Source: a virus. From it: a stretch of DNA of 64,000 nt. A program made the translations under genes and the position numbers. This document shows positions 1 to 64,000 of this stretch, one piece after another (position 1 is the stretch's first letter; each line of letters opens with the position of its first letter). The notes under the pieces are model-generated. The model was not told where the DNA came from. It searched no databases and saw nothing but the letters and a program-made list of their open reading frames with translations. The stretch covers positions 54,466 to 118,465 of IMG/VR virus record IMGVR_UViG_3300014050_000004; one strand, given 5' to 3'.

Positions 1-751
1 TCTGCAATTCTTTTCTCTCCTCCACAGTCCACTCTCTGAATTCTGGAGTGGGTAAACCAGATTCCCCCTTACCAAGTCTCTCCTTGACGCTTTCTGGCAA
101 ACCAGATTCCCATCCGTACTTCTTGGCAATTTTTATGATATTCGCCATCACTTTGCGGGGGTCTTTTGCTCTCCCAACAGAAGTCCAAGCTGTTCCCACA
201 TCTTCTGGGCTAGCAATGGGGAAAGACATACCAGGACCAGCAAATTCTCCCTTCATTTCTCCGCTGTGGAGCTTCTCTCTCTTTTCGGAAGACCACTCTC
301 GGAATTCTCGGTCGAGTTTGGCTTTACAGGAAGAGCATTTACACTTACCTGGCCCTTCACACTTTGAGGAACACCCTTCTTCGAACACCGCCTGAGGCAT
401 CGATAAGAGTTCTGAATCATCAGCAAACTTGTATTCTTGTTTCTTAATCTCACGGAAAGCAGCAGCCCTGGCCTTCTTTCTACTCATGATTTCTTTCATG
501 ACTTCAGGCCCTTCAGCATGCTCGTTCCGATTGCGGTTGATTAAGCCAGCCCTCTTTTCTCGGGCTTTACGATTCATCTCCAGGATCGACTCATTGTGGT
601 AGGTTAGATTTCCGTCCTCATCCGTCCTCCACTTTTTGCCGGATTTGTTCATTTCTGCTAATTTGTCTGAAGAAATTGCTGTAGCAGCGTTGATAGCTCC
701 CCCAACCCCTGGCAGAGTCACTGAAGAAAAGTTGAGGTTGGGTATGTCCAT
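1..751 (-). CDS. Phage protein with C-terminal structural-type motif, 3' end cut by window edge
   Basis: Partial gene: 250 codons are visible from the ATG at 751 and no stop is reached before base 1. Residues about 55-110 are rich in Lys, Arg and Glu. A Cys cluster (CSSKCEGPGKCKCSSCK, roughly residues 127-143) could bind a metal. It is followed by a FAGPGMSFPIASPEDV segment and a basic AxxIIxIAKKYGW segment. I associate that combination with short domains in phage head, scaffold or protease proteins (DUF6582-like); this is from memory. A GGGTAAA element lies 23 bases upstream of the ATG. The precise role is unknown. Confidence 0.7.
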   Translation of the reverse strand, partial: MDIPNLNFSSVTLPGVGGAINAATAISSDKLAEMNKSGKKWRTDEDGNLTYHNESILEMNRKAREKRAGLINRNRNEHAEGPEVMKEIMSRKKARAAAFREIKKQEYKFADDSELLSMPQAVFEEGCSSKCEGPGKCKCSSCKAKLDREFREWSSEKREKLHSGEMKGEFAGPGMSFPIASPEDVGTAWTSVGRAKDPRKVMANIIKIAKKYGWESGLPESVKERLGKGESGLPTPEFREWTVEERKELQ

Positions 752-774
752 CACAGAGAATTTGGCTGTTAAGT

Positions 775-781
775 TTTACCC
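775..781 (-). promoter_or_regulatory. GGGTAAA late-type promoter element
   Basis: GGGTAAA on the minus strand, 23 bases upstream of the ATG at 751. It is one of a family of such elements in this window; the late-promoter role is inferred. Confidence 0.5.
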
Positions 782-788
782 TGTTACT

Positions 789-1100
789 TTAGGGGTTTGC
801 TTCATTATTGTCTTGTTGTGGTGTTTCCTTGCGCTTTCTGCTTTGTCCTAGAGCTGTTACAGACCCTTGAGAAGCAGAAGGAACAAGCAATGCCAGCAAA
901 GTGGCAAGTGCAACCTTGCCGGTCTCACTGAGAGAGGAAGCAGCGTTGTTACACACGAGAGTGACCTTTTCAGACTCTTTTGAGGACTGAATTGCCGAGT
1001 GGCAGGAGAACATTTGGTACCCCACGGTCACAAATTGAACCACGAAGATACTCACAAGAGCCCTAATCAGGAATGCTCTCTCATTGAACTGATTCAGCAT
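789..1100 (-). CDS. Small two-helix membrane protein
   Basis: A 103-residue protein with hydrophobic segments at about residues 11-33 (ALVSIFVVQFVTVGY) and 61-78 (GKVALATLLALLVPS), and a charged, Gln/Asn-rich C-terminus. A GGGTAAA element lies 25 bases upstream of the ATG. Two membrane helices in a small late gene would fit a holin or spanin-like role, but nothing specific supports that. The lysozyme gene is about 62 kb away in this window. Function unknown. Confidence 0.6.
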   Translation of the reverse strand: MLNQFNERAFLIRALVSIFVVQFVTVGYQMFSCHSAIQSSKESEKVTLVCNNAASSLSETGKVALATLLALLVPSASQGSVTALGQSRKRKETPQQDNNEANP

Positions 1101-1125
1101 CTGAGTAAAATTGAGTACCTAGGAG

Positions 1126-1132
1126 TTTACCC
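1126..1132 (-). promoter_or_regulatory. GGGTAAA late-type promoter element
   Basis: GGGTAAA 25 bases upstream of the ATG at 1100 (minus strand). Role inferred from recurrence at fixed spacing. Confidence 0.5.
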
Positions 1133-1669
1133 TCAAACCTCATCCATCAGTTCTGCGATGATGTTATCAATCTCAGAATCACCCCCTTCTGCTTCATCGG
1201 ATGCGAGATCATCTTCAAGAATGTCAAGAAGATCTTCAAGCTCATCCACCGTTATGTCAATGTCAGCCTCATCTTCCATATCTTCTTCAAACTCATCGGA
1301 TCGGGACTCAAGAATACCTTCTAGCAATAGCTCAAGTTCTTGATCTTCCTCGTCATATTCCTCCTCTTCTCCCTCAAGAATGTCATCAAGCAACAGCTCA
1401 AGTTCCTCCTCTGTGAGTTCCTCCTCTTCTTCACCTTGAGCTTGAATTACCAGGCTCTGGTTGGCTTGAAACAAAGGGTCATTTCCAGGGTTAGCCTTCC
1501 ACAAGCCTGTGTGTTGAATCCAGGGAGAGGTATTGATGACGGTGTCAGTGGGTAACCCAGTGTATTCGTCGATCTCAATGTCCTCAGGGACTTGCAAACT
1601 CTGGGCGTAAGCCATCCTGAAAGCTTCAATGGATTCGGTGTCAAAATCCCCGTTGATTCTGTTAACCAT
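1133..1669 (-). CDS. Very acidic protein with repeated amphipathic helices
   Basis: A 178-residue protein from the ATG at 1669. This start is preferred because a GGGTAAG element sits 27 bases upstream, and starting further upstream would overlap the neighbouring gene. The C-terminal two thirds is dominated by Glu and Asp and carries repeated LExLLxxILE-type blocks (ELELLLDDILE, ELELLLEGILE, ELEDLLDILE). These are probably helical and resemble the acidic repeats in the protease-scaffold and portal tail further along. It may interact with a basic partner or act as a structural/scaffolding accessory. Function unknown. Confidence 0.65.
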   Translation of the reverse strand: MVNRINGDFDTESIEAFRMAYAQSLQVPEDIEIDEYTGLPTDTVINTSPWIQHTGLWKANPGNDPLFQANQSLVIQAQGEEEEELTEEELELLLDDILEGEEEEYDEEDQELELLLEGILESRSDEFEEDMEDEADIDITVDELEDLLDILEDDLASDEAEGGDSEIDNIIAELMDEV

Positions 1670-1696
1670 GGTTGAGAAGTAAAGTTTCAGTGTAAA

Positions 1697-1703
1697 CTTA
1701 CCC
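1697..1703 (-). promoter_or_regulatory. GGGTAAG late-type promoter element
   Basis: GGGTAAG 27 bases upstream of the ATG at 1669. The TAA inside it is also the stop codon of the preceding gene (1698-1700). Confidence 0.45.
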
Positions 1704-1940
1704 TTTATCCCTCCATCCAGACATCTTTCCAGACACATCTTGCAAAAGCTTAGAGTTGCCTTGAAGGTTGCCTGTGGAACTTTCTTCAAAGGTGGGACTT
1801 ACAGTCTCCGAAAGCTTGTCTAGCAATGCCCCGTGTTCTTTATTAACAGCCCTTCTACACACCCGGTCGGCTGACACGAGCAAGGGTCCGCAAGGCACAA
1901 GACCTTGACTTTCTATGGACAATTTGACATTCTTCGTCAT
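1698..1940 (-). CDS. Hypothetical protein
   Basis: An 80-residue protein starting at ATG 1940. The start overlaps the stop of the upstream gene by ATGA, which indicates translational coupling and supports the frame. Its stop lies inside the GGGTAAG element in front of the next gene. No recognisable domain. Confidence 0.6.
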   Translation of the reverse strand: MTKNVKLSIESQGLVPCGPLLVSADRVCRRAVNKEHGALLDKLSETVSPTFEESSTGNLQGNSKLLQDVSGKMSGWRDKG

Positions 1941-2272
1941 GCGGATGTCCTATCTGGGTTGTGCCAAGTGTTCAGGTAGTCGGGATAATGAGAGTTCATT
2001 TTGCGTTCTAACCGAGGTTTAACATCTTCTTTGTTGCTTTCTCTCATCCCAGCAATAACTGCATCTCTCATTTTTCTAAGATCTTCTCTTGGAACGTTGC
2101 AATGAGGGCTGTCCCTGTAAGTGCGGAACCACCTGCAGACCTCGGAAGGGTCGTCTGACTGAAGCATCATGTTCCAAACAACGGTAGCCTGAGAATCCTT
2201 GAATATGCCGGATGGCAATCTGGCCTCCAGATCTTCTCTACTTGGGCGTTTGAAGCGTGTGTCTCTCCTCAT
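1937..2272 (-). CDS. Hypothetical protein, basic N-terminus
   Basis: A 111-residue, charge-rich protein (MRRDTRFKRPSREDLEARL at the N-terminus). Its start lies 1 base after the HNH gene stop and its end overlaps the next gene by ATGA, so it belongs to a tight operon. A Trp/Arg/Asp-rich middle (VCRWFRTYRDSPHC) is visible but I recognise no family. Confidence 0.65.
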   Translation of the reverse strand: MRRDTRFKRPSREDLEARLPSGIFKDSQATVVWNMMLQSDDPSEVCRWFRTYRDSPHCNVPREDLRKMRDAVIAGMRESNKEDVKPRLERKMNSHYPDYLNTWHNPDRTSA

Positions 2273-2273
2273 G

Positions 2274-3743
2274 TTACAACAAATTGTCTAGGTTGGGGAC
2301 AAATTCCCTCAGCACTTGAGACAAATCATCACCATATTCGCTACTCTTCTGCTTCTGCAGGGCGAGCCTTGCGCTATTATTTCCTCTCACCGACATTGCC
2401 TCCTCGTCGGTCAAAATGCGAGCTTTTCTTAGGTCTTCCAGTTGTCCAATAAGTTGTTGTTTTTTCGAGGGGTCGACTGCTGCCAAAGCAATGAGAACGG
2501 CAGTACTCGGTTTAACTTTGGTTCCTGGCAAGGTTGGGACTCCATTGTTCATGAAAGCTGGCTTGCCTCCCATCCTGTGGTCAAGGTCTCTGTCTTGGTG
2601 CTGCCAACCCACCCCTGCCGCTCTTATCAAGTACCTTACCTTGTCACCGTAAGACTCAACAAGTTTCTTGGTATTTGCAACTCTTTCCTCGGGCGTGATG
2701 CTTGACAAAGCTTGGGACAATTCTCCAGGAGCTTGAGCCTTCTTGCCTTTCGTCGCCGCCGCCGACTCCGTAGCCGGATTGTACACCTGGTTGTTGTACT
2801 CTTCCCTTCCCATTTTCTGATACTTTTCAAGGGATTGTTTCCACTTGGTAAAGTTGTCATCGGCTCCAGCCTTCTGGTTGTTTGGTTGAGCGGCTGCCCA
2901 GAGGAGGTTCCTTGGCTGGTCTCCGCCACCACCTTTCGCCAAAGCGTGTGCAAACGCCACCATGTGTTCCGGTTCGGCATTTCTGATGTCAATTGGCTTC
3001 CCAGTGTAGGGGTCTAGCCCACCTTGTTCCATCCATCTTTTGACAAGGAACACACCCCTTGCTTTTGTCGGCTTACTTGAAAAGGTCGGATTACCTTTCT
3101 CGTCGTCCCCCGCATACATTACGCCTTCGCCCTTCACAGCCCCAGCTTTGTCAATCGCAGATCTAACCTTTGCTGGCAACATGTTGTAGGCTGCTACAGC
3201 TACGGAGTCAGAGATTTCATTTTTGAGGTATTCATTTTTGATGAGATCTCCCATACCTCCCTTTGCAGAAGGGTCAAACTTTCCTTCTTTTGAGAAAGAG
3301 GCCTGGTAAGCCTTCTCAAGGCTCTCCAGCTTCCCTGGCTTCAAAGCTGCTTCAATTTCATCGAAACTCATGACCCTTGGGGCATTCCTGTCTTGCCCGG
3401 GAGTTACGATCGTGCTGATGAGGAGGTTGGCAACTGAGTCAAGCTCTGTGTCCGAGGTTTTACCGGTATCAACCAGTTTCTTGAACAAGTCAAAAGCTTT
3501 CTGTTGGGAAGGCTCAATGTCCTTCAACTTTGAGACCACTTCTTCAGCAGTTCCTTCCGACACTGAGCCTTGCTCCACCCGCTCAGACAGCAATTTAGAA
3601 ACTTTTGAGATTGCCAAGCCTAAGGAAGGTGGCAAATCTACCACACATTGATTGTTACGGTATATGCATGTAGCTCCGCAAGACTTCCCCTTGGTGCACT
3701 TGTCTTTTGAAGAAGGACTTTGGAAGTCGAACCAATGAACCAT
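2274..3743 (-). CDS. HNH-type protein with N-terminal cyanobacterial-type Cys motif
   Basis: A 489-residue protein if it begins at ATG 3743; alternatives at 3755 and 3758 add 4-5 residues. ATG 3743 is preferred because it lies 23 bases from a GGGTAAA element. Near the N-terminus is CTKGKSCGATC followed by a further Cys pair. I have seen this motif type mainly in cyanobacterial and cyanophage proteins. The middle has EPEHMVAFAHALAKGGG followed by PRNLLWAAAQPNNQKAGAD, an HNH-like arrangement of His, Asn-Leu, Asn and Lys. It could be a homing or packaging-linked endonuclease, or a virion protein with an embedded nuclease domain. A second DRDLDHRMGG segment near the C-terminus is unexplained. Confidence 0.65.
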   Translation of the reverse strand: MVHWFDFQSPSSKDKCTKGKSCGATCIYRNNQCVVDLPPSLGLAISKVSKLLSERVEQGSVSEGTAEEVVSKLKDIEPSQQKAFDLFKKLVDTGKTSDTELDSVANLLISTIVTPGQDRNAPRVMSFDEIEAALKPGKLESLEKAYQASFSKEGKFDPSAKGGMGDLIKNEYLKNEISDSVAVAAYNMLPAKVRSAIDKAGAVKGEGVMYAGDDEKGNPTFSSKPTKARGVFLVKRWMEQGGLDPYTGKPIDIRNAEPEHMVAFAHALAKGGGGDQPRNLLWAAAQPNNQKAGADDNFTKWKQSLEKYQKMGREEYNNQVYNPATESAAATKGKKAQAPGELSQALSSITPEERVANTKKLVESYGDKVRYLIRAAGVGWQHQDRDLDHRMGGKPAFMNNGVPTLPGTKVKPSTAVLIALAAVDPSKKQQLIGQLEDLRKARILTDEEAMSVRGNNSARLALQKQKSSEYGDDLSQVLREFVPNLDNLL

Positions 3744-3766
3744 TTTTGCACGCATCAATACAAAAG

Positions 3767-3773
3767 TTTACCC
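3767..3773 (-). promoter_or_regulatory. GGGTAAA late-type promoter element
   Basis: Minus-strand GGGTAAA 23 bases upstream of ATG 3743. It forms a divergent pair with the plus-strand copy at 3794-3800. Confidence 0.5.
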
Positions 3774-3793
3774 TTTCACAAATTAAGAGAGTC

Positions 3794-3800
3794 GGGTAAA
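3794..3800 (+). promoter_or_regulatory. GGGTAAA late-type promoter element for PhoH-like gene
   Basis: Plus-strand GGGTAAA 25 bases upstream of ATG 3826. It is the clearest case showing that the element follows gene direction rather than genome strand. Confidence 0.55.
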
Positions 3801-3825
3801 AACAGGGCAGAGTTGTCCTTAAGCT

Positions 3826-4653
3826 ATGAAAGACAAAGGCAACAGCCAATCAGATGGGGGTGATTTTGATGGTTTGATCCTCTTAAGCAACGAAGTATAC
3901 AAAACGGTATCCACTGTTGTCAACAACCCCACCCATCAAATGCTAACAAGTAAAGAAAAACGCAAAGCTCGCAGATCCTCGGAAGACTACGTTCCTTCCT
4001 CAAGAGGGATGGACATCAACTCCTTCCTGCCAAGAACGAGAAGGCAGAGCAATCTATGGGATACCATAGACAATAACACAGTGACCATAGCCATCGGATC
4101 TAGCGGTACAGGGAAGACTCTTGTTTCCCTGTGGTATGCCCTTCACCACCTGAGCCTGGGGCACTTCAGAAACGTGTACTACATCAGGAGTGATGTGGGA
4201 GTGGCCCACCAGAGGGGTAGAGGAGCCTTGCCAGGCTCTATGGAAGAAAAGATGGCTCCTCTTGTTGCCCCCTTGATGGACAATCTGTCTATCATTATGA
4301 GGTCTAACGGGGCTGCCGAGTACCTGATGTCGAAAAAGGTGATTCAACCATTGTTGTTGGAAGACATTCGCGGCAGAAGCTTAAATGACTCCTTCATCAT
4401 TTTCGATGAAGCTCAGAACTCCACAAAAGAGCAAACTAAAGCTGTCCTAACTAGAACTGGAGAAAGATCTAAGATTGTAGTAACCGGTGACACTCGCCAG
4501 GTTGACTTGAACGTATTCAACCATGACTCTGGGTTGCTAGATGCTTATCACAGGTTGTCTCAGATCCCCGGTATTGGAACTCTTCAGTTTCTCCCAGAGG
4601 ATATAGTTCGCAACGGCATCATAACGGATATCTTAAATGCTTACGAAAGCTGA
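3826..4653 (+). CDS. phoH: PhoH-like ATPase
   Basis: A 275-residue P-loop protein on the plus strand. The Walker A motif GSSGTGKT is at about residues 91-98 and the Walker B segment FIIFDEAQN at about 190-198. Between them is a PhoH-type GxxPGSMEEKMAPLVAPL stretch, and TGDTRQVDL follows. PhoH proteins are predicted cytoplasmic ATPases or RNA helicase-like factors and are very common in cyanophages and other marine phages. It diverges from the HNH gene, is preceded by its own GGGTAAA element, and is followed by a hairpin terminator shared with the convergent minus-strand operon. Confidence 0.92.
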   Translation: MKDKGNSQSDGGDFDGLILLSNEVYKTVSTVVNNPTHQMLTSKEKRKARRSSEDYVPSSRGMDINSFLPRTRRQSNLWDTIDNNTVTIAIGSSGTGKTLVSLWYALHHLSLGHFRNVYYIRSDVGVAHQRGRGALPGSMEEKMAPLVAPLMDNLSIIMRSNGAAEYLMSKKVIQPLLLEDIRGRSLNDSFIIFDEAQNSTKEQTKAVLTRTGERSKIVVTGDTRQVDLNVFNHDSGLLDAYHRLSQIPGIGTLQFLPEDIVRNGIITDILNAYES

Positions 4654-4660
4654 AATGAAA

Positions 4661-4685
4661 GGAGGGCTTACCACCCTCCTTTTTC
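4661..4685. terminator. Bidirectional Rho-independent terminator
   Basis: GGAGGG...CCCTCC stem (4661-4666 with 4674-4679) followed by a T run on the plus strand. On the minus strand it has only a short run of T. It sits between the convergent PhoH-like gene and the minus-strand terminase operon. Confidence 0.8.
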
Positions 4686-4735
4686 TTTGCTACATGTGCC
4701 ACCACTCGAGTAGTTCAGCTGCCGTTTGAATATGC

Positions 4736-4921
4736 TCAGAGCAGATGCTCTGCATAGTCGTCGAAACCGTTTTGTCCGCCACACCATTTATCGTATCTTT
4801 CTTTGCCAAGGACTTGTGACCTGTTCAAGTATGAGTCCGCTTTCGGGCTCGTGATTAAACAAGTTGTGCCATGGTCCTCGTACATCAACTTGGGCACTGT
4901 GTCTGTTTGGGAAATCGCCAT
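4736..4921 (-). CDS. Hypothetical protein
   Basis: A 61-residue protein. Its ATG at 4921 has a GGAG Shine-Dalgarno sequence 5 bases upstream, which is better than most neighbours. It lies between terminase and the terminator and is the last gene of the operon. It contains a CGGQNGFDDYAEHLL tail. No recognised family. Confidence 0.6.
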   Translation of the reverse strand: MAISQTDTVPKLMYEDHGTTCLITSPKADSYLNRSQVLGKERYDKWCGGQNGFDDYAEHLL

Positions 4922-4975
4922 TTTGCTCCGTTTATTGAAAAATAACGAAACTTTTATGAAGGAGGTTCCATCTCC

Positions 4976-6679
4976 TTAGAATGATTCGTAACCCAGGGAT
5001 CTGCGGCTTCTTGGGGAATACGACAATGAGCTAAAGTCCGGGTCGTTGAGGAAGGAATCCGAACCCAAGCCTCGCGTTCTCCGGCCTGAGACTGGAGAGG
5101 GTCTATTCAGAGTATAGCTTGACAGTGGCCTCCGGTAATCTCCGCTCTCTCCCTGAGGGAGCCCCCTGCCTGCCGAATCGATCTTGAGGGAGTAGTACAT
5201 GAGAGACCAAACGCAAGCATCCACAGAGTCGTCGTGTCTCACATATGGGAAAGAAGTTAGTTCTTTGACAAACGCATCAGTCCATAAACCGCGAACAATC
5301 TTTACTCTTCCGCTTTCAAGAAGGGGGGACACAACTTGCAACCTAACAGATTTGGATCTGTTGCCTGGCTTCATTTCCTCAATTGGAATGCGGGTCTCTC
5401 TCTTCAAAACTTGAATGAGCGATTGACCAGAAGCTGCTTTTTCTATACACAGAACCTTCGCCTTGTAGAAACTTTGTTGTTGCTTGACTCCTTCAAGAAG
5501 ATCAGGGAAATCCCATCTCCCCTTCACTATGTCTCGGATGTAGACGGTCTCTGGTGACCTTTTGTTGATACCTGCGACACAAATCACACTCTCATCGGCC
5601 TGCTCTTCCTCAGAAAATGCGCAGTCAATTCCGAACCAAATGAGATCGAGTTCTGGGCATTCTTCCTCTTCTATGACATCAATCCAAGAGTTTTTAACAA
5701 TCTGGCCTTCAGCAGCTACAGGAACACCCTGATACAAGGCTGCAAATTTGAAGGATCCCATGATCTTCTTCTGGGATTCTAGCATAGGGACCGAGAAAGT
5801 CGGGTTGCTTGGCCAATGCGACTCTCCGATCTTTCTGCCCAGCGGATCATTCCCAGGGTCTTCGCACAACCCTGCAATGTTGATCCACCTCCAACCAAAG
5901 GGGTTGGATTCCTCGTCGTAGAGACCATCCTTCTCCATAAGGATACCGTGAAGGTCCTTTTCGTGGAAACGGGTGGCAATAACCATCTGGCAATAGTGGT
6001 TCGTCCTTCTCGTAGAGGCCTGTTCTTGCCACCAGCTTTCCAAGTTGTCTAATGCCTGTTTGGAGTCTGAAGATTTCAAAGGGTCATCGATAATCATGGC
6101 CCCAACTCCCGGAGATTCCATGTCTGTGGTGCCTGCAGTGAATCCAGTGAGAACACCCCCAACCGAAGTAGCAAGGATGTATCCTCCACCTAACAAGTCG
6201 TATTTGGAATCCGGAGAGAAACCGGACCATTCCGGAAAGACCCTTTTGAACTCTTTAGACTTCATCATAGCCACAGATTCCCTGTGGAACTTACCGGACA
6301 AGGTGGCCCCGTAAGAAGCAACGATATGCTGAGTCCTTTCGTCTCTCCCAAGCAACCAAGCTAAGAACATCGAAGCAAGCATGGACTTGCCTGATCTAGG
6401 AGGGCAAGATACAATGAGTCTATTGTACCTTCTATTTGCCACATCCTCAAAAGCTGAACCAATGATCTCATGGAAGTCTGCAACCTGGAGATCTCCGTTT
6501 TTCATGATATCAGAGAAAGCGAGGAAGCAATTCCTTGCTGCCTTGTATCTGTACTCCCGAACGATAGACTTCGGAGCTTCCATGATCATGAGCTCCCTGA
6601 TTCCCCTCTGGTACTCTCTCCAAGAGGAAAACTCTTCAAGTTGGGAGGAGTGAGTTATGACGGGTCTGCTGAAATCCAT
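4976..6679 (-). CDS. terL: Terminase large subunit
   Basis: A 567-residue DNA-packaging motor and nuclease. The P-loop-like SCPPRSGKS is at residues 91-99 and the Walker B strand MIIDD at 195-199. The RNase H-like nuclease carries Asp352 (FGIDCAF), Glu413 (CIEKAASG) and Asp487 (DDSVDACV). The length and both domains are complete. It directly follows a small coiled-coil gene (1-base gap), the usual position for the small terminase subunit. The Ser/Arg/Gly-rich tail after about residue 500 is probably disordered. Confidence 0.95.
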   Translation of the reverse strand: MDFSRPVITHSSQLEEFSSWREYQRGIRELMIMEAPKSIVREYRYKAARNCFLAFSDIMKNGDLQVADFHEIIGSAFEDVANRRYNRLIVSCPPRSGKSMLASMFLAWLLGRDERTQHIVASYGATLSGKFHRESVAMMKSKEFKRVFPEWSGFSPDSKYDLLGGGYILATSVGGVLTGFTAGTTDMESPGVGAMIIDDPLKSSDSKQALDNLESWWQEQASTRRTNHYCQMVIATRFHEKDLHGILMEKDGLYDEESNPFGWRWINIAGLCEDPGNDPLGRKIGESHWPSNPTFSVPMLESQKKIMGSFKFAALYQGVPVAAEGQIVKNSWIDVIEEEECPELDLIWFGIDCAFSEEEQADESVICVAGINKRSPETVYIRDIVKGRWDFPDLLEGVKQQQSFYKAKVLCIEKAASGQSLIQVLKRETRIPIEEMKPGNRSKSVRLQVVSPLLESGRVKIVRGLWTDAFVKELTSFPYVRHDDSVDACVWSLMYYSLKIDSAGRGLPQGESGDYRRPLSSYTLNRPSPVSGRRTRGLGSDSFLNDPDFSSLSYSPRSRRSLGYESF

Positions 6680-6680
6680 T

Positions 6681-6962
6681 TCAAGAATTCTGGTCTAGCT
6701 TTTTGAGCAATTTTTCGACTGTCGGATTGTACTCCTTTGCTAGAGATTTCTCCTTCTCACTCTCAGGATCCGAGAGGCTTACTATATCGGCAACCAAGTC
6801 TCTGTGGGCCTTAACGGCAGAGTTAAAGACCGTAACGAGGTCTCGGGTTCCGCACTCGCGGATTTGATCCTGCAAAAGTTCCAAGGAGTCCTCAGCAATC
6901 TGAAGAGCCTTCGTAGCCAGTTCCTCTTTCTGCTTGAGGATCTTTTCATTCGTTTCTTTCAT
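6681..6962 (-). CDS. Candidate terminase small subunit
   Basis: A 93-residue, highly charged helical protein. Residues 1-35 look like a coiled coil, followed by VFNSAVKAHRDLV and a Lys-rich C-terminus. Its stop abuts the terL start, and it overlaps the preceding small gene by ATGA. Position and helical character fit TerS, but no helix-turn-helix is clearly visible, so this is an inference from context. Confidence 0.5.
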   Translation of the reverse strand: MKETNEKILKQKEELATKALQIAEDSLELLQDQIRECGTRDLVTVFNSAVKAHRDLVADIVSLSDPESEKEKSLAKEYNPTVEKLLKKLDQNS

Positions 6963-7111
6963 CTCATTCTCCTGTTACAAGAGCTGCAACCTTGATAAGG
7001 ATTGCCTATAGTTCGTATACTGTGAATTTGTTTCAATATCTTGTTTGCAAGACTCGGGTCGTTGTTTCGAATTGCTTGGTGGTACAGATTCCAGAGTTCT
7101 TGGGGAGACAT
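6959..7111 (-). CDS. Small CxxC protein
   Basis: A 50-residue gene from ATG 7111. Its TGA overlaps the ATG of the next gene (ATGA), and its start lies 3 bases after the stop of the upstream virion gene. Both junctions support the frame. It begins MSPQELWNLYHQAI and ends with a CSSCNRR motif, a possible half zinc-binding site. A longer reading in another frame over this interval lacks those junctions. Confidence 0.65.
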   Translation of the reverse strand: MSPQELWNLYHQAIRNNDPSLANKILKQIHSIRTIGNPYQGCSSCNRRMR

Positions 7112-7114
7112 AGA

Positions 7115-8338
7115 TCAACACAAAGGGGTAGGACTGTCTCTTCCTTCGCAAGGCAAACAACCCAGCTTCCACAGGGAGTTTATGGAAACTTTCTCAAAAG
7201 AGTTGTCCATCAACCAACCTTTACCCTGAGGAGATCTAACAACTAAGTAAAACCTCCCAGTCGGAGTTTGTATGAAAACATCCGTCTTAATTCCTATCAG
7301 TGTTCCTCCCATCAAACTGGATTTAGGGGAGGTGGGATTCATAGGATCCGTGTACAGATTCTGCAGTGCTCCTTGAACAACAGCGAATTCCCCTGACTGG
7401 AACCCTGAGGAGAAGGTGGAATCTAGAACACTTCCGGAATCGATTGTCCCTGTGAGTGCCCCCTTGACAGTGTTTCTCCAAAGTTCAAGGGCGTACTTCA
7501 CAAGTTTCTTTCCAGTTGGGGAATATAGGACCTCTTTGATTGGAGTTTTGCAATCCCCTTGAAACATTGTCACAACAAGCTTGCCGTCCTCTGTGTAGCT
7601 GTTTGTGCTGAGTAGACAAATTGGTTGAGATAGAGGGTCTTCTGCGAAAATCTCTTCGGGGTCACAAACAAATACCCAATTCCCTGTTTGAGTGATTTCG
7701 TTGCTCCATTTAATTCCAGAAGGGCGAGTGAACTCCTCATCACCTTCTTCCGTCCCCGGATACCAAGGTACGTAAATGTCTCCGCTTGATTCTTCAACGA
7801 CGCCCCCAAGGGGAAGAGAAGTTGCTAACTTGTGGCCGGGGAAGATCTCCCTACAATTCCCTCTCTGCACACATGGATCCAGGGCTATAAATGGCAAAAC
7901 TTCCTCAATGACAACTGTGTAGTTCTGGGTGTATGTGTACTGGGATTGCTCTGTTATTCCAGCGAATTGGGAGGAGACACAGTGGAACGGTTCTAAAACT
8001 TGGACAAAGGACCCTGAAGGGGAACCTCCGGAAATTGTTATTTCCGCCGCTGTAATGAGTTGAATTGCAAAGTCATGGCCGGAGCTTGACAGGTAGTTCT
8101 GACAAGAAAAGTTGAGCTCAAAGTAGAGAGTTTTCTCGTATATGAGAGGGTTCCTGTTTTTTAGTACCGAGGAAGAATTGGTGTATCTAACAACAATGTT
8201 GTTAGTTTGCTCCACGACTCCTTCGTTATCCGCTGCATCGGCAAGCCTTAAGACATTCACCCCGAGTGGAATCAGAGGAGACGCAATGAGGGCGTCACAC
8301 AGGTACTGTTCAATTCTTGTGATTGTTGAGAGTTCCAA
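7115..8338 (-). CDS. Putative virion (tail/neck) protein
   Basis: A 407-residue protein in the tail-baseplate operon. The N-terminal about 130 residues (LCDALIASPLIPLG..., then beta-rich FELNFSCQNYLSSSG) resemble small tail terminator or completion proteins in layout. The rest is beta-rich and contains several Cys residues (DPCVQRGNC). It lies 6 bases downstream of the next gene. No confident family. Confidence 0.55.
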   Translation of the reverse strand: MELSTITRIEQYLCDALIASPLIPLGVNVLRLADAADNEGVVEQTNNIVVRYTNSSSVLKNRNPLIYEKTLYFELNFSCQNYLSSSGHDFAIQLITAAEITISGGSPSGSFVQVLEPFHCVSSQFAGITEQSQYTYTQNYTVVIEEVLPFIALDPCVQRGNCREIFPGHKLATSLPLGGVVEESSGDIYVPWYPGTEEGDEEFTRPSGIKWSNEITQTGNWVFVCDPEEIFAEDPLSQPICLLSTNSYTEDGKLVVTMFQGDCKTPIKEVLYSPTGKKLVKYALELWRNTVKGALTGTIDSGSVLDSTFSSGFQSGEFAVVQGALQNLYTDPMNPTSPKSSLMGGTLIGIKTDVFIQTPTGRFYLVVRSPQGKGWLMDNSFEKVSINSLWKLGCLPCEGRDSPTPLC

Positions 8339-8344
8339 GTTTGT

Positions 8345-9403
8345 TTAGGGGTACGTAAGGTCAGATCCACCGAGATATGTGCCACCGGAGTCACTCGGGT
8401 AAGAGAGATCGAGAGCACCCCCGAGGTCTTCGAAGTTTCTGGGAGTAATCCAGTTGGGAAATTCGGAATTTTGTCCAACAGAACCGAATCCAACCCTGTA
8501 GTCAGGGGCTTGGTCTCCTCCCATATCTGTCACCCACCCTGAAAAACCTTTGCCGGACATGGCATTGTACCTTTGAGGCACTCTCCACGTCCTCATGATG
8601 CCCTGTTTTGTATCGATAGCTGACAATCCGTGGCCCGCTCGGATCGCTGTCATTTGCCTTTCAGCATCAAGTTGCTTCAACGCTTCCACGTAGTCTTTGG
8701 AAACATCTTCCCTTCTTCGGATGGTATCCAAATAGTATCGAGCGATGATCAGAGCAGTTCTTCTGCGGCTGCTTGTTATCAAAACTTTCCCTGCCTTTCC
8801 CGACTGCTCAATGTACGAGTCGATGAGAGCATTAGCGTCCTCGATTGCCATACGCAGCTTGGCAACATTCACGCTCGTGGCACTTGCATCATCTATGTTC
8901 GTAAGTTGAATGGCTTCTTTCAGGCCGTAAGCAAGTATGAAATCATCCGGGGAAGCATTCTTCGGATCTGCAGATCTGTTCTGATACGGAAACCCGTATC
9001 CACCGATGGTTTCTCCGAGGTTAGAATTATTTCGAGTCCCGTCTGTGTCCTCGTTGGAGGCTAGAGAGTTGAGAACAGAAACCCTGTAGAAGGCTCTTAC
9101 GGCGTTTCTTTTCTTTACCACGCTGTCAGATCCCGGGGGAACTGGCGCTCTCATACATATTTCAAGGTCTAGGGGAGGTTCATAGGTAACAAACACCTCA
9201 TCAAGATGGGAGAGGCTGGTGTCCAGAACCAGAGAGACTATCGTATCTGAAGCGTAAGAGACTGAAGTGACCCCGTACTGTCCGTAATTGATCGTGAAGG
9301 AAGTAGATGGTACTGCCACCCTGTTGTCCAAAGGAGAGTCAAAATACAGTGACACTCCCGTGGGGGAAGCTAGCACTGCTTGTTTCATTCTTGGGACTGC
9401 CAT
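8345..9403 (-). CDS. Virion protein with SWM-type repeat domain
   Basis: A 352-residue protein. Residues about 15-85 (SLYFDSPLD...VPSTSFTINYGQYGVTSVSY...LDEVFVTYEPP) match the pattern of the cyanobacterial SWM repeat, an Ig-like module of surface proteins such as SwmB (family recognition from memory). The remainder is helix-rich with several Arg clusters (SSRRRTALIIARYYLDTIRRR). It is flanked by tail genes, so a tail or baseplate surface role is likely. One copy of the repeat is seen. Confidence 0.6.
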   Translation of the reverse strand: MAVPRMKQAVLASPTGVSLYFDSPLDNRVAVPSTSFTINYGQYGVTSVSYASDTIVSLVLDTSLSHLDEVFVTYEPPLDLEICMRAPVPPGSDSVVKKRNAVRAFYRVSVLNSLASNEDTDGTRNNSNLGETIGGYGFPYQNRSADPKNASPDDFILAYGLKEAIQLTNIDDASATSVNVAKLRMAIEDANALIDSYIEQSGKAGKVLITSSRRRTALIIARYYLDTIRRREDVSKDYVEALKQLDAERQMTAIRAGHGLSAIDTKQGIMRTWRVPQRYNAMSGKGFSGWVTDMGGDQAPDYRVGFGSVGQNSEFPNWITPRNFEDLGGALDLSYPSDSGGTYLGGSDLTYP

Positions 9404-9408
9404 AGGTC

Positions 9409-9819
9409 TTAATTCCTAACTAAATAGCTATCGTCGTCATTTGAAAGGGGAATGAAGGCTTCTGAAACCCAGAAAGCTCTAGCTTCATTTCTAACTCTTA
9501 TAAGGTTCCCTTCTGAGGAAGGGTAGAGACAGTTCCCCATGTACTGGACGGCCAACCTCAAGGGCCACTCATCCCTCCAATTACATTCCCAGTTGTCTAT
9601 AGTAATGAGTTTACCCTCAAGAGTGTAATCAATTCTAGAGACTATCTCTCCACCCTCATGGTCAACGGGGTAATCAAAAGTCTGTGAGACACTCTCATAC
9701 CTCACATGGGAGTATTTGCCGAGAATATACCTTAAACTGGTAGATCCCTCGTCAAGGTACAAGAAATCCTGGAATATAAAATTCCTATCTGAGTAAACAC
9801 TCGGTCGTCGAATCGCCAT
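9409..9819 (-). CDS. Putative tail/baseplate protein
   Basis: A 136-residue beta-rich protein whose start overlaps the end of the upstream gene by 35 bases. It is rich in Tyr, Trp and Asp. It sits in the run of small baseplate genes between the hub and the SWM-domain gene. No family recognised. Confidence 0.55.
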   Translation of the reverse strand: MAIRRPSVYSDRNFIFQDFLYLDEGSTSLRYILGKYSHVRYESVSQTFDYPVDHEGGEIVSRIDYTLEGKLITIDNWECNWRDEWPLRLAVQYMGNCLYPSSEGNLIRVRNEARAFWVSEAFIPLSNDDDSYLVRN

Positions 9820-10177
9820 GGTTACAAGCTGCTAGTACTAAGAAACTTCCGCTCTGAGTTGAGATCCAGGTGGGAATATACTCCCTTCCGTCAACCTCAA
9901 CTCTTTTCGTGCCGAGGACACCCTCAACGGACACATCATTCTTGCAAGTTACAGGAACATCTATGGACAACCCTTCTGGAGTGAACAGCGATTTTCCTAC
10001 CCTGATTGAAACTTGAGCGTTTATGTTCTTCGCATACAAAGATTGATAAACAGACAAGTCTTTAACAACTCCCAGGGAGTCATAAAAGACAGGTGCCAGA
10101 GGATTTGTAACGCTCTGGCCAAAACCAGGAGCATTTAGAAAACCTGGGTTGTAATCTTCCGTAAAAGTGATTGACAT
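9785..10177 (-). CDS. Putative tail/baseplate protein
   Basis: A 130-residue protein beginning MSITFTEDYNPGFLNAPGFG, immediately after the OB-fold hub gene (1-base gap). The N-terminal part is rich in Gly, Pro and Asn; the rest is predicted beta. No family recognised. Confidence 0.55.
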   Translation of the reverse strand: MSITFTEDYNPGFLNAPGFGQSVTNPLAPVFYDSLGVVKDLSVYQSLYAKNINAQVSIRVGKSLFTPEGLSIDVPVTCKNDVSVEGVLGTKRVEVDGREYIPTWISTQSGSFLVLAACNHGDSTTECLLR

Positions 10178-10178
10178 T

Positions 10179-11354
10179 CTACAATTTCAGTGCGCTTTTT
10201 ATAGAAGGGTAGATGGTCTTTATTGTCCCTTCGACGTTGGATAGAGATGATATAACAAACTGGGTTGCCGCAGGTATGTAAGAGTTGAGTGTTGACAGAG
10301 CTGCATTTGCCAAGGCATTGACTGGGTTGCTGGCGACAGAGGAGGAACTTTGCAAGACCTGCTGAGCTGTTTCTATGGCTGTTTGCGCATTGGCAAATCC
10401 CGGTACTGTCTCCACGGCAGCTTGAATGCTCGGGGCATACGTAGAGATGAAGCCAGCCGGAATGTCGCTGATGAAGCCAGAGTTTCGGACGACAGATAGA
10501 GCTGAGTTCTGGTCCAAAAGAGGACCGGTAATGGGTGTTCTCCCTTGTATAGAAGACATGGGTGGTGGGTTCCAACTAGCGGCACTCCCCCAAGGGTTGC
10601 CAGCTGGTCCTGTGAAGTAACCCGAAGCTTTCTTCATCTCTTGGTGGCTCGTTACAAAAACGTGATCGTAGCTGGCTCCTACGTATCCGGGGCTTGGTCT
10701 GTTTCCAGAGGAGTCAACTTGAGAGGTCACGTCATTGCCGCCGGCATGTCCATGCGCCAAATCTGAGTGTCTGACCCAAATGTACTGATTGTTGCGGGAC
10801 AAGCAAACACATACCCAATCGGAGTTCATTGGCCCACCTTCCTCAATTACCATGCACCCAAGGTTTTCCTTGCAAGGAGGAGGCAAATTGCCTGCCTTGT
10901 ACACCGGCAACCTTGTCATGGAGCTGTTGCTGGGGAACTCCAATGACTTTGCGGAGCTTTCGGTGAGTACCTGAGGGTCATACAACACGTCTTGCAAAAT
11001 AGCGTACTGATATTGGCCATTTGAAAGAATCACATTGACCCTCTTTCCAACCAATCCCTCTGGTTGTTTTCCTTTGAAAGAGGGGGAAACGTCAATCCAG
11101 TGGGAATAAGATTCCTCGCCCGTTCTGGAAAGAGAGAATTGCCCAGACCCTTCAAACTGGGGGATGTCCTTTGGGTTCATGGCGTCAAAGAGTACTCTGA
11201 CTCTGCCTCTCTCCTGAGGATCGTTGACATCGACCACGGTTGCTCTAACCGTCCCTCTTGCCACTCCCGGAAATCTGGCATTCAGGTTGTCTAGAGACTT
11301 CTGAGTCTCCGCCAACATGCGCACCAGCGGTATGTTTCTCAAGCTTCTTGCCAT
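10179..11354 (-). CDS. Baseplate hub OB-fold protein (gp5/gpV-like)
   Basis: A 391-residue protein. Residues about 28-115 (GVARGTVRATVVDVNDPQERGRVRVLFD..., then SHWIDVSP, and GKRVNVILSNGQYQYAILQD) have the order of an OB-fold found at the base of phage spikes and hubs. A Cys-rich middle (CKENLGCMVIEEGG) and an Ala/Ser/Thr-rich C-terminus follow. There is no obvious lysozyme domain. It starts by TAATG overlap with the upstream gene. The role is central hub or spike of the contractile tail. Confidence 0.75.
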   Translation of the reverse strand: MARSLRNIPLVRMLAETQKSLDNLNARFPGVARGTVRATVVDVNDPQERGRVRVLFDAMNPKDIPQFEGSGQFSLSRTGEESYSHWIDVSPSFKGKQPEGLVGKRVNVILSNGQYQYAILQDVLYDPQVLTESSAKSLEFPSNSSMTRLPVYKAGNLPPPCKENLGCMVIEEGGPMNSDWVCVCLSRNNQYIWVRHSDLAHGHAGGNDVTSQVDSSGNRPSPGYVGASYDHVFVTSHQEMKKASGYFTGPAGNPWGSAASWNPPPMSSIQGRTPITGPLLDQNSALSVVRNSGFISDIPAGFISTYAPSIQAAVETVPGFANAQTAIETAQQVLQSSSSVASNPVNALANAALSTLNSYIPAATQFVISSLSNVEGTIKTIYPSIKSALKL

Positions 11355-11599
11355 TACCTAACGAACCTTGGTATGTTTCTCGGTGTTCTCCTTTTGGGTT
11401 TGACCTTAGGTTGTCTTTTCTCAGTGATAACAGGTTCTGGGTCGGGGTCGGGGGCCGTCGGCTCTGGTGCAACAACTTCTGCAACCAATGGGATTGGTTC
11501 GCATACAGACTCAGGTTCCACCAAAGCCACATCCTCAGAAACTAAAGGAGTCTCAAAATTCCCGTCTTCCAGATTTTCCACTCTCCTTCTCCTTGGCAT
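11354..11599 (-). CDS. Pro/Glu-rich small protein with basic ends
   Basis: An 81-residue low-complexity protein: MPRRRR start, acidic Pro-rich centre (EPTAPDPDPEPV), and basic tail (KPKRRTPRNIPRFVR). It overlaps the hub gene start by TAATG and has a GGGTAAA element 25 bases upstream of its ATG. It is probably disordered and may be a hub-associated chaperone or linker. Function unknown. Confidence 0.6.
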   Translation of the reverse strand: MPRRRRVENLEDGNFETPLVSEDVALVEPESVCEPIPLVAEVVAPEPTAPDPDPEPVITEKRQPKVKPKRRTPRNIPRFVR

Positions 11600-11624
11600 A
11601 TGCGATAGTAGCTAACTCCAAGAT

Positions 11625-11631
11625 TTTACCC
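11625..11631 (-). promoter_or_regulatory. GGGTAAA late-type promoter element
   Basis: GGGTAAA 25 bases upstream of ATG 11599. Its TAA is also the stop codon of the 935-residue gene. Confidence 0.5.
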
Positions 11632-14433
11632 GATTTCGAACACAGCTTCTCCGGCTGCCGACAAGTCCGAGCAGAAAAATGCGTATCCTACAACATACTT
11701 ATTACTCTGAATCTCTTCGAGTTCCCTACTCAGTATGCAAGTTTTTGGAACTTTGTACATGCTCGCGTCCCACAAGGGGGGACTCATTTCCTCAAGAGAG
11801 CCTAATTCTAGATCAGCGGACAGGTGACCGGTTAGCTCGGAACAAGGGTTTTTTCGGTAGTACTTACCTTCCCACTCACCGTAGCCCTTGCCTACCGGCG
11901 AAGAAATATCCGCTCTTCTGTTATGGAAAGGATCGTAACTCTCTATCCGACCCGGATCAAAAGTGTTTATAGAATTACTGAAGTCAGTGTGCACGATTGA
12001 TTTTTCAAATTCGTCGTCATAGTGATGATCCGGAGTTATTGAAGAGTACAAGAACGATTCCTCATATATGTTGAGAATGGTGGAGTTGTCATTCTGGTTA
12101 GCCACCACTTCTTCATACAAGTATGGTTTTTCTTCTTGCGGAGGACAAATTTCTTGAACAGCGTGGCTAGAGGAACCCCAGTATCCGAAATTCTGACACA
12201 CAAGATTAACTTTCTGCCACTCGCTACCATCTCTCTTGTAATCCAATGGCAATCTAACAAAGTATCTGTCCCACTCCTCATTGCCAGGACCAGAATTTTC
12301 ATCCGCCAGAAGTTGATTCGGATAACTCAAAGAGTTAAAAGTGTTTGTGCTTTCCACACAGAACAGGCTTTCGTTTTTCTTCACTCTTAACAACTGCTCT
12401 GCATTGAGAACATTAGGCAGGGCTGAGTATACCAAACCGCTGAATACCAAGTCACTGATGTCGCAGGAGAAGGAGGATGTCAAAGAATCTGACACGGACA
12501 CAACCGGGAAATTGAATTTGCCCTCAGGTTCTCTCGGAGTGTAGTGAAAAGACAGACTACCTGGAACAGATACTTCATATCTGAACACAAAGTTGTTTTC
12601 TATGTAATCAACCCCTTCATTCAGAAGATTCCCGTTACAATACAGCAAGAGCGCGGAGTAATTCAATTCTCTTGCAGGATCCGCTGAAACTTCTCCCGTG
12701 TTCACATTTACCCAATCTCCGACGAGTTCCCACATTGAACTTAGAGGGTTAAACTCCCATCTGTTGTAGTAAAATATCAAGCACTCTCTATTATCAATAT
12801 CTCCGTTATTGAAATCCCAGTACATTTCCCCATCGACAGGAGTCCCGTACAACTGAGTGTCGCCCACATACTTAAGGTGTGGCGGAAGTTGTAAAAACCA
12901 TTTTCCGGAGCCCAGAGATTTGGACACGTAGGCCTTGTAAGCTCCTCCAACCGTTACACGCAAGTTTTCAATCACGTAATTTGAGCCAGAATTTGACAAG
13001 CCTTCGGCGTCTACAATCTCGACCCTGGTATAAGGTGGCAAAAACAAAGAGTCAGCATTGAAAGAAGTTACATCGGCATAAGAGAAGTCGATGGCAACCC
13101 AACCTCTTTTCTCTTCTGACTTGTAAGCAACCACGTTTCCCTGGCCGCTCAAGGAACCGGTTATGCCAAACAGCTTAGAATCCTGATTCATTCCGTTGCA
13201 GTTGAGAATCCTTGCAACTTTTCCGTACTCAAGGGATCCCTCAACGGACAAGAAGGCAGCAACGTTCGCGAATTCATAGTCAACGGGTTGACTCTGTTCT
13301 AGACCTTCCGGATACTCACACTCGACCCACGGGTCACAATTGAACACTCTTTTCGGATGTATCAAAAGTTTCTCACTCTGGGGGTCCCACCATAGTTGGT
13401 TGTCTTGCAAAACCGGAGGTGGAGTTGTCCCCACCTGAGTCGTTTGCTGATAAACCAAATTGAGTAATTTGTCAAACTCAATCTCTCTGTGGATGTCCTG
13501 AAGTTGTACGGATTCAGTGCTATACCCGTGCAAGGACAGAGCATCAAAGGAAAAGTGCAATGGCAGGACGCCTCCTTTGTTGCCCCATACACCCTTAAAG
13601 TTGTCTATCAGCTCCTTATCAACCCAGTCCGAAGGGTCTGACCAAGGATTCAGTGTCACATCAAGGGAAACACTGCCATACTGCAGTTCTCCTTGTGTTG
13701 AGGACACGGAAGGAATGTCCAAGTACCACAATGAACGGTCAAAGTCATACACAGGAGGGAACTCTCCCACATTCTGCACTAGCAAGGAAAGGGGAAGATC
13801 GAAGTAACACCTTGATCCGATGTACAGTACATTGTAAGCCATAGGTTGAAGCTCTTCAATGTCGTGCACCGGGTACAGTGTCAAGGTTGTTTCCCCAACC
13901 TTGCAGTGGAACGAGTAGTCTCCTGAGATTCCCACCTCTCTTCTTACAAAGGGGTTGGGAAGAGAAGAAACGCTGATGAATTTCAGCTGTTCCCCACTTG
14001 CCAAGTCTTCAAGGAACTGCTCGCTCAGAGATTCGAAGAAAATCTCAGTCGTGTCTCCTACTTTCAGGTACTGAGAGGGAGAGTAAGAATAACTTCCCAG
14101 GTAGAGAGTGTCTGCGTTTGAAAGATGGCTGTTCCCCTTGACAAGTACGGAATTGCTAAAGTTCCTCACTTCAACTATCTCTAGGATCTCGTAAGAGTTG
14201 TAGACTCCGAAAGAACCGCCCAATAGTTGTCTCTTTTGGTCAACCGTCTCTGGCAGTTTGCCCCAATAGTTGTCTCCACTCCAGCCGAGTAATTGGGCTA
14301 CCCAGTCCAATTGTGAGTCCACTCTCAAAGTCACATCTGTCACTTGAGAGGTTTGCTCACTGGTCAAGAAGCTACTAATGTCTCCCCTTTTCTCAAAGTC
14401 TTCAATGTTAAATTGTGGGGTATGTACTGTCAT
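11626..14433 (-). CDS. Large virion protein, probably baseplate or fibre component
   Basis: A 935-residue protein rich in Tyr, Trp, Asp, Ser and beta-prone segments, with no membrane helix. It lies between the gpJ/gp6-like wedge and discoidin-like genes on one side and the OB-fold hub on the other. The N-terminal about 60 residues are helical and contain LLGWSGDNYWGKLP. The aromatic-rich, Cys-poor composition is typical of receptor-binding or baseplate wedge proteins. No family recognised; the role is inferred from position. Confidence 0.6.
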   Translation of the reverse strand: MTVHTPQFNIEDFEKRGDISSFLTSEQTSQVTDVTLRVDSQLDWVAQLLGWSGDNYWGKLPETVDQKRQLLGGSFGVYNSYEILEIVEVRNFSNSVLVKGNSHLSNADTLYLGSYSYSPSQYLKVGDTTEIFFESLSEQFLEDLASGEQLKFISVSSLPNPFVRREVGISGDYSFHCKVGETTLTLYPVHDIEELQPMAYNVLYIGSRCYFDLPLSLLVQNVGEFPPVYDFDRSLWYLDIPSVSSTQGELQYGSVSLDVTLNPWSDPSDWVDKELIDNFKGVWGNKGGVLPLHFSFDALSLHGYSTESVQLQDIHREIEFDKLLNLVYQQTTQVGTTPPPVLQDNQLWWDPQSEKLLIHPKRVFNCDPWVECEYPEGLEQSQPVDYEFANVAAFLSVEGSLEYGKVARILNCNGMNQDSKLFGITGSLSGQGNVVAYKSEEKRGWVAIDFSYADVTSFNADSLFLPPYTRVEIVDAEGLSNSGSNYVIENLRVTVGGAYKAYVSKSLGSGKWFLQLPPHLKYVGDTQLYGTPVDGEMYWDFNNGDIDNRECLIFYYNRWEFNPLSSMWELVGDWVNVNTGEVSADPARELNYSALLLYCNGNLLNEGVDYIENNFVFRYEVSVPGSLSFHYTPREPEGKFNFPVVSVSDSLTSSFSCDISDLVFSGLVYSALPNVLNAEQLLRVKKNESLFCVESTNTFNSLSYPNQLLADENSGPGNEEWDRYFVRLPLDYKRDGSEWQKVNLVCQNFGYWGSSSHAVQEICPPQEEKPYLYEEVVANQNDNSTILNIYEESFLYSSITPDHHYDDEFEKSIVHTDFSNSINTFDPGRIESYDPFHNRRADISSPVGKGYGEWEGKYYRKNPCSELTGHLSADLELGSLEEMSPPLWDASMYKVPKTCILSRELEEIQSNKYVVGYAFFCSDLSAAGEAVFEIG

Positions 14434-14445
14434 TGTAGGAAAGGG

Positions 14446-15702
14446 TTATGTAAGTTCAATTCCAAATGGAGGCAGGCTTAGGTATTCTTGCTTCATACTC
14501 AATGTTGGGCTCATCCACTGTTTGTCATAGTGAAGGACTTGGTCGTACAAGCCAATGAGATTGCTATCCCAAAAAGAGGTTAACCAATCAGCAATCGGTT
14601 CGTATTTTGTGTGAACTACATCTCTCACATCACTCAAAGATTGGACAGTGAAGGATGAGTCTATGTCTACGAGAGCTAACTTGCACATGACCAGTGGGAC
14701 TTTGTTGCCCTCTTCGGTAACTATCTCGTTTGGAACTGCATTGGCGGGGTATGCTACAAGACTATACTTGGTGACGCTCACCGCTGGGGGGCTCAGGGTG
14801 GAAATCACTCCAGAAACATATATGTTGTTAATTGACACTGAAGAATCTTCCCATTCAACTCTCCAACCATTCCCACTTACTGGACTGTCAAACTGGAAGC
14901 TAAACAGTTGACCAAGATTGTCTTCCTCAATGTCTGCAGAAGAAACGTATTGCCAAGAAGAGTCTTCGCAGTAACCGGAAGAACCCGTGCTTTTGCAAAT
15001 TAGTTGGTACAATAAAGCTTTACCGTAACTTCTTGAGTTGGGTGGGCACCGAAGGGTGATTGTATTCAGAGAGTATGAATAAGGAGTTTCCCAAGACAGG
15101 TAGGCATTTCCTGTGTGTGAAGGAAATACGTTGTCGTAGTTTGACCAGTACTTCTCGCTGTCTCCCAAGAAAGCGTAGCCCGGAGAATACCTCCACCCGG
15201 TCACAGCATCTGTGCTACTCAGTATGTTCATTTCCTGCCCATTCAGAGAAAAGTTTTCAACTGAGTAGGAGTATGTTTGGGGAGAATTGTCGTAGTACAG
15301 TTGATATCCTATAACGTACTTTGCAGACCCAATGCCAACTTGTTCAAGGTCTATGATCACAGGTGAAGTCTTCACCGAGCCGAATTGCCAGACAATCGTC
15401 CCTTCTTGAACTGTCAGAAACTTGCCGTTCCCAGAGGATTCAACAACCATGGAAGTTGAGCCAGTTAGTCCCTCTCCCACAGGTATGAAACAATACGCTT
15501 TCCCCGGATCGTAACCGAACTCTAGCTTGTAAGATTGAGAAGCCGCCGGCAACCGATTGTAAATCGGCCTCCCACTTTCCTTCCACTCAGTTGGAATCGG
15601 AGTCAGGTTGAGAGCTTCCGTGTACTGGCGTGACAGGTATGTTCCAGGATTCTGGGTGGAGGTTACAACAATTTTTTGAGTGCCTCCGTCTAAGGGAATC
15701 AT
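14446..15702 (-). CDS. Putative fibre/adhesin protein, jelly-roll-like C-terminal half
   Basis: A 418-residue protein from ATG 15702, which follows the upstream stop by 5 bases. A start at 15774 would instead overlap the wedge gene by 67 bases. Segments such as FSFQFDSPVSGNGWRVEW followed by INNIYVSGVIS resemble the closing strands of discoidin/F5-8-type or other carbohydrate-binding jelly rolls. It probably contacts the host surface or connects fibres to the baseplate. The family call is tentative. Confidence 0.55.
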   Translation of the reverse strand: MIPLDGGTQKIVVTSTQNPGTYLSRQYTEALNLTPIPTEWKESGRPIYNRLPAASQSYKLEFGYDPGKAYCFIPVGEGLTGSTSMVVESSGNGKFLTVQEGTIVWQFGSVKTSPVIIDLEQVGIGSAKYVIGYQLYYDNSPQTYSYSVENFSLNGQEMNILSSTDAVTGWRYSPGYAFLGDSEKYWSNYDNVFPSHTGNAYLSWETPYSYSLNTITLRCPPNSRSYGKALLYQLICKSTGSSGYCEDSSWQYVSSADIEEDNLGQLFSFQFDSPVSGNGWRVEWEDSSVSINNIYVSGVISTLSPPAVSVTKYSLVAYPANAVPNEIVTEEGNKVPLVMCKLALVDIDSSFTVQSLSDVRDVVHTKYEPIADWLTSFWDSNLIGLYDQVLHYDKQWMSPTLSMKQEYLSLPPFGIELT

Positions 15703-15707
15703 CGTGC

Positions 15708-18700
15708 TCACAGAGAAAGAGTGCCAATTCCGTAGTCTGGCGGTGACAGAACTGAGGTTGTACCCGTGAACCAAGAAAGTTCAGGGGTTGAGGAAGCTGA
15801 CTCGGTGTTTTCCCAGACATACACAACTTTTTGTTCCGAAGATGGCAATGAAGTTTGTCTTGAAGAATTTTTAGGTATCAAAGTTACACTCGTAGGGCCA
15901 AGCTTGATTGATGAAGTGTCTCCGTCGTACTGAGGTAGGATGGGCTCATCACAAGAATAACTTGACACGTATCTCAGGAGATTTCCAGAGAATTCCTGAT
16001 ACCTGGGACTGTTTACCTGGGTTCCAGTGTTGGACCAGTTGGTAACTTCCTGAGTGGGGGTGAATCCCTTCATGACTCTGTAAAGGTCTCTGCCACCTCT
16101 GTCTTCTATGGTGTCCTCAGCGTAGTTGGCATAGGCGGGGTTAAAGAAAGGTATGTACCTCTCGGCTTCTCCTGTTGTTTTAGGGGTGTTGTCTTCAGTG
16201 AACACATTATTTTTGTAGTAAACCTCAAAGTCAAACAGAGGTGTTACAGCTTCATTCGCGAGATACACTTGAGTTCTACCTCCACCTCTAAATAGTGTCC
16301 TGTCCCCTTTAAAGAAAGTGAACATCCTAACTGGTTGGTAGATTGGATTATCAGACACAGGGTTTATACTTGTAACCTCAACGGCAAGGTCCTGATCGGA
16401 ATTACCAAGATCAACTCCCGAGATAGTCAAATTGTCCAGATACCGGTACTTCTGCCCTCTGTTATTTGGCTGGATGTCCGTTACAACTCCGCCAGAGACA
16501 AATACGTTTGCAGTACCTCCAATCCCATCTCCACCGGACAGCGGAACATTGATGTATGTTCCATTTACGAATGTGAATCCCGAACCAACTGTTCTCAGGG
16601 AACCTATTTGCCCAGAAAAGCTCTCTGATAGGTTGGTGTTGAATTGGTTGTACAACTCTTCGGTAGGGGTGACATTAATTATCTCGGGAACTAGAGCTGG
16701 ATCGGTTGACCTTGGTGTGAAGTACTCTGAAGCAATGAAGTACTCTGGGTTTGAGGAAACGTCTCTCCTGTACTCAAGATATTGACCTGCTTGAAATCTG
16801 GGTTTGTATTGGTACACGGGCAGGCCTTCGTTGCCATCGAAAACAGTGATTTCTTGAATGATGCCTTGTTCCTTCAAGCTCTCAAAGTATTCGCTAACGC
16901 TACTTGAATCAGGGTTGTATACGAATGTTGAAAGTACATACGCGTACTTGACAACCCCTCCTTTTGTGACATCTACGTAGAAGTAGTTGGGGTCTAGAAC
17001 CTCATCTGGTCCGGAACCGATTTGAGGTGTATACACCCAAGAACCAACGGTGTAGGTCATATCTGGGTTGAGAACTAACGGTTCTACGGGGTCCCCTAAA
17101 TTGGAAGCTACGTTTGCTCCTTCGATGTCATTTGTGGAACTTTGGAGAACAAAATTCTTTGAAACCAACCACACCAAAGACCCCGGTCTCTTCTCCAAAG
17201 ATACTTCCGCCGGACTAGCTGGTATGAACTCTCCTTCGGAATAGTCATACTGAATGATCTCGGGGTTTAGGAAACCGCTCACTGTGTTGGCGTATGTATT
17301 ACCCACAACCCAAGGGCTGTAATCCTTGAGTTCAGATATCTTGCCAGAGTCTATCAACGATATGACGTCCCCGGGAGAGTTCACTGTGACATTGTCTAAT
17401 ATAACGTGAAGCCCCTCTTCTGCAGGATCCAATCCCCCGTCGTAGTAAACTACCTCTCCTGTTTTGTACGAGCCCGATCCGAGATTTTGAATCTGTTTGA
17501 GGCTCAAGTTGCCGTACAAAGTTTGATCAAATTTGTCTGACGAGTAGGGGGTGAAACTAATCTCAACCGGATAGAAGGTTGGGTTCGGGTCGTCTTTTCT
17601 AACTAAGTCTCTAAGGTTCAGTAGGAAGTCTTTGGGAGCGAATTCCAGTACTCTTGTGTAGGTTGCGCACTCTTTTGTTAGGAAGTTTGGTGTGTTGTAA
17701 GCTTGGGAGCTCACAATGTGTGGGTTTGTGTATCTGTAGTTGGTGTCGAAAGTTGAGTAAAAAGCTGAGTCAACGTCTCCGGGTGAAGGGTCGAGAGTTG
17801 CAGGGAAGACAGACCCTGGTTGAAATATGCTAAAGAGTCTATCTCGGAAATTCAAAGAAGCTTCTCGGAAATTCTTGCCCCACACTCCGTTACTTTCTAT
17901 CTCAAGAGAAATGTTGTATTGTACACCGGTGAGTGTTATTGGATAGAGGTGCCCTTGAGTGCCGATTGGCACAGAGTAGTTGATGGCTGTTTGTCCAGAC
18001 TCAAGTTGGGTTTCGGTGAGTTCCACTCCATTGGGCCCAAGGACGAAGAAAGATACTTGTCCGTTTGACACAGAACTTGCGCTTCCGTATCTACTTGACC
18101 TGTTAGGTTGCACAGTGGTGAGAGTGCCTTGTCCGTACAAATTCGTGAAAAAGTCCTGCCAATCGGATTCACTAACAGGGTTCCTGCGCCTAATGAGAGA
18201 GAAAAATCTTTCCTTAACCTCTTCGTAAGTTTCAACATCACTTCCGCCAACAGCCGGTAACAAATTGGTTACCGAGGACTCAGGTACGTTGCTGGTGGAA
18301 GAAACTGTGATTGTATTGGCAGCCACATTGTAGGAGCTTCCAACGTACCTTGAGTAAACAAGGAGTTTTCCTGTGGTACCTCCTGCAGGGATTGTCAGGT
18401 CTTGAGAAGAAACAAATTCATAACTTTCTCCGCCGGTCAGCTGGGAGTTGGTCGAAAAGACAGAGCCAGATGGGAAGAGCGTTGATACGTTTCTTGGAGG
18501 AACAGTAACTGTAAGCTCTGCAGAGGAGGGTGTTCCCACTCTTCTCATTGCCCCGAGGAAGGGGCCTATCCACTCAATCAGTATTTTTTCGGGAAGCTGG
18601 TTTGCCCAGAAGAGAAACTCCCCCTGAGCAAATGCCTGACCTTCCAACAAAGCTGCCAGGGGATTGCCAGCACTGAAATCGTTGAGTGTGCCGTTTGAAG

Positions 18701-18791
18701 CCTCATATGCTACTTGGGCAGCTCTCTGTACTAAAGCTGCCTCATTCCGAGGATCTATTGATACCGGAGGTAAAGGTGCGTATCTTGCCAT
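15708..18791 (-). CDS. Baseplate wedge protein (gpJ / T4 gp6-like)
   Basis: A 1027-residue protein. The first about 250 residues have the gpJ/gp6 layout: a helical N-terminus with GNPLAALLEGQAFAQGEFL, then EWIGPFLGAMRRVGTPSSAELTV, a beta domain with FPSGSVFSTN, and the hallmark GGSDVETYEEVKERF. The long C-terminal extension carries a Gly-rich block (SGGDGIGGTANVFVSGG). It is longer than typical gpJ (about 300) or T4 gp6 (about 660). It starts 5 bases after its upstream neighbour, in the baseplate operon. Confidence 0.8.
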   Translation of the reverse strand: MARYAPLPPVSIDPRNEAALVQRAAQVAYEASNGTLNDFSAGNPLAALLEGQAFAQGEFLFWANQLPEKILIEWIGPFLGAMRRVGTPSSAELTVTVPPRNVSTLFPSGSVFSTNSQLTGGESYEFVSSQDLTIPAGGTTGKLLVYSRYVGSSYNVAANTITVSSTSNVPESSVTNLLPAVGGSDVETYEEVKERFFSLIRRRNPVSESDWQDFFTNLYGQGTLTTVQPNRSSRYGSASSVSNGQVSFFVLGPNGVELTETQLESGQTAINYSVPIGTQGHLYPITLTGVQYNISLEIESNGVWGKNFREASLNFRDRLFSIFQPGSVFPATLDPSPGDVDSAFYSTFDTNYRYTNPHIVSSQAYNTPNFLTKECATYTRVLEFAPKDFLLNLRDLVRKDDPNPTFYPVEISFTPYSSDKFDQTLYGNLSLKQIQNLGSGSYKTGEVVYYDGGLDPAEEGLHVILDNVTVNSPGDVISLIDSGKISELKDYSPWVVGNTYANTVSGFLNPEIIQYDYSEGEFIPASPAEVSLEKRPGSLVWLVSKNFVLQSSTNDIEGANVASNLGDPVEPLVLNPDMTYTVGSWVYTPQIGSGPDEVLDPNYFYVDVTKGGVVKYAYVLSTFVYNPDSSSVSEYFESLKEQGIIQEITVFDGNEGLPVYQYKPRFQAGQYLEYRRDVSSNPEYFIASEYFTPRSTDPALVPEIINVTPTEELYNQFNTNLSESFSGQIGSLRTVGSGFTFVNGTYINVPLSGGDGIGGTANVFVSGGVVTDIQPNNRGQKYRYLDNLTISGVDLGNSDQDLAVEVTSINPVSDNPIYQPVRMFTFFKGDRTLFRGGGRTQVYLANEAVTPLFDFEVYYKNNVFTEDNTPKTTGEAERYIPFFNPAYANYAEDTIEDRGGRDLYRVMKGFTPTQEVTNWSNTGTQVNSPRYQEFSGNLLRYVSSYSCDEPILPQYDGDTSSIKLGPTSVTLIPKNSSRQTSLPSSEQKVVYVWENTESASSTPELSWFTGTTSVLSPPDYGIGTLSL

Positions 18792-18796
18792 ATTTA

Positions 18797-19273
18797 TCAG
18801 TAGATCCCATTGTCAACAACAAGGTTGTCAAATTGGTCTAGTACGATTCTCTTTGTCATGAGGTCAGAGTCGGACAAAGACGCGAACTTTTGAGATATTG
18901 AAGAGGGGTTGATCCCGTTGGCGTAGTTGTACTTGATGTTCGTGAGATAGCTACGGGGAGCGTTAACACCGTTTTGAGCATCGACTGTGGGATTTTGTGC
19001 AGGGTCAAACCCAAAGGACCATAACCCTGTAACTACCTTGGACCCTGAAATTGGGGATCCGGAAATAAAAGTACCGTTAGGAGCTAAATTCGGTTGGCTA
19101 GTGCCAAGTGTGACGTACCTTGTGTCTAGTCCATTAGAACCTTTAGTTACAAGAGATTCCAACCCAAGAGGATCAAAGTGCCAGTCCAGGTCCTGACCGT
19201 CAAAGTATAACTTTTTCGCCCCATTGAGCCACTTGCTGGTTACTACAACCGCATGTCCAAAAGTAGTCTTCAT
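18797..19273 (-). CDS. Putative virion protein
   Basis: A 158-residue protein, first gene of the baseplate transcription unit. A hairpin terminator and a GGGTAT element lie directly upstream (26 bases to ATG). The sequence is Gly/Asn/Ser-rich with TKWLNGAKKLYFDGQDLDW-like beta content near the N-terminus. No family recognised. Confidence 0.6.
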   Translation of the reverse strand: MKTTFGHAVVVTSKWLNGAKKLYFDGQDLDWHFDPLGLESLVTKGSNGLDTRYVTLGTSQPNLAPNGTFISGSPISGSKVVTGLWSFGFDPAQNPTVDAQNGVNAPRSYLTNIKYNYANGINPSSISQKFASLSDSDLMTKRIVLDQFDNLVVDNGIY

Positions 19274-19298
19274 TAACGCTCCTGCTACCAGTTACGGT

Positions 19299-19305
19299 TA
19301 TACCC
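19299..19305 (-). promoter_or_regulatory. GGGTATA late-type promoter element
   Basis: GGGTATAAC 26 bases upstream of ATG 19273, a T-for-A variant of the GGGTAAA element. It lies just downstream of the tail tube terminator, so it probably restarts transcription into the baseplate genes. Confidence 0.45.
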
Positions 19306-19310
19306 TTAAA

Positions 19311-19337
19311 CAAAAAGAGCCCCGCAATGCGAGGCTC
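19311..19337 (-). terminator. Rho-independent terminator after tail tube gene
   Basis: Minus-strand hairpin GAGCCTCGCA/TGCGGGGCTC (one mismatch) followed by TTTTTG, 22 bases beyond the tail tube stop. Confidence 0.85.
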
Positions 19338-19359
19338 GATGAACAATTGTATTAACGAA

Positions 19360-19803
19360 TCAAGTTCTGTCCCAAGAGTTGACTGTGAACTCAACTTCAA
19401 TCTCCTGAACATCTCCGCTTTCGCGGTCTACTTCAGCAGTGTTGATGGAGACGAATCTGCACCCGTAGCAGGTGTATTCTCCTCCAGTTGGAGCTGAGCC
19501 GTTGCCTATGCAATCTCTTGGAGTCACAGTGATAGTGATTTCCTGGCAGTTGTACTGAAGCCAAAAGACTTCTAACTGTTTGTAGATTGTAGGGTCGTAA
19601 GGGGCAGTCAAGGTGACGTTGTCAGCTGTCCTGGGCCCTGTGACTTTGTACAATCTGTTTCCAGTCCCATTTGCATAGGTGCTATCATCTGAGGAGTCCT
19701 TAATTCCGCTGAATTTTGTGAAAACAGCGATCAAGGTTGGCCCTCCGGGAGCCACAAAGGACACCTCGTATTGAGCCTTTGTAATCGGTCTAAGAAAAGC
19801 CAT
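19360..19803 (-). CDS. Probable tail tube protein
   Basis: A 147-residue beta-rich protein with the features of gp19/Hcp-like tubes: FTKFSGIKDSSDD near the N-terminus, a central TAPYDPTIYKQLEVFW, and a C-terminal VQEIEVEFTVNSWDR strand. Two Cys (TPRDCIGNG, YTCYGC) are unusual. It lies directly downstream of the major capsid gene with a strong AAGGAGG ribosome site and its own terminator. High expression is expected. The tube call rests on size, fold pattern and position. Confidence 0.65.
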   Translation of the reverse strand: MAFLRPITKAQYEVSFVAPGGPTLIAVFTKFSGIKDSSDDSTYANGTGNRLYKVTGPRTADNVTLTAPYDPTIYKQLEVFWLQYNCQEITITVTPRDCIGNGSAPTGGEYTCYGCRFVSINTAEVDRESGDVQEIEVEFTVNSWDRT

Positions 19804-19832
19804 TTAAGTACCTCCTTGTGTGTCCTTCCCAA

Positions 19833-20888
19833 TCAGGAAAGGATGTCGGAGATCATAGCGCCTGAACCGATGAGTCCGCTGGCACCGAGGCCAACCAAGT
19901 TAACCACTCGCTCAATTGTGATCTCAGCACGAACCACTCTACGCTCACGAATGTAGTACTCAGGGCGTACGGAAGGTGTGCCAGTCAACTGATAGGTGTA
20001 TGCGAAAGCTGGGGTTGCAGCGTTTGCTCCACCTGCAGGCATGATCGAGTCGGAAGGACCGCTTGGGCTGTAGAACAGAAGGATTCCGTTGCTTGGGAAC
20101 ACAGGCTTCAGAGAACCGTCTACATCCAGGTATCTGCCCTCAGCAACACGCAGACCTCTCTCAAGACCGAAGTAACGTGCGAGCACGTCAGTGTCGATCG
20201 AGTCGGCGCTGGTGTACTTGATACGATCAAGGATAGTGGTGTTGGTCAACAGTTGGTCAAAGACAGCTGTTCCAAGGACGCAAGAGTTGGGGCGGATGCC
20301 GATCTGGTTAGCGACGGAACGCTTGAGAGCCAAGACGTCTTCGATTGGGTTGGCAGAAACGTTGGACCATGCGCCAGGGCCGGTAAAGTTGTTACCGTAG
20401 GCAGTGTTGAAGCTAGTCCAAGTTTGGAATCCGAGACCGGTCTGAGTGCTGGCTCCGGTGTTTGGCTCGTAGGGGTTGTAAGAACCGGTAACTGTGATAG
20501 CTTGAGCAACAGTGTACTCATAGCTATTCATCAGCCTGGACATTGCGTTTCTGGTTTCGATCGCCCTCAGGTCAACCTGTGCAGGTCCCTCTCCCGCGTT
20601 CTCAATTACCTCTTCAGGGAGTTCCCAAGCCACAACTTCCTGTTCCAGAGCGTAGGGCTCAGAGTCGTAACGGCTCTGTACGTAAGGAATGTTGGCTCCG
20701 TAGGAACGACGGAAGTCGCTAACTGCGAACTGCTCCTTTCCAAAGCGGAGGATGCGGCCAGCACGAGTTGGGGTGTCCACAACAGGTGCAATGAAGTTTG
20801 CAATGTTGGTTGAGGGAAGGTTGAAACCTTGTGCAAGCGTAGTTAGAATCGGATCTACGCCAGCATAGGTTTGCTGGAGATTCATCAT
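19833..20888 (-). CDS. Major capsid protein
   Basis: A 351-residue protein from ATG 20888; an in-frame extension to 20951 would overlap the promoter. The N-terminus NLQQTYAGVDPILTTLAQGF, then RAGRILRFGKEQF and an E-loop-like stretch, matches HK97-fold coat proteins of contractile phages. It lies between the decoration protein and the tail tube, with a consensus TATAAT promoter and a terminator just upstream, so it is an independently expressed unit. Confidence 0.85.
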   Translation of the reverse strand: MMNLQQTYAGVDPILTTLAQGFNLPSTNIANFIAPVVDTPTRAGRILRFGKEQFAVSDFRRSYGANIPYVQSRYDSEPYALEQEVVAWELPEEVIENAGEGPAQVDLRAIETRNAMSRLMNSYEYTVAQAITVTGSYNPYEPNTGASTQTGLGFQTWTSFNTAYGNNFTGPGAWSNVSANPIEDVLALKRSVANQIGIRPNSCVLGTAVFDQLLTNTTILDRIKYTSADSIDTDVLARYFGLERGLRVAEGRYLDVDGSLKPVFPSNGILLFYSPSGPSDSIMPAGGANAATPAFAYTYQLTGTPSVRPEYYIRERRVVRAEITIERVVNLVGLGASGLIGSGAMISDILS

Positions 20889-20962
20889 AACGATGTACCG
20901 TAAAATTAAAGTGACTTCAAAGATTGGTTTCCCAATCTGACTCTTTTTCAAGAATCACAAAG

Positions 20963-20968
20963 ATTATA
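20963..20968 (-). promoter_or_regulatory. -10 element of the major capsid promoter
   Basis: TATAAT on the minus strand, preceded by GGGG and a T-rich region 17 bases upstream that is shared with the terminator T run. The leader to the capsid ATG is about 68 bases. No palindrome of the early-class type is present. Confidence 0.6.
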
Positions 20969-20987
20969 CCCCAATTTTTCAGGCAAT

Positions 20988-21013
20988 AAAAAACCCCGGA
21001 GTGGAATCCGGGG
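20988..21013 (-). terminator. Rho-independent terminator after decoration protein gene
   Basis: Perfect 7-bp stem CCCCGGA/TCCGGGG (arms at 21007-21013 and 20994-21000) with a 6-base loop, followed by six T on the minus strand. Confidence 0.9.
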
Positions 21014-21036
21014 CTTGAGCGAAACTGTAAATCAGA

Positions 21037-21531
21037 TCACTTAAAAGAAACAAGGACGTACTGGTTGGGTCCGATGTCAATGATGTCTCGGATGAGTGGG
21101 GTGGTACCGCCAGATGTAACGGCATTTGCACCGTCGGAAGCCAGACCGTAGTTGTTGATTCTCAGTTGGGTGTTGAGGTCGGCAGCTTCGAACTTAGCTG
21201 TCGAGTCAACCTTAACAAGCAAAGATCCGGAAGTAGCTACGGTAACTTGTCGAGCGGTGTAAGGCTGCTCGGTGGAAGTTGGGATGTAGATTTGGCTAAC
21301 TCCAACAGCGGCATAAGCAGGAGTGGCAAGGTCGGCGGGCAAGCAGACCTGGTTGGAACCGGCGTAACCGGCGGGAACAACAACTGAAAACTCAGGGATG
21401 TCCACAGTGCCGACGGTGGTTCCTTTTGCAACTGCCCTTGGTGAAGCAGCTTGAGAATTGGAAGCAGCTTGCCAAGTTTCAGAATACCTGATGTACTGCT
21501 TTCCGTAGATGGGCTCGATGTTCAGTGACAT
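21037..21531 (-). CDS. Probable head decoration protein
   Basis: A 164-residue protein rich in Ala, Thr, Ser, Val and Gly with no charged clusters. It is placed immediately upstream of the major capsid gene. Its C-terminal SGGTTPLIRDIIDIGPNQYVLVSF resembles the end of lambda gpD-like or capsid-stabilising proteins. A GGGTAAA element is 72 bases upstream and a strong terminator follows. Confidence 0.65.
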   Translation of the reverse strand: MSLNIEPIYGKQYIRYSETWQAASNSQAASPRAVAKGTTVGTVDIPEFSVVVPAGYAGSNQVCLPADLATPAYAAVGVSQIYIPTSTEQPYTARQVTVATSGSLLVKVDSTAKFEAADLNTQLRINNYGLASDGANAVTSGGTTPLIRDIIDIGPNQYVLVSFK

Positions 21532-21603
21532 AATATTGTCTAGTAAGGTTTGCGTTTATTGTTTTCTCTAGGAATGGTTTTTCACCTAGCTAAGTTACTA
21601 ATG

Positions 21604-21610
21604 TTTACCC
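21604..21610 (-). promoter_or_regulatory. GGGTAAA element, distant from the decoration gene
   Basis: GGGTAAA on the minus strand, 72 bases upstream of ATG 21531. The spacing departs from the usual 23-27, so a promoter here would give a longer leader. Confidence 0.4.
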
Positions 21611-22272
21611 TATCTGTATTCAATTCGGCAGCGGCACCGGTCATAGCAGCGGCACTCTCTGCCCGGCATAGGTAGGGATCCTAGTGTCTGCCACCCGAGA
21701 GAGGAAAAGTGCTTACAGTCTTCGCAAGTCTTTTGATCAAGCACTGCAATCCTCCTCATTTCTTTATAACCTTGGTCACTCTTGTTGAAAAAGTTTCCGA
21801 GTTGAAAGAAAGAATAGGTAGGTGTAGAGAGATATCTCATGACTCGAGAAAGCAGCCCTCCCCATGACATCCTTTTTGGGGAGCTTTCCTCGAAATCTGT
21901 GTCTCCCTCCCTAGGCTCAATCAGACCAAGTTCAAGTGAGATTTGAGTTTGGCTCAAAAAAGTATGCAAGGGTGGCAGCATGTCCCCGATGATTATGGGC
22001 CAGCTTTTGTCAAGAACCCTTTGAGAGTTGTCGGAAGAGCCGAGAATTGCTGAGGCGAGAGCAGATATAATACTCTGCTCTACCAAAGACCTCTCGTATT
22101 CTTCCCACCTTATCCTGCCATCCCTCAGATTACCAACAATCTCCTTAGATTGTCCTTCCATCATTTCCTCGAGTTTGTTCAAACTCTGAGTCTTTTTGGC
22201 CAAGTCTTGAGCCTGAGAGAAAAGATCTCCCTTCCTCTTCGTCACCTGAGCAACTAAGGAAAGGAGATCCAT
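21610..22272 (-). CDS. Minor head protein (Mu gpF / SPP1 gp7-like)
   Basis: A 220-residue protein. The helical N-terminal two thirds is followed by the characteristic C-terminal metal-binding-like segment VLDQKTCEDCKHFSSLGW and LPMPGRECRCYDRCRC. This segment is typical of MuF-domain minor head proteins, although the DRCRC ending here is Cys-rich. It lies next to the protease-scaffold and portal, the usual order. It is shorter than Mu gpF and may be a trimmed version. Confidence 0.75.
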   Translation of the reverse strand: MDLLSLVAQVTKRKGDLFSQAQDLAKKTQSLNKLEEMMEGQSKEIVGNLRDGRIRWEEYERSLVEQSIISALASAILGSSDNSQRVLDKSWPIIIGDMLPPLHTFLSQTQISLELGLIEPREGDTDFEESSPKRMSWGGLLSRVMRYLSTPTYSFFQLGNFFNKSDQGYKEMRRIAVLDQKTCEDCKHFSSLGWQTLGSLPMPGRECRCYDRCRCRIEYR

Positions 22273-24768
22273 TCACTTGTTTCCGTTGTTCCAGAGGCAA
22301 ATCTTGATAGCCTCAACATAATCAGCGGCTTCCCCATTAGCAACCATCTTGAGCGCCTTCTCATGTGGATCCATCTCTTCTGGTTCCTCTGGGATAGAAG
22401 CCTCTGAGACAACTTCGCCGAAATAAACCATGTTTGGCAATCTTCGAAGCATCTCAAACAACCTTGAGGTTGGGGTTTCACCTTCTGAGAAGTTAAGAGT
22501 CCCAAATTCGAGACCTTCGCAGTAGTTCTGAAGCTCTCTTTGAGGGATGATCCCATCAGTGAGCTTGCCTTCCACGTACAAACTGTCAATGAACTCGGCA
22601 ATTTTTTCTTTGCGAGCTCTGATCTTGTGCTCCTCGTATTCTCTTCTCAGCTTGTCATTTTCGGCCTTGAGAGACTTCAATTCCTCAAACATGGCTTCCG
22701 GATACCCGACTGGCTTGGCTTGAGACATAGACCCCATGCCACAGAACTCTTCGGTCTCGGAGAATTCCTCCTCTTCTGCAATCTGAGCCATAACGGAATC
22801 CACCAGAGCTTCGATGTCTTCCTCCGAGAAGTCTTCTCCTTCCTCTTCTCCTTCCTCTTCCTCCTCCATCACAGGGGATCTTTGCCCATAGGTGGAACCT
22901 TTACCGGTCTTTGACAGAGTGTCTTTGACTCTCTCTTTGTGCTCCAGGGAAGCCTCTTCTCCGGATCGCTGGCGAATGATTCTTACCTTGTCGCTTTCGG
23001 TTGCGTTTTCGAGGTCAACAGCCAGCTCCATGGTATCAGGATCTTCCTCAGATCGATCAGGGAACTCGGTAGGACCGTCGTCTCTGCCTCTTGGGTCTGT
23101 ACCATCAGAAACTTTAGCCTTCCTTGGGGTATCAGTCAGACCGTCAGCGTCTCCTTCAGCGAAATCTCCAATTGGACCTCCCTTAACCGGTGCTCTTTCG
23201 TCACCGGAGGACTGGTGAATGACCCGAGCAACTTTGTTGCCCTTTGTGCTTTCAAGGGGCACAGCAATGTCCTCATCATGGGGCTCTTCCTCCATGTCCT
23301 CCGAGACCTCTGTGGGACCACCGTCTCTACCATGAGGTTCCTTGCCTTCTGAAGTCCCAGCATCTCTGGCAAATCCCTCATTCCCGACATTGTATTGATC
23401 GGAATTTGTTGCTCTCATTCTGGCTTCGGGTTGGTCGGCCCAACGTGCCTCTTCATCCCCTCCGTCTTCCGTGTCTCTGCCAATGCTCGCTCTGCTTACC
23501 TCTTCTTCAGAGTTGCGAGCTGTGTTTTTTCTATCCTGGTCTTGTCTGCCAGAATCCTTGGAAACATTGGTTCTGCCGTCAGATTCACCCTTGCCAATTT
23601 TCTGCCTGTCACCGAAACTGTCATCCTTGGACCTTCCAGTCAGACCCCTTCCAGCCACGTCCTCCATTCTTTCTGGCTCATGGGTGCCGAACTTAACCTT
23701 GCCACCTTCTACTGTTTTATGAGAAACTCTCTCAGAAAACTCGTCCTCAATTTCATCGAGTTGGGACAGCAGGGAATCTACAAGGTTGTCAATGTCATCT
23801 TCGGAGAATTCCCCGTCTTCTTGTTCCATGTCCATGTCCATCTCACTCTCGACCTTTTTCTTCGGCTTGCTCTTCGCTCTGAGCTTGTGAGACTTTGCCT
23901 TAGGCTTAGGCTCTGCGGGGACTTCCTCAAACACCTCTTCAACAACCTGAACTTCGTGTCCGTGAGCTCCTTTGGCTGTTTTGCGTTCTGTCCTCTCCTC
24001 GTACTGGTCGTCTGGAAGCATGGTTTCCATGTTAGCTGTGGTCTGGGCGGATTCTGAAGCTTCAGATCCTTCTCGCCCCATTTTCTTTTTCATTTCAAGA
24101 AAGTTTTGGTAAGGGTTTTCTGGGGCGGAGCTGTCCGCCTCGGGAATTGTTTCTTCTGGAGATACATCTGTCTCTTGCTGTGTTTCCTGGTTTTCCTTGA
24201 GTTCCGACAAAGACGACGAGATGTCTCCCCTTATCAACTCAAGTTTCTCTCTCAGAGTCTCCAAAGGTCCTTTATCGGCCACCAAAGAAGGTCCTAATTC
24301 TTTGTCAAATAACTGATCAGGAGTCAAGTTTGTGGCAAAGTTGAACACTCCTTCTTCTTCTGAGAAGGAGAAAGGTTCCAGCCCTTTAACGGCTGGGGGA
24401 GCAGCTCCAAGTAAGGCCAAATGTCTGGCGCTCCATTGACCTTTGTGAGGGTTGATGCCCGACTCAGGCGAGTAGAAGGATATAGAAACTTTTTTGTAGT
24501 GGCCATTTTTCACCAGATCTTTAGCAGTATCCGTGAAATCTACATCGGCGTAGAGGTCATCTCCCCTTCTTTCAAAACCTTTGATCCACCCATATGAGGG
24601 TATACCGTCACTGTCACCAGAATGACCTATGACTAAAGGTGCTTCGTGAACATCAGGGTCGTAGGAATCAACAACCTCTTGCAGATCTTCACGAGAAAAG
24701 TGTCTTTCTACCCCATTGGCAGAAGTTTGGGGGCCTGACTTAAATACATGCAAACGTTTTGTAAACAC
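22273..24768 (-). CDS. Head maturation protease fused to acidic scaffold (Mu gpI-like)
   Basis: An 831-residue protein. Residues about 1-140 have the Mu gpI-type protease pattern (PLVIGHSGDSDGIPSYGW, VSISFYSP, WSARHLALLGAAPPAVKGL). From about 150 to 690 it is acidic and low complexity, with two approximate copies of a 55-residue block. The end is a coiled-coil scaffold core. Start is GTG 24768, with GGGTAAA 25 bases upstream. The protein presumably guides capsid assembly and then self-digests. It is much longer than Mu gpI (about 360), owing to the acidic insert. Confidence 0.8.
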   Translation of the reverse strand: MFTKRLHVFKSGPQTSANGVERHFSREDLQEVVDSYDPDVHEAPLVIGHSGDSDGIPSYGWIKGFERRGDDLYADVDFTDTAKDLVKNGHYKKVSISFYSPESGINPHKGQWSARHLALLGAAPPAVKGLEPFSFSEEEGVFNFATNLTPDQLFDKELGPSLVADKGPLETLREKLELIRGDISSSLSELKENQETQQETDVSPEETIPEADSSAPENPYQNFLEMKKKMGREGSEASESAQTTANMETMLPDDQYEERTERKTAKGAHGHEVQVVEEVFEEVPAEPKPKAKSHKLRAKSKPKKKVESEMDMDMEQEDGEFSEDDIDNLVDSLLSQLDEIEDEFSERVSHKTVEGGKVKFGTHEPERMEDVAGRGLTGRSKDDSFGDRQKIGKGESDGRTNVSKDSGRQDQDRKNTARNSEEEVSRASIGRDTEDGGDEEARWADQPEARMRATNSDQYNVGNEGFARDAGTSEGKEPHGRDGGPTEVSEDMEEEPHDEDIAVPLESTKGNKVARVIHQSSGDERAPVKGGPIGDFAEGDADGLTDTPRKAKVSDGTDPRGRDDGPTEFPDRSEEDPDTMELAVDLENATESDKVRIIRQRSGEEASLEHKERVKDTLSKTGKGSTYGQRSPVMEEEEEGEEEGEDFSEEDIEALVDSVMAQIAEEEEFSETEEFCGMGSMSQAKPVGYPEAMFEELKSLKAENDKLRREYEEHKIRARKEKIAEFIDSLYVEGKLTDGIIPQRELQNYCEGLEFGTLNFSEGETPTSRLFEMLRRLPNMVYFGEVVSEASIPEEPEEMDPHEKALKMVANGEAADYVEAIKICLWNNGNK

Positions 24769-24793
24769 TTTTTACATCATAGCGATAGTATTT

Positions 24794-24800
24794 TTTACCC
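24794..24800 (-). promoter_or_regulatory. GGGTAAA late-type promoter element
   Basis: GGGTAAAAAATACTAT, 25 bases upstream of the GTG start at 24768; the spacing supports that start. Confidence 0.5.
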
Positions 24801-24809
24801 TTATCTCAG

Positions 24810-26240
24810 TCACTCTTCTTCAACAGGAGCTTCTGACTCTGACTCTGTTTCTTCAGCTCCGAAGATGGAATCGTAAAGGTCTTGTTCTTCTTGGGGGATG
24901 TCGTTCTGTGCCTCTTCCCCTACTTCTGACTCATCCCCGAATATGGACTTGTAAAGGTCTTCCCCTTCACCCACTCCGGAAACTTCCTCCTCCCCACTAA
25001 TTTTGTCAGGTTCAATCTCAACTTCCTCCTCAAGCTCAACCCTGAAGTGCCTTTCTATCCACTCTTTCTTGGGTTTGAAGCCAGAGTTTATCATGACAGA
25101 AACATCCGACATGGAGAGATTGGATTCCTCGATCCTAAACTCTCTTTTCAAGGTGGGAGCAACCACATCAGCACCGTAGTTCAGATCTACAATCCAGCGG
25201 ACAAGAGTCCGGGTTAGAAGCTGAGAAGTGATCTCGGATATCTCAGAAGCTTTAACAACTCTTACAACGTTTGCAACCTGAGAAGAAGCTCGAGATCCAG
25301 CCTCTGCCTGGCCAGCTTCATTCTCACCGCATATGAGTAGGCTGATTTCCTTATCAATGTAATCGATCAAGTTTTTGAACACGTCTGGAGAGCCCGTTGG
25401 GTTGATGGAATCCAGAGTGAAACCTTCGGGGAGAACTAGGGATGTTTCCTGGGACAAGTTAGATATGTGGTTCCAAATCTTGTCAACTTCTTCCGGGGAA
25501 GCACTGAGAGGAGCAGTTGCTACGGTCGTTGGGGTAGCGTATCGGTCTCCATACAGAACGTATGACTCGATTGCCCTCCTTCTGAATTTCACAAGAGGGT
25601 AGAGTATTCTTCCTAATCCCGATCCGTACGGATCCCCATTGTGGAAGACCCAGTGCCTGTTAACAATGAATTTTCTTGCAGGTAGCTCAACACCCTCAAA
25701 CATTCGGTTGAAGGTTAGGCATCTCATCGTAAAACCAGTTTGAGACTCTTGGCTTTCTTGAAAGACGAATCTCCTTTGGTCTCTGACGCGAATGTCATAG
25801 GGAACGACTCCCCTCTTCGATTTCTTCCACATTACCTCTGCGACGCTGTATCCCATGATCGCCGCTTCGCACAAACCTTTGTATAGTTCATCTATGGGCA
25901 GCTCTTCTAGAACTTCAGCAACGAAATCCCTGATGGCCAAGTCGCCTGGTTTCTGACTGTATTCCTCAACATACCAAGGTCTAGAGGTTATTTCTTGAAC
26001 AAGTTTTGCAAAGGAAGATTGAACGTGTTCGTCAAAAAACAACCTTTGATAAACTGACAGGGCTCTGTTTCCACCCTTTGCAATCAGCAGATCATCGCTT
26101 GGTCTGACTATGGTGTTTCCTGACCCTGTAAAAGGGGAGGAGCTACCGAACATGTAAATGCTCGATAGATTATACGGGTCCGATACGTAAGAGGCTATCT
26201 CTCCGGAAGGAACTGGTACTGTCTTGAATCTTTGGGGCAC
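24810..26240 (-). CDS. Portal protein (DUF935 / Mu gp29-like)
   Basis: A 476-residue protein with the Mu gp29 pattern: DEHVQSSFAKLVQEITSRPW, GLCEAAIMGYSVAEVMWK, FVFQ, HWVFHNGDPYGSGLGR and a long Ser/Ala helix near residue 320. Start is GTG 26240 with GGGAG 9 bases upstream. The acidic C-terminal tail carries two copies of DLYxSIFGxE (EDLYKSIFGDE, QDLYDSIFGAE), which may bind another head protein. It sits directly upstream of the protease-scaffold. Confidence 0.85.
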   Translation of the reverse strand: MPQRFKTVPVPSGEIASYVSDPYNLSSIYMFGSSSPFTGSGNTIVRPSDDLLIAKGGNRALSVYQRLFFDEHVQSSFAKLVQEITSRPWYVEEYSQKPGDLAIRDFVAEVLEELPIDELYKGLCEAAIMGYSVAEVMWKKSKRGVVPYDIRVRDQRRFVFQESQESQTGFTMRCLTFNRMFEGVELPARKFIVNRHWVFHNGDPYGSGLGRILYPLVKFRRRAIESYVLYGDRYATPTTVATAPLSASPEEVDKIWNHISNLSQETSLVLPEGFTLDSINPTGSPDVFKNLIDYIDKEISLLICGENEAGQAEAGSRASSQVANVVRVVKASEISEITSQLLTRTLVRWIVDLNYGADVVAPTLKREFRIEESNLSMSDVSVMINSGFKPKKEWIERHFRVELEEEVEIEPDKISGEEEVSGVGEGEDLYKSIFGDESEVGEEAQNDIPQEEQDLYDSIFGAEETESESEAPVEEE

Positions 26241-26278
26241 TACTGTTCTCCCTCTATAGTTGATTTTCCATAGTAGAT

Positions 26279-26285
26279 CTTACCC
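26279..26285 (-). promoter_or_regulatory. GGGTAAG late-type element
   Basis: GGGTAAG 38 bases upstream of GTG 26240, slightly longer spacing than elsewhere. Confidence 0.4.
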
Positions 26286-26292
26286 GAAGCCA

Positions 26293-26670
26293 TCAACCCA
26301 TCAAGGAGTACTCTAAAGGAGGCTGCGGGGTTCCATCCACTTCGTAAAGTATTCTAACTTTGTACACACCCTCCTCTCCGCCTGTCAACCAATCTCCCTC
26401 AACAGTCAAGGAGGTCAAACCGCTAACATTCTCTCTTATGGAATTTTGGAACTCGGAATTTATAAGCCCAGGGTTGATGATTTCCAGGGTGTGATCTCCA
26501 ACTCCGTAGTCGGCTCTCATGACTCGTTCAAAAAACCGTGTGTCTATCACACTTCTTATCTCTTGAGCCTTAAGATCATAGTCTGTACTCACAGCTAGAT
26601 TGCCATTTTCCACCGTTAGAGGGTACTTGATCCCTCTGATTGAAGGTGAGGAAGTAGTGGGACCGTTCAC
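26293..26670 (-). CDS. Baseplate wedge protein, gp25-like (lysozyme-related fold)
   Basis: A 125-residue protein with the gp25/GPW pattern: GIKYPLTVENGNLAVSTDYD, IRSVIDTRFFERVMRADYG, then LxSxFxxSIRENV. GTG start at 26670 overlaps the preceding gene by GTGA. gp25 is a conserved wedge component that nucleates sheath attachment. Finding it between sheath and portal, far from the other baseplate genes at 8-19 kb, is unusual. Confidence 0.85.
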   Translation of the reverse strand: MNGPTTSSPSIRGIKYPLTVENGNLAVSTDYDLKAQEIRSVIDTRFFERVMRADYGVGDHTLEIINPGLINSEFQNSIRENVSGLTSLTVEGDWLTGGEEGVYKVRILYEVDGTPQPPLEYSLMG

Positions 26671-26939
26671 TTTCTTATGAAGTCTAAGTTGGCTTGGCTG
26701 AGGTTTCTCAGCCTCTTGTTGATGTCTTGTGTTGGCAGTTTACTGCGCATGATCTTCGCCTTTTCTATTTTCATGTCCTCCTTTGACAGAGTCCTGTACA
26801 ATTTCGGGTCCAGGAGGTCTTCTTCCCCACTGAGCAAAGAGAGGCAAAACGCATCCAAGGATGCGCCCTGCCTCATTGCTCTTTCCGACAGTTGCTGAAA
26901 GAAAGACTCTGACACTTGTAGTTTGATTTCTCTATCCAT
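26667..26939 (-). CDS. Ribbon-helix-helix-like small protein
   Basis: A 90-residue protein. The N-terminal REIKLQVSESFFQQLSERA, followed by GASLDAFCLSLLSG, has the strand-helix-helix spacing of Arc/CopG-type DNA-binding proteins. A charged helical C-terminus follows (SKEDMKIEKAKIMRSKLP). It lies between sheath and gp25-like genes with overlapping or touching ends, so it is a true operon member. It could be a late regulator or a small structural adaptor. Confidence 0.5.
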   Translation of the reverse strand: MDREIKLQVSESFFQQLSERAMRQGASLDAFCLSLLSGEEDLLDPKLYRTLSKEDMKIEKAKIMRSKLPTQDINKRLRNLSQANLDFIRK

Positions 26940-26940
26940 T

Positions 26941-29900
26941 TCAGAAGGTATTGTTTGACAAGCCTTGAGAATTCAGCTCTTTGCTCATTTGTCCGACGGA
27001 CACTCTGATCTGTTCAACTTCCATTCTCTCCAAAGTTGGAGCGGGAACATCAAACACCTTGACCATGACAACACCGTTCTCCAGGGTCTCTGGAGTGTTG
27101 ATCCTGTCGTCGCATATCACTTGGAATGCGTCAGAAGGTCTGGCTCCAAACAAAGCCCCAGCTCTCCAAAGTTGGCTCAGAACACTGTTACCAATGCTCA
27201 CAATCTGGTTGTAGACCAGGCCGAATCCGTCCACAATGGAGAAAATCTGGCTGTCATATGCGTTCCTAAGAGAACCGTATACAACGTTTTGAATGACCCT
27301 GGTGTTAACAAATTGGAACTTCCTTTGGTTCTCGTCCATCTTGTTGATGCGAGTTCTTCCGCCCCAAATGAACACTGCCGTGTTCGGGTAGCCAGGTAGA
27401 GTTCTAACAGCGTTGCAACCGTCTGGGTTCAACAGGTTTTGCTGAGCAGAATTGATTGGGATCTGTGTTCCTACAGCGTCTGCAAGCTGGTACTTGACAC
27501 CGGCAGGTGGGAACTGGAACCCTTCTGCTCTGTATCGCCTGAGCGCTACTCCAGCAACGTAAGGTGAGGGTGGAATGAATTGGTTTGAGGCATTCAGAAC
27601 GTAAGGACCGTAGAAGGCAATGAAACCGAAAGCGTTAAAGTAACGCTGGCTGTCTTCGTAAAGTCTATTGTCGTTGTCTACACCAGCTTCCACAAACTCA
27701 GCTTGGGGTTCACCATTGAACCCAACTCCTCTGAGAGCGTTGTCCATTATTTCTGTGGAAGTAATGGCGTCAAATCTCCAAAGGTTGCTTGGAGGAGTTT
27801 GCTCGGAGGTAAGAGAGATTTCAACCTGAGCACCTAGGCATACCTTGGAAGCAGAAGTGAGGTCTCCTCCAAGAGCTTGGGCTTTGATGACAGTCCAATT
27901 ATAGTTAGAACCGTCGAAAGTAACCACGATTCTGTCTCCTTGAACAACGTCTGTGGTGCCATCAGGGGCTTTACCGTCGTTGTCCACAATTTCGAAATAG
28001 ACGCCTTCGAGCTTGGAAATCAGGTTCTGAATGTCGGCTCCAGTATCACCAATATCGAGCAATTGGTTGGAGTAGACAGACAGGGTTCCACTCAAGGCAC
28101 CGGCACCGTCAGGATCATAGTTACCACCATAGATGGGGTCAATCACAGGTACGATGTAAGCTTCCGTGCTGAACTTTTGCTCAACTGTTGGTGTGCAGAT
28201 GAAGTTTTCAACGGCTGAAGTGGTGCTTCCGGCCTCAACCAGAGATAGCTCAGGCAACCAGTTGGCCTCAGCAGTTTCTCCATAAGGGAAGATCTGATTT
28301 TTGCCAACTACTACAGAGCTATTATTGAGATAGAGGGAAACTCCAACTCCCGCTGTTGCGTTGTTATTTGACTTTGTTGCTTCTTCTACAATGGTTCCGC
28401 TGGCCAAACCATACTTCCTACCCCTAATCATGGCAAAGGTGGAAACTTCGGCCATAGAAGTTGCGGTCAGACTTCCCCCTGTGACAGAAGAGTAAAGAAT
28501 TGTTGGATTGCTGGAAAGAGTTCCAGACACAAACTCAACATAGTTCCCTGCCAAGTAGTTAGAGAACGAGGAGGCAAGAAGGATGGAGTCTTCATCAAGG
28601 ACCTTCACATAGTAAGGGTGAAGACCGTTTACAGAAGAAGCTTTGAACAATACCTGGCTATCCTTGGTTACAGGCTGAGTGAAGAACACCTTTTGACCGT
28701 TTTGCAAGGTGTGGGAGACGCAATTGAACTTCCAGTATTGCTTAGAACCCAAGGTGTAGGCTTCCATGTACAGGTCGCTGTTTGGATCCAAGATCGTTCT
28801 GCTTACAAAACCAAGGCGGAAATCCTTAGTAGAGTCCTGAAGAGTGCCTGGCAAGTGAACTGTGTTCACGAACTGAGAAGAACCAGAGATGTTTTGGATC
28901 AAGTTGGACTCTTGACCGTTGATATCAATCTGATTCATCAGATCCCAAGCTGGACTTCCGTAGGAGGCAAGGACAGTCGTGCCTGCCGGGGATCCCACGC
29001 TGTAGGCTCCCATGGGCAGAGAGGCCATCAGATCGCTACCACCTGCAGCAACAACTTCAGCATACACCGCAGAAGCTTCAGCAGCTGTCTCAGTTATGTA
29101 GACAATTTGAGAAGATCCGTTGGAAGGATACGGTCCGTAAAGAGCTTGATTGAAGGGTGGTGCAACAATGTAAGCGACATCTCCAAGCGCAGTAAAGTCT
29201 GCACCGGCTGCTTCCAAAGTGACTTCCATGATCTGGAACTCAGCAGGCCAAACGTCAGAAGAGGAAATCTGGAATTGACCGATGCTGGAAGCCATGGTGG
29301 TCGTGACTGTGAACACACCATTGTCAATGGCCCCAACCTTCTCATCCGCAGCTACTTCCTCCACTGATTGCTGTACAGCAACCTTAGGATCTGAACCGCT
29401 GATGATTGGTTGGTACCTCAGTTTGTCGTAAGTAACCCCAACTCCGGTCCATTCGTAGATTGCGTTATCTACGAGATACTTAAGCCCGGTAACAAGGTCA
29501 GCTGCAGGTTTGTGAGGAGCGAACTCCTTGTACTTGTTCAAGTCCGTTACAAAGAAGGGACCGGGATCAGCCAGAGCTATCCACTTGTAGTTATTGCTTT
29601 GGCAATGAGCAGCAGCAGCAGCTCCAATGGCGGATCTACCTGCGGCATCAAACTGAGCGTATGCAGTTGGTGTGATCAAATACCCCTGATTCTGTTGGCC
29701 GTCGAAGGCAGTGTTAATGCACTGGATGTAGTCCTGATATACCCTTTCCAGATTGTTTGACATGCCCACGATGTTCTGAACATCGTAGGAATTGTTCATG
29801 ATTACACTGTATGAACCGACAACATTCTGCTGGTTAACCACAGATACCGAGCCACCGTAAGAGGAAGCTGCAATAGTGATGAAACCGCTTTCAGAGGTTG

Positions 29901-30558
29901 AAGTAGGATCCAGATCAACCACGAGACCGAAATCTCTAACGTAGATAGAGCTGCTAACGCTTGGGTTGCTTTCGATAGCTGCCGCAATTGCTGTTACGAC
30001 GGCTTTCGAAATCTTTCTGTTATTGACAGCGTCCCCAGCGATGTAATCCACTGGGATGGTAACCGGGACACCAAGCCATTCTCCTGAAGAGCTGTAACCA
30101 GTGGACCCATCTCCCGCTACAAGCTTCAGACCATTCAGGATAAGCTGTGCATAAACAATGTCACCAGCTTCGAAGTTTGTTGGCAATCCGGAGTTGTTGA
30201 GTTTGGTCCCGGAAGGCAGGAATTCGATTTCGGAGATTTGGTTAGGTGTACCAACTCTAACGACTCTCAAATCTCCGACTTGAGCATTTTGGTAGAAGGA
30301 ATTAACGCAGTTGTAGCTGAGAAGAGGGATGCGGGACTCAGGTACCACACCACCGACCAAAGCCTTATAGTCCTGCAGAGAGGTGATTGCTACAGGAGTA
30401 TTGAAAGGAAACACTGTGACAGGCACAGATTCTTCTGCTTCCACAAGCATATACACAGTGCTAAAGGAAGAAATACCAGCAGAAGCTATGTTTCCAACTG
30501 TTTCATTGATGTAGGTTCCGGGAGCTCCAGGTGTAGCTCCAAAGGAGAAAGTTGCCAT
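26941..30558 (-). CDS. Contractile tail sheath protein, unusually long
   Basis: A 1205-residue protein. The N-terminus ATPGAPGTYINETVGNIASA and the C-terminal block (PNTAVFIWGGRTR, FQFVNTRVIQNVVYGSLRNA, then IRVSVG...) match phage sheath proteins. Typical sheaths are about 390-700 residues (T4 gp18 659). Here the extra sequence lies mostly in the middle, probably as exposed domains on the sheath surface. A 107-base leader with a GGGTAAA element precedes it. Confidence 0.9.
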   Translation of the reverse strand: MATFSFGATPGAPGTYINETVGNIASAGISSFSTVYMLVEAEESVPVTVFPFNTPVAITSLQDYKALVGGVVPESRIPLLSYNCVNSFYQNAQVGDLRVVRVGTPNQISEIEFLPSGTKLNNSGLPTNFEAGDIVYAQLILNGLKLVAGDGSTGYSSSGEWLGVPVTIPVDYIAGDAVNNRKISKAVVTAIAAAIESNPSVSSSIYVRDFGLVVDLDPTSTSESGFITIAASSYGGSVSVVNQQNVVGSYSVIMNNSYDVQNIVGMSNNLERVYQDYIQCINTAFDGQQNQGYLITPTAYAQFDAAGRSAIGAAAAAHCQSNNYKWIALADPGPFFVTDLNKYKEFAPHKPAADLVTGLKYLVDNAIYEWTGVGVTYDKLRYQPIISGSDPKVAVQQSVEEVAADEKVGAIDNGVFTVTTTMASSIGQFQISSSDVWPAEFQIMEVTLEAAGADFTALGDVAYIVAPPFNQALYGPYPSNGSSQIVYITETAAEASAVYAEVVAAGGSDLMASLPMGAYSVGSPAGTTVLASYGSPAWDLMNQIDINGQESNLIQNISGSSQFVNTVHLPGTLQDSTKDFRLGFVSRTILDPNSDLYMEAYTLGSKQYWKFNCVSHTLQNGQKVFFTQPVTKDSQVLFKASSVNGLHPYYVKVLDEDSILLASSFSNYLAGNYVEFVSGTLSSNPTILYSSVTGGSLTATSMAEVSTFAMIRGRKYGLASGTIVEEATKSNNNATAGVGVSLYLNNSSVVVGKNQIFPYGETAEANWLPELSLVEAGSTTSAVENFICTPTVEQKFSTEAYIVPVIDPIYGGNYDPDGAGALSGTLSVYSNQLLDIGDTGADIQNLISKLEGVYFEIVDNDGKAPDGTTDVVQGDRIVVTFDGSNYNWTVIKAQALGGDLTSASKVCLGAQVEISLTSEQTPPSNLWRFDAITSTEIMDNALRGVGFNGEPQAEFVEAGVDNDNRLYEDSQRYFNAFGFIAFYGPYVLNASNQFIPPSPYVAGVALRRYRAEGFQFPPAGVKYQLADAVGTQIPINSAQQNLLNPDGCNAVRTLPGYPNTAVFIWGGRTRINKMDENQRKFQFVNTRVIQNVVYGSLRNAYDSQIFSIVDGFGLVYNQIVSIGNSVLSQLWRAGALFGARPSDAFQVICDDRINTPETLENGVVMVKVFDVPAPTLERMEVEQIRVSVGQMSKELNSQGLSNNTF

Positions 30559-30652
30559 TTAGTTAAGGTCCTTATTTTCCTACCCATTGTGCTGGTAAGG
30601 ACATTTCCAACGGTGGTGCCCGCAGGCCAATGAGTCGGTTAGACGCTTGATT

Positions 30653-30659
30653 TTTACCC
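30653..30659 (-). promoter_or_regulatory. GGGTAAA element upstream of sheath gene
   Basis: GGGTAAAAATC, 94 bases upstream of ATG 30558, in the 106-base intergenic leader. The leader also contains a Gly-type codon-rich GCGGGC stretch but no clear -35/-10 pair. Longer spacing than most copies. Confidence 0.4.
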
Positions 30660-30664
30660 TACTC

Positions 30665-31024
30665 CTAAGACAACTGTTTCGATGTTTGCACTACACCGTT
30701 AATTTCCTCAACGTGAGACAAAGCGTATGATCCGTACTTTGAGAGTGCCTGGTAATACTCTTGAGCGTTGGAATAAGGATAGTAAGTGTCATCAGCGCTG
30801 TACTGCCCAGTATCTACAGACACTGTAATGGATGACTGGGTTAGGCCAGATGAGGGGAGTCCGGAGTTGTCTGGTTCTTTGAGTATTGAACCTGGGACTG
30901 GCATCTTTGTAATGTCCCAGAAAGGATTGGCTTCCAATACCTCTCTGTAGGAGGTAGAGTCGGAGAAAAACACGAACCCCAACTTACCCCAACTACTTCC
31001 GGACTGAAGAACGAAATTGTTCAC
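30665..31024 (-). CDS. Putative tail assembly protein with LysM/gpX-like N-terminus
   Basis: A 119-residue protein. LQSGSSWGKLGFVFFSDSTSY, then LEANPFWDITKMPVPGSILKEP, resembles the gpX/LysM-like small tail proteins that act near the baseplate hub (pattern: early residues, LLExNP, PVPAGTxL). It is translationally coupled to its upstream gene by ATGA and is the last gene before the sheath leader. Tentative. Confidence 0.5.
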   Translation of the reverse strand: MNNFVLQSGSSWGKLGFVFFSDSTSYREVLEANPFWDITKMPVPGSILKEPDNSGLPSSGLTQSSITVSVDTGQYSADDTYYPYSNAQEYYQALSKYGSYALSHVEEINGVVQTSKQLS

Positions 31025-31353
31025 CTATTGATTCTTTGAGAGCGTGCCAAAAGTCTGGCTCCAATTTCAGTTCCTCTGCTCAGAGGGAATCCTTTTTCCT
31101 TGGCAACCTCTACAACTTCTTTGTCAAGCTGAGGGCTGGGGACGAATGGGTTTTCCTCATCAGAGTCAGTTTTTCTCGAAAGTTTGTCATGCATCGTTGC
31201 TTGAATCTTCTCAACGCTGATGTCTTGGAGAACTGGAGAGGTCTCTTCTTTTTCCTCTTCCACAACTTCAGACTCGGTCTTGGGGAGTTCTTGCATGGTT
31301 TCCTCTACTTCTGGGGTTTCTGATTGTGAGGGGGAATTTCTGCGTCTTGACAT
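31021..31353 (-). CDS. Acidic/disordered small protein
   Basis: A 110-residue protein. The N-terminus is MSRRRNSPSQSE, then a long Glu/Lys-rich stretch, and a folded-looking C-terminal about 35 residues (LDKEVVEVAKEKGFPLSRG, then RLLARSQR). Starts 8 bases after the Mu gpG-like gene and overlaps the next gene by ATGA. Function unknown; perhaps a tail-assembly factor. Confidence 0.6.
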   Translation of the reverse strand: MSRRRNSPSQSETPEVEETMQELPKTESEVVEEEKEETSPVLQDISVEKIQATMHDKLSRKTDSDEENPFVPSPQLDKEVVEVAKEKGFPLSRGTEIGARLLARSQRINR

Positions 31354-31360
31354 TGAATAC

Positions 31361-31762
31361 CTACTTGAGAATGTGTTTTATGGCTATCCGCGATAGGATA
31401 TCCAAGGAAGCGTTTGACACGCCCATCCAGGGTCTGGCTGGCATCTTGGTAGTACCGAACTGATGATACATACCGACTGGGGAAGTTACAACATTAAACC
31501 TGTTGCCCTTGTTTTCTATGGTCGCTTGCTCTAACATTTTTCCCGTAACTCTCAGCATTGGCAAGGAACCGTAATTCCTTCTTTTCCACTTTGAGTACGC
31601 GGGGGAGAGAGCCTTCCAAGGTTTACCCTTATAGTCAGTTTCAGCAGTCCAGTTCTTGCGATTTTCCAGCAACAACATTGCTGGCCATGCAGCCTTGGTT
31701 TTCGACCACCAGTTTAAGTTAATGATCTTGGAGCTTTTGGGGCTCATTTTGATAGAAATCAT
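31361..31762 (-). CDS. Tail completion/virion morphogenesis protein (Mu gpG-like)
   Basis: A 133-residue protein with the phage virion morphogenesis pattern: NWTAETDYKGKPWKALSPAY, KRRNYG, MLRVTGKMLEQ, then YHQFGTTKMPARPWMGVS. Homologues act at the end of the tail tube or at the head-tail junction. Start overlaps the chaperone downstream frame by ATGA. The call is robust by pattern. Confidence 0.75.
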   Translation of the reverse strand: MISIKMSPKSSKIINLNWWSKTKAAWPAMLLLENRKNWTAETDYKGKPWKALSPAYSKWKRRNYGSLPMLRVTGKMLEQATIENKGNRFNVVTSPVGMYHQFGTTKMPARPWMGVSNASLDILSRIAIKHILK

Positions 31763-32178
31763 TTCTTCCTCGGCTTCTTTGCAGCATCTTTTTGTTTTTC
31801 TACAAACTTCTCATTGATGCTGATCATCAGCTTAACCTTGCTCATGGGTTGGTCTTCTAACCAGTCTATTGATTGATCCCATCTTTGCTTACACAAATGA
31901 AAGGCCACCTCTAGCCAATTTTCCACGGAAAAGATGCTATCGGAAAAAATGTTGTCCACCATCCAATTCGTCAAGGCTCTGAAAGTCCTGGAAGACACTC
32001 TTTCAAGTATTTCAGGGTTGCTAAGCAACCTGAGAAGCAGAGGCATGTAGTTTCCGTTCTGCGTTCTTATCAACTGTGCCAGGTAGAAGTCTTTGGGTCT
32101 AACCTCTCTGATTATGAATGGGCCGTGGCCGTTTACGAAAACTTTATAGGAAAAGTCTTCGTTATCCGTAGCTATTAC
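31759..32178 (-). CDS. Downstream frame of tail-assembly chaperone, reached by -1 frameshift
   Basis: The frame is open for about 139 codons but has no ATG, GTG or TTG until a TTG about 105 bases in (32073). It contains VFVNGHGPFIIREVRP, a DFYLAQL segment and a Lys-rich end. It follows on from the upstream chaperone frame at a C CCA AAG heptamer immediately before that gene's TAA. This implies a 247-residue fusion, equivalent to the G-GT or E-E' products of other phages. Translation as a separate 104-residue TTG-started protein is less likely. Confidence 0.65.
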   Translation of the reverse strand, partial: VIATDNEDFSYKVFVNGHGPFIIREVRPKDFYLAQLIRTQNGNYMPLLLRLLSNPEILERVSSRTFRALTNWMVDNIFSDSIFSVENWLEVAFHLCKQRWDQSIDWLEDQPMSKVKLMISINEKFVEKQKDAAKKPRKK

Positions 32179-32501
32179 TTTGGGTCTTTCAGATCTTCAC
32201 CATTGGCCTTAGCAACAAGTTCAGAGATGGCTTTGATGTCTCTGACACCCATATTTTCAATTTCTTCGTAAGACAGAGAATTGGGACCTACATTGAGTCT
32301 TTCAATAATGTGAAAACTCCTTCGGGTGTCTTTCATATCCCCAAGTTCCTCTTCCATATATACCAGATCTTTCCCTGTCATTTCCCTGATCGTGATTGAG
32401 GTTCCGTTTCTCAGAGTTACACTGAAAGTTTCAAGCTCTGGGTAGGAGAAGTCATCAGGATTGCCGTCTGTTGGGGCCTGAGGGTTGTTGACTGTTCGCA
32501 T
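32175..32501 (-). CDS. Tail-assembly chaperone, short form (gpE/gpG-like)
   Basis: A 108-residue protein. FSVTLRNGTSITIREMTGKDLVYM, then a helical C-terminus ending KANGEDLKDPK, fits small tail-assembly chaperones. ATG 32501 is 27 bases downstream of GGGTAAA. It ends in a frameshift heptamer; the short form would be made by most ribosomes. It lies close to sheath and tail-completion genes, as expected. Confidence 0.7.
   Translation of the reverse strand: MRTVNNPQAPTDGNPDDFSYPELETFSVTLRNGTSITIREMTGKDLVYMEEELGDMKDTRRSFHIIERLNVGPNSLSYEEIENMGVRDIKAISELVAKANGEDLKDPK
32178..32184 (-). promoter_or_regulatory. Programmed -1 frameshift heptamer
   Basis: Minus-strand C CCA AAG (X XXY YYZ form) followed directly by TAA. 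A -1 slip gives CCC AAA GTA, continuing in the 139-codon frame. The heptamer is in the right phase for the upstream gene. Confidence 0.7.
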
Positions 32502-32518
32502 AGTTTAGTTGATGAATG

Positions 32519-32731
32519 CTAGTCGATTTTTACCCTTAGCTCGTGCAGTTTGGCTTCAACCTCAGGGTTGGAGAATCCGGCAGGGAGGGAGAGAGCCAAG
32601 GTATTTGCCTCCCTCCAACTCATCAGTGCCTCTGATCTGTCTCCAACGTTCAATCTATCCTCAACATCTTGCAACCAAGACTGTATGACTTCCATTCTGA
32701 ATTCAGGGTCTTTGGGCAAGGGAAAGGGCAT
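32519..32731 (-). CDS. Hypothetical small protein
   Basis: A 70-residue helical protein (MPFPLPKDPEFRMEVIQSW start) from ATG 32731, one base after the previous gene's stop (TAAC-ATG). It ends just downstream of the GGGTAAA element for the next gene. It contains WREANTLALSLP. No family recognised. Confidence 0.6.
   Translation of the reverse strand: MPFPLPKDPEFRMEVIQSWLQDVEDRLNVGDRSEALMSWREANTLALSLPAGFSNPEVEAKLHELRVKID
32529..32535 (-). promoter_or_regulatory. GGGTAAA late-type promoter element
   Basis: GGGTAAAAATCG, 27 bases upstream of ATG 32501. Its TAA is not needed as a stop here. Confidence 0.5.
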
Positions 32732-32732
32732 G

Positions 32733-32924
32733 TTACATAGCCCCCAAAATGGACTCCACCCTTTTCCTGGAGTAGTACTCTTGGTTGTAATAGCAATCAA
32801 CAGAATGAGAAACTCCTGTCCACTTTACTTCGGGAATGATAGCCCACCAAAAGTTGCTTGTTTTGCTGTTTCTTAGTCCTTTGAATACCCCGAGGGTGAA
32901 GCTTCTTTGTGTCTCTTTTGTCAT
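32733..32924 (-). CDS. Hypothetical small protein
   Basis: A 63-residue protein whose ATG abuts the polymerase stop (TAAATG) and whose stop touches the next gene. The sequence contains SNFWWAIIPEVKWTG and DCYYNQEYYSRKR, an aromatic-rich beta pattern. No family recognised, though it is well supported by gene packing. Confidence 0.6.
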   Translation of the reverse strand: MTKETQRSFTLGVFKGLRNSKTSNFWWAIIPEVKWTGVSHSVDCYYNQEYYSRKRVESILGAM

Positions 32925-35798
32925 TTAAATCAAACCTTGTGAAATGGCTCTGTATCTTGTTGTTAGTTTGTCTATAGCACCGATCTCAGATAGCTCCATC
33001 ATTGAAAACTCTTCTCCATTCGGTTCCTCATTACCTTTCGGGTTTGAAGGAGAGACGGTGGATTCCCTTGGGGATTTGCGAATCTTGCTATCTATTGCTA
33101 CGGAGGAGAAATAAGATCTGCTCAAGGGCAGTTCAGGGATCCCGACACGACTGTGAAACAAGCTCCAAGTGTACATGTGTGCAATCTGAAACAGAACAGC
33201 GAACTGTTGGGAGTATTTCTCAGGGGTCATGAACCACACTTCATCGTGGATGCTAATGATGAATCTGCATGGGATTTTGTATTCCTCTGACAGCCAGTGA
33301 ACTGCAGTCAGCATGATCGATAAGATCTCGGCGCCAGAAGATTGAATCGTCCAGTTAACTCTACCCGTCTTAAAGTCGTCTCCAACAGCAGAAGGTCTCA
33401 TGGCTGTGGAGATCTTTGTGCCCAGACAGGGCAGGGTTGGGACTTTGCTTCTCATGGCAATTTCTTCCATGTAGTTGAAACAACCGGAATCCGTTCCCCC
33501 TTCATATAACCCGCCTTGTAACTGGCCTTTCTTTGAGGAAAGAGCTTTGAAAGCGAAGTTTTTGACCTGAGAAGGAGACTTTTCTGGGTAGATCTTTCGG
33601 ATGTAAGTTTGAATGGCTCGGGCACCTCCCCCATACAATACAGTGAATCCCACAATCTTCGCAAGATCCCTTGCCTTTGCGATTTCCTTATACCTCTCCT
33701 TAGAGATGGGGGTCAGAGTTGACTTGTCCTCAGACAGTTCGCAAACCCCTTTGTGAGAATCCCAAACAATGCCTTGATAGAGCTCGGGCATGATGGCTCT
33801 GGCCAGAGCAGTGTGAGGGTCTGTCCCAAGCTCTTTCGCCCCGCTCAGAACGTTATATCCGAAGGGGGAGCAACCAATGTGTCCCCCTTCCCACTTGTCA
33901 CTGTAGATGGCTGCGATATTTAGCTCTTGAGCGTCAAAGTCAGCCCCGACAATCTTCCAGCCTTCTGGAGCAGTGATCCTTGACTTAAGCTCAGTCCCAA
34001 TCCGGTTCGGCTTTGTGGAACACATTGTAACCATCAAGGCTTCCACGGTTCTTCGAGTCACTGTTCCATGGCATAGAATCTCTGGCAAGGTAACAAGAGC
34101 ATCTTTGCCATAGGGGTTCTCGCTCTTGAGGAAAATCCGATCCATGACCCTGCTTCTCACAGATGTCCAATAGGAGGTGGCTGAAGAGATTTCAAGTGCT
34201 CTTTTTGCTTCAGGAAGGTCGCTGCTGAGCCTTCCGACATTCATGTCTTCGATGAAATCTTTGGTAAGCAAACCTCCCACATTTTCCCCTGTACCTTTGG
34301 GGTGAGGGACTTTGGAGATTGAGCCTTCTTCTTCGTTCCAGTAGCACCACCCAGAACCTTCCACAAACTGCAAAGGTTGGCCTTCCCACTTGAGCTTGAG
34401 TAGCAGGTGTGCAATCCTGCTCTTGACCCCAATGGGGGTGTTAGGGTCCTTGGAGAAAGGGCGTATCCAGTTGGGCACATTGGCATATTTGCCTTTGGTG
34501 GAGGCCACTGTCCAATCAAGTTGTGAAAACCAGGGATCTTTCTTCACCCATTCGTCTCTCTCGGATTCTGTTGAAAGTTCCTGCCACTCTTCATAGCAAG
34601 AGTATAGCAAGTCTTTGCAAATCCGACTCATCTCCTCGTTGTGCTCTTGGAAAACTCTCTCGGTGTTTGCAATCCAATCCGTCCATTCGTCGATGAGAGG
34701 TACGACAGAACCATTCAAGTAGTAGTGGCCACAAAGAGCCACGGGAGAAGGAGTGCTGTCTCTGTATTTGGGCCACAAGGCTTGAAAGAGTTCTGCCGTA
34801 TATAGAGCGTCCTTGACAGCGTAGTCAACGGCTTTGCCAAGCATTGAAGTAATCTGGGAGATATGTGTCGCTCTTACGAACACATCTCTCACAGCTTTGT
34901 CTTCAGACCCAAGAGGTTGAGCACTGCTGTCCCCAAAGAATTTCTTAACCTCGTATACGTGGAAGTTGTAGCATTGAACAAGGCTATTGGTTGCTCCCTT
35001 CTCTAGCCACTTAGGTGCGTATCTGAGCTTTCTCTTTTCCTCTTCGGTCAAGTTTTCTGGGTCCTTGGCAGCCAAAACGTAGAGCCACCTTTGTCCGGAA
35101 GCCAATCCTGAAACTCCGACATGGGCAGACAAGGTGTCAAAATAGAAGTTTTCTGGTCTGGTATTGTTAAGATTGTATCCTTCCTGAGCCCTCACTCTGT
35201 CGTACGACACATTGTGTCCAACGATGAACCGGTCCTTGCCAACTGGAATCAAGTCAAATTGGTCCCATTCTTCTTCTGGCAGGGAGGGATTGATGAGCTC
35301 AGAGGCCAACCATATATAAGCTGCTTTCGAAGACAGAGCCGTTCCAATTACCGGAAACGCTCCACCTTGAACAAAAGTTTCGGTGTCAAAAGTAAATGCC
35401 TCTTCAGTAGGATAGTCAACTTGTTCCACCTCAAACTCTTCCCCGTTCCAGAAGTAACGAGTCCACCCAGGGTTGAACTGAATGTCCTTTTCTTGGGGAA
35501 CAGGAGGCAACTTTGATGTGGAAAATTCCTCAGCCAACTCCAGGTACCTACCAATCTGCAAGTTGGCGATGGAATGAAAGTGTTCTTCTAAGTTGTGACC
35601 CTTGAGATCAGGAAGCGGCAAAGGCCCGTCATACAGGTTGTTCGGGTAATCTACAGGAACTGAAACACCAAACCTATTGAGCAAGCTCTCAGCTCTCTTT
35701 TGGTCACGAGGTGTCATGGCCTTCGGTTTCTCGGGGCCGAAAATCTTAGAGTGGATCTCCTCAGAGACCACCGGATAACCGAGTTCGTTGAGTTTCAT
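32925..35798 (-). CDS. polA: Family A DNA polymerase resembling mitochondrial polymerase gamma, with 3'-5' exonuclease
   Basis: A 957-residue replicative polymerase. The exonuclease has Exo I FDTE (137-140), Exo II GHNVSYDR (194-201) and Exo III Y326xxxD330. The polymerase domain has motif A GADFDAQELNIAA (618-630), motif B RDLAKIVGFTVLYG with Lys714, Phe718 and Tyr722, and motif C ISIHDEV (848-854). Between them lie LGTDPHTA and ETL-like elements. The wording of many blocks (GHNVSYDR..., SGLASGQRWLY, GADFDAQEL, GCSPFGYNVL, RVNWTIQSSG, SIHDEV) follows remembered mitochondrial POLG more closely than T7 or E. coli Pol I. It has no 5' nuclease domain; a separate 5'-3' exonuclease gene exists at 55.2 kb. 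Confidence 0.9.
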   Translation of the reverse strand: MKLNELGYPVVSEEIHSKIFGPEKPKAMTPRDQKRAESLLNRFGVSVPVDYPNNLYDGPLPLPDLKGHNLEEHFHSIANLQIGRYLELAEEFSTSKLPPVPQEKDIQFNPGWTRYFWNGEEFEVEQVDYPTEEAFTFDTETFVQGGAFPVIGTALSSKAAYIWLASELINPSLPEEEWDQFDLIPVGKDRFIVGHNVSYDRVRAQEGYNLNNTRPENFYFDTLSAHVGVSGLASGQRWLYVLAAKDPENLTEEEKRKLRYAPKWLEKGATNSLVQCYNFHVYEVKKFFGDSSAQPLGSEDKAVRDVFVRATHISQITSMLGKAVDYAVKDALYTAELFQALWPKYRDSTPSPVALCGHYYLNGSVVPLIDEWTDWIANTERVFQEHNEEMSRICKDLLYSCYEEWQELSTESERDEWVKKDPWFSQLDWTVASTKGKYANVPNWIRPFSKDPNTPIGVKSRIAHLLLKLKWEGQPLQFVEGSGWCYWNEEEGSISKVPHPKGTGENVGGLLTKDFIEDMNVGRLSSDLPEAKRALEISSATSYWTSVRSRVMDRIFLKSENPYGKDALVTLPEILCHGTVTRRTVEALMVTMCSTKPNRIGTELKSRITAPEGWKIVGADFDAQELNIAAIYSDKWEGGHIGCSPFGYNVLSGAKELGTDPHTALARAIMPELYQGIVWDSHKGVCELSEDKSTLTPISKERYKEIAKARDLAKIVGFTVLYGGGARAIQTYIRKIYPEKSPSQVKNFAFKALSSKKGQLQGGLYEGGTDSGCFNYMEEIAMRSKVPTLPCLGTKISTAMRPSAVGDDFKTGRVNWTIQSSGAEILSIMLTAVHWLSEEYKIPCRFIISIHDEVWFMTPEKYSQQFAVLFQIAHMYTWSLFHSRVGIPELPLSRSYFSSVAIDSKIRKSPRESTVSPSNPKGNEEPNGEEFSMMELSEIGAIDKLTTRYRAISQGLI

Positions 35799-35833
35799 TT
35801 TGTTTTGTTTGCGTGTTGTTAATATGAACCTAA

Positions 35834-36634
35834 CTATTCTGAGTAACTAAACAATTTCAGATCAAAAGCTCGGACCCCACTACTGTCAAACACATTTTCC
35901 TTGTGTCTCTTGTACAATTCAAAGGCATCGTAAACGTTAGAAAACTGAATGGGTCTCTCTGCTGGTTCCTCTGCCCACAGAGAAATCTCTTTCAGATCCA
36001 AGGACGGCTCAATGTCCCAAGCCTCGTGCCTGCTCCCATATAGCAGGGGCAGAGCATCATTCCTCCACCAATCAGACATTGACTGAATGCACGCCGCCCA
36101 AGTCTCAGGGTCTGTAATGTGTGTGTTGAACTCTGAACGGATGGAAGAGATGTACTGTTTGCCCCTCTTCACTACGACCAATGCCGATGCTGGAACCTCC
36201 TTGAGATACAATGACTCATCTTCAAAAACAAGTTTCTCGTATACCAGAGGAAACAAGATGGCGTGGCACATGAGCTTCACGTCATCCGAAGAAACACACA
36301 TGTGTCTTAGAATTGACTCAAAGATCGCGATTGTTGAGGCGATCATCAATTCACTCTCGTTCAGGTCTGGTTGAATCTCAGTTTTTTGCCCTTCTAGCAG
36401 CTTGTTTAACGTAATGACCTCCATCTCCAATTTGCGAGCTTGGCGATTCGCTTCCCTCTCTACTCTAGATTTGTAAATGTCGGACTGAACCAGAAGCTTG
36501 TCAAACTTGATTTCAATCTTTTCCAGTTCCGCATCCAATGCTTCTAGGCAAATCTTCAAGTTGGATACTTTCTTCTTGAGGGATCCAACAGATGTTCTCA
36601 GAGTCTCTGTTGCATATACAAGATTGTCTGTCAT
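35834..36634 (-). CDS. Coiled-coil hypothetical protein
   Basis: A 266-residue protein. Residues 1-85 form a strongly predicted coiled coil (LRTSVGSLKKKVSNLKICLE, ELEKIEIKFDKLL), followed by a mixed alpha/beta domain with a Trp-rich segment (MSDWWRNDALPLL). It lies between a small upstream gene (8-base gap) and the DNA polymerase, so a replication-linked role is possible. Unknown family. Confidence 0.6.
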   Translation of the reverse strand: MTDNLVYATETLRTSVGSLKKKVSNLKICLEALDAELEKIEIKFDKLLVQSDIYKSRVEREANRQARKLEMEVITLNKLLEGQKTEIQPDLNESELMIASTIAIFESILRHMCVSSDDVKLMCHAILFPLVYEKLVFEDESLYLKEVPASALVVVKRGKQYISSIRSEFNTHITDPETWAACIQSMSDWWRNDALPLLYGSRHEAWDIEPSLDLKEISLWAEEPAERPIQFSNVYDAFELYKRHKENVFDSSGVRAFDLKLFSYSE

Positions 36635-36642
36635 GTTGATTG

Positions 36643-37185
36643 TTACATTTGTTTGATCGACGCTTTCATCTCGTCGAGGTCTTGATCAATGATCTTTATG
36701 TTAAAGGAGTAAGTCTTCTCCGGGTCTGACTTGAGGTGGAAAGTTCCTTCAAAAAAGTCTCCGTTGTCTGAGCTCAAAAAGTTGTTGCTTGGGGTGGGGG
36801 GAGAGCACAGGGCTATGTCACCTTCAAATTCGGGGTAGGACTCTTCTATCACAGAAACAAGCTTTCTGTAAACTGCTGAAGCAGCTGCCAACTCTCCCTC
36901 ATTGTTAATCTGAGCTAGAAGTCCATTGTCTGTTGCCCGAAGTTCGCAAGCAACCCCATTATCAAGATATATGACAATTAAGGCTCCTTCGTCATGGCTC
37001 TCAAATCTTGCCTCCTGGGCTTCAAACTCACAATCGTCAGGCTCTGTGCCCTCGAAGTTGAATTCTATAAGGTCGTAAAAAGAAGATCTTATGGTTTCGG
37101 CGTCGGGTCCCCCCAAGTAATTGGCTATAGCATTGAACAGTTTAGGTTGAGCAAGCAACCTTTCTACAGGATACGCAATAATCAT
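36643..37185 (-). CDS. Hypothetical protein, early-type gene with strong ribosome site
   Basis: A 180-residue acidic protein from ATG 37185, with AAGGAGA 8 bases upstream. A TATACT -10-like sequence at 37204-37209 precedes it. The sequence has beta-rich ALIVIYLDNGVACELRA and a C-terminal KIIDQDLDEMKASI. No family recognised. It heads an operon with the coiled-coil and polymerase genes. Confidence 0.6.
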   Translation of the reverse strand: MIIAYPVERLLAQPKLFNAIANYLGGPDAETIRSSFYDLIEFNFEGTEPDDCEFEAQEARFESHDEGALIVIYLDNGVACELRATDNGLLAQINNEGELAAASAVYRKLVSVIEESYPEFEGDIALCSPPTPSNNFLSSDNGDFFEGTFHLKSDPEKTYSFNIKIIDQDLDEMKASIKQM

Positions 37186-37203
37186 AGTTCTCTCCTTGAT
37201 GAC

Positions 37204-37209
37204 AGTATA
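37204..37209 (-). promoter_or_regulatory. -10-like element for the 36.6-37.2 kb gene
   Basis: TATACT on the minus strand, 12 bases before a predicted start about 37197, with CTTACC 15 bases further upstream. A GTAAG...CTTAC inverted repeat overlaps the -35. Weaker than the eight palindrome promoters. Confidence 0.4.
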
Positions 37210-37262
37210 GCCCCCCAAAACAATGGTAAGCTTTGCCTTACTATGAAGGTCCTGCTTTACGT

Positions 37263-37269
37263 TTTACCC
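37263..37269 (-). promoter_or_regulatory. GGGTAAA element with longer spacing
   Basis: GGGGGGTAAAACG, 77 bases upstream of ATG 37185. Possibly a second promoter for this operon. Confidence 0.35.
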
Positions 37270-37323
37270 CCCCGGCGATTCAAAGGGGTGCTCCCACAGT
37301 TTTGTGCGAGAGCCACCTGCATC

Positions 37324-39336
37324 TCACGATAGGTCCTCGACCATGGCAACCTTGATACCTTTGCTACCTGGCCTGCCTTGCTTTGCAGTCAAGTCCAGTT
37401 TCAAAGGCTTTTTGCGTTTGGAAGCCCAATTTACAGTGTAAGAACCTTCTCCGAAGTAAACAATCTTCGAACCTTCTGGGAGAGCAAGCTTACCTTTGCT
37501 CGTTGTTTTCACAAGGTCTGACCCGCACAGTACCATGGCTCTTAGCTCTTCGTTGTTTTCAAACACAACAAGGTACTTCAGCTCTAGAATCTCAGAGTCT
37601 TTCTTTGCCAATAGAATCGGGCAGTAGTTTGTTGACACAGGACCTTTGTAATTTGGGGCCACCTTTTTCAGGAACCCTGCTTCGTTTAAGAGCACCAGTT
37701 TGTCCTTGGATTCCAGGACCAGAGCTCCCCGAGGCCCTTTGGCTTGTTCCACAAGCCCTTTCTTCACATCCACCTTCAGGAACCTAGGCTTAGGGGCCGC
37801 TGCCACCCTCCTGGTTGGGGAGCCGGGTGTATAGGTCCCTCCGTGCGAAGGGGGCTCCACGAGGGGGCTCCTACGAGCCTCTCCGTGCCTCTTTCCGAGC
37901 TCGGTCAGCTCCTGGGTCATGTACGAGCTACGGCAGGTGGTGCCTTCTGCCTCGTCGCTTGCCAATTTCTCAAGCTCTTTGATTCTCGTTTGAAGTTCAT
38001 TGTCCTCCAGGATCAAATCCTTTTCGTCGAGGTTGGTCAACTGCCGGAGTCTCATGTCAAGGATTGACTCCGCCTGGTCATCCGTGAACATGAACGGCTT
38101 TGACATAAGGGAGCTCTTAGCTTGAGCTTTATCCTTGGACTCCCGAATTTTCCCAATCACTAAGTCCATCATTCCGATGGCCTTCAGTAAACCTTGGACG
38201 ATCGAAAGACGAGCTTCCTTGGTGCTGAGTTCTTTCACAAACTTGGCTTGAAGCCGGTTCAGCCTCCAATGAACCCATTTCTGTACAATCTCTACAGGGG
38301 AAAGCTCAACTGGCTTATTGCCATCAATGACTAATGTTTTAGCTGAGAACTTGAGTTCGAGATCGGTGAAGGAGTAGAGCTGGTTTTTGAGGGTGTCAGC
38401 ATTGATCCCTGCTTTCGCTACCACTTGAACACGGTCGCCAGATAGATCGGAGAGATCATTAACCTCGGCTACTCCTTCAATCCTGCCTTTTTCAAGTTCA
38501 GCCTTGATTTGCTCTCCGATTTTCTCCGGGTTTGTTCCCGGTGGCAGGTTTGTAAAAGTCAAGCACGGCCTTTCTTTTCCTTTGCCATGCCGAACCACAG
38601 AGGTTTCCAACTTTGCCATGCACCGAATGCTTCCGGAGCCTGTTTCTTTGTACTGCTTGAGTTGATCATCCTCAATGATCTGGGTGCCAGTGGGGAAGTC
38701 AGGAATGAGGATATCTCGTGCTTTGCTTAGGTTGTCTTTGTAAGCTTTCTCCGAAGCAGTGTGTTTACAAAGGAGCTTGGTAGCTTCGACGATAGACCTG
38801 AGATTGTGAGGGGCAATCTTACAGGCATAACCAACTCCAATTCCCTCCTGGCCGTTGAGAAGAACCAAGGGGAACTTGACATTCAACTCCATAGGTTCTT
38901 GCAGGGAACCATCGTAGTTTGGAACTGTCTCCCAAGTGTCTGAATCGTCAAGCACACCCTCCCAAAGTAAGGGAGAGGACTTGACTTCCGTATACCTGGC
39001 AGCAGCACATTGAGAAGTTGAGTCTCCGAAGTTCCCGTGGCCGTTAATCAATGGGTAGTTGTTGTTCCAAGGTGCTGCCAGAGTGACAATGGCACCGTAA
39101 GCTGAACCGTGAGGGCTGTACTTACCCAGCACTTCTCCGTCAAGCCTGGCACTTTTCATGAAGCGTCCGTCAGGCTTCAAGTTCAGCATCTTAATTGCTG
39201 TGAAGATTCTCCTTGCAATTGGCTTGCATCCATCCGTGTACCGAGGAATAGCCCTGCCAACTATGACACTCAAGGAGTAGGCTAGGTAGTCTTCCTTTAC
39301 AAGGGATGTAAGGTTGGTTGGGATGTAGTTACTCAT
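37324..39336 (-). CDS. Type IIA DNA topoisomerase subunit A (GyrA/ParC-like)
   Basis: A 670-residue protein. The N-terminal domain has SLSVIVGRAIPRYTDGCKP and the active-site AAARYTEVKS with Tyr115. The GyrA core continues through a NGQEGIGVGYACKI segment. The C-terminal region after a Pro/Arg-rich linker (about 505-535) is beta-rich and could be a shortened pinwheel. The GyrB partner is not in this window. It would act on replicating phage DNA. The linker is locally GC-rich. Confidence 0.88.
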   Translation of the reverse strand: MSNYIPTNLTSLVKEDYLAYSLSVIVGRAIPRYTDGCKPIARRIFTAIKMLNLKPDGRFMKSARLDGEVLGKYSPHGSAYGAIVTLAAPWNNNYPLINGHGNFGDSTSQCAAARYTEVKSSPLLWEGVLDDSDTWETVPNYDGSLQEPMELNVKFPLVLLNGQEGIGVGYACKIAPHNLRSIVEATKLLCKHTASEKAYKDNLSKARDILIPDFPTGTQIIEDDQLKQYKETGSGSIRCMAKLETSVVRHGKGKERPCLTFTNLPPGTNPEKIGEQIKAELEKGRIEGVAEVNDLSDLSGDRVQVVAKAGINADTLKNQLYSFTDLELKFSAKTLVIDGNKPVELSPVEIVQKWVHWRLNRLQAKFVKELSTKEARLSIVQGLLKAIGMMDLVIGKIRESKDKAQAKSSLMSKPFMFTDDQAESILDMRLRQLTNLDEKDLILEDNELQTRIKELEKLASDEAEGTTCRSSYMTQELTELGKRHGEARRSPLVEPPSHGGTYTPGSPTRRVAAAPKPRFLKVDVKKGLVEQAKGPRGALVLESKDKLVLLNEAGFLKKVAPNYKGPVSTNYCPILLAKKDSEILELKYLVVFENNEELRAMVLCGSDLVKTTSKGKLALPEGSKIVYFGEGSYTVNWASKRKKPLKLDLTAKQGRPGSKGIKVAMVEDLS

Positions 39337-39629
39337 TTTTGGGAGTTGGCCTTGATACGGTTCAACAAAGCTTGCTTTTTGTGAGGGTAGGGTGTAAACC
39401 CTATGTTAACAATGTCTTCAGCTACTTCTCTGGTAACTTGAAGGTCAAGAGAGCCTTCTTTTTCAGTCAGATACTCTTTCTTTTGGTCCAGGTCAAGAAG
39501 GCTAAACAGGCGATCTTCATCTACCCAAAACCCGTAGTCGTAGTCTTTACAAACAAAAACTCTGACTCTGTTTCGGAAAAATCTCACAGGGTCAGAGCTT
39601 CTATTTTCGGTGATTAAAATGTTGATCAT
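39333..39629 (-). CDS. Hypothetical protein linked to topoisomerase
   Basis: A 98-residue protein overlapping both neighbours by ATGA (39333-39336 and 39626-39629). FFRNRVRVFVCKDYDYGFW, then VDEDRLFSLLDLDQ, is a mixed alpha/beta pattern with charged C-terminus. No safe family; a weak likeness to N-terminal Bro-type domains was not convincing. Confidence 0.55.
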   Translation of the reverse strand: MINILITENRSSDPVRFFRNRVRVFVCKDYDYGFWVDEDRLFSLLDLDQKKEYLTEKEGSLDLQVTREVAEDIVNIGFTPYPHKKQALLNRIKANSQK

Positions 39630-39913
39630 TTCGATTGTTTCTGGTTAATACGAGAGCAATCCTCCTCATAGAGGCTTTGCAAGTTTAGCCACAACTGTTT
39701 GCCTGTTCCGAAGATGTCCCCAAGCCTTTCAGCAAGAAGCTCATCTATGTCGGCTTCTCCGGCTTCAATCTCGTAGAGTTCTCCCACAGTTAGACCTGTT
39801 TCTCCGGCTAAATCATGAGGGGAAATGTTCTTTTCCTGCCTCATTTCCTCAAGCACACTGCCTGGGTGCAAAGCCCAATCAGAGTCCCAGTTTGAGCTAA
39901 ATCCAGTCATCAT
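39626..39913 (-). CDS. HigA-like XRE-family transcriptional regulator
   Basis: A 95-residue protein from ATG 39913, with AAAGG 9 bases upstream. HPGSVLEEMRQEKNISPHDLA, then LTVGELYEIEAG and LFxxGKQLWLNLQSLYEED-like residues, match the HigA antitoxin/XRE helix-turn-helix pattern. No HigB toxin is adjacent. The gene is transcribed from a promoter whose inverted repeat overlaps the preceding gene's stop, so autoregulation at that repeat is plausible. It is the best candidate for binding the eight palindromes. Inference, not shown. Confidence 0.75.
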   Translation of the reverse strand: MMTGFSSNWDSDWALHPGSVLEEMRQEKNISPHDLAGETGLTVGELYEIEAGEADIDELLAERLGDIFGTGKQLWLNLQSLYEEDCSRINQKQSK

Positions 39914-39936
39914 CAGTATGAAACCTTTCACACCTT

Positions 39937-39979
39937 ATTATAGGTCGTTTGGAGGGTCCGGTAAAGTTCGGTTAACCGA
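39937..39979 (-). promoter_or_regulatory. Early/middle promoter with 12-bp inverted repeat (HigA-like gene)
   Basis: Inverted repeat TCGGTTAACCGA at 39968-39979, then AC, -35 TTTACC, 17 bases, -10 TATAAT at 39937-39942. Leader to ATG 39913 about 17 bases. The TAA within the repeat ends the upstream gene (39972-39974). Confidence 0.85.
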
Positions 39980-40538
39980 TCTGACAAGTCCCCAAAACGT
40001 ATCCAAGTATTTCTGAAGCTCGAGATTCCGGGGGTCCGTCAATTTCGAAATTGAGCCCGTTGTCAAACTCTTTCAGATGGCTTTGAACCAGGTTATCAAT
40101 CTCTTTCGCCTCTTTCTCAGATTCCCACCTTCCGCGAGTGTCGAACGGTCCTACGCGCTTCAAGAAAAAGTTCAGATGAGTGACATTCTCTTTCTCGGCC
40201 TCCCTTAGGAAAGCTTTGGCAGCCTCTCCAACATACTTGTCTTCCCCTTTCGATCTGTACTCCTGGTAGACTCCTGCAAGCAGAATGGGACTGTCTGTGA
40301 CAATGTAGTCAACCTTGCCGTACAAGGTGCTTTCGTAGGAACTTTGCTTCCCAAGCAAGTACAACTGGTCGCTCTGTTTAACCTTACGATCGCTCCAAGC
40401 CCAATGTTTCACATATTCCCTAACAAGTTCAACATGAAGACCGAGAAGCTTCATCTGACCAAAAAGTAAAGCGGCAGTAGTAGATTTACCACACCCTGGC
40501 CCGCCAAACAGATTTATAACGATCGTATTGTTTCTCAT
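39972..40538 (-). CDS. P-loop kinase, NadR/AAA_28-like
   Basis: A 188-residue protein with P-loop FGGPGCGKSTTA at residues 11-22, LVREYVKHWAW and an IVTDSPILLAGVY segment. These are typical of the NadR-type ribosylnicotinamide kinase or AAA_28 family. It overlaps the next gene by ATGA, and its TAA lies in the next promoter's repeat. The substrate could be a nicotinamide nucleoside, but other small-molecule kinases share the fold. Confidence 0.6.
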   Translation of the reverse strand: MRNNTIVINLFGGPGCGKSTTAALLFGQMKLLGLHVELVREYVKHWAWSDRKVKQSDQLYLLGKQSSYESTLYGKVDYIVTDSPILLAGVYQEYRSKGEDKYVGEAAKAFLREAEKENVTHLNFFLKRVGPFDTRGRWESEKEAKEIDNLVQSHLKEFDNGLNFEIDGPPESRASEILGYVLGTCQIG

Positions 40539-40864
40539 ACGTACCTTTTGTAGAGAATTCGGTTGACTTTTGAGATCACCCTGTTGTTAAATCTGCCCCA
40601 AGGAGTTAGCTGTCTGTGTAGCACTCGCATAGCTGATCGAGGCGTCTCGCACTTGATACAACGTCCGTTATGTTCAGTGGGGAAGTACACTTGATACATT
40701 GAAGTGACAGCTTGCCTGTTCGGCTCCGGCTCAAACTTGTTTACTACTACAACACCTATCTGCTGTCGATTGCGAACATCGTAGCAAACAGCTCTGAAAG
40801 TGGAAAGGTCATTTCTAACCACTTTTATCAAAAGTTTCCCTTGGGGATCTTCATTGTGAATCAT
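40535..40864 (-). CDS. Hypothetical protein
   Basis: A 109-residue basic protein overlapping both neighbours by ATGA. GRCIKCETP may be a zinc half-site. Contains QIGVVVVNKFEPEPN and LTPWGRFNNRV. Function unknown; probably in one operon with the P-loop kinase. Confidence 0.6.
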   Translation of the reverse strand: MIHNEDPQGKLLIKVVRNDLSTFRAVCYDVRNRQQIGVVVVNKFEPEPNRQAVTSMYQVYFPTEHNGRCIKCETPRSAMRVLHRQLTPWGRFNNRVISKVNRILYKRYV

Positions 40865-40983
40865 AGATGCCTGTAATGTTTGAGGGAGGAATAGACGAAA
40901 TTGAAGACAATGACCATAAACACTCTCCTTAACGCTAGCAGTGCCAGTATGATTAGCAGTGTTTTCGTAGCTAGATTCTCCAT
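40861..40983 (-). CDS. Single-helix membrane peptide
   Basis: A 40-residue protein from ATG 40983 (MENLATKTLLIILALLALRR), with a hydrophobic segment through residue 28 and a basic end. It overlaps its downstream neighbour by ATGA, supporting expression. Unknown function. Confidence 0.55.
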   Translation of the reverse strand: MENLATKTLLIILALLALRRVFMVIVFNFVYSSLKHYRHL

Positions 40984-41014
40984 TTTCGGGTTTGCGTGGT
41001 ATGGGAAAGGCAGG

Positions 41015-41638
41015 TTAGATGTCAAGGTCAAGGTGTGAAAGTTCACCCAACCCCATGAAGTCAACCCCTTTATGCACTATGTGGTAATCGATGTGCCAGT
41101 GGCCATGTATCCAAAGATCTGGCTTATGAATCTCCAGCATGTTGTCGAAGCATTTGCGGGTTGCACAAGGAATGTCTAGCATTCCAGGGTACACCCTGGA
41201 AATTACTGATTCTGGGCACTCGTGACTGATTACGACTCTGGGTTTGGCCAATTCGTAAACCTCGATGATTTTGCAAAGCTGAGAGTAGCTCAGTTCCTCA
41301 TCGTGCCACCAATCGTAGCCTTCAGTGCGCAGGTGTTTGTCTATGGAGAGTGCCCCGCCGACACAGAAAATGTCATCACGCCCAAGTGCCGATTCCCCGT
41401 CAGCAACATAATAAGGATGCCCCTTGCATTCTTCAAGATTGTCATGGTTGCCCCTTATAAAAAAGTGCTCCCCTTGAGCCATGGCATCAGTGGGGGGACC
41501 TTCGAGCTTTTCTCCAGTGCGATAGTTTCGAAAACCAACTCCGAAATCTCCAACCTGAAGGGAGCGGTCGCACTCTTTAATTAGGGCTTTGTAGCGAGAC
41601 CATTTGCCATGTACATCGCCGATGAATCTGATTTCCAT
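41015..41638 (-). CDS. Calcineurin-like metallophosphatase
   Basis: A 207-residue protein with the full signature: FIGDVHGKW (GDxHG), LQVGDFGVG (GDxxD-like), FIRGNHDNLE (GNHD), VISHECPE and HGHWHIDYH. Its ATG is exactly 6 bases after a TATAAT, so the transcript is predicted leaderless. The family includes phosphodiesterases and phosphatases of nucleotides and DNA ends; the substrate is not evident. Confidence 0.85.
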   Translation of the reverse strand: MEIRFIGDVHGKWSRYKALIKECDRSLQVGDFGVGFRNYRTGEKLEGPPTDAMAQGEHFFIRGNHDNLEECKGHPYYVADGESALGRDDIFCVGGALSIDKHLRTEGYDWWHDEELSYSQLCKIIEVYELAKPRVVISHECPESVISRVYPGMLDIPCATRKCFDNMLEIHKPDLWIHGHWHIDYHIVHKGVDFMGLGELSHLDLDI

Positions 41639-41644
41639 GGTTTA

Positions 41645-41687
41645 ATTATACTTCATTTCACCTTTCAAGTAAAGCTCGGATTACCGA
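41645..41687 (-). promoter_or_regulatory. Early/middle leaderless promoter with inverted repeat
   Basis: Repeat TCGGTAATCCGA (41676-41687), GC, -35 TTTACT, 17 bases, -10 TATAAT (41645-41650), 6 bases, ATG 41638. Confidence 0.85.
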
Positions 41688-41688
41688 A

Positions 41689-42138
41689 TCAGGAATTAAA
41701 CGGCTTTGGTACATTGACTCTCCTTGAATAGTGGCTGAATCTTTCCATCACAGGGGGACTCTCACCATTGGTAGAAGGAAGCTCCGGTGTCTCAAAACTC
41801 TGGTTTACCTCTGGTTCTTCAACAATTCTGAGTGGAGCGTCTTGCCAAAGGATGTGTTCGTACAGCTCTTCTCCCTCTGGTGACAAGGATGTTATGACAC
41901 TGTTTACAAGTTCAATGAATTCTCGGTTCGAAGATCTCCTTCCCTTGTTGTACAATTGTTTGTGAAACATTGCCGTAATCTCGTTGGCAATTTCCGTGGA
42001 CTTTTTGCTCAGTATCTTCTTTTCTCTCAGGAGTTTGTACACTGAGTGCCAAAGGGAATTAGCCTTCTTCTTTTCCTCTGAGAGTTCATCCTGGAGCTTT
42101 TTGATTTGTGCTTCAAGAGCGGTTATATTGTCAATCAT
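41689..42138 (-). CDS. Coiled-coil hypothetical protein
   Basis: A 149-residue protein: strong coiled coil in residues 1-60 (ITALEAQIKKLQDELSEEKKK), then a Ser-rich, likely disordered C-terminus (ERFSHYSRRVNVPKPF). Overlaps the P-loop kinase by 8 bases. Stop lies just before the repeat of the next promoter. Function unknown. Confidence 0.6.
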   Translation of the reverse strand: MIDNITALEAQIKKLQDELSEEKKKANSLWHSVYKLLREKKILSKKSTEIANEITAMFHKQLYNKGRRSSNREFIELVNSVITSLSPEGEELYEHILWQDAPLRIVEEPEVNQSFETPELPSTNGESPPVMERFSHYSRRVNVPKPFNS

Positions 42139-42619
42139 TGATTAACAAGGTGTGGTCGTACTTTTTGCAGAGGTTACTGATTCGCGTGCTCATGCCCTTC
42201 CTCCAGGATTCATTCTGTTCTTCACCCCTCTTAGCATGTCTCTTGTTCAGTTCCTCCTCCCCAACAGATACGCATACGAGCTCCATGTCCGCATTTTCAA
42301 ACATGGCATCTAGATTAGGTTGATTGCTGAATCGTTCCCCCTCCCCCAGAATAGTCCAACCCTCAAGATCTTCCTTGTTGGCTGACAGCCATTCTCTAAA
42401 CTTGGGGCCAACCCCTTTGGACATGCGGTCTGTACCGTCGAAAGTGCTTCCGTCATACCTTCCCAAGACAATCACCTTCTGCTGAGGGAATCTATGGTAG
42501 ATAACAAGACCCTCTTTGACTTCTTCATCTTGTTCCTTCTTTCTTAGGTCCTCAATGAAACTCTTCATTAAGGTGGTTTTTCCAGTCCCCGGTTGGCCGA
42601 TGTAGTAGCGTATCTTCAT
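42131..42619 (-). CDS. P-loop NTPase, predicted base-modification DNA kinase
   Basis: A 162-residue protein. Walker A IGQPGTGKTTLM (7-18), then VLGRYDGSTFDGTDRMSKG and ILGEGERFSNQPN. I associate that GTDRxS-xGExER arrangement with predicted phage 5-hydroxymethyluridine DNA kinases in base hypermodification pathways. No experiment supports this here. It sits with a glycosyltransferase, a predicted pyrophosphorylase and dioxygenases downstream and upstream. Its own -35/-10 promoter lies 22 bases from its ATG. Confidence 0.6.
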   Translation of the reverse strand: MKIRYYIGQPGTGKTTLMKSFIEDLRKKEQDEEVKEGLVIYHRFPQQKVIVLGRYDGSTFDGTDRMSKGVGPKFREWLSANKEDLEGWTILGEGERFSNQPNLDAMFENADMELVCVSVGEEELNKRHAKRGEEQNESWRKGMSTRISNLCKKYDHTLLIND

Positions 42620-42640
42620 TTTGGTTTGAGGTTTGATTGT

Positions 42641-42669
42641 ATTATAGAGTGAGAGAACTATGATGTAAA
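42641..42669 (-). promoter_or_regulatory. Sigma-70-type promoter for the P-loop kinase
   Basis: TTTACA (42664-42669), 17 bases, TATAAT (42641-42646); no inverted repeat upstream, unlike the palindrome class. ATG is at 42619 with no clear Shine-Dalgarno sequence. Confidence 0.75.
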
Positions 42670-42678
42670 CTTATCTCT

Positions 42679-43725
42679 TCAACTTCCTATGACCTCTTGG
42701 GCCAAGAGCAGTAAAGAATTACAAGAGTTCTTCCATGTCCAACTTTCACTCTTGACCAAAGCTCTTTTCACCTTGGCTTTTGTTTCTTCCTTGTTCTCCA
42801 CACACTTTAGGATTTCCTTTGAAAGGTCTTTGTAAGAGCTGGAATCTGCTATGTAACCACAATCTCCAACTATCTCTGGAAGGGAAGCGCACGGAGCTAC
42901 AACTACTGGAACTCCGAGAGACATGGCTTCAATAACAGGCAATCCCATGCCTTCATACTTGCTTGGGCAGACGTACATCTCAGACTGTGTGATCAATTCA
43001 CACAGCTCTTGATCTGACAAAGAATCATAGAACATAACTCTCTCTTCAAGTTTCATCCCTCTGATTGCTTCCAGCTCTTTAACAGAAGGGGGTTTGAACG
43101 AAGATACCCTAAGGTCCAAGTCATGGTCTTTCAAGGTCTTCAAAAGAGCAGTGAAGTTTTTACTCTTTTCATACCGGTTACCCCAATACACCATGTAGGG
43201 CTTAGGAGGACTCTTCGTGGTAAACTTAGTAAGTTTGCCGCCGGAGAATTTGCTGCCGGAGTACAGACATTTTGTGTTCGCTCCCGGAATTATCTCCAAC
43301 ACTTGTTTTTGTATGAAAGGAGTTGTACAAGCAAAGGTATTTGTTAACTTCGAGAGACCTCTTAGGGTCAGGCTGATGGAAAGGCTGTATTCTTCCCTTC
43401 CGGGGATGTCCACGTCATGTACCACAGGTAGCACTTTTTCACAGACAGGAAACATTGTAAAGTGGTTCCCGATTTGAATGTCAAACGGACCTAGATCTTC
43501 GTAAACTTTCTTAAAGTTGGAGGTTTCAATCTTACCGTTGAAACGAGTGTACCCACCCTCGGGTGGGTTCCATTTATGAAACTTTGGCCTCCTTAACAGT
43601 AGATCGTCCACAACCACGCACACTTCATGGTTTTCCCTTCTTAGGTGGGATATCATTTGTCTATCCCATTCATTGATTCCGCATCCACCAAATCCCACAT
43701 TTCCGGAATCCCACAAAATTCTCAT
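42679..43725 (-). CDS. Glycosyltransferase, GT-B fold (group 1/GT4-like)
   Basis: A 348-residue protein with a GT-B N-terminus (MRILWDSGNVGFGGCG) and the C-terminal donor motif SKYEGMGLPVIEAMSLGVPVVV, containing the Glu-x7-Glu pair. It overlaps its upstream neighbour by ATGA. In this neighbourhood the likely acceptor is hydroxymethylated or amino-modified DNA base, but a cell-surface acceptor cannot be excluded. Confidence 0.8.
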   Translation of the reverse strand: MRILWDSGNVGFGGCGINEWDRQMISHLRRENHEVCVVVDDLLLRRPKFHKWNPPEGGYTRFNGKIETSNFKKVYEDLGPFDIQIGNHFTMFPVCEKVLPVVHDVDIPGREEYSLSISLTLRGLSKLTNTFACTTPFIQKQVLEIIPGANTKCLYSGSKFSGGKLTKFTTKSPPKPYMVYWGNRYEKSKNFTALLKTLKDHDLDLRVSSFKPPSVKELEAIRGMKLEERVMFYDSLSDQELCELITQSEMYVCPSKYEGMGLPVIEAMSLGVPVVVAPCASLPEIVGDCGYIADSSSYKDLSKEILKCVENKEETKAKVKRALVKSESWTWKNSCNSLLLLAQEVIGS

Positions 43726-44015
43726 AGTACAATCTCCTCAACTTTTCTCTTGAGAATCCTCTCCCAGTACGACTTAGTCTTAGGCATAACTTCTATTGTA
43801 GGTATACTATGAACCCATTCAGAATATTTTATCAACTCTTTGGACAAATGAGTTACAATGACCACAGTGTTTAATAATAGTAAGTGTTCAGTCTCAAATG
43901 GGTAGTCCCAAATGAGTTGATATTCTGGCAATACCAAAGAAATCGTCTGTGCTTGGGCTATCTCTTTGAGGAAGATGCTATTTGTCCCCGATCTGAAGAC
44001 GGTGCAGTGTTTCAT
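43722..44015 (-). CDS. Hypothetical protein of the modification cassette
   Basis: A 97-residue protein overlapping both neighbours by ATGA. It has a LLLLNTVVIVTHLSKELIKY segment, beta-alpha-like, and no Cys or His cluster. No family recognised. Packing supports a co-functional small gene. Confidence 0.6.
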   Translation of the reverse strand: MKHCTVFRSGTNSIFLKEIAQAQTISLVLPEYQLIWDYPFETEHLLLLNTVVIVTHLSKELIKYSEWVHSIPTIEVMPKTKSYWERILKRKVEEIVL

Positions 44016-45028
44016 AATTCTTCAGAAAAGTGGTGGAATGACCCCGTCTCAAGAAAGTGGCTCATCTTTTGATTGTCTATTTTCGCTCCTCGAGGGGCCC
44101 AGATGTCCCCCACAACCTCTTTTCTCATTTGGTGCAACACCTCCCAGTCAATCCCATGCCACCCTGAACTCTCTGCTTTCGCAATTTGCTCTGACATTCT
44201 GTCCAAGTAAAAACCGCAGTATCTGCCCTTCTTCACTCGAAAAAGTTTTTTGTATGAGCACCCCACGGTTTCTAGAGAAAAAGCGTCAAACTGACTGGAA
44301 TGTCCGGACCATCGACCTTTCGCCTCCTTGATAAGATCCTGAGAAAAACCTTCTAACCAATCGTACTCATCTGCGGTTAATCTCTGGTTAACCCAGTCAT
44401 CTTTTCCGGCGGCGAAGCACAAACCGTTTCTATGAGATTTGGACCCAGAGTAGTCGCTGAGCATCAGGGTTCTGGGCTCTATGGGAACACCGCAAGTGTG
44501 CTTATAAGTCTGAAGCACAAACCAGGCCGAGTACCTTCCCATCTTCCACCAGTCATCTATAATAACACGCCACAATCGGTCAAAGTTCTCTTCGGGAGAG
44601 TCTTGGCACAAGTCCGAAAATCTCTCGTGTTGAGTCCTCTCCCCAACAAAGTCATGGTAGCTTGAGTACATAGAGGCTATGTGTCCTTTGCTCCATTTTG
44701 TGTCTGTATCGTAGTAGATACGTGAGTAGTTGTCATTATTCCACTGCTCAAATCTCTCCACGGAAGCCAGCTCTTGGTCCGGGAATTCGTTCTTCATAAT
44801 GAACGCCGTGGGCAAATTATAAGTGTGGTAGAGCCATGCAAAAAAGTAACGTTCTTCAATGTTGTATTCGTACCTTTCATTGAGATAGTTAATGCCCCAG
44901 AGAGGACAATCAACATCCCCGATCTCTGTACAGGCTGCCCACCATTGCAAGAAACCTTCTCTTCTGTTTCGCGGCAGTCTGAAATCCAGGGAGGGAGCAT
45001 TCGTTTTTGCAGACAGTTTAGTCATCAT
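44012..45028 (-). CDS. Predicted alpha-glutamyl/putrescinyl thymine pyrophosphorylase-like (amino-acid:DNA transferase) protein
   Basis: A 338-residue protein. FLQWWAACTEIGDVDCPLWG, ERYEYNIEERYFFAWLYHTYN, a PTAFIMKNEFPD segment, a Trp/Asp middle (IIDDWWKMGRYSAWF) and SHRNGLCFAAGKDDW fit the pattern I remember for clade 2 base-hypermodification enzymes (ADDT-like) of phages. These are predicted to swap an activated base for an amino group. No experimental evidence here. Upstream, its start lies across from the oppositely oriented phosphatase. Confidence 0.55.
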   Translation of the reverse strand: MMTKLSAKTNAPSLDFRLPRNRREGFLQWWAACTEIGDVDCPLWGINYLNERYEYNIEERYFFAWLYHTYNLPTAFIMKNEFPDQELASVERFEQWNNDNYSRIYYDTDTKWSKGHIASMYSSYHDFVGERTQHERFSDLCQDSPEENFDRLWRVIIDDWWKMGRYSAWFVLQTYKHTCGVPIEPRTLMLSDYSGSKSHRNGLCFAAGKDDWVNQRLTADEYDWLEGFSQDLIKEAKGRWSGHSSQFDAFSLETVGCSYKKLFRVKKGRYCGFYLDRMSEQIAKAESSGWHGIDWEVLHQMRKEVVGDIWAPRGAKIDNQKMSHFLETGSFHHFSEEL

Positions 45029-45067
45029 GTGAACTTCTCACAGCTTTTGAACAAGGTTACAGGATTC

Positions 45068-45074
45068 GGGTAAA
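45068..45074 (+). promoter_or_regulatory. GGGTAAA element for the plus-strand phosphatase
   Basis: Plus-strand GGGTAAA, 30 bases before GTG 45105 and 3 bases before an in-frame ATG 45078, in the divergent gap with the transferase gene. Confidence 0.4.
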
Positions 45075-45104
45075 GGTATGGATACAGGTCAAGAAGAAGC
45101 TCTT

Positions 45105-45512
45105 GTGAAGGTACTTTTTATATGCACTGGTTGCATTAATCGAAGCGCGACAGCCCACGTTATTCTTGCCACCCTTGGCAAAGACAAGCATGAAGTTCAA
45201 AGTTGCGGAACAGGCAAAGTTGCACCCTTAGGGTGCCGCATACCCCGGAAGATGAGGGATGTCTTGACAGAAATGGGATACGACCCCGCTCATCACAGAT
45301 CCCAGGGCATCAATTTGGAACTTTTGTCTTGGGCAGACAAAATTATCTGCATGGGGAATGTCCATGAGAAGTTCATTAAGAAACACTTTCCTGAGATGCA
45401 CAATAAAGTTGAAAATTGGAGGATCAAGGATCCACACTTTGCCAAGGGAGATGCGTTGCATAGGACGGTCGCTAAAGAAATTGAGCAGTGCGTGAAGACT
45501 CAATTTCTCTGA
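45105..45512 (+). CDS. Low-molecular-weight protein-tyrosine-phosphatase-like enzyme
   Basis: A 135-residue protein if started at GTG 45105, which has AAGAAGAAG upstream and begins at the first strand (VKVLFICTGCINRS). An ATG at 45078 adds 9 residues. The signature CxxxxxRS (CTGCINRS, residues 7-14) and the DPH acid near the C-terminus match LMW-PTP or arsenate reductase. It runs on the plus strand into the convergent amidoligase gene and overlaps it by 41 bases. It could act on a modified base or a phosphorylated intermediate; the role is open. Confidence 0.75.
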   Translation: MKVLFICTGCINRSATAHVILATLGKDKHEVQSCGTGKVAPLGCRIPRKMRDVLTEMGYDPAHHRSQGINLELLSWADKIICMGNVHEKFIKKHFPEMHNKVENWRIKDPHFAKGDALHRTVAKEIEQCVKTQFL

Positions 45513-46428
45513 TGGCTGCTACAGTTTCCTCTGAAGAGCAGGTATCTATGTCTACTAACTCCCTCAGTTTACAGATTCGTTCCTCCACAACTTTTCTGCT
45601 GTTTTTGTCAAAGTTGGTGTAGGAGTACCCTTTTTCCATGGAGTCGTTGTAAGGAGCGAAGGGAGGAAAGTCACAGTCACTCGAGGACAAGAGTTCCGAA
45701 ACCGGAGCATTTTCGAGTGCCATCGGGATGAAGTTTTTGACCCAAATGAAGCAAGATAGGAGCTTCCGGGGGGATCGAGTGCAAGTGAAATGTCGAAACT
45801 CTATGGTATCAGTTTCTTTTATTTGAAGCAGGTTAATGCCGGCCCTGGTTGTTAATCCCCACGCAGGCTCACCTGATTGGGAAGTTGGAGCATGGGCTGC
45901 CAGGAATTCTTGGACTGTTTCCGCTTTGAGGGCTGCTTGAACCCTGTTCTTAGGCACTTTGTATTGATGTGAAACCTTCCTTCGATTGAACCGTTTACGA
46001 GCCCCTCTCAGCTCCTCGGGGGAAAAGTCTCCTAGGCTTGGTACGGGGATTGGTTCAATAACCTCGTAGATTTCACTCTGGTGAGTGTCAATGTATTTTA
46101 GCAACCTTTTCAAAGATGCAAGGTCTTCGCTCAACCCTGGCACTCTTACATGCAAGTGGAGGTTTGTTCTGTGATTTACAGAAGCTTCAGGATGCATAAC
46201 CAGCAGCTTTTCAAACATGAGGATTTGTTCCTCAAGAGATTCCGAGGGTCTAGAGTTTATCTCTCCTCCCCTCTTATAAATCAAACCCTTAGGATCATTG
46301 GCTATTCCGGTACTTGAGACAACAGAGTAGTCTTTTCTGTTCCAAGTCAGACCGTCTGGCAAATCTGTTAGCCACACATCTCCAAACTCGTACTCTGCTC
46401 CAAAGGTTGAGTGTTCAAAATTCAGCAA
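45472..46428 (-). CDS. Putative amidoligase (COOH-NH2 ligase, GCS-like fold)
   Basis: A 318-residue protein. FGAEYEFGD near the N-terminus, then GGEINSRPSES and NLHLHVRVPG, then IEFRHF, match the metal-binding pattern of the glutamine synthetase/GCS-like amidoligase family (Iyer and Aravind). Such enzymes form amide bonds between a carboxylate and an amine. It starts by 7-base overlap with the glutamine amidotransferase gene, so the two likely act together. The substrate is unknown, plausibly a base-attached amino acid. Confidence 0.65.
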   Translation of the reverse strand: MLNFEHSTFGAEYEFGDVWLTDLPDGLTWNRKDYSVVSSTGIANDPKGLIYKRGGEINSRPSESLEEQILMFEKLLVMHPEASVNHRTNLHLHVRVPGLSEDLASLKRLLKYIDTHQSEIYEVIEPIPVPSLGDFSPEELRGARKRFNRRKVSHQYKVPKNRVQAALKAETVQEFLAAHAPTSQSGEPAWGLTTRAGINLLQIKETDTIEFRHFTCTRSPRKLLSCFIWVKNFIPMALENAPVSELLSSSDCDFPPFAPYNDSMEKGYSYTNFDKNSRKVVEERICKLRELVDIDTCSSEETVAAIREIESSRTAQFL

Positions 46429-47084
46429 GGTATCAGCTCCTTAATTTGGGTTAGAATTACTTCAGAGTCTTCGCTATAAATCACACCTGGTACACATCTC
46501 TCAGGGTTCCCTAAGCCTGATCGTATAGCTATGTCTTTGGTTGAGGTTAGAAAGAACCCATTCTTGACATTGACTTTCCATAGCGGCCTCTTACCGTTTC
46601 TGTAGAATCTGATTGAACCGTTCTTCCTAAGCTCCAGGACAGCTATAGAAGAATCCTTGAATTTCATCATTGGTTCTTCCCCAGCCTCCAAAGCTCTGAG
46701 TATGAGCTCGGAATCATTCTTCCCCGTTAAAGGGTAGCCATACTTAGACCAAGAGTCTGGCGAGTTTTGGTCAACTACACCGTTATGGACTATAGAGATC
46801 TTCTCTCCAAACAGAGGTTGGTTGTACTGCAAGTCAGAGGTTGAGTAGCGGCAATGGCCAATCAAGGATAAGGATTGCCCAGAAACACAGCTTTCAAGGT
46901 CGAAATCTGAAAGAAAAGTCTCAGCACTCTCTGGCTTTTTAATTGTTGTTATGGCATTGTCCTTGAAGAAGGAAACACCGAATGCATGTTTACCTCTTAT
47001 TTGTGACTCAAGCGCAATCCTCCTAAGGATTATCAGATCTTGTTCAGAGGTTTCCTCAAGTTGACAGCCGAAGATGGCACACAT
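46422..47084 (-). CDS. Class II glutamine amidotransferase
   Basis: A 220-residue Ntn-hydrolase. ATG 47084 gives MCAIFGC, so removal of Met exposes Cys as N-terminal nucleophile; an extended in-frame reading upstream would bury it and is rejected. GHCRYSTSD, IVHNG and GKNDSE follow, as in PurF, GlmS or AsnB glutaminase domains. No synthetase domain is fused. It would supply ammonia to the adjacent amidoligase or ATP-grasp gene. Confidence 0.85.
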   Translation of the reverse strand: MCAIFGCQLEETSEQDLIILRRIALESQIRGKHAFGVSFFKDNAITTIKKPESAETFLSDFDLESCVSGQSLSLIGHCRYSTSDLQYNQPLFGEKISIVHNGVVDQNSPDSWSKYGYPLTGKNDSELILRALEAGEEPMMKFKDSSIAVLELRKNGSIRFYRNGKRPLWKVNVKNGFFLTSTKDIAIRSGLGNPERCVPGVIYSEDSEVILTQIKELIPC

Positions 47085-47132
47085 ATTGTAATGAGGGTGT
47101 TGGTTGGTTCGTTCATTCAAAACTCTGGAACT

Positions 47133-47160
47133 ATTATAGCCCGGAGAGTGGGCGGGTAAC
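47133..47160 (-). promoter_or_regulatory. Possible promoter for the amidotransferase
   Basis: TATAAT (47133-47138), 16 bases, GTTACC (47155-47160) within GGGTTACCC. Leader to ATG 47084 about 40 bases. Lies inside the end of the upstream gene's region. Confidence 0.55.
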
Positions 47161-47163
47161 CCA

Positions 47164-47454
47164 CTACCAACTGATGTCCAAGATTTGAGAGCCCATAACA
47201 TTATCCAAGGTAACTACCGTGTAACCTTTCTCTTCTAAGATGTGGGATATGCCGTTGCTGTAATGAGAGCCAAGGTTTCTTGGCATTGTAAAGATCAACC
47301 TGTTTTTGCAAGCCGAAGTGCAATTCAAAACTTCTTGGAATATCACCTTGAGAAGTCTTCTGGCCTCGAAAGAACCTCCAAATGTGTCTCGAGCTTTGAT
47401 AGTAAGTCTTCTGGCTTCCTGTACACTTATCTCGTTTTCCATCGGCCTTGTCAC
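47164..47454 (-). CDS. Hypothetical protein of the amidoligase cluster
   Basis: A 96-residue protein. GTG 47454 overlaps the ATP-grasp stop by GTGA; ATG 47442 is an alternative. KNRLIFTMPRNLGSHYSNG is followed by a Ile/Val-rich end. No family. Well packed in the operon. Confidence 0.55.
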   Translation of the reverse strand: MTRPMENEISVQEARRLTIKARDTFGGSFEARRLLKVIFQEVLNCTSACKNRLIFTMPRNLGSHYSNGISHILEEKGYTVVTLDNVMGSQILDISW

Positions 47455-48194
47455 ACTAAGTTACAAAATAAAATCTGATACCATCTGCTTACAAGCATCT
47501 CTGAGTATTCCAGGCTTGTTGGCGGATTAGATTGACTGTCGGTATTGTTGTAGAACCCGAGAGACCAAGCATCGTTGAGTTCAATTAGAGAGTACTTTTG
47601 AATGTCGGGCCTCCAACCGATGTCAATCGAATAGGCATTGGGTCCCAGCTCTTGATGGAAAGCGTTGGCGATTCTTGCAATCATCTCGAAATCAGGGTCT
47701 GGATTTGTCACCTCCAGATCGTCGTACCTGGACCACCCTAAAACCTTAGGCTCCTGAATAGTGTCTTGTATGTAAAATCGAAACTCAGACTCAAACTTTG
47801 TTGGTTCCGATATCCACACTCTTGTGCTTGGGTCTATGCTCTTGACAAGGTCCTTTTTGAGCGAACCTGTGAACAGTTTAACTGTGTCTCGGGGTTTGAC
47901 AAATTCCTCTTCGGAGGCTTCTGCTAAAACACCCTGCCGAATGTTTCGGCTTAGGTAAGGCTCTACAAAATCAGGAAATCCTAACGGTTCTGGAAGTTCT
48001 AGACCGAAAACTCTGCAGTATTCTCTCACAAACTCTACTGTTCCCACGGGAGTGGTAGAGCACTTGTATTTGTTCACATCGAGATTTGGCAAGCTCTCCA
48101 AAGGCAGAGACAGGGTTTGGTAAGGAGAGAGAACGCAAGCAATTTTTTCGGACCCCGAAAAGTTGCCACTTTGAAGTAGAAATTTGTCAATCAT
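47451..48194 (-). CDS. ATP-grasp ligase, R2K-like clade
   Basis: A 247-residue protein. SEFRFYIQDTIQEPKVLGW with following R/K positions, then GPNAYSIDIGW and LIELNDAWSLGFY, resemble R2K-clade ATP-grasp enzymes of phages, which are predicted peptide or amino-acid ligases. It overlaps the upstream dioxygenase by 8 bases. In this cluster it may attach an amino acid to a DNA-base derivative together with the amidoligase. Confidence 0.6.
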   Translation of the reverse strand: MIDKFLLQSGNFSGSEKIACVLSPYQTLSLPLESLPNLDVNKYKCSTTPVGTVEFVREYCRVFGLELPEPLGFPDFVEPYLSRNIRQGVLAEASEEEFVKPRDTVKLFTGSLKKDLVKSIDPSTRVWISEPTKFESEFRFYIQDTIQEPKVLGWSRYDDLEVTNPDPDFEMIARIANAFHQELGPNAYSIDIGWRPDIQKYSLIELNDAWSLGFYNNTDSQSNPPTSLEYSEMLVSRWYQILFCNLV

Positions 48195-49623
48195 ACAGCA
48201 CCCATTCCGGCGATGGAGCGAACTTGTGAAGCTTCACTTCTCCTGTGACAGTGTTTTTGTAAGGAGAGGAAAGTTGCCAGTTCGAGTTTGAACACCGGGT
48301 CAGTCCCCTCTCAGCTTTGAAAGCCTTCCACTCATCAGATAGCCACATCTGAGGCCAAACCCCTCTCCAATCCGAGTGCTCCTTTCCCTTTTCTCTTAGA
48401 TTTTGAGAGGAGTGTCTGATGAAGTCTCGACGACAAGTTTCGCATTCCAGGTCATCGAGGTATACCATGTTTTCCCTGGAGTAGAAAACCATCGAAACCC
48501 TTTCAGCATCCTCAGAGTCTTTGACCATTGGGGTGTTCCCATGAATCAAATTCTGGGTGTCCGCAATGATGAAGTCCCCGTCTCTCACGTCAAAGGCGAG
48601 TTTCAACTCAGGAAATACTAAGTAGTGCCCTGTGTAGGAACCTTGAGAGATGACTGTGAGAACAGCCATGGCCTCTTTGAGGTTGTTTTTGTCTACGTGG
48701 TAAGCGGTTTGAAAGTTGAAATTGAGGGTTATGCTTGTGAAAGCTGTGTCAAATAAGCTATATAAGGGTTCCTTGACTTTGCTAATTACTGATCGTACCT
48801 TGCTCCAGGTCTCAGGAAACAAGCTCTTAAACCCTTGGTCAACTGCAATGTAAACGCTCTTAAACTTTTCGAAATCTTCAAAGTTTCTTTGAGTCGTCCC
48901 GCTCAATCTCCCATAGGGAAACCTTGCTCCCCTGTCTATAGCTCCAAGCACATTGCTGTAACAATGATTGAAGTTCAGCTGAGAGCTGATGAAATTTGAG
49001 TGAACTTTGCTGGCTTCTTCTTTTTTGCTGAGGGATTTGGACCAGACTTCTTCCAGCCAAGGTTCAAACCAACTCCACAAAACAGTTCTTTTTTCTTCCT
49101 CCCCAACAAAAGCACCACTCTTGGCTCTCTTGTCTATCTCTGCCAAAGCATTCTTGATATGGGGAAATTCTTTTTTGATGTGCTTGGACTTAAGGGTTTT
49201 CACAGTCAGCTCATCAGAGCTGGACAAAACTTGCCTTGCACTTTCAAGGTTAGAGATTGACCCTGAGATCGCTCCTTTGAAGAAATCCACTTGACCGCGA
49301 GTGAGCCTGGCTTCTCGGCGAGTGGTGAGCTCAGTACCTGCAACGACCCCTCTCTGGGTCCCATAAACCTCACGGGAAGCCCTCCTAAAGAAGGGCCAGG
49401 CTTCCCCCGAAGAGCCCTCTGAGAGGGCTGGTATGAGGCTCCTACGGAACGATAGGACCTTGGCCTCAGCCACATAGACGTCGCAATCGTCATTGATCAC
49501 TCTGTCAAAGTCCCCCTCTTGAGGGAATTTGCCGATGTAGAGGCTTCTGGGACAATCGTGGAGAGAGTCCAGTTTTACAACTTCAGGACTCTCCCTACTC
49601 ATAAGGTCTTCAGAAACCGTCAT
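48187..49623 (-). CDS. TET/JBP-like Fe(II)/2-oxoglutarate dioxygenase, copy 1
   Basis: A 478-residue protein from ATG 49623, with GGGAGGAAAG 6 bases upstream and an ATGA overlap. YHVDKNN carries H309 and D311, followed by HYLVFPELKLAFDVRDGDF, H361 (LIHGN) and R375 (AERVSM). These are the metal and 2-oxoglutarate ligands of TET/JBP enzymes. A Cys pair (CETCRRDF) follows. It resembles its neighbour throughout. Predicted to hydroxylate a 5-methyl or thymine methyl group in DNA. Confidence 0.75.
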   Translation of the reverse strand: MTVSEDLMSRESPEVVKLDSLHDCPRSLYIGKFPQEGDFDRVINDDCDVYVAEAKVLSFRRSLIPALSEGSSGEAWPFFRRASREVYGTQRGVVAGTELTTRREARLTRGQVDFFKGAISGSISNLESARQVLSSSDELTVKTLKSKHIKKEFPHIKNALAEIDKRAKSGAFVGEEEKRTVLWSWFEPWLEEVWSKSLSKKEEASKVHSNFISSQLNFNHCYSNVLGAIDRGARFPYGRLSGTTQRNFEDFEKFKSVYIAVDQGFKSLFPETWSKVRSVISKVKEPLYSLFDTAFTSITLNFNFQTAYHVDKNNLKEAMAVLTVISQGSYTGHYLVFPELKLAFDVRDGDFIIADTQNLIHGNTPMVKDSEDAERVSMVFYSRENMVYLDDLECETCRRDFIRHSSQNLREKGKEHSDWRGVWPQMWLSDEWKAFKAERGLTRCSNSNWQLSSPYKNTVTGEVKLHKFAPSPEWVLYD

Positions 49624-51110
49624 TTGGTGCTTTCCTCCCACACCTCCAAGTGCTCCCAGTCTTCCCCAGGTGAGTGAGTTGATAGCTTAACCTCTCCTGA
49701 GGTTTTGTTTCGGAAAGGTTTGGTACCCCAGTAGTTACCGTTGCCGCAGTGGGTCATTCCTTTTTGTTCGCGATAGTCAAGCCATTCCTGGGAGGTCCAT
49801 TGGCCACTCCACACTCCGTTCCAAGTGCTATGGCCAGTGCCCTTTTCTTGCAGGTTTTTACCACAGTATTGCATAAAGTCTTTCCTGCACTCTTCGCAGT
49901 CCAAACCTTCAAGCAGAGTCATTCTCTCTCGAGAATAGAAAACCAGGGACACTCTTTCAGCATCAGGGGATTTGGGCTTCATTGCCGTATTGCCATGGAT
50001 CAACCCTTGATTGTCTCCGGCCAGGAAATCCCCGTCTCGAAGATCAAAAGCGCACCTTAGCTCAGGGAACACGAGGTAATGTCCCTCATAGTCTCCTTGC
50101 GTCATTGCTGAAAGAACAGCCACGCCACCCTCGCAATTATTAGCGTCATAGTGCATTGCGCACCGGAAGTTCCAATTAAGTGTCAGAGCTGTGAATACGG
50201 TCCCAAACAAGTTGTAGTGTGGATCTTGCACTTTTGAGAACTTCTCATGAAGTACAGTCCACCTATCACCCAAAGTTTCCAGCAAAACATCGGAAGCAGT
50301 TTGATACACATCTCTGTGTCTCACAAACTCTTCATAGTTTTTCAAAGTTGTGCCTGTGAGCCTACCATAAGGGTTTCTAGCTCCCCTGTCAAAAGCACCG
50401 AGAACATTGCTGTAACACTTGTTGGATCGCAGTTGTTTGCTGATGTACCTGTTGTCGGCCCACTTAGCCTCCTTAACCCTGTCCTCAGCAGAGTCCCATT
50501 TCTCTTTCAGCCAAAGCTCAAACCACTCTCCAAGAATCTTTCCTTTCTCTTTCTTCAGCTCTTCTTTTCTGTCCTCGGGGGTCTTCTTCTTGCGGATTTC
50601 AGCCTCAAGGGGTGCGAGCCTTTCTGAGATGCTCGGGAAGTCTTTCTTAATTTCGGTGACACGGATGATGTATTTGCTCGGGTCAGGGGACATCCCAACG
50701 ATATCCATGGCTTCTTCCACAGAGGAAACATTGTCGGCAAAAGCCTTTTTGAAGAAGTTAAGAATGCCGTTTGACACTCGGCCTTCGAGATCTGTGGTCA
50801 ATTCTTTGCCCGCTACGAGACCCCTTTGGTCCGAGTAAAGGTCTCTTGATGCCCAACGCAGATACTCCCAAGTTTTGGGATCTCCCTTTGCACCTTCCTT
50901 GAGTTTAGGGAAAACGGACTTCCGGAAGGCTAGAACCTTCACCCCTGCAACATAGACGTCACAGTCTTCTTGTACAAGAGTGTCGTAATGGGTTTCATCC
51001 GCAAAGTACCCGATCAATTCCTTCGGGTCGCAGGGGTACAGAGCGTCAAGCTCAATTCTCTTAGCTTGAGGTCTGGACCTGAGCTCTTCAATTACTTGTG
51101 TTTGTGTCAT
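49620..51110 (-). CDS. TET/JBP-like Fe(II)/2-oxoglutarate dioxygenase, copy 2
   Basis: A 496-residue paralogue of copy 1. MHYDANN gives H320 and D322, HYLVFPELRCAFDLRDGDF, H372 (LIHGN) and R386 (AERVSL), then CEECRKDF. The N-terminal region has a CDVYVAGVKVLAFRKS block shared with copy 1. The pair could have different site or base specificity. Both would act on phage DNA bases in the cytoplasm, using oxygen and 2-oxoglutarate. Confidence 0.75.
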   Translation of the reverse strand: MTQTQVIEELRSRPQAKRIELDALYPCDPKELIGYFADETHYDTLVQEDCDVYVAGVKVLAFRKSVFPKLKEGAKGDPKTWEYLRWASRDLYSDQRGLVAGKELTTDLEGRVSNGILNFFKKAFADNVSSVEEAMDIVGMSPDPSKYIIRVTEIKKDFPSISERLAPLEAEIRKKKTPEDRKEELKKEKGKILGEWFELWLKEKWDSAEDRVKEAKWADNRYISKQLRSNKCYSNVLGAFDRGARNPYGRLTGTTLKNYEEFVRHRDVYQTASDVLLETLGDRWTVLHEKFSKVQDPHYNLFGTVFTALTLNWNFRCAMHYDANNCEGGVAVLSAMTQGDYEGHYLVFPELRCAFDLRDGDFLAGDNQGLIHGNTAMKPKSPDAERVSLVFYSRERMTLLEGLDCEECRKDFMQYCGKNLQEKGTGHSTWNGVWSGQWTSQEWLDYREQKGMTHCGNGNYWGTKPFRNKTSGEVKLSTHSPGEDWEHLEVWEESTK

Positions 51111-51191
51111 TGGGTGTAATTTTATTCTGGCCTTTGAGGTGCAGGGGGGTCAGATGTATTATCTTAGCCTCCGGTTTGTGGCTGTAAACAC

Positions 51192-51217
51192 AAAAAAGGA
51201 GCCGGTTGACCGACTCC
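51192..51217 (-). terminator. Rho-independent terminator after SprT-like gene
   Basis: Minus-strand GGAGTCGGT-CA-ACCGGCTCC stem (one mismatch) followed by six T. The loop region contains TCGGTCAACCG, similar to the operator repeat. Confidence 0.7.
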
Positions 51218-51245
51218 TTGCGCTCCAGCGTCGTCTCTGAATCTG

Positions 51246-51857
51246 CTAGTATACCAGGGTGTTACTGTTGTAAAATACCGTTTCGGCAATTTTTTTCGCA
51301 ATCAGCGCGAAGTCAAGATCCTCAAAACAATCAATGTTGCCGTTGACGGTGTCAGAGTGGATGTAGGGCTTTTGGCACTCAATCTCTTTGTCATAGAAAA
51401 GTACTCGGAAGGAATAACCTTTGTCCTTACAATGGGTGTTGATCCGAACAGATTCTCGAATGAAGGAATCTCCGTGGCCCTTCATGCCACGATCTTCACC
51501 AACTAGGTCAAGATAAGCGTGGAGCATCTCATGGAGCAGAGTGCTCTTTGTGAGAGCAAGGTCCTTTGCAATCTTACGAGAAAGGCGGATGATTCCGCAC
51601 CCCGCTTTGGTGGATCGCTTGGTAGTGTAAGTGCCCAGGGTTCTCAACCCCATCCTACCATCCCACTTCACACGGTCAAATGACACGTGCTCTTCGCCAC
51701 TCCGCGTCTTTTTGATAATCTTCTTGAGTTCAGGCAGTTTCCCGTAGAAAAACTCATTGTTGTAAGTGGAGTAAAGCTCCCCAAGATCATACATGACCTC
51801 AGGGTTCGGGCAGAAGGTCCGGAAGAAGCTTTCTGAGAGAGTGGTAGAGAGTTCCAT
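51246..51857 (-). CDS. SprT-like metallopeptidase
   Basis: A 203-residue protein. NNEFFYGKLPELKK, then STLLHEMLHAYLD (HExxH), and a GHGDSF third ligand are typical of SprT/Spartan-like enzymes, common in large phages. Start ATG 51857 lies 6 bases after a TATGAT, predicting a leaderless transcript. An in-frame ATG at 51875 overlaps the -10 and is not used. Role unknown in phage; homologues cut DNA-protein crosslinks. Confidence 0.8.
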   Translation of the reverse strand: MELSTTLSESFFRTFCPNPEVMYDLGELYSTYNNEFFYGKLPELKKIIKKTRSGEEHVSFDRVKWDGRMGLRTLGTYTTKRSTKAGCGIIRLSRKIAKDLALTKSTLLHEMLHAYLDLVGEDRGMKGHGDSFIRESVRINTHCKDKGYSFRVLFYDKEIECQKPYIHSDTVNGNIDCFEDLDFALIAKKIAETVFYNSNTLVY

Positions 51858-51863
51858 ACTATT

Positions 51864-51906
51864 ATCATACTCCACTTGGGCAAGGAAGTAAAGGTCGGGT
51901 AACCGA
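51864..51906 (-). promoter_or_regulatory. Early/middle leaderless promoter with inverted repeat
   Basis: Repeat TCGGTTACCCGA (51895-51906), CC, -35 TTTACT, 17 bases, -10 TATGAT (51864-51869), 6 bases, ATG 51857. Confidence 0.8.
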
Positions 51907-51909
51907 ACC

Positions 51910-52170
51910 TCACCTCTTTGCTTTGGAAGCCTCGTATACGCGGATCATCTCGTAAAGACCCTTCTTGAGCTTGGGGTCGGCTGTTTTGTTGTAGGCTTCC
52001 TTCACTTTTGCGAAAGCTTCCTCTTTCGTTGGAATCACCAAATCTTTCTTGTTTAGGGTTTGTTTGGAAATCTCAAGGTACTTGGCCTTCCCTTGGACTT
52101 TAGGTTTGCCGAAGTTGCCCGTGTGGCGACCAGTGGTCCTCAGACCATGGCCATCAGGTTGTTTACTCAT
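51910..52170 (-). CDS. Basic hypothetical protein
   Basis: An 86-residue Lys-rich protein from ATG 52170, overlapping the previous gene by 8 bases. HTGNFGKPKVQGKAKYLEIS and a helical C-terminus (KEEAFAKVKEAYNK). No family. Confidence 0.55.
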   Translation of the reverse strand: MSKQPDGHGLRTTGRHTGNFGKPKVQGKAKYLEISKQTLNKKDLVIPTKEEAFAKVKEAYNKTADPKLKKGLYEMIRVYEASKAKR

Positions 52171-52393
52171 CCCAATTAATCTCCATCGAGTGTTCTTCAA
52201 TCAGGTACAACCTGAACGGGCACGAATTGCGACTCTCATTGACAAAATTCGCATAGTATTCGATAGCTTCTTCCCTTGTGGGGAAAGACATGTAGCCCAA
52301 GACATGGTTTTCTCCGTGTTCATCCTGCGGAGTTCTCAGATGGCCTTCATCAGAGATTTCCATCCATCTGTATCTCAAAGTTAGTTGATACAT
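52163..52393 (-). CDS. Hypothetical protein
   Basis: A 76-residue protein from ATG 52393, beginning MYQLTLRYRWMEIS. YMSFPTREEAIEYYANF suggests an alpha/beta ferredoxin-like small fold. Overlaps its neighbour. No family. Confidence 0.55.
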   Translation of the reverse strand: MYQLTLRYRWMEISDEGHLRTPQDEHGENHVLGYMSFPTREEAIEYYANFVNESRNSCPFRLYLIEEHSMEINWDE

Positions 52394-52413
52394 GGTAATT
52401 GCAGAGCTCTGTG

Positions 52414-52854
52414 TCAATAGGGGCAGAATTCTTCAGTGGTGAAGCCCTCGCGAGTAGCCACAACTCTGTTGCTTTCGCCAAACATGTTTTCCAAGAATGT
52501 GGCAGATTGGTTGGATGTCAGGAACTTTTCAATACACGCTCCGCCTACAATTTTTTCCGATCGAGAATAAAAGACTTCGCAGCCTTCGGGAAATTCCTCT
52601 TCATCAAAAGACTCCATCACTTCCATCACGTTTGAGGGGTCTTCAAAAGAGACGAAACATGGATATCCCACAGAGAAAACACACGGGTCTCCGTCATTGA
52701 ATGTAGGTGTTGACTGAGTCCAGCTAACAGCCGCGATTTTCGGATTCTCCCTCCAAAATTCCTGAAAAACCTCGTTCAAAATTCTTGAAAAGTAGTTCTC
52801 CAAGACAGACATAGCTTGGTTATAAGAGGTCAAAAAAGCTTCAACTTTTTCCAT
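52414..52854 (-). CDS. Phage protein, paralogue of the 53.2-53.7 kb gene
   Basis: A 146-residue protein. EFWRENPKIAAVSWTQSTPTFNDGDPC and a TREGFTTEEF end match the gene at 53211-53684 at the same positions. I have seen similar NDGxxC segments in many phage proteins of unknown function. Starts 1 base before its neighbour; well packed. Confidence 0.65.
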   Translation of the reverse strand: MEKVEAFLTSYNQAMSVLENYFSRILNEVFQEFWRENPKIAAVSWTQSTPTFNDGDPCVFSVGYPCFVSFEDPSNVMEVMESFDEEEFPEGCEVFYSRSEKIVGGACIEKFLTSNQSATFLENMFGESNRVVATREGFTTEEFCPY

Positions 52855-53214
52855 TTAATCAGATAGGGGGATGAATTTAGATTTTTTGCCGTGCTTCAAA
52901 GTACCCGACATCCAGGGTTGGAGAGCCATGTTGTTGAGGTATCTCTCTACTGTGGGTATGAAACCAAGGTCTTGAATGATGTGGTCTTCAGCCACGTCCC
53001 TTGGGGAGTACGTTTTTCCGTCGGAGTTTGTGCGAGTTCTTCCGAAAACTTTTTCAACAAGGAAACAACCAAAGGAATTGTGAAGCAAGGCTCTGTGTCT
53101 CATGTCCGGCACAGACACCTTTGACGAATCGATGAAATCATCTATGTCGGAGTAATCCTCGGGGACACCTCCGTACTTTCTGGCATGCTTAATTCCGTGC
53201 AAATATGGTTTCAT
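52855..53214 (-). CDS. DUF6915-like hypothetical protein
   Basis: A 119-residue protein. KPYLHGIKHARKYGGVPEDY, DMRHRALLHNSFGCF and RDVAEDHIIQDLGFIPTV match the pattern I recall for DUF6915, a small conserved family of phages and bacteria. It lies between the two paralogues. Function unknown. Confidence 0.65.
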   Translation of the reverse strand: MKPYLHGIKHARKYGGVPEDYSDIDDFIDSSKVSVPDMRHRALLHNSFGCFLVEKVFGRTRTNSDGKTYSPRDVAEDHIIQDLGFIPTVERYLNNMALQPWMSGTLKHGKKSKFIPLSD

Positions 53215-53684
53215 TCGTGATCATACTCCAGAGTATCAAAACCTTCTCGAGTGGCGATCACCACTACATGGTCGCCAAAAATGGTCTGCAGAGTACTCTC
53301 CATGTTAGGAGACTCAAGAATGTTAGAAAAACCTTTGGTGAATTCTATGTCAAACTTCATTCCGTACTCCCTATTGAACTCTTTATCGAGCATCATCCAC
53401 GACTGGAAGCATAATACCTCTGGGTTAGACCCTTCGTAGCAAGAACCTTGTACATCAAGGATTTCCTCCATTTCGTCTGTGTTTAGAAACGTAACATCTC
53501 CCACAGAAAACTCACAAGTTTCCCCGTCGTTGAAGTACGGAGTGTACTGAGTCCAAGTGACTGCTTTCAAGAATGGGTTGCGGTCCCAGAACTCCTGAAA
53601 CAGGGACTTGAGAAGGGCCTGGGCCTGTTGGGTGTAATCGAGAGTGAGTTTTTCAAATAACTCGTTAAATTCTGAGAGTTTCAT
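53211..53684 (-). CDS. Phage protein, paralogue of the 52.4-52.9 kb gene
   Basis: A 157-residue protein. EFWDRNPFLKAVTWTQYTPY, FNDGETCEFSVGDVTF and TREGFDTLEY align with the other copy. Overlaps the DUF6915-like gene by 4 bases. A duplication with an unrelated gene between the copies. Confidence 0.65.
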   Translation of the reverse strand: MKLSEFNELFEKLTLDYTQQAQALLKSLFQEFWDRNPFLKAVTWTQYTPYFNDGETCEFSVGDVTFLNTDEMEEILDVQGSCYEGSNPEVLCFQSWMMLDKEFNREYGMKFDIEFTKGFSNILESPNMESTLQTIFGDHVVVIATREGFDTLEYDHE

Positions 53685-53705
53685 TTGTTTGCTAGGGTGT
53701 TGTAC

Positions 53706-53933
53706 TCAGTACGAGCCTTGTTGGGATTCCAAGGATTCTTGGCTGAGCAAAGGCTCTACAAGGTCTGGGCAAACTTCAAGGGCAAGCTCCCAGAGCTGAG
53801 GCCACTCGGTGCGAAGCAAGCGATTGTAACTATCAATCCACTCTTCGGTCCCACTCTCTGAGAAGTGGCTGGATATGCGAGAGGCGAATGCGACCTTGTC
53901 CTTGTCTGCCCAGTTATTCGGAATCAGTACCAT
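53706..53933 (-). CDS. Hypothetical protein
   Basis: A 75-residue protein from ATG 53933 (AAGGA 9 bases upstream). Acidic C-terminus with VCPDLVEPLLSQESLES. It overlaps the preceding small gene by 20 bases. No family. Confidence 0.5.
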   Translation of the reverse strand: MVLIPNNWADKDKVAFASRISSHFSESGTEEWIDSYNRLLRTEWPQLWELALEVCPDLVEPLLSQESLESQQGSY

Positions 53934-54093
53934 CTGGGTGTCCTTGTGAAAGAGCAATGATCATTTTGGAAGCGTGGACACAGCCTTCTTGAGTGAAAGC
54001 GGAATTGACTAGGCAGCGGCCTGCCAAATCGTAAGAACTCCACTTGTTGTCTTCTCCCAGGACAACTGTGAAGGGTAGAGCGGGATCATTCAT
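53914..54093 (-). CDS. Small hypothetical protein
   Basis: A 59-residue protein from ATG 54093 (MNDPALPFTVVLGEDNKW). It shares 20 bases with the next gene and starts 8 bases after the HAD phosphatase stop. Beta-rich early residues and a Cys pair (GRCL, EGCV). Supported by its close fit between genes. Confidence 0.55.
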   Translation of the reverse strand: MNDPALPFTVVLGEDNKWSSYDLAGRCLVNSAFTQEGCVHASKMIIALSQGHPDGTDSE

Positions 54094-54101
54094 GATTGTA
54101 T

Positions 54102-54503
54102 CTAGGAATGTCGGGAAATGACATGAACACAGGGAACACCTAGCTTTCCAACTTCTTTGCAGTTATCGGGCCTGTCGTCAAATAGAATGACATTGTTCCC
54201 GAATTCTCTCATGACTCGCTTAACTTGGTCAACCCTGACCATGAAATCAGGTCGAACATCCGTGTTATCTCGGAAGAGCAAAATATCCGGCCCGAGATTG
54301 TGGGTATTGAGCCACTCGAGAGTTCCAGCCCTCAGGTATTCCGGGCGGGCAGTTACGATAGCAAACCCTTGGGTTTTTGACATTGACTGAGCGATTCTCA
54401 AAATCGGCTCATTGGGCTTCAAAGTTGTGATTTCCCTTTCGTCTTCGAAAGATTGAGCAGTGAGCGTGTGATCAATGTCGAAGATATAAGTGATATGGTT
54501 CAT
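54102..54503 (-). CDS. HAD-superfamily phosphatase (Pnkp-like 3' phosphatase domain)
   Basis: A 133-residue protein. FDIDHTLT with nucleophile Asp9 and Asp11, then VTARPE and FDDRPDNC acid pair, as in T4 polynucleotide kinase-phosphatase's phosphatase domain. A separate P-loop polynucleotide kinase is at 57 kb, so the two activities are split. Together with the RNA ligase they could repair cleaved RNA. Other nucleotide-phosphatase roles remain possible. Confidence 0.7.
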   Translation of the reverse strand: MNHITYIFDIDHTLTAQSFEDEREITTLKPNEPILRIAQSMSKTQGFAIVTARPEYLRAGTLEWLNTHNLGPDILLFRDNTDVRPDFMVRVDQVKRVMREFGNNVILFDDRPDNCKEVGKLGVPCVHVISRHS

Positions 54504-54547
54504 GCAGGTTTTTTACTGGGGGTGGCTTAGTATAAAGTTGAGGAAGC

Positions 54548-54682
54548 CTAGCTCACTGCCAGGGACTGCAGGAAACGAGACCTCCTCTTTTTGGCATTTC
54601 TCACTGCCTGGGGCTTTTTCTTCCCCTTCAACTTTCTGCCCTTGTCTCTCGGGCCAAGTTTCGAGCGAACAGAGCTTTCCAT
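54548..54682 (-). CDS. Small highly basic protein with its own promoter
   Basis: A 44-residue protein from ATG 54682 (MESSVRSKLGPRDKGRKLKG start, 15 or more Lys/Arg). ATG lies exactly 6 bases after the -10, so its transcript is predicted leaderless. Highly basic, short and early expressed: a nucleic-acid-binding or host-takeover peptide is possible. No family. Confidence 0.65.
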   Translation of the reverse strand: MESSVRSKLGPRDKGRKLKGKKKPQAVRNAKKRRSRFLQSLAVS

Positions 54683-54688
54683 AACTCT

Positions 54689-54731
54689 ATTTTAGTTCAA
54701 GCGGAGGTGGGAGTAAAGGTCGGTTTACCGA
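54689..54731 (-). promoter_or_regulatory. Early/middle leaderless promoter with inverted repeat
   Basis: Repeat TCGGTAAACCGA (54720-54731), CC, -35 TTTACT, 17 bases, -10 TAAAAT (54689-54694), 6 bases, ATG 54682. Confidence 0.8.
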
Positions 54732-54733
54732 AC

Positions 54734-54943
54734 TCACCTTCCAATCAAACCTACTAAGTTAATCACCGAACTAATGAGGATCAGGAGAATCACATCGTAG
54801 TCTCTGTGCTTCACAAAGTAAGGAAGATTGATTATGCTGCAGAAGAGTATAACGCACAGACCAGCTTCCTTGGAGACAAACAACAACAAGTACTGTCCGA
54901 ATATAACCCCAATGTTTCCGAATATTCTAAGACTTTTTAGCAT
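54734..54943 (-). CDS. Membrane protein, two helices
   Basis: A 69-residue, very hydrophobic protein: IFGNIGVIFGQYLLLFV, GLCVILFCSIINL and ILLILISSVINLVGLI segments. Stop lies at the edge of the next promoter repeat. Unknown function; membrane location is likely. Confidence 0.6.
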   Translation of the reverse strand: MLKSLRIFGNIGVIFGQYLLLFVSKEAGLCVILFCSIINLPYFVKHRDYDVILLILISSVINLVGLIGR

Positions 54944-55085
54944 CTTTACCCATGAAAGTTAGCCCGAGCATGATCAATGCGAAACCCCAATCAAATCTAG
55001 GGTCATAGCTTTCGTACATTGAAACCCCTAGAATCCCTAGAGATGCGGATAGTATGGCGGAGATCAAAGCATAAGTGTTAATCAT
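54927..55085 (-). CDS. Membrane peptide
   Basis: A 52-residue protein from ATG 55085: hydrophobic SAILSASLGILGVSM, then a second segment ALIMLGLTFMG and a Lys end. Overlaps both neighbours (8 and 17 bases). Forms a pair with the following membrane protein. Confidence 0.55.
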   Translation of the reverse strand: MINTYALISAILSASLGILGVSMYESYDPRFDWGFALIMLGLTFMGKDAKKS

Positions 55086-55212
55086 GAGTAACCTCACTGT
55101 ATAGTATCTCTCCCCACTGTCTCGCCTTATCCAAGGACTTTTTGCCCCAAGGTAAGACATGCCATCTGACCTTCTTGTCTTTGTGTAAGATCAGCAACAG
55201 AAGCTTTTTCAC
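55078..55212 (-). CDS. Small basic hypothetical protein
   Basis: A 44-residue protein if started at GTG 55212 (VKKLLLLILHKDKK); a TTG at 55263 adds 17 residues and overlaps the exonuclease end. Its TAA overlaps the next ATG. Start is uncertain. Confidence 0.45.
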   Translation of the reverse strand: MKKLLLLILHKDKKVRWHVLPWGKKSLDKARQWGEILYSEVTHD

Positions 55213-55235
55213 ACGGAATTGTTCTCTGGTTGAGT

Positions 55236-56132
55236 TTACCCCGTGGCCCCCAAAGTTGCACAAATTTTCTTGAATCGGCTCTCTTTGAGGAAGGACCGAA
55301 ATTCAAGTTGTGTGAAGATCGAGGAGACAGTTGAAGACTTCGGAGGGGAGGAAGCGAACCATCGCGCATCTGGAATGTTCGTCTCAAGAGTTACCAATTT
55401 AAGATTGTTAAGGAAGACTGAGAACCTCTCTGAAGACTTTTTGAGAATCTCTGGGTGGGAAATGATCCTGTCAACTAAGCTCCATTCTGGGTTCACCGTG
55501 CTGTTTTTACTCTCGTTAATAATTTTAACAGCCGTTTTCGGGCCAATTCCTTTGATGCCTTGAACGTTATCCGACGAATCCCCGGCGAGTGCCTTGAAGA
55601 ACTTGACTTCTTCAGGTCCCACACCGAAGTGATTTACCACCTCCTCTTCACCAATGATTTCAACCTTCTTAGCTGAGTTGAAAAGGATGATCTTAACTTT
55701 GTTGTTGACAAGCTGGAAGAGATCTCGATCACAGGTGAGGATGAAAATCTCCGAGTAAGCAGGACTGTTCTGACAGATATGTCCAATTACATCATCTGCC
55801 TCATATCCCCCAATTCCGATGGGAGTGAATCCCAGCTCCGGCAAGACTTCCCGAATAAGAAGGCTCATATCCGTCGCGTGAGCAAGGTCAGGAGCACTTC
55901 GGTTCGCCTTGTAGCTCTCTGATTCCTGCTTTCTCCAGTTACCACCTTTGTCGTATACTGGGATAACACAGTCAAAGTTGTGTTTGTCCATAAGGGAAAA
56001 CAGAGCGTTGAGAAACCCGTAAGTCCCCGTCACCGGCATTCCGTAGGAAGTAGTCATCTCTCCTGCCGCCCTTAGAAGGGCAGACCTCGACCTGTGGAAC
56101 AGAGCGTTGCTATCAATCAGAAGAAGCTTCAT
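55236..56132 (-). CDS. 5'-3' exonuclease (FEN/Pol I N-terminal-like)
   Basis: A 298-residue protein. IDSNALFHRSRSA, YDKGGNWRKQESE, GYEADDVIGHIC, TCDRDLFQLV and GDSSDNVQGIKGIGPKTA (H3TH) give the full metal-binding set of bacterial Pol I 5' nuclease. It supplies what the 32.9-kb polymerase lacks, for RNA primer removal or host DNA breakdown. The length is typical. Coupled to the next gene by ATGA. Confidence 0.92.
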   Translation of the reverse strand: MKLLLIDSNALFHRSRSALLRAAGEMTTSYGMPVTGTYGFLNALFSLMDKHNFDCVIPVYDKGGNWRKQESESYKANRSAPDLAHATDMSLLIREVLPELGFTPIGIGGYEADDVIGHICQNSPAYSEIFILTCDRDLFQLVNNKVKIILFNSAKKVEIIGEEEVVNHFGVGPEEVKFFKALAGDSSDNVQGIKGIGPKTAVKIINESKNSTVNPEWSLVDRIISHPEILKKSSERFSVFLNNLKLVTLETNIPDARWFASSPPKSSTVSSIFTQLEFRSFLKESRFKKICATLGATG

Positions 56133-56848
56133 TTCTCAGAGAATTGGACGTAGTAGTTTTGAGTGACATTGTAAGCAGTCAGCTTTCCGCCGCGACTGAA
56201 AAAAGCTGCCGTGTCAAGGTTCACCCTATCCGGATGAATGTCGGGTTTGAAGCTCTTTTGGGGAGTGTGACCATGAAACACCCGCTTCAGGTTTGGATTC
56301 CACTTTTGAAAGTCAGGGCCGTGTTCAAGAAAAACCCCCCTTATCCATAGAAGGTTGTTTGCCTGCCCTGCAATAACACTGTCTCTCGGGTCATGTCCGG
56401 GGTAGATGCCAGCATGGATGAACATGTTCTCTCCAATTACCATGTATACGGGTAACTGCTTCATCCAATCAAGGAACTGGAGCATTTCCTCATAAGCCTC
56501 ACCGTTGCCCCCATTTTTCCGCCAAATGTTGTAACTTTCCGACCACATGTTATTGTATTCTCTCACAGCGTCTATGAACATGGCTTCATGGTTGCCTTTG
56601 AGAGCGTAAAAACTTTGAAGTCCGAATCTCTCAGGATCCTGACACCTGAGGTAGCAGGATTCTAGAACTGGGATGTCGTCCCCCCCTCTGTCTATCATGT
56701 CGCCGAGGATCACAACTGTCGCCTCTGAACCGTCAACCCATTCCAGAAATTGCCGGAATGGGCCCCATGTAGCGTGGATGTCACCAACGGCTATAACATC
56801 GCCTTTGTTGATTGTGTTTTTCATGTGTTCTGATATGATCTTAGTCAC
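56129..56848 (-). CDS. Metallophosphatase, PP1/ApaH-like
   Basis: A 239-residue protein. VIAVGDIHATWGP, ILGDMIDRGGDD, ALKGNHEAM and a VFHGHTPQ element match PPP-family Ser/Thr phosphatases and ApaH. GTG 56848 has GAGG 7 bases upstream and is preferred; ATG 56824 is an alternative. Second of three calcineurin-fold genes here. Substrate unknown. Confidence 0.75.
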   Translation of the reverse strand: MTKIISEHMKNTINKGDVIAVGDIHATWGPFRQFLEWVDGSEATVVILGDMIDRGGDDIPVLESCYLRCQDPERFGLQSFYALKGNHEAMFIDAVREYNNMWSESYNIWRKNGGNGEAYEEMLQFLDWMKQLPVYMVIGENMFIHAGIYPGHDPRDSVIAGQANNLLWIRGVFLEHGPDFQKWNPNLKRVFHGHTPQKSFKPDIHPDRVNLDTAAFFSRGGKLTAYNVTQNYYVQFSEK

Positions 56849-56860
56849 CTTGTTGCCTCC

Positions 56861-56968
56861 TCATTCTTGACTGCATCCGCAATACTGCGGAGCGCAATTC
56901 CTTGTTCGTTGATTCAAGCATCTGCAGCAATTCTCTTTCTCTTGGTACGGGATTGGGTATTGAATCAC
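56861..56968 (-). CDS. Possible small Cys-rich peptide
   Basis: A 35-residue reading from GTG 56968: six Cys in NCCRCLN and APQYCGCSQE. Its TGA lies 12 bases before the phosphatase start. No Shine-Dalgarno sequence. Could be a zinc peptide or chance. Confidence 0.35.
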   Translation of the reverse strand: MIQYPIPYQEKENCCRCLNQRTRNCAPQYCGCSQE

Positions 56969-56994
56969 TTTGATGTCAGAGGGGCAAGTCAGTC

Positions 56995-57447
56995 TCAGGA
57001 AAAGACCAAGACTTCCGAAAAACCTTCGCTGTGTATCCCGGGGAGAGAAGCCTGGAGCTTTGTGTGCATACGCTCAATAACCTCATAGGGAACTTTACGT
57101 TCCCTTTCGGAATTCTGTTGGAGACAGACTTCCAGGGGTTGATTGATTACAACAGCTGTAACTTCCTTGTAACCGAAAGACCCGAGCATTATTCTTGCTG
57201 TCTTTCTGTATTTTGCCAGATAGTGGGTCCCATCCATGACAATAGTCTTGCCTTTATTTTCAGATATCAACTCTTTCATCCTCTTTTCGATGTCCAAGTA
57301 GACACCCTGAATGTCTGCGTCCCCATACAGTTCCTCTCTGATGTTGTCACCAGATACCACAACAAGGTCAGGGAACTGCTCTTTCAGGTGAGACACGTAG
57401 GTGGACTTCCCAGATCCTGGAGCTCCCACCATGACAAAAGCTTTCAT
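56995..57447 (-). CDS. Polynucleotide kinase-like P-loop kinase
   Basis: A 150-residue protein. P-loop GAPGSGKST (8-16), VVSGDNIREELYGD and MDGTHYLAKYRKTAR match T4 Pnkp's kinase domain or related AAA_33 kinases. ATG is 6 bases after TATAAT: predicted leaderless. The phosphatase partner is a separate gene at 54.1-54.5 kb. Supports an RNA 5'-end repair role. Confidence 0.75.
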   Translation of the reverse strand: MKAFVMVGAPGSGKSTYVSHLKEQFPDLVVVSGDNIREELYGDADIQGVYLDIEKRMKELISENKGKTIVMDGTHYLAKYRKTARIMLGSFGYKEVTAVVINQPLEVCLQQNSERERKVPYEVIERMHTKLQASLPGIHSEGFSEVLVFS

Positions 57448-57453
57448 AGTTTA

Positions 57454-57496
57454 ATTATAGACCGGTTTCGTTGAAAAGGCAAGTTCGGATTACCGA
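57454..57496 (-). promoter_or_regulatory. Early/middle leaderless promoter with inverted repeat
   Basis: Repeat TCGGTAATCCGA (57485-57496), AC, -35 TTGCCT, 17 bases, -10 TATAAT (57454-57459), 6 bases, ATG 57447. The repeat's TAA ends the upstream gene. Confidence 0.85.
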
Positions 57497-57714
57497 CTCT
57501 TGGTGGATTGAAGCCAGAAGCGGTATTCGTCAAACCACTCCTGCAAAGGGTCCTCGTTGATTACATCTCCGTCCCGCAACAAATATAATTCCACCACCTT
57601 GGCAATTTCTTGGAACTCTAGTTCATCCCAAGGCAAAGTTGTATGAATCTTGAGGCCAGGGTGTTTCTGAAGGATCTTGTGTAGTTTCTTTTGTATGGTT
57701 ACAAGTTTTGACAC
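57490..57714 (-). CDS. Hypothetical protein
   Basis: A 74-residue protein from GTG 57714 with GGAGG 10 bases upstream, a good ribosome site inside the previous gene. Overlaps it by 92 bases. HKILQKHPGLKIHTTLPW. Ends inside the next promoter's repeat. No family. Confidence 0.55.
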   Translation of the reverse strand: MSKLVTIQKKLHKILQKHPGLKIHTTLPWDELEFQEIAKVVELYLLRDGDVINEDPLQEWFDEYRFWLQSTKSR

Positions 57715-58216
57715 CGTTGAGTTCCTCCTGGACTAATTGGGTTGCTAAACGTGCACAATAATCTCTTTTATAGTACTCGCGAAAAGAACTAAATCCCTCT
57801 TGAATGTAAGACTCCCTCAAGCTGGTACTTGAGCAGATTCTCTCGTTCAAGTGGAAGTCTAAGCCGAAGGCTTCTGACATTTCTTCCGCAAGAAGAACCT
57901 GGTCTTCTCCCCATACCAGTAAAACCTTCTCTTCGGAGCCTTTGTTAAGGCAGTTGTGGAGAAAAGACAAAGGAGACTTGAACTTAGAAAAACATACCCT
58001 GCCCAGATCTACCCCCTCTTGCCTCAGCAGCACCCGAAACAGCAAGACTCTCAAATCCCAACTGTTGTTCCTGTACCCACTGGATACACAGATGTTACAA
58101 GATTGAGACCTGAGAAGCATCTCTTTCACAAGGTGCACATGTCCGTAATGCGGTATGTTGAACCTTCCGAAGGTTAGAGATCTGTCGTACAAAACCCCAT
58201 TCTCAGTGCCAGCCAT
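57623..58216 (-). CDS. Nucleotidyltransferase, NMN adenylyltransferase/NadR-like
   Basis: A 197-residue protein from ATG 58216. LTFGRFNIPHYGHVHLV contains the GxFxPxHxGH nucleotide-binding motif (16-26) and an ICSSTSLRESY end. Pantetheine-phosphate, FAD or NMN adenylyltransferases share the fold. With the NadR-like kinase at 40 kb and a macro domain at 62 kb, NAD+ metabolism is the best guess. Overlaps both neighbours. Confidence 0.65.
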   Translation of the reverse strand: MAGTENGVLYDRSLTFGRFNIPHYGHVHLVKEMLLRSQSCNICVSSGYRNNSWDLRVLLFRVLLRQEGVDLGRVCFSKFKSPLSFLHNCLNKGSEEKVLLVWGEDQVLLAEEMSEAFGLDFHLNERICSSTSLRESYIQEGFSSFREYYKRDYCARLATQLVQEELNGVKTCNHTKETTQDPSETPWPQDSYNFALG

Positions 58217-58397
58217 AGCGATCAATATTTTTGAGTACCACATCGCTTGCCATGAGACAAGTGAGAAGTTCAGATTCAGCTCGGGCTCTGTCAGTGCGGA
58301 GGTACAGAAGATGCCGCTGGAAAGAGCATACGAGGATGTTGTTGTATATCTTGATGAGGCTCAAAGCCGAAGAGTCACTCTTCTTCATAAGTGACAT
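58203..58397 (-). CDS. Hypothetical protein
   Basis: A 64-residue protein from ATG 58397, overlapping the previous gene by 23 bases and the next by 14. LSLIKIYNNILVCSFQRHLLYL and a basic end. No family. Confidence 0.5.
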   Translation of the reverse strand: MSLMKKSDSSALSLIKIYNNILVCSFQRHLLYLRTDRARAESELLTCLMASDVVLKNIDRYGWH

Positions 58398-58581
58398 TTT
58401 GTTCAATGAGGTCGAAGAAACCGTTTTCCTCCAGGGCATTCACAAGGTCTTCGTCTGACAGAGCTTCAACGGTCTGTTGGAGCAACTGAGAGTACACTCT
58501 GATGATTTCGCTCACAGGTACAGTGTTGATCGTTCTAGTTACAATAGCACTAACGATCTCAGGCTTGTTTTGGATTTGCAT
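58375..58581 (-). CDS. Small acidic hypothetical protein
   Basis: A 68-residue helical protein (MQIQNKPEIVSAIVTRTI). Glu/Asp-rich C-terminus. It lies directly after the tRNA gene. No family. Confidence 0.55.
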   Translation of the reverse strand: MQIQNKPEIVSAIVTRTINTVPVSEIIRVYSQLLQQTVEALSDEDLVNALEENGFFDLIEQNVTYEEE

Positions 58582-58599
58582 GTTGTGTAGGGGATAGAG

Positions 58600-58672
58600 T
58601 GCTCGTCGAGGGGATCGAACCCACCTTGGACGAATTATGAGTTCGTTGCATTCACCAGATTGCTAGACGAGC
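58600..58672 (-). tRNA. tRNA-Met/Ile2 (CAT anticodon)
   Basis: 7-bp acceptor GCTCGTC/GACGAGC, 5-bp anticodon stem ACGAA/TTCGT with loop CTCATAA (anticodon CAT), and T arm GTGGG/CCCTC with a T.T mismatch at the second pair. 3' CCA is not encoded. Elongator Met or lysidine-type Ile cannot be told apart. Confidence 0.85.
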
Positions 58673-58675
58673 GTA

Positions 58676-58695
58676 TGCACCTAGCTTCAGGTGCA
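58676..58695 (-). repeat. Hairpin between tRNA-Met and the small gene
   Basis: Perfect 7-bp inverted repeat TGCACCT/AGGTGCA with 6-base loop, 3 bases from the tRNA. Possible processing or attenuation element. Confidence 0.6.
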
Positions 58696-58701
58696 CAGTC
58701 A

Positions 58702-58860
58702 TCACATGGATTTATTGGCCTCAGCCAGGTCAAACTTGGAAAGAGCTGCCAATACATCCGCAGACGTTTCCGCTGCACTCAGATCAAGAAGCAACTGAGC
58801 TCCTGTGGGACTCTTCTCTGAGAGACGGGATGCTTTGGTAAGAAGGGAAATGTTCGCCAT
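58702..58860 (-). CDS. Small hypothetical protein between tRNAs
   Basis: A 52-residue protein from ATG 58860: helical Ala/Leu/Ser-rich (LLLDLSAAETSADVLAALSK). No strong Shine-Dalgarno. Probably cotranscribed with the tRNAs. No family. Confidence 0.5.
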   Translation of the reverse strand: MANISLLTKASRLSEKSPTGAQLLLDLSAAETSADVLAALSKFDLAEANKSM

Positions 58861-58891
58861 GTTATGTGGGGTTGAAAAGGCAATTAGCCTA

Positions 58892-58964
58892 CGACCTCTG
58901 TTGGATTCGAACCAACGACCGACTGCTTAGAAGGCAGTTGCTCTATCCTCTGAGCTAAGAGGCC
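58892..58964 (-). tRNA. tRNA-Arg (TCT anticodon)
   Basis: Acceptor GGCCTCT/AGAGGTC, D arm GCTC/GAGC, anticodon stem ACTGC/GCAGT with loop CTTCTAA (anticodon TCT), T arm GTTGG/CCAAC. Clean cloverleaf without encoded CCA. Reads AGA codons, which are frequent in this window. Confidence 0.92.
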
Positions 58965-58974
58965 TCACTGTCAC

Positions 58975-59016
58975 AGTATAGGGGGCACTGCAACGAGGTA
59001 AAGTTCGGGATACCGC
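58975..59016 (-). promoter_or_regulatory. Palindrome-class promoter for the tRNA unit
   Basis: Repeat GCGGTATCCCGA (59005-59016), AC, -35 TTTACC, 16 bases, -10 TATACT (58975-58980). Predicted start about 4 bases before tRNA-Arg. Confidence 0.75.
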
Positions 59017-59017
59017 C

Positions 59018-59299
59018 TCAAGAGGACTGCATAATTCTGTAAGAGCCTTTGATCCTGCCCTTTAGGACTCGGTCAACAGCTTCCATCTCTCTCTTTTTCT
59101 TGGAAGCTCTTTCCTGATCTTCAAGGGAATTCCAGAAAATGAGCATCTCCACAAGATCTCTGGATACTCTCGTTACCGACTTACCAATGTACCCTGGCTG
59201 TCTTTCTAACCAGGGGGTCCAAGTTTCAGCATCTTCTGTCATGAAGTCTTTAACTTCGGAAGCCGGTGAAACGTGGAATAGCAGTCTTTCAGTCTTCAT
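59018..59299 (-). CDS. TIGR03792-like small protein
   Basis: A 93-residue protein. DAETWTPWLERQPGYIGKSV, then an alternating VxxLIFWNSLEDQER strand-helix, resembles a cyanobacterial uncharacterised family (TIGR03792), an ABM-type fold. From memory, hence tentative. Overlaps its upstream gene by 11 bases. Confidence 0.55.
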   Translation of the reverse strand: MKTERLLFHVSPASEVKDFMTEDAETWTPWLERQPGYIGKSVTRVSRDLVEMLIFWNSLEDQERASKKKREMEAVDRVLKGRIKGSYRIMQSS

Positions 59300-59549
59300 T
59301 GTGTTCTTCCCATTTGTCTAAGGGGCACCTAACATTTGCAAAGGAAGTTTTTATGCTCATAATGCAGAGGCAAATTTCGCATTGGTCCGTGTCTCCCAGG
59401 TAATGATCGCAAGCTTCGCACGTCGATAATCGCTCTTGCCTCACAATTCTGGGGCAAAGCTTCGGGTTGCTCAAAACTTTCTTAGCACTGTCAAGAAGAG
59501 AAGCTCCGAAACTTCTCCTACAACAATCTTTTTCCATGTTTTCTTTCAA
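59289..59549 (-). CDS. Small zinc-ribbon-like protein
   Basis: An 86-residue protein. CEACDHYLGDTDQCEICLC, then a SFANVRCPLDKWEE tail, matches a common phage zinc-binding small protein. Overlaps both neighbours. Function unknown. Confidence 0.6.
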   Translation of the reverse strand: MKENMEKDCCRRSFGASLLDSAKKVLSNPKLCPRIVRQERLSTCEACDHYLGDTDQCEICLCIMSIKTSFANVRCPLDKWEEHNED

Positions 59550-59785
59550 CCAGAAACGGACTGTATGCGTTTATTAAGGACACCCATTAACCCATCAAAG
59601 TTCCAACCGTATCCGCACCAAACACCTTCTTTTGAGATAGTTACGCTTTCAGTTACACCTGTTCTACCGAAAACGTCGTCAAAGTAGATTATAAAATCCC
59701 CTTTGAACGAGACTACTTCGGGACTTACGCCCAGTGTTTGAAGTTTCGCTAAAAGCTCAAGGACTTGTGTTGTTGTGATAGTCAT
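59546..59785 (-). CDS. Hypothetical protein
   Basis: A 79-residue protein from ATG 59785 with GGTGAG 8 bases upstream; a GTG at 59797 overlapping the DUF932 stop is an alternative. FKGDFIIYFDDVFGRTG suggests a small beta fold. No family. Confidence 0.5.
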   Translation of the reverse strand: MTITTTQVLELLAKLQTLGVSPEVVSFKGDFIIYFDDVFGRTGVTESVTISKEGVWCGYGWNFDGLMGVLNKRIQSVSG

Positions 59786-59793
59786 CAGGGATC

Positions 59794-60624
59794 TCACCCT
59801 GCAGAAGCAAGTTCTAGAGCAACTTTCATGGCCCTGTCATTCACAGCTTTACCCTGACCAAAATTGGCGTAGTTGAACCGGCCCGAAACTGTTTTGCGGC
59901 TGAAGTTCGAAGAGTAGTCCGTAATCGCGTTGAAGGCGTCATACATGGTTGACCCTTGGTTGCCCTCTCCGTTACGGAACAGCTCTTCCAGCTTATTTGC
60001 GAACCGAATTTGCTCGTACCTTTTGTTATAAACGGTGCTCACAAATTCTTGGAATTTGGCCATGGAGCAACTTTCCCGGTCAAGCTTTTCTGCTTTCTCT
60101 CTATACCTGGACATGTTGGACTCAACGTATTCAATCACGGCCTTGGTTTCGAGGATCCGGTCATTGACTCCTTGGGAGTGCCTAAAGCGTTCCGCCATGC
60201 GTGAGTAAGCCATGGAGAAGGTGTTGCCACAACACACTCGGATCACGGAAGGTCCGATTGCAACAGAAGTGTTGCCAGTGTGCCCATTGAGAAGTGTAAT
60301 GTAGGAGTTGTAGTTGAATCCGTTGACCTGAAACACTTTGTTCACTTTGCCTTGGATGAACACCTTGGATCCATTATTCAGATAGCCCATGTTCTCAACT
60401 ACAAGCACCTCTTCTTCAACGAGGGGTTGGATCAGAGATTTGAGAGCTTCGTTTTGCACAGTTTCGTAGTCTTCGGAAACTGTGCCAAGGGGAAATTCAT
60501 TGTCTGCCCTTACCACCGCAACTCGATTCTCGAAACGGACCAGATTCCCCTCTTTGTCTGGGAAATAGAGGGGCCGATGTTCAACCATCCAGGAGAGGTC
60601 GTCTTGATGGGAAAAGGAGGGCAT
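59794..60624 (-). CDS. DUF932-type protein
   Basis: A 276-residue protein from ATG 60624, the first ATG after the promoter. LGTVSEDYETVQNEAL, KVFIQGKVNKVF, IRVCCGNTFSMAYS and YDAFNAITDYS match the DUF932 (phage/plasmid TIGR03299) family. Function is unknown; often found near plasmid or phage recombination genes. Leader lacks a clear ribosome site. Confidence 0.75.
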   Translation of the reverse strand: MPSFSHQDDLSWMVEHRPLYFPDKEGNLVRFENRVAVVRADNEFPLGTVSEDYETVQNEALKSLIQPLVEEEVLVVENMGYLNNGSKVFIQGKVNKVFQVNGFNYNSYITLLNGHTGNTSVAIGPSVIRVCCGNTFSMAYSRMAERFRHSQGVNDRILETKAVIEYVESNMSRYREKAEKLDRESCSMAKFQEFVSTVYNKRYEQIRFANKLEELFRNGEGNQGSTMYDAFNAITDYSSNFSRKTVSGRFNYANFGQGKAVNDRAMKVALELASAG

Positions 60625-60656
60625 TGTTGTTTTGAAGGAGTTGTTTCTATGTAAGT

Positions 60657-60699
60657 AGTATAGCTGGGACATGGGAGGAGGTAAAGATCGGTTTACCGC
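60657..60699 (-). promoter_or_regulatory. Palindrome-class promoter for the DUF932 gene
   Basis: Repeat GCGGTAAACCGA (60688-60699), TC, -35 TTTACC, 17 bases, -10 TATACT (60657-60662). Not leaderless: ATG is 32 bases after the -10. Confidence 0.75.
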
Positions 60700-60711
60700 C
60701 CCTTAGCCGAA

Positions 60712-61026
60712 TCAGTCTCGGGTCATGTGGTCGTTTTCGTTAGGCTTCAACCATTCTGCAAGTTCGACGGGGTCTTGAGGTCCGATCAGATGTTGAGAAG
60801 GCTCAATTTCCCCTAGATCCAGTGCTTGGAGAAAGCCATCTAGGGAGTCCTCATGGGCTTTGCCTTGCCTTTGGATGCGTTGAGCTTTGGAAATAATGGA
60901 AGAAGCACTCCTGTTGGCCTTTGCCCACTTGGAAGCCCAGATTCTCTCTTCCAGGGAAACTGCCTGGCCAGTGGTCATCTTGTTGGCAATTTCCTGAAGC
61001 CTCAGCCTTACAGAAGTGGAAAGCAT
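60712..61026 (-). CDS. Hypothetical protein
   Basis: A 104-residue helical protein. SASSIISKAQRIQRQGKAHED, GFLQALDLGEIEPSQHLIG. GGGTAAG lies 26 bases upstream of ATG 61026, the only such element in the right-hand region. No family. Confidence 0.6.
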   Translation of the reverse strand: MLSTSVRLRLQEIANKMTTGQAVSLEERIWASKWAKANRSASSIISKAQRIQRQGKAHEDSLDGFLQALDLGEIEPSQHLIGPQDPVELAEWLKPNENDHMTRD

Positions 61027-61052
61027 CGTGTTTCTCTCAATGTTTTGGTTAA

Positions 61053-61059
61053 CTTACCC
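61053..61059 (-). promoter_or_regulatory. GGGTAAG late-type promoter element
   Basis: GGGTAAG 26 bases upstream of ATG 61026. Confidence 0.45.
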
Positions 61060-61064
61060 TGTTT

Positions 61065-61778
61065 TCAAGTGAACTTCAGGAGACGGGCACTCTCCACTTC
61101 CCATAGGCAGAGGAAGTTGTCTTGGGAATTTTCCTCTTGTTCCTCGGAGCCTCCCATGTTGCCGTCTAGAACTAGATTGTTCTCAGAAATGTGAACGGTA
61201 TGGTAATGCCCAGCAACCCGAACCCACTGTCGGTCAGAAGGTCGTTCCCACCAGAATATCCTGTTTTCAGCATCTCTGGGTCCGTAGAGCATGTAATCCC
61301 TGGCTCTCCTGGAAACATCCATAACCTTGTAGACGTCCGTGGAGCCAACAGAGGGCACGTGTACCCAGGAAGGGAACATGGCATGAGCACACCTGTATTC
61401 TTTGCCGCTAGAGCTCTTGAATGCAATGCCGTAAGGGAAGGTGTTTAGCCATTCGTAAACTTCATCAGTGGAAACTTTGCTCTCCTTGAAGTCTCGAAGG
61501 GTCTTTGAAAAGGATCCTTCGATTCGAACATTGTTCCCTCTGGCAAACCTTTCAAACTTGTTTTGGTGATTTGAGCGCAGTACAATGGCATTGAGGTCTT
61601 TTTGGCTCTCTTTCACCAACTTGTATACGCCCGCAGAATCCGAAGCTTCAACTCGACTGTCGAAAAGATCTCCCAGAAACACAGGCGTGAGTTTGCGAGA
61701 GTGACAGTGGTTGATAGCTTTTTCAAGGGGAACCGACTGAGAATGGATGTCCCCGATAAAAGCATAATCGCGTGTCAT
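61065..61778 (-). CDS. Metallophosphatase (calcineurin-like)
   Basis: A 237-residue protein from ATG 61778, 6 bases after the -10: predicted leaderless. An upstream in-frame extension would include the promoter. FIGDIHSQ, FLGDLFDSR, a SNHQNK variant of GNHD, and VAGHYHTVH give the fold. The Gly-to-Ser change in the third motif may alter activity. Third such gene here. Confidence 0.75.
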   Translation of the reverse strand: MTRDYAFIGDIHSQSVPLEKAINHCHSRKLTPVFLGDLFDSRVEASDSAGVYKLVKESQKDLNAIVLRSNHQNKFERFARGNNVRIEGSFSKTLRDFKESKVSTDEVYEWLNTFPYGIAFKSSSGKEYRCAHAMFPSWVHVPSVGSTDVYKVMDVSRRARDYMLYGPRDAENRIFWWERPSDRQWVRVAGHYHTVHISENNLVLDGNMGGSEEQEENSQDNFLCLWEVESARLLKFT

Positions 61779-61784
61779 GTATTT

Positions 61785-61827
61785 ATGATAGCGCGATTTA
61801 AGGGTCCGGTAAAGTTCGGTTAACCGA
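61785..61827 (-). promoter_or_regulatory. Early/middle leaderless promoter with perfect inverted repeat
   Basis: Repeat TCGGTTAACCGA (61816-61827; flanked to a 14-bp perfect palindrome), AC, -35 TTTACC, 17 bases, -10 TATCAT (61785-61790), 6 bases, ATG 61778. Confidence 0.85.
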
Positions 61828-61828
61828 A

Positions 61829-62329
61829 TCATAGGGTTACGAGAGTCACCTCTGCCCAGTCTTTGCTGCGAACGGCAAAATCCTCTATCATGGGTACAAT
61901 CCTTGACTCGTCGCCCTTGGCGTACCCGCACCCAATTTTTGGAAAGCCAATTCGTACTTTCCTGCCCATTTTATGTCCCATTTGCGTAGAGAAAATTTCC
62001 AACTTTCTCAGAAACTCTGAGAACTTCTCATACTCAAAGAGATCTTTTCTGCCGTCCTTGAGCAATCCACTCCACCCATACTGGGTGTATGCGTTAACAA
62101 CTGTGAACCCATGTGCCCCTGATTTGACCTCCGCAAAAGAGAAAGTTCCGAGCTTTGAAAGGTCTCCGCGGGGAGTAAGATTATCCGCTGCTGCAACAGA
62201 AGGGTAACGAGAGGCTATTTCTCTCGCAATTCCGCTGCCCATTTTATGAAAGCAGTTGCAGCCGTGAACTATAATATCGAACTTTGCTTCTTCGGCGAGG
62301 TCAATGAGGTTGCCTGTGATTCTTTTCAT
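61829..62329 (-). CDS. Macro domain protein (ADP-ribose-1''-phosphatase-like)
   Basis: A 166-residue single macro domain. GNLIDLA, VHGCNCFHKMGSGIAREI, then VVNAYTQYGW and KIGCGYAKGD match Poa1p-like proteins. Acts on ADP-ribose derivatives, possibly those released by tRNA splicing-type repair or by host NAD-consuming defence. Stop is 1 base from the next promoter repeat. Confidence 0.85.
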   Translation of the reverse strand: MKRITGNLIDLAEEAKFDIIVHGCNCFHKMGSGIAREIASRYPSVAAADNLTPRGDLSKLGTFSFAEVKSGAHGFTVVNAYTQYGWSGLLKDGRKDLFEYEKFSEFLRKLEIFSTQMGHKMGRKVRIGFPKIGCGYAKGDESRIVPMIEDFAVRSKDWAEVTLVTL

Positions 62330-62338
62330 ACAGATGTT

Positions 62339-62533
62339 TCAGTTGTACTCTCTACCTGTTTCGATGAGCTTGCTGCTATTTTTTATCCCGTCTCTCATTT
62401 CTATCCAGCCAATATTTATCAAGTCCCAGAAAGACTTCTTCCATCCTCCGTTCCAAGAAAGTTCATTGTAGCACTCATTGAGAAACACTCTCTTGTACCA
62501 TGCCTCAAGGACACACCCAAGGTAAACAATCAT
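62339..62533 (-). CDS. Hypothetical protein
   Basis: A 64-residue Trp-rich protein (NGGWKKSFWDLINIGW). Overlaps the lysozyme gene end by ATGA. No family. Confidence 0.55.
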   Translation of the reverse strand: MIVYLGCVLEAWYKRVFLNECYNELSWNGGWKKSFWDLINIGWIEMRDGIKNSSKLIETGREYN

Positions 62534-63150
62534 CTTTGACCTACCTCCTTCATTCCTTCATTCCATAGCTGTCCTTCAGTTTTACGTCTCCTTTTGAGAC
62601 CTTCGGTTACGGATGAGCCAGGGTTCACGTACAGCATAAGGGCTTGGGGAACCTCCTCCCACTTTTTCTCTCTCAAGCACCTTGAAATGGTGTTGAAACC
62701 GTCAGACCCGTAAAAATTGGCCCCCAAGTTGTAGGCAAAGCTCAGCAAAGCCCCTTGCATTTTTGATGCCATCTCTCCCCAATAAGGGATCTTAGTGAGT
62801 GGTGGCAGATATTCGGATTTCAAGGAGGACAGCAACAAGTCATCTGCTTCCTGTTGGGTTACCCTTTGGCCAAGCTTAAAAAAGTTGCCGGAAGAGTCAC
62901 GGGTGCTTCCCCAACCAATTGTGATCGGAAGGGACCCTGTCAGAGGGTCTGGATAAGCGTCTAAGCTGCAACCTTCAAACTCTTTGATGATGCTGACTCC
63001 GGATGATGGAACATTCACCCCTCTGTACATGGTGGCAAAAGTCTCCAAGATTGCCTTAGGTACCTTGGACTGCAAAAAGTCATAAGCCTCATTTTGGTGA
63101 GGCTCAGACTTGTAGTATCGGGCAGCGTCTTTCAAGTTGATGGGCGTCAT
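62530..63150 (-). CDS. GH24 lysozyme (T4-like endolysin)
   Basis: A 206-residue protein. IIKEFEGCSLDAYPDPLTG, then PITIGWG contains Glu59, Asp68 and Thr77 in the order of T4 lysozyme E11/D20/T26. An about 45-residue N-terminal extension precedes it, without a signal or membrane segment. Cleaves peptidoglycan; a holin is needed for access. Confidence 0.88.
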   Translation of the reverse strand: MTPINLKDAARYYKSEPHQNEAYDFLQSKVPKAILETFATMYRGVNVPSSGVSIIKEFEGCSLDAYPDPLTGSLPITIGWGSTRDSSGNFFKLGQRVTQQEADDLLLSSLKSEYLPPLTKIPYWGEMASKMQGALLSFAYNLGANFYGSDGFNTISRCLREKKWEEVPQALMLYVNPGSSVTEGLKRRRKTEGQLWNEGMKEVGQR

Positions 63151-63174
63151 GAGCAGAAGGGGGTTACCTTCTAT

Positions 63175-64000
63175 TCACTTACCCGTTTTACAGAGCCATA
63201 CATTGCTGATGGCTTTGAAAGAAAAGTCGCTGTTCAGGGACTTGAATACCAGTCCTTCCCGCCTGGCTTGAGGGTTCATGGAAGGACCATCTGCAAAGGC
63301 TAGGAGAGCCTCGAGAGACCCGAGCTCAGAGCTGACGCACAGGTCCCCGTTAAGTACGGGCACGTGCTCCAGGGAGGCTCCTAGAGACCTCAGAGCCCTC
63401 ACCTGCTCTTGGCGCTCTTCGGGCGAGAGATACCTTTGCTCATCGATATTGAAAATATCAAAGAGGTACAGACGTTGGCCTTGAATCTTTTCTTGATTCC
63501 CCTGAATCCCTTCACCAATGAGCTCAAACTGGAGAGCCAAATTGTCTCCTGTTTCGTTGTATAGCTGGAGTAGCGCTTCAATCACCTTTTGGGAACGGGC
63601 AGTAGACCAGAAGGTGTTGTTTTCCGTTTCCGTCAGATCCAGATTGCGACTGCACACCCCAAGGTTTCCGTCTTTGCAGTACACAGTGCAAGAGGATCCG
63701 TCAAGCTTCAAGGTGACTTCGTACCTTTCCCCGTAACGGTCGCGAAAGATCTCTTCAACAAGATTTTGGCAGCGTTCCTGGTCGGTTTTCGGTACGAAAG
63801 AAGGGAAGTTACCTTTGACCACACCTGCAAGTTGAGGCGGGATGTAAGGTTCCCACTTCTGAATCCCAAGTTGTTGGGTTAGTTCAAAACCGATAGGAGA
63901 ACCAGCGAGAGGCCAGAGTCCTTTCTCATCGAGGATTGTTGTAGGCAGGAGGAGACCCTGACTCACCTGACCGCGGAACTTCATGGTCTTGAGACGTTCT
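63175..64000 (-). CDS. RNA ligase, 5' end cut by window edge
   Basis: At least 275 codons; the frame continues upstream past base 64000 (RLKTMKFRGQVSQG). Nucleotidyl lysine lies in TLKLDGSSCTVYC. QLAGVVKGNFPSFVPKTDQER is typical of phage RNA ligases of the Rnl2-like group. LQFELIGEG and GLVFKSL add the downstream motifs. Would seal RNA ends made by kinase and phosphatase genes at 57 and 54 kb. Confidence 0.85.
   Translation of the reverse strand, partial: ERLKTMKFRGQVSQGLLLPTTILDEKGLWPLAGSPIGFELTQQLGIQKWEPYIPPQLAGVVKGNFPSFVPKTDQERCQNLVEEIFRDRYGERYEVTLKLDGSSCTVYCKDGNLGVCSRNLDLTETENNTFWSTARSQKVIEALLQLYNETGDNLALQFELIGEGIQGNQEKIQGQRLYLFDIFNIDEQRYLSPEERQEQVRALRSLGASLEHVPVLNGDLCVSSELGSLEALLAFADGPSMNPQARREGLVFKSLNSDFSFKAISNVWLCKTGK

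What the first reader, a model, noticed from the sequence alone, without database searches (positions are those of the whole stretch)
42131..51110. Predicted DNA base hypermodification cassette combining oxidation, phosphorylation, amino-transfer, glycosylation and amide ligation
One compact set of genes encodes a P-loop kinase of the base-kinase type, a GT-B glycosyltransferase, a protein resembling alpha-glutamyl/putrescinyl thymine pyrophosphorylase, a low-MW phosphatase, an amidoligase, a class II amidotransferase, an R2K-type ATP-grasp and two TET/JBP-like dioxygenases. Known hypermodification uses oxidation to hydroxymethyl-pyrimidine, phosphorylation and displacement by an amine. The extra amidoligase/ATP-grasp/GATase set would extend this to a peptide- or amide-bearing base. 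The combination is unusual as far as I know; individual calls are by motif only.
Basis: partly seen in the sequence, partly recalled or inferred. Interest (0 to 1): 0.9.

Follow-up and report, generated by a model that had tools for sequence, protein, structure and literature searches.

The report
Phage DNA-base modification operon with amidoligase
A cyanophage-like virus carries a compact set of enzyme genes, conserved in order in over a hundred other uncultured viruses, that very probably oxidises, phosphorylates, aminates and then caps bases in its own DNA (most likely thymine), and two of its conserved enzymes, a glutaminase-type amidotransferase and an amide ligase, are not part of any experimentally worked-out thymine pathway that I know of.

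Summary
They form one tightly packed minus-strand cluster, with the phosphatase on the opposite strand. The core is not a one-off. Four genes (TET/JBP dioxygenase, class II glutamine amidotransferase or GAT, ADDT transferase, P-loop kinase) recur in the same order in 96 IMG/VR loci (44 non-redundant lineages) and again in 86 separately sampled ones. The divergent GS-fold amidoligase is in 35 of the 44. The glycosyltransferase and R2K ATP-grasp are lineage-specific extras. No C5-cytosine methyltransferase or dUMP hydroxymethylase was found in 22 contigs carrying the cassette, so thymine oxidised in situ is the likeliest substrate. GAT tracks this ADDT clade and never occurs with the flavin oxidase of other operons. 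The amidoligase comes and goes, and in other phages it sits beside different amine-making routes. I therefore favour: T to 5-hydroxymethyl-U, to phosphate, to 5-aminomethyl-U using glutamine-derived ammonia, to an amide on that amine made by the amidoligase. DNA modification is very likely; the exact chemistry is inferred. It is a new variant of a known kind.

The parts
49620..51110 (-). TET/JBP dioxygenase A (496 aa)
   Evidence: Pfam Tet_JBP 1.4e-16; H320, D322, H372 invariant in 90/90 relatives; 57% identical to S-CBWM1 gp8
48187..49641 (-). TET/JBP dioxygenase B (484 aa), tandem paralogue of A (45% identity)
   Evidence: Pfam Tet_JBP 2.7e-18; alignment A5
47451..48194 (-). R2K-clade ATP-grasp ligase (247 aa), lineage-specific
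   Evidence: R2K_2 1.2e-20, R2K_3 1e-19; in this operon only in the window lineage and the L011/L014/L129 lineage
47164..47454 (-). small ORF of 96 aa, no family
   Evidence: seen only in the window and its near-identical contig L009
46422..47084 (-). stand-alone class II (Ntn) glutamine amidotransferase, 220 aa, starting MCAIFG (longer ORF begins 47201)
   Evidence: GATase_6 1.1e-7; profile matches the PurF glutaminase domain, 2e-5; catalytic Cys/RYST/HNG/ND conserved
45472..46428 (-). amidoligase, GS/GCS-fold COOH-NH2 ligase (318 aa, TTG start)
   Evidence: PHROG amidoligase 0.007; relatives hit PF12224; AlphaFold pLDDT 96.9 with glutathione synthetase, glutamine synthetase, GCL, YbdK as top folds
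45078..45512 (+). low-MW phosphatase-fold protein (144 aa), CTGCINRS P-loop, antisense in this lineage
   Evidence: LMWPc 6.2e-16; best PDB match arginine phosphatase YwlE 1.3e-8; same-strand in the same slot in other lineages
44012..45028 (-). ADDT, amino acid:DNA transferase family (338 aa)
   Evidence: PF18724 2.1e-18; all-helical AlphaFold model pLDDT 91, no PDB fold match
43722..44015 (-). small ORF of 97 aa, no family
   Evidence: only in the window and L009
42679..43725 (-). GT-B (GT4) glycosyltransferase (348 aa), lineage-specific
   Evidence: Glycos_transf_1 9.5e-22, GT4-conflict 1e-6; other glycosyltransferases (GT-B or TAGT) occupy other operons
42131..42619 (-). P-loop kinase, Ploopntkinase3 (162 aa)
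   Evidence: PF18751 2.5e-9; Walker A GQPGTGKT; last core gene of the operon in all complete loci of this type

Best explanation
This is a post-replicative DNA-base hypermodification operon of a cyanophage-like virus. The most likely pathway has four steps. (1) The TET/JBP dioxygenases hydroxylate the 5-methyl group of thymine in DNA, giving 5-hydroxymethyl-U. (2) The P-loop kinase phosphorylates the hydroxymethyl. (3) ADDT displaces the phosphate with ammonia released from glutamine by the class II amidotransferase (or transfers glutamine nitrogen in another way), giving a 5-aminomethyl-pyrimidine. (4) The GS-fold amidoligase, working with the LMW-phosphatase-fold partner, caps the amine with a carboxylic or amino acid through an ATP-dependent amide bond. 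In this lineage an R2K ATP-grasp may add a further residue and a GT4 enzyme a sugar. Shown here: gene identities, intact catalytic motifs, conserved operon, co-occurrence rules, no detected C5-MTase or dUMP hydroxymethylase. Inferred: every chemical step, the base, and the role of the phosphatase-fold protein.
For: Operon: TET-GAT-[GT]-[amidoligase]-(LMWP or GNAT)-ADDT-kinase in 96 complete loci, 44/44 non-redundant lineages for the four core genes, and 86 loci from separate GAT and TET scans. Reciprocal link: 52/52 GAT-selected loci with enough downstream DNA carry ADDT and 56/56 with enough upstream DNA carry TET. Base: 0/22 records have a C5-MTase PF00145 and 0/22 a ThyA-type dUMP hydroxymethylase PF00303, while 12/22 have ThyX; the same search does find the C5-MTase in the TET phages Melnitz and L155. 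GAT feeds ADDT rather than the amidoligase: GAT never occurs with the flavin DAO enzyme (0 of 127 loci having either; again none); GAT persists in lineages without amidoligase (9/44); on the ADDT tree the nitrogen-source label changes only twice, while amidoligase changes at least 7 times and GNAT/LMWP at least 12; TET+DAO operons (L155, L162) and intact GAT-less TET operons (L298, L309) use ADDTs outside this clade. Amidoligase acylates an amine: it also sits with ADDTb+DAO+hydroxymethylase+5hmdU kinase, with ADDTb+PLP enzyme+radical SAM (L150), and beside QueF, which makes an aminomethyl group, in cultured Vibrio phage 2.275.O. Precedents: 5-aminomethyl- and 5-aminoethyl-U are natural phage bases (PMC11550810); an ATP-dependent amide ligase, CmoY, acts on a DNA base (PMC12783734); dPreQ1 occurs in phage DNA (PMC6884629).
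Against: No biochemistry or mass spectrometry. Characterised ADDTs are reported (from memory, Lee et al. 2022, not held) to install amino acids, not ammonia; ammonia use here is inferred from co-occurrence. Cytosine cannot be excluded if a host methyltransferase supplies 5mC or if a C5-MTase is too divergent to detect. The phosphatase-fold protein has no clear role in this scheme. Loci were chosen by similarity to the cassette, and half of the first set by amidoligase, so frequencies are biased. Flanks were limited to 7-10 kb.
Confidence: 0.5

Rival explanations
1. Amino-acid route: ADDT installs a whole amino acid on phosphomethyl-U, as in M6/ViI-type phages, and the amidoligase with the glutamine amidotransferase then amidates its carboxylate (or adds a peptide), making an amide- or peptide-bearing thymine. 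This is closest to the first reader's wording.
For: ADDT is the amino acid:DNA transferase family. Amidoligase and class II GATase are paired in other phage modules (tf, Kovu). GATase plus GS-fold ligase is a natural glutamine-dependent amidation pair.
Against: GAT is kept in 9/44 lineages that lack the amidoligase, and the amidoligase occurs without GAT in DAO- and PLP-type operons. The amidoligase neighbours amine-making enzymes in several unrelated pathways.
Confidence: 0.27
2. The substrate is cytosine: 5mC made by a host or undetected methyltransferase is oxidised by TET and hypermodified the same way.
For: Cultured phage Melnitz pairs an HhaI-like C5-MTase, a TET and this kinase family. 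L155 has TET plus a C5-MTase.
Against: No C5-MTase in any of 22 records of this operon type, including contigs of 118-247 kb. ADDT and the non-TET relatives of this operon belong to the 5hmdU (thymine) pathway.
Confidence: 0.15
3. Amidotransferase, amidoligase and ATP-grasp form a separate phiEco32/LUZ24-like module that modifies cell wall or host proteins and merely sits next to the base-modification genes.
For: Such modules exist in phages (tf, Kovu, UFV-P2, PMC3890496) and were proposed to act on the cell wall (cited in PMC10580990). R2K enzymes were proposed to modify host proteins (PMC4431377, PMC7824862).
Against: These genes lie inside, not beside, the TET-ADDT-kinase operon in >100 contigs. 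GAT and this ADDT clade were never found apart in intact loci. No gamma-glutamyl cyclotransferase or second COOH-NH2 ligase was seen among the operon genes. tblastn with the amidoligase does not reach the tf, LUZ24 or Kovu amidoligases at E 0.01.
Confidence: 0.06

Closest known systems
5hmdU-derived thymidine hypermodification of phages M6, ViI and phiW-14 (dUMP hydroxymethylase, 5hmdU DNA kinase, ADDT, then tailoring enzymes)
   Same: Kinase then ADDT substitution on a 5-hydroxymethyl pyrimidine, then lineage-specific tailoring enzymes such as GNAT
   Different: Here the hydroxymethyl is predicted to come from TET/JBP oxidation in DNA, not from dUMP hydroxymethylase (0/22). The kinase is Ploopntkinase3, not HMUDK. 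GAT is present instead of flavin, PLP or radical-SAM enzymes. An amidoligase is added.
Phage TET systems coupled to C5-MTase and glycosyltransferases (TAGT)
   Same: TET/JBP dioxygenase; GT or TAGT in some of the operons
   Different: No C5-MTase; kinase, ADDT and GAT are added
CmoA/CmoX/CmoY of Synechococcus phage S-B43 (PMC12783734)
   Same: ATP-dependent amide ligation on a DNA base in a cyanophage
   Different: CmoY is an asparagine-synthetase homologue acting on 5-carboxymethyl-C; here a GS-fold ligase is predicted to act on an amine
Gat-QueC / QueF deazaguanine modification (phage 9g, Dp-1; PMC6884629)
   Same: Class II GATase working on a nucleobase for phage DNA; aminomethyl base (dPreQ1)
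   Different: Purine exchange pathway by DpdA, unrelated core enzymes
phiEco32/LUZ24-like amidoligase-GATase-ATP-grasp-GGCT module
   Same: Amidoligase, class II GATase and an ATP-grasp together
   Different: No GGCT here, divergent amidoligase, embedded in a TET-ADDT-kinase operon

Membership tests
5hmdU thymidine hypermodification pathway (M6/ViI type) | ADDT family transferase | tested here: met
   PF18724 2.1e-18
5hmdU thymidine hypermodification pathway (M6/ViI type) | dUMP hydroxymethylase (ThyA family) as source of 5hmdU | tested here: not met
   PF00303 absent from 22 records; the window record has ThyX only
5hmdU thymidine hypermodification pathway (M6/ViI type) | 5hmdU DNA kinase (HMUDK) | tested here: not met
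   the window kinase is Ploopntkinase3 (2.5e-9); HMUDK_HMUD1 only 0.058
5hmdU thymidine hypermodification pathway (M6/ViI type) | hypermodified T in virion DNA | not testable with these tools
   needs LC-MS
TET/JBP dioxygenases | double-stranded beta-helix domain with HxD...H iron motif | tested here: met
   PF12851 in both; HxD and H in 90/90
C5-MTase-coupled phage TET systems | cytosine C5-methyltransferase in the same phage | tested here: not met
   PF00145 0/22, with positive controls Melnitz and L155; most records may be fragments
class II glutamine amidotransferase | N-terminal catalytic Cys with RYS, HNG and ND motifs | tested here: met
Amidoligase_2 (PF12224) | GS/GCS-like COOH-NH2 ligase fold and motifs | tested here: inconclusive
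   the window protein misses Pfam; some relatives hit at 1e-3 to 1e-4; fold matches are all of this superfamily or related amide ligases but with E above 1e-3
R2K ATP-grasp | R2K RAGNYA/ATP-grasp domain | tested here: met
   R2K_2 1.2e-20; invariant K and E residues
phiEco32/LUZ24 amidoligase module | GGCT plus COOH-NH2 ligase plus amidoligase plus GATase | tested here: not met
   no GGCT or second ligase among the operon genes identified; amidoligase not alignable by tblastn to those phages; compare

The most novel reading that the evidence does not exclude
A glutamine-fed route to aminated thymine in DNA (GAT donates ammonia to an ADDT), whose amine is then capped by a glutamine-synthetase-fold ligase acting on DNA. 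The capping ligase is shared between at least four unrelated phage base-amination pathways (three pyrimidine, one deazaguanine).
Probability: 0.42. Interest if true: 0.87.

Novelty: new variant of a known kind. Interest (0 to 1): 0.74.

Why it matters
If true, it adds a TET/JBP-started branch to thymine hypermodification, a second way to make an aminated base, and a class of DNA-acting amide ligase. The operon is common in environmental viruses, so much such phage DNA may carry amide-capped bases that affect restriction, CRISPR and sequencing. The co-occurrence rules (GAT with this ADDT clade, GNAT or LMWP but never both, amidoligase always with LMWP) turn it into a set of single-enzyme assays. 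It also gives a thymine-specific prediction for a phage TET.

Tried and rejected
- Genome-contig scan with the ADDT alignment found no relatives, so no prokaryote genome or prophage copy is known from that collection.
- Megablast of the cassette against cultured phages: no match.
- Fold search of the ADDT model: no PDB match, so its fold is not informative.
- Amidoligase sequence profile against PDB sequences: only noise; fold search used instead.
- Scan for relatives of the Vibrio 2.275.O amidoligase in IMG/VR: none, so the QueF neighbourhood rests on a single phage.
- Iyer 2013, Lee 2018, Lee 2022 and Burke 2021 are not in the held library. I could not check whether any of them already noted the amidoligase/GAT neighbours.
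- Rejected: ordinary cell-wall/peptide module only; surface-polysaccharide cluster (no polysaccharide genes apart from one GT).
- Considered and left open: role of the LMW phosphatase-fold protein. Its closest PDB relative is an arginine phosphatase, but that does not assign a substrate.
Full report
Observation. The window is bases 54466-118465 of an IMG/VR virus record of 118,465 bp. By its terminase it is a distant relative of Synechococcus phage S-CBWM1 (58% identity). The genes 51110-42131 form one packed minus-strand run with mostly overlapping stop and start codons; only the LMW-phosphatase gene lies on the other strand. Pfam confirms TET/JBP twice, R2K ATP-grasp, class II GATase, LMWPc, ADDT, GT4 and P-loop kinase 3. 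The amidoligase is recognised through relatives and fold; the fold matches are consistent in kind but weak in E-value. Catalytic motifs are intact.

The operon is conserved. Using alignments of ADDT and amidoligase as bait, IMG/VR holds at least 438 and 425 relatives. In 96 loci with a complete TET-to-kinase span the order is always TET - GAT - [GT-B or TAGT] - [amidoligase] - {LMWP or GNAT} - ADDT - [small gene] - kinase, give or take a few inserted genes. After removing near-duplicates there are 44 lineages: TET, GAT, ADDT and kinase 44/44 (TET, ADDT and kinase by definition of the set; GAT not), amidoligase 35/44, LMWP 22/44, GNAT 22/44. LMWP and GNAT never occur together and one is always present; the amidoligase is always there with LMWP and in 13/22 with GNAT. 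Separate scans started from GAT and from TET repeat this: 52/52 GAT loci have ADDT, 56/56 have TET, and GNAT-or-LMWP holds in 86/86 complete loci. R2K and two TETs mark the window lineage and its sister contigs; the GT4 gene and the two small ORFs are found only in the window and its near-identical contig. Other glycosyltransferases, including TET-associated TAGT PF20691, occur in other operons.

Which base. 22 whole records with the operon (or, for three of them, its core without a TET in the flank), up to 247 kb, contain no C5-cytosine methyltransferase and no ThyA-type dUMP hydroxymethylase; 12 contain ThyX. The same search detects the methyltransferase in TET phages that have one (Melnitz, L155). 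Thymine oxidised in DNA, JBP-style, is the simplest reading. The window phage also has RNR, dCMP deaminase, MazG and ThyX, in keeping with its own thymidylate supply. The records may be fragments, so absence is evidence, not proof.

What GAT does. If GAT only served the amidoligase, it should vanish with it. It does not: 9/44 lineages have GAT and GNAT but no amidoligase. On the ADDT tree the amidoligase is gained or lost at least 7 times and the LMWP/GNAT slot switches at least 12 times, while the nitrogen-source label changes only twice. GAT never occurs with the DAO flavoenzyme, which accompanies the other ADDT clade. Two TET operons with DAO, and the intact TET operons without GAT, use ADDTs outside the clade. 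The best reading is that GAT supplies nitrogen to the ADDT step. This is inference from co-occurrence.

What the amidoligase does. Besides this operon it is found with (a) hydroxymethylase + 5hmdU kinase + ADDTb + DAO, (b) ADDTb + PLP enzyme + radical SAM (L150), and (c) QueF, QueC and a GATase in Vibrio phage 2.275.O, where it is a clear homologue (183 bits). QueF makes an aminomethyl base, and dPreQ1 is known in phage DNA (PMC6884629). That routes (a) and (b) end in an amine rests on my knowledge of Lee et al. 2018/2022, which are not held; 5-aminomethyl- and 5-aminoethyl-uracil as natural phage bases are cited in PMC11550810. The common factor is a primary amine on a base, so an amine-acylating ligase is favoured. 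CmoY shows that amide ligation on a DNA base is real, with a different fold and chemistry (PMC12783734).

What is not explained. The LMW-phosphatase-fold protein keeps its CX5R loop and is closest in the PDB to arginine phosphatase YwlE. It swaps perfectly with GNAT, but I cannot name its substrate. Why the window lineage has two TETs, an R2K ligase and a GT4 is open.

Limits. Relatives were chosen by similarity (best 80 per scan), so frequencies are not abundances; half the first set was chosen by amidoligase. Flanks were 7-10 kb. No biochemical evidence exists here, and key primary papers were not available, so priority of the observation cannot be claimed. I rate DNA-base modification itself at about 0.9, thymine at about 0.75, GAT-to-ADDT at about 0.55 and amine acylation by the amidoligase at about 0.6.

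Noticed in passing
L112:10139-11614: A tryptophan-halogenase-family flavoprotein (PF04820, 7.9e-93) sits between ADDT and the kinase in one such operon (family of 2 loci), hinting at further tailoring.
   Followed up: no
44 lineages; window 45078-45512: LMWP and GNAT are perfect either/or alternatives in the slot before ADDT (22 vs 22, no both, no neither). In the window lineage LMWP keeps its slot but is inverted to the opposite strand.
   Followed up: partly
L167:7872-11485 (Vibrio phage 2.275.O): Amidoligase homologue next to QueF and QueC in a cultured Vibrio phage: predicted acylated dPreQ1.
   Followed up: partly
L002 (positions 2804, 4065, 4668, 5296, 7905, 8761, 10280, 11184), L004:13431: A repeated motif of the form FTRCxRPDGSxYGTxGKCRKG occurs at nine places in the genome, mostly near the start of genes in one block; a CIKGKSC motif recurs too. 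Possibly a shared targeting or processing tag.
   Followed up: no
L168:4010-8090 (Methylophilales phage Melnitz): Cultured phage with HhaI-like C5-MTase, TET and the same kinase family almost in a row: a likely cytosine version of the pathway.
   Followed up: partly
L169:642-2155; L170:1406-3152: Microbacterium phage Terij (TET next to this kinase family) and M. smegmatis phage AlanGrant (PLP enzyme near a relative of the kinase) are annotated as oxidoreductase, adenylate kinase or terminase small subunit; PHROG 800 also labels this kinase 'terminase small subunit'.
   Followed up: partly
L061:11017-11436 and 44 relatives: A conserved 139-aa protein of no known family lies between ADDT and the kinase in 45 loci.
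   Followed up: no
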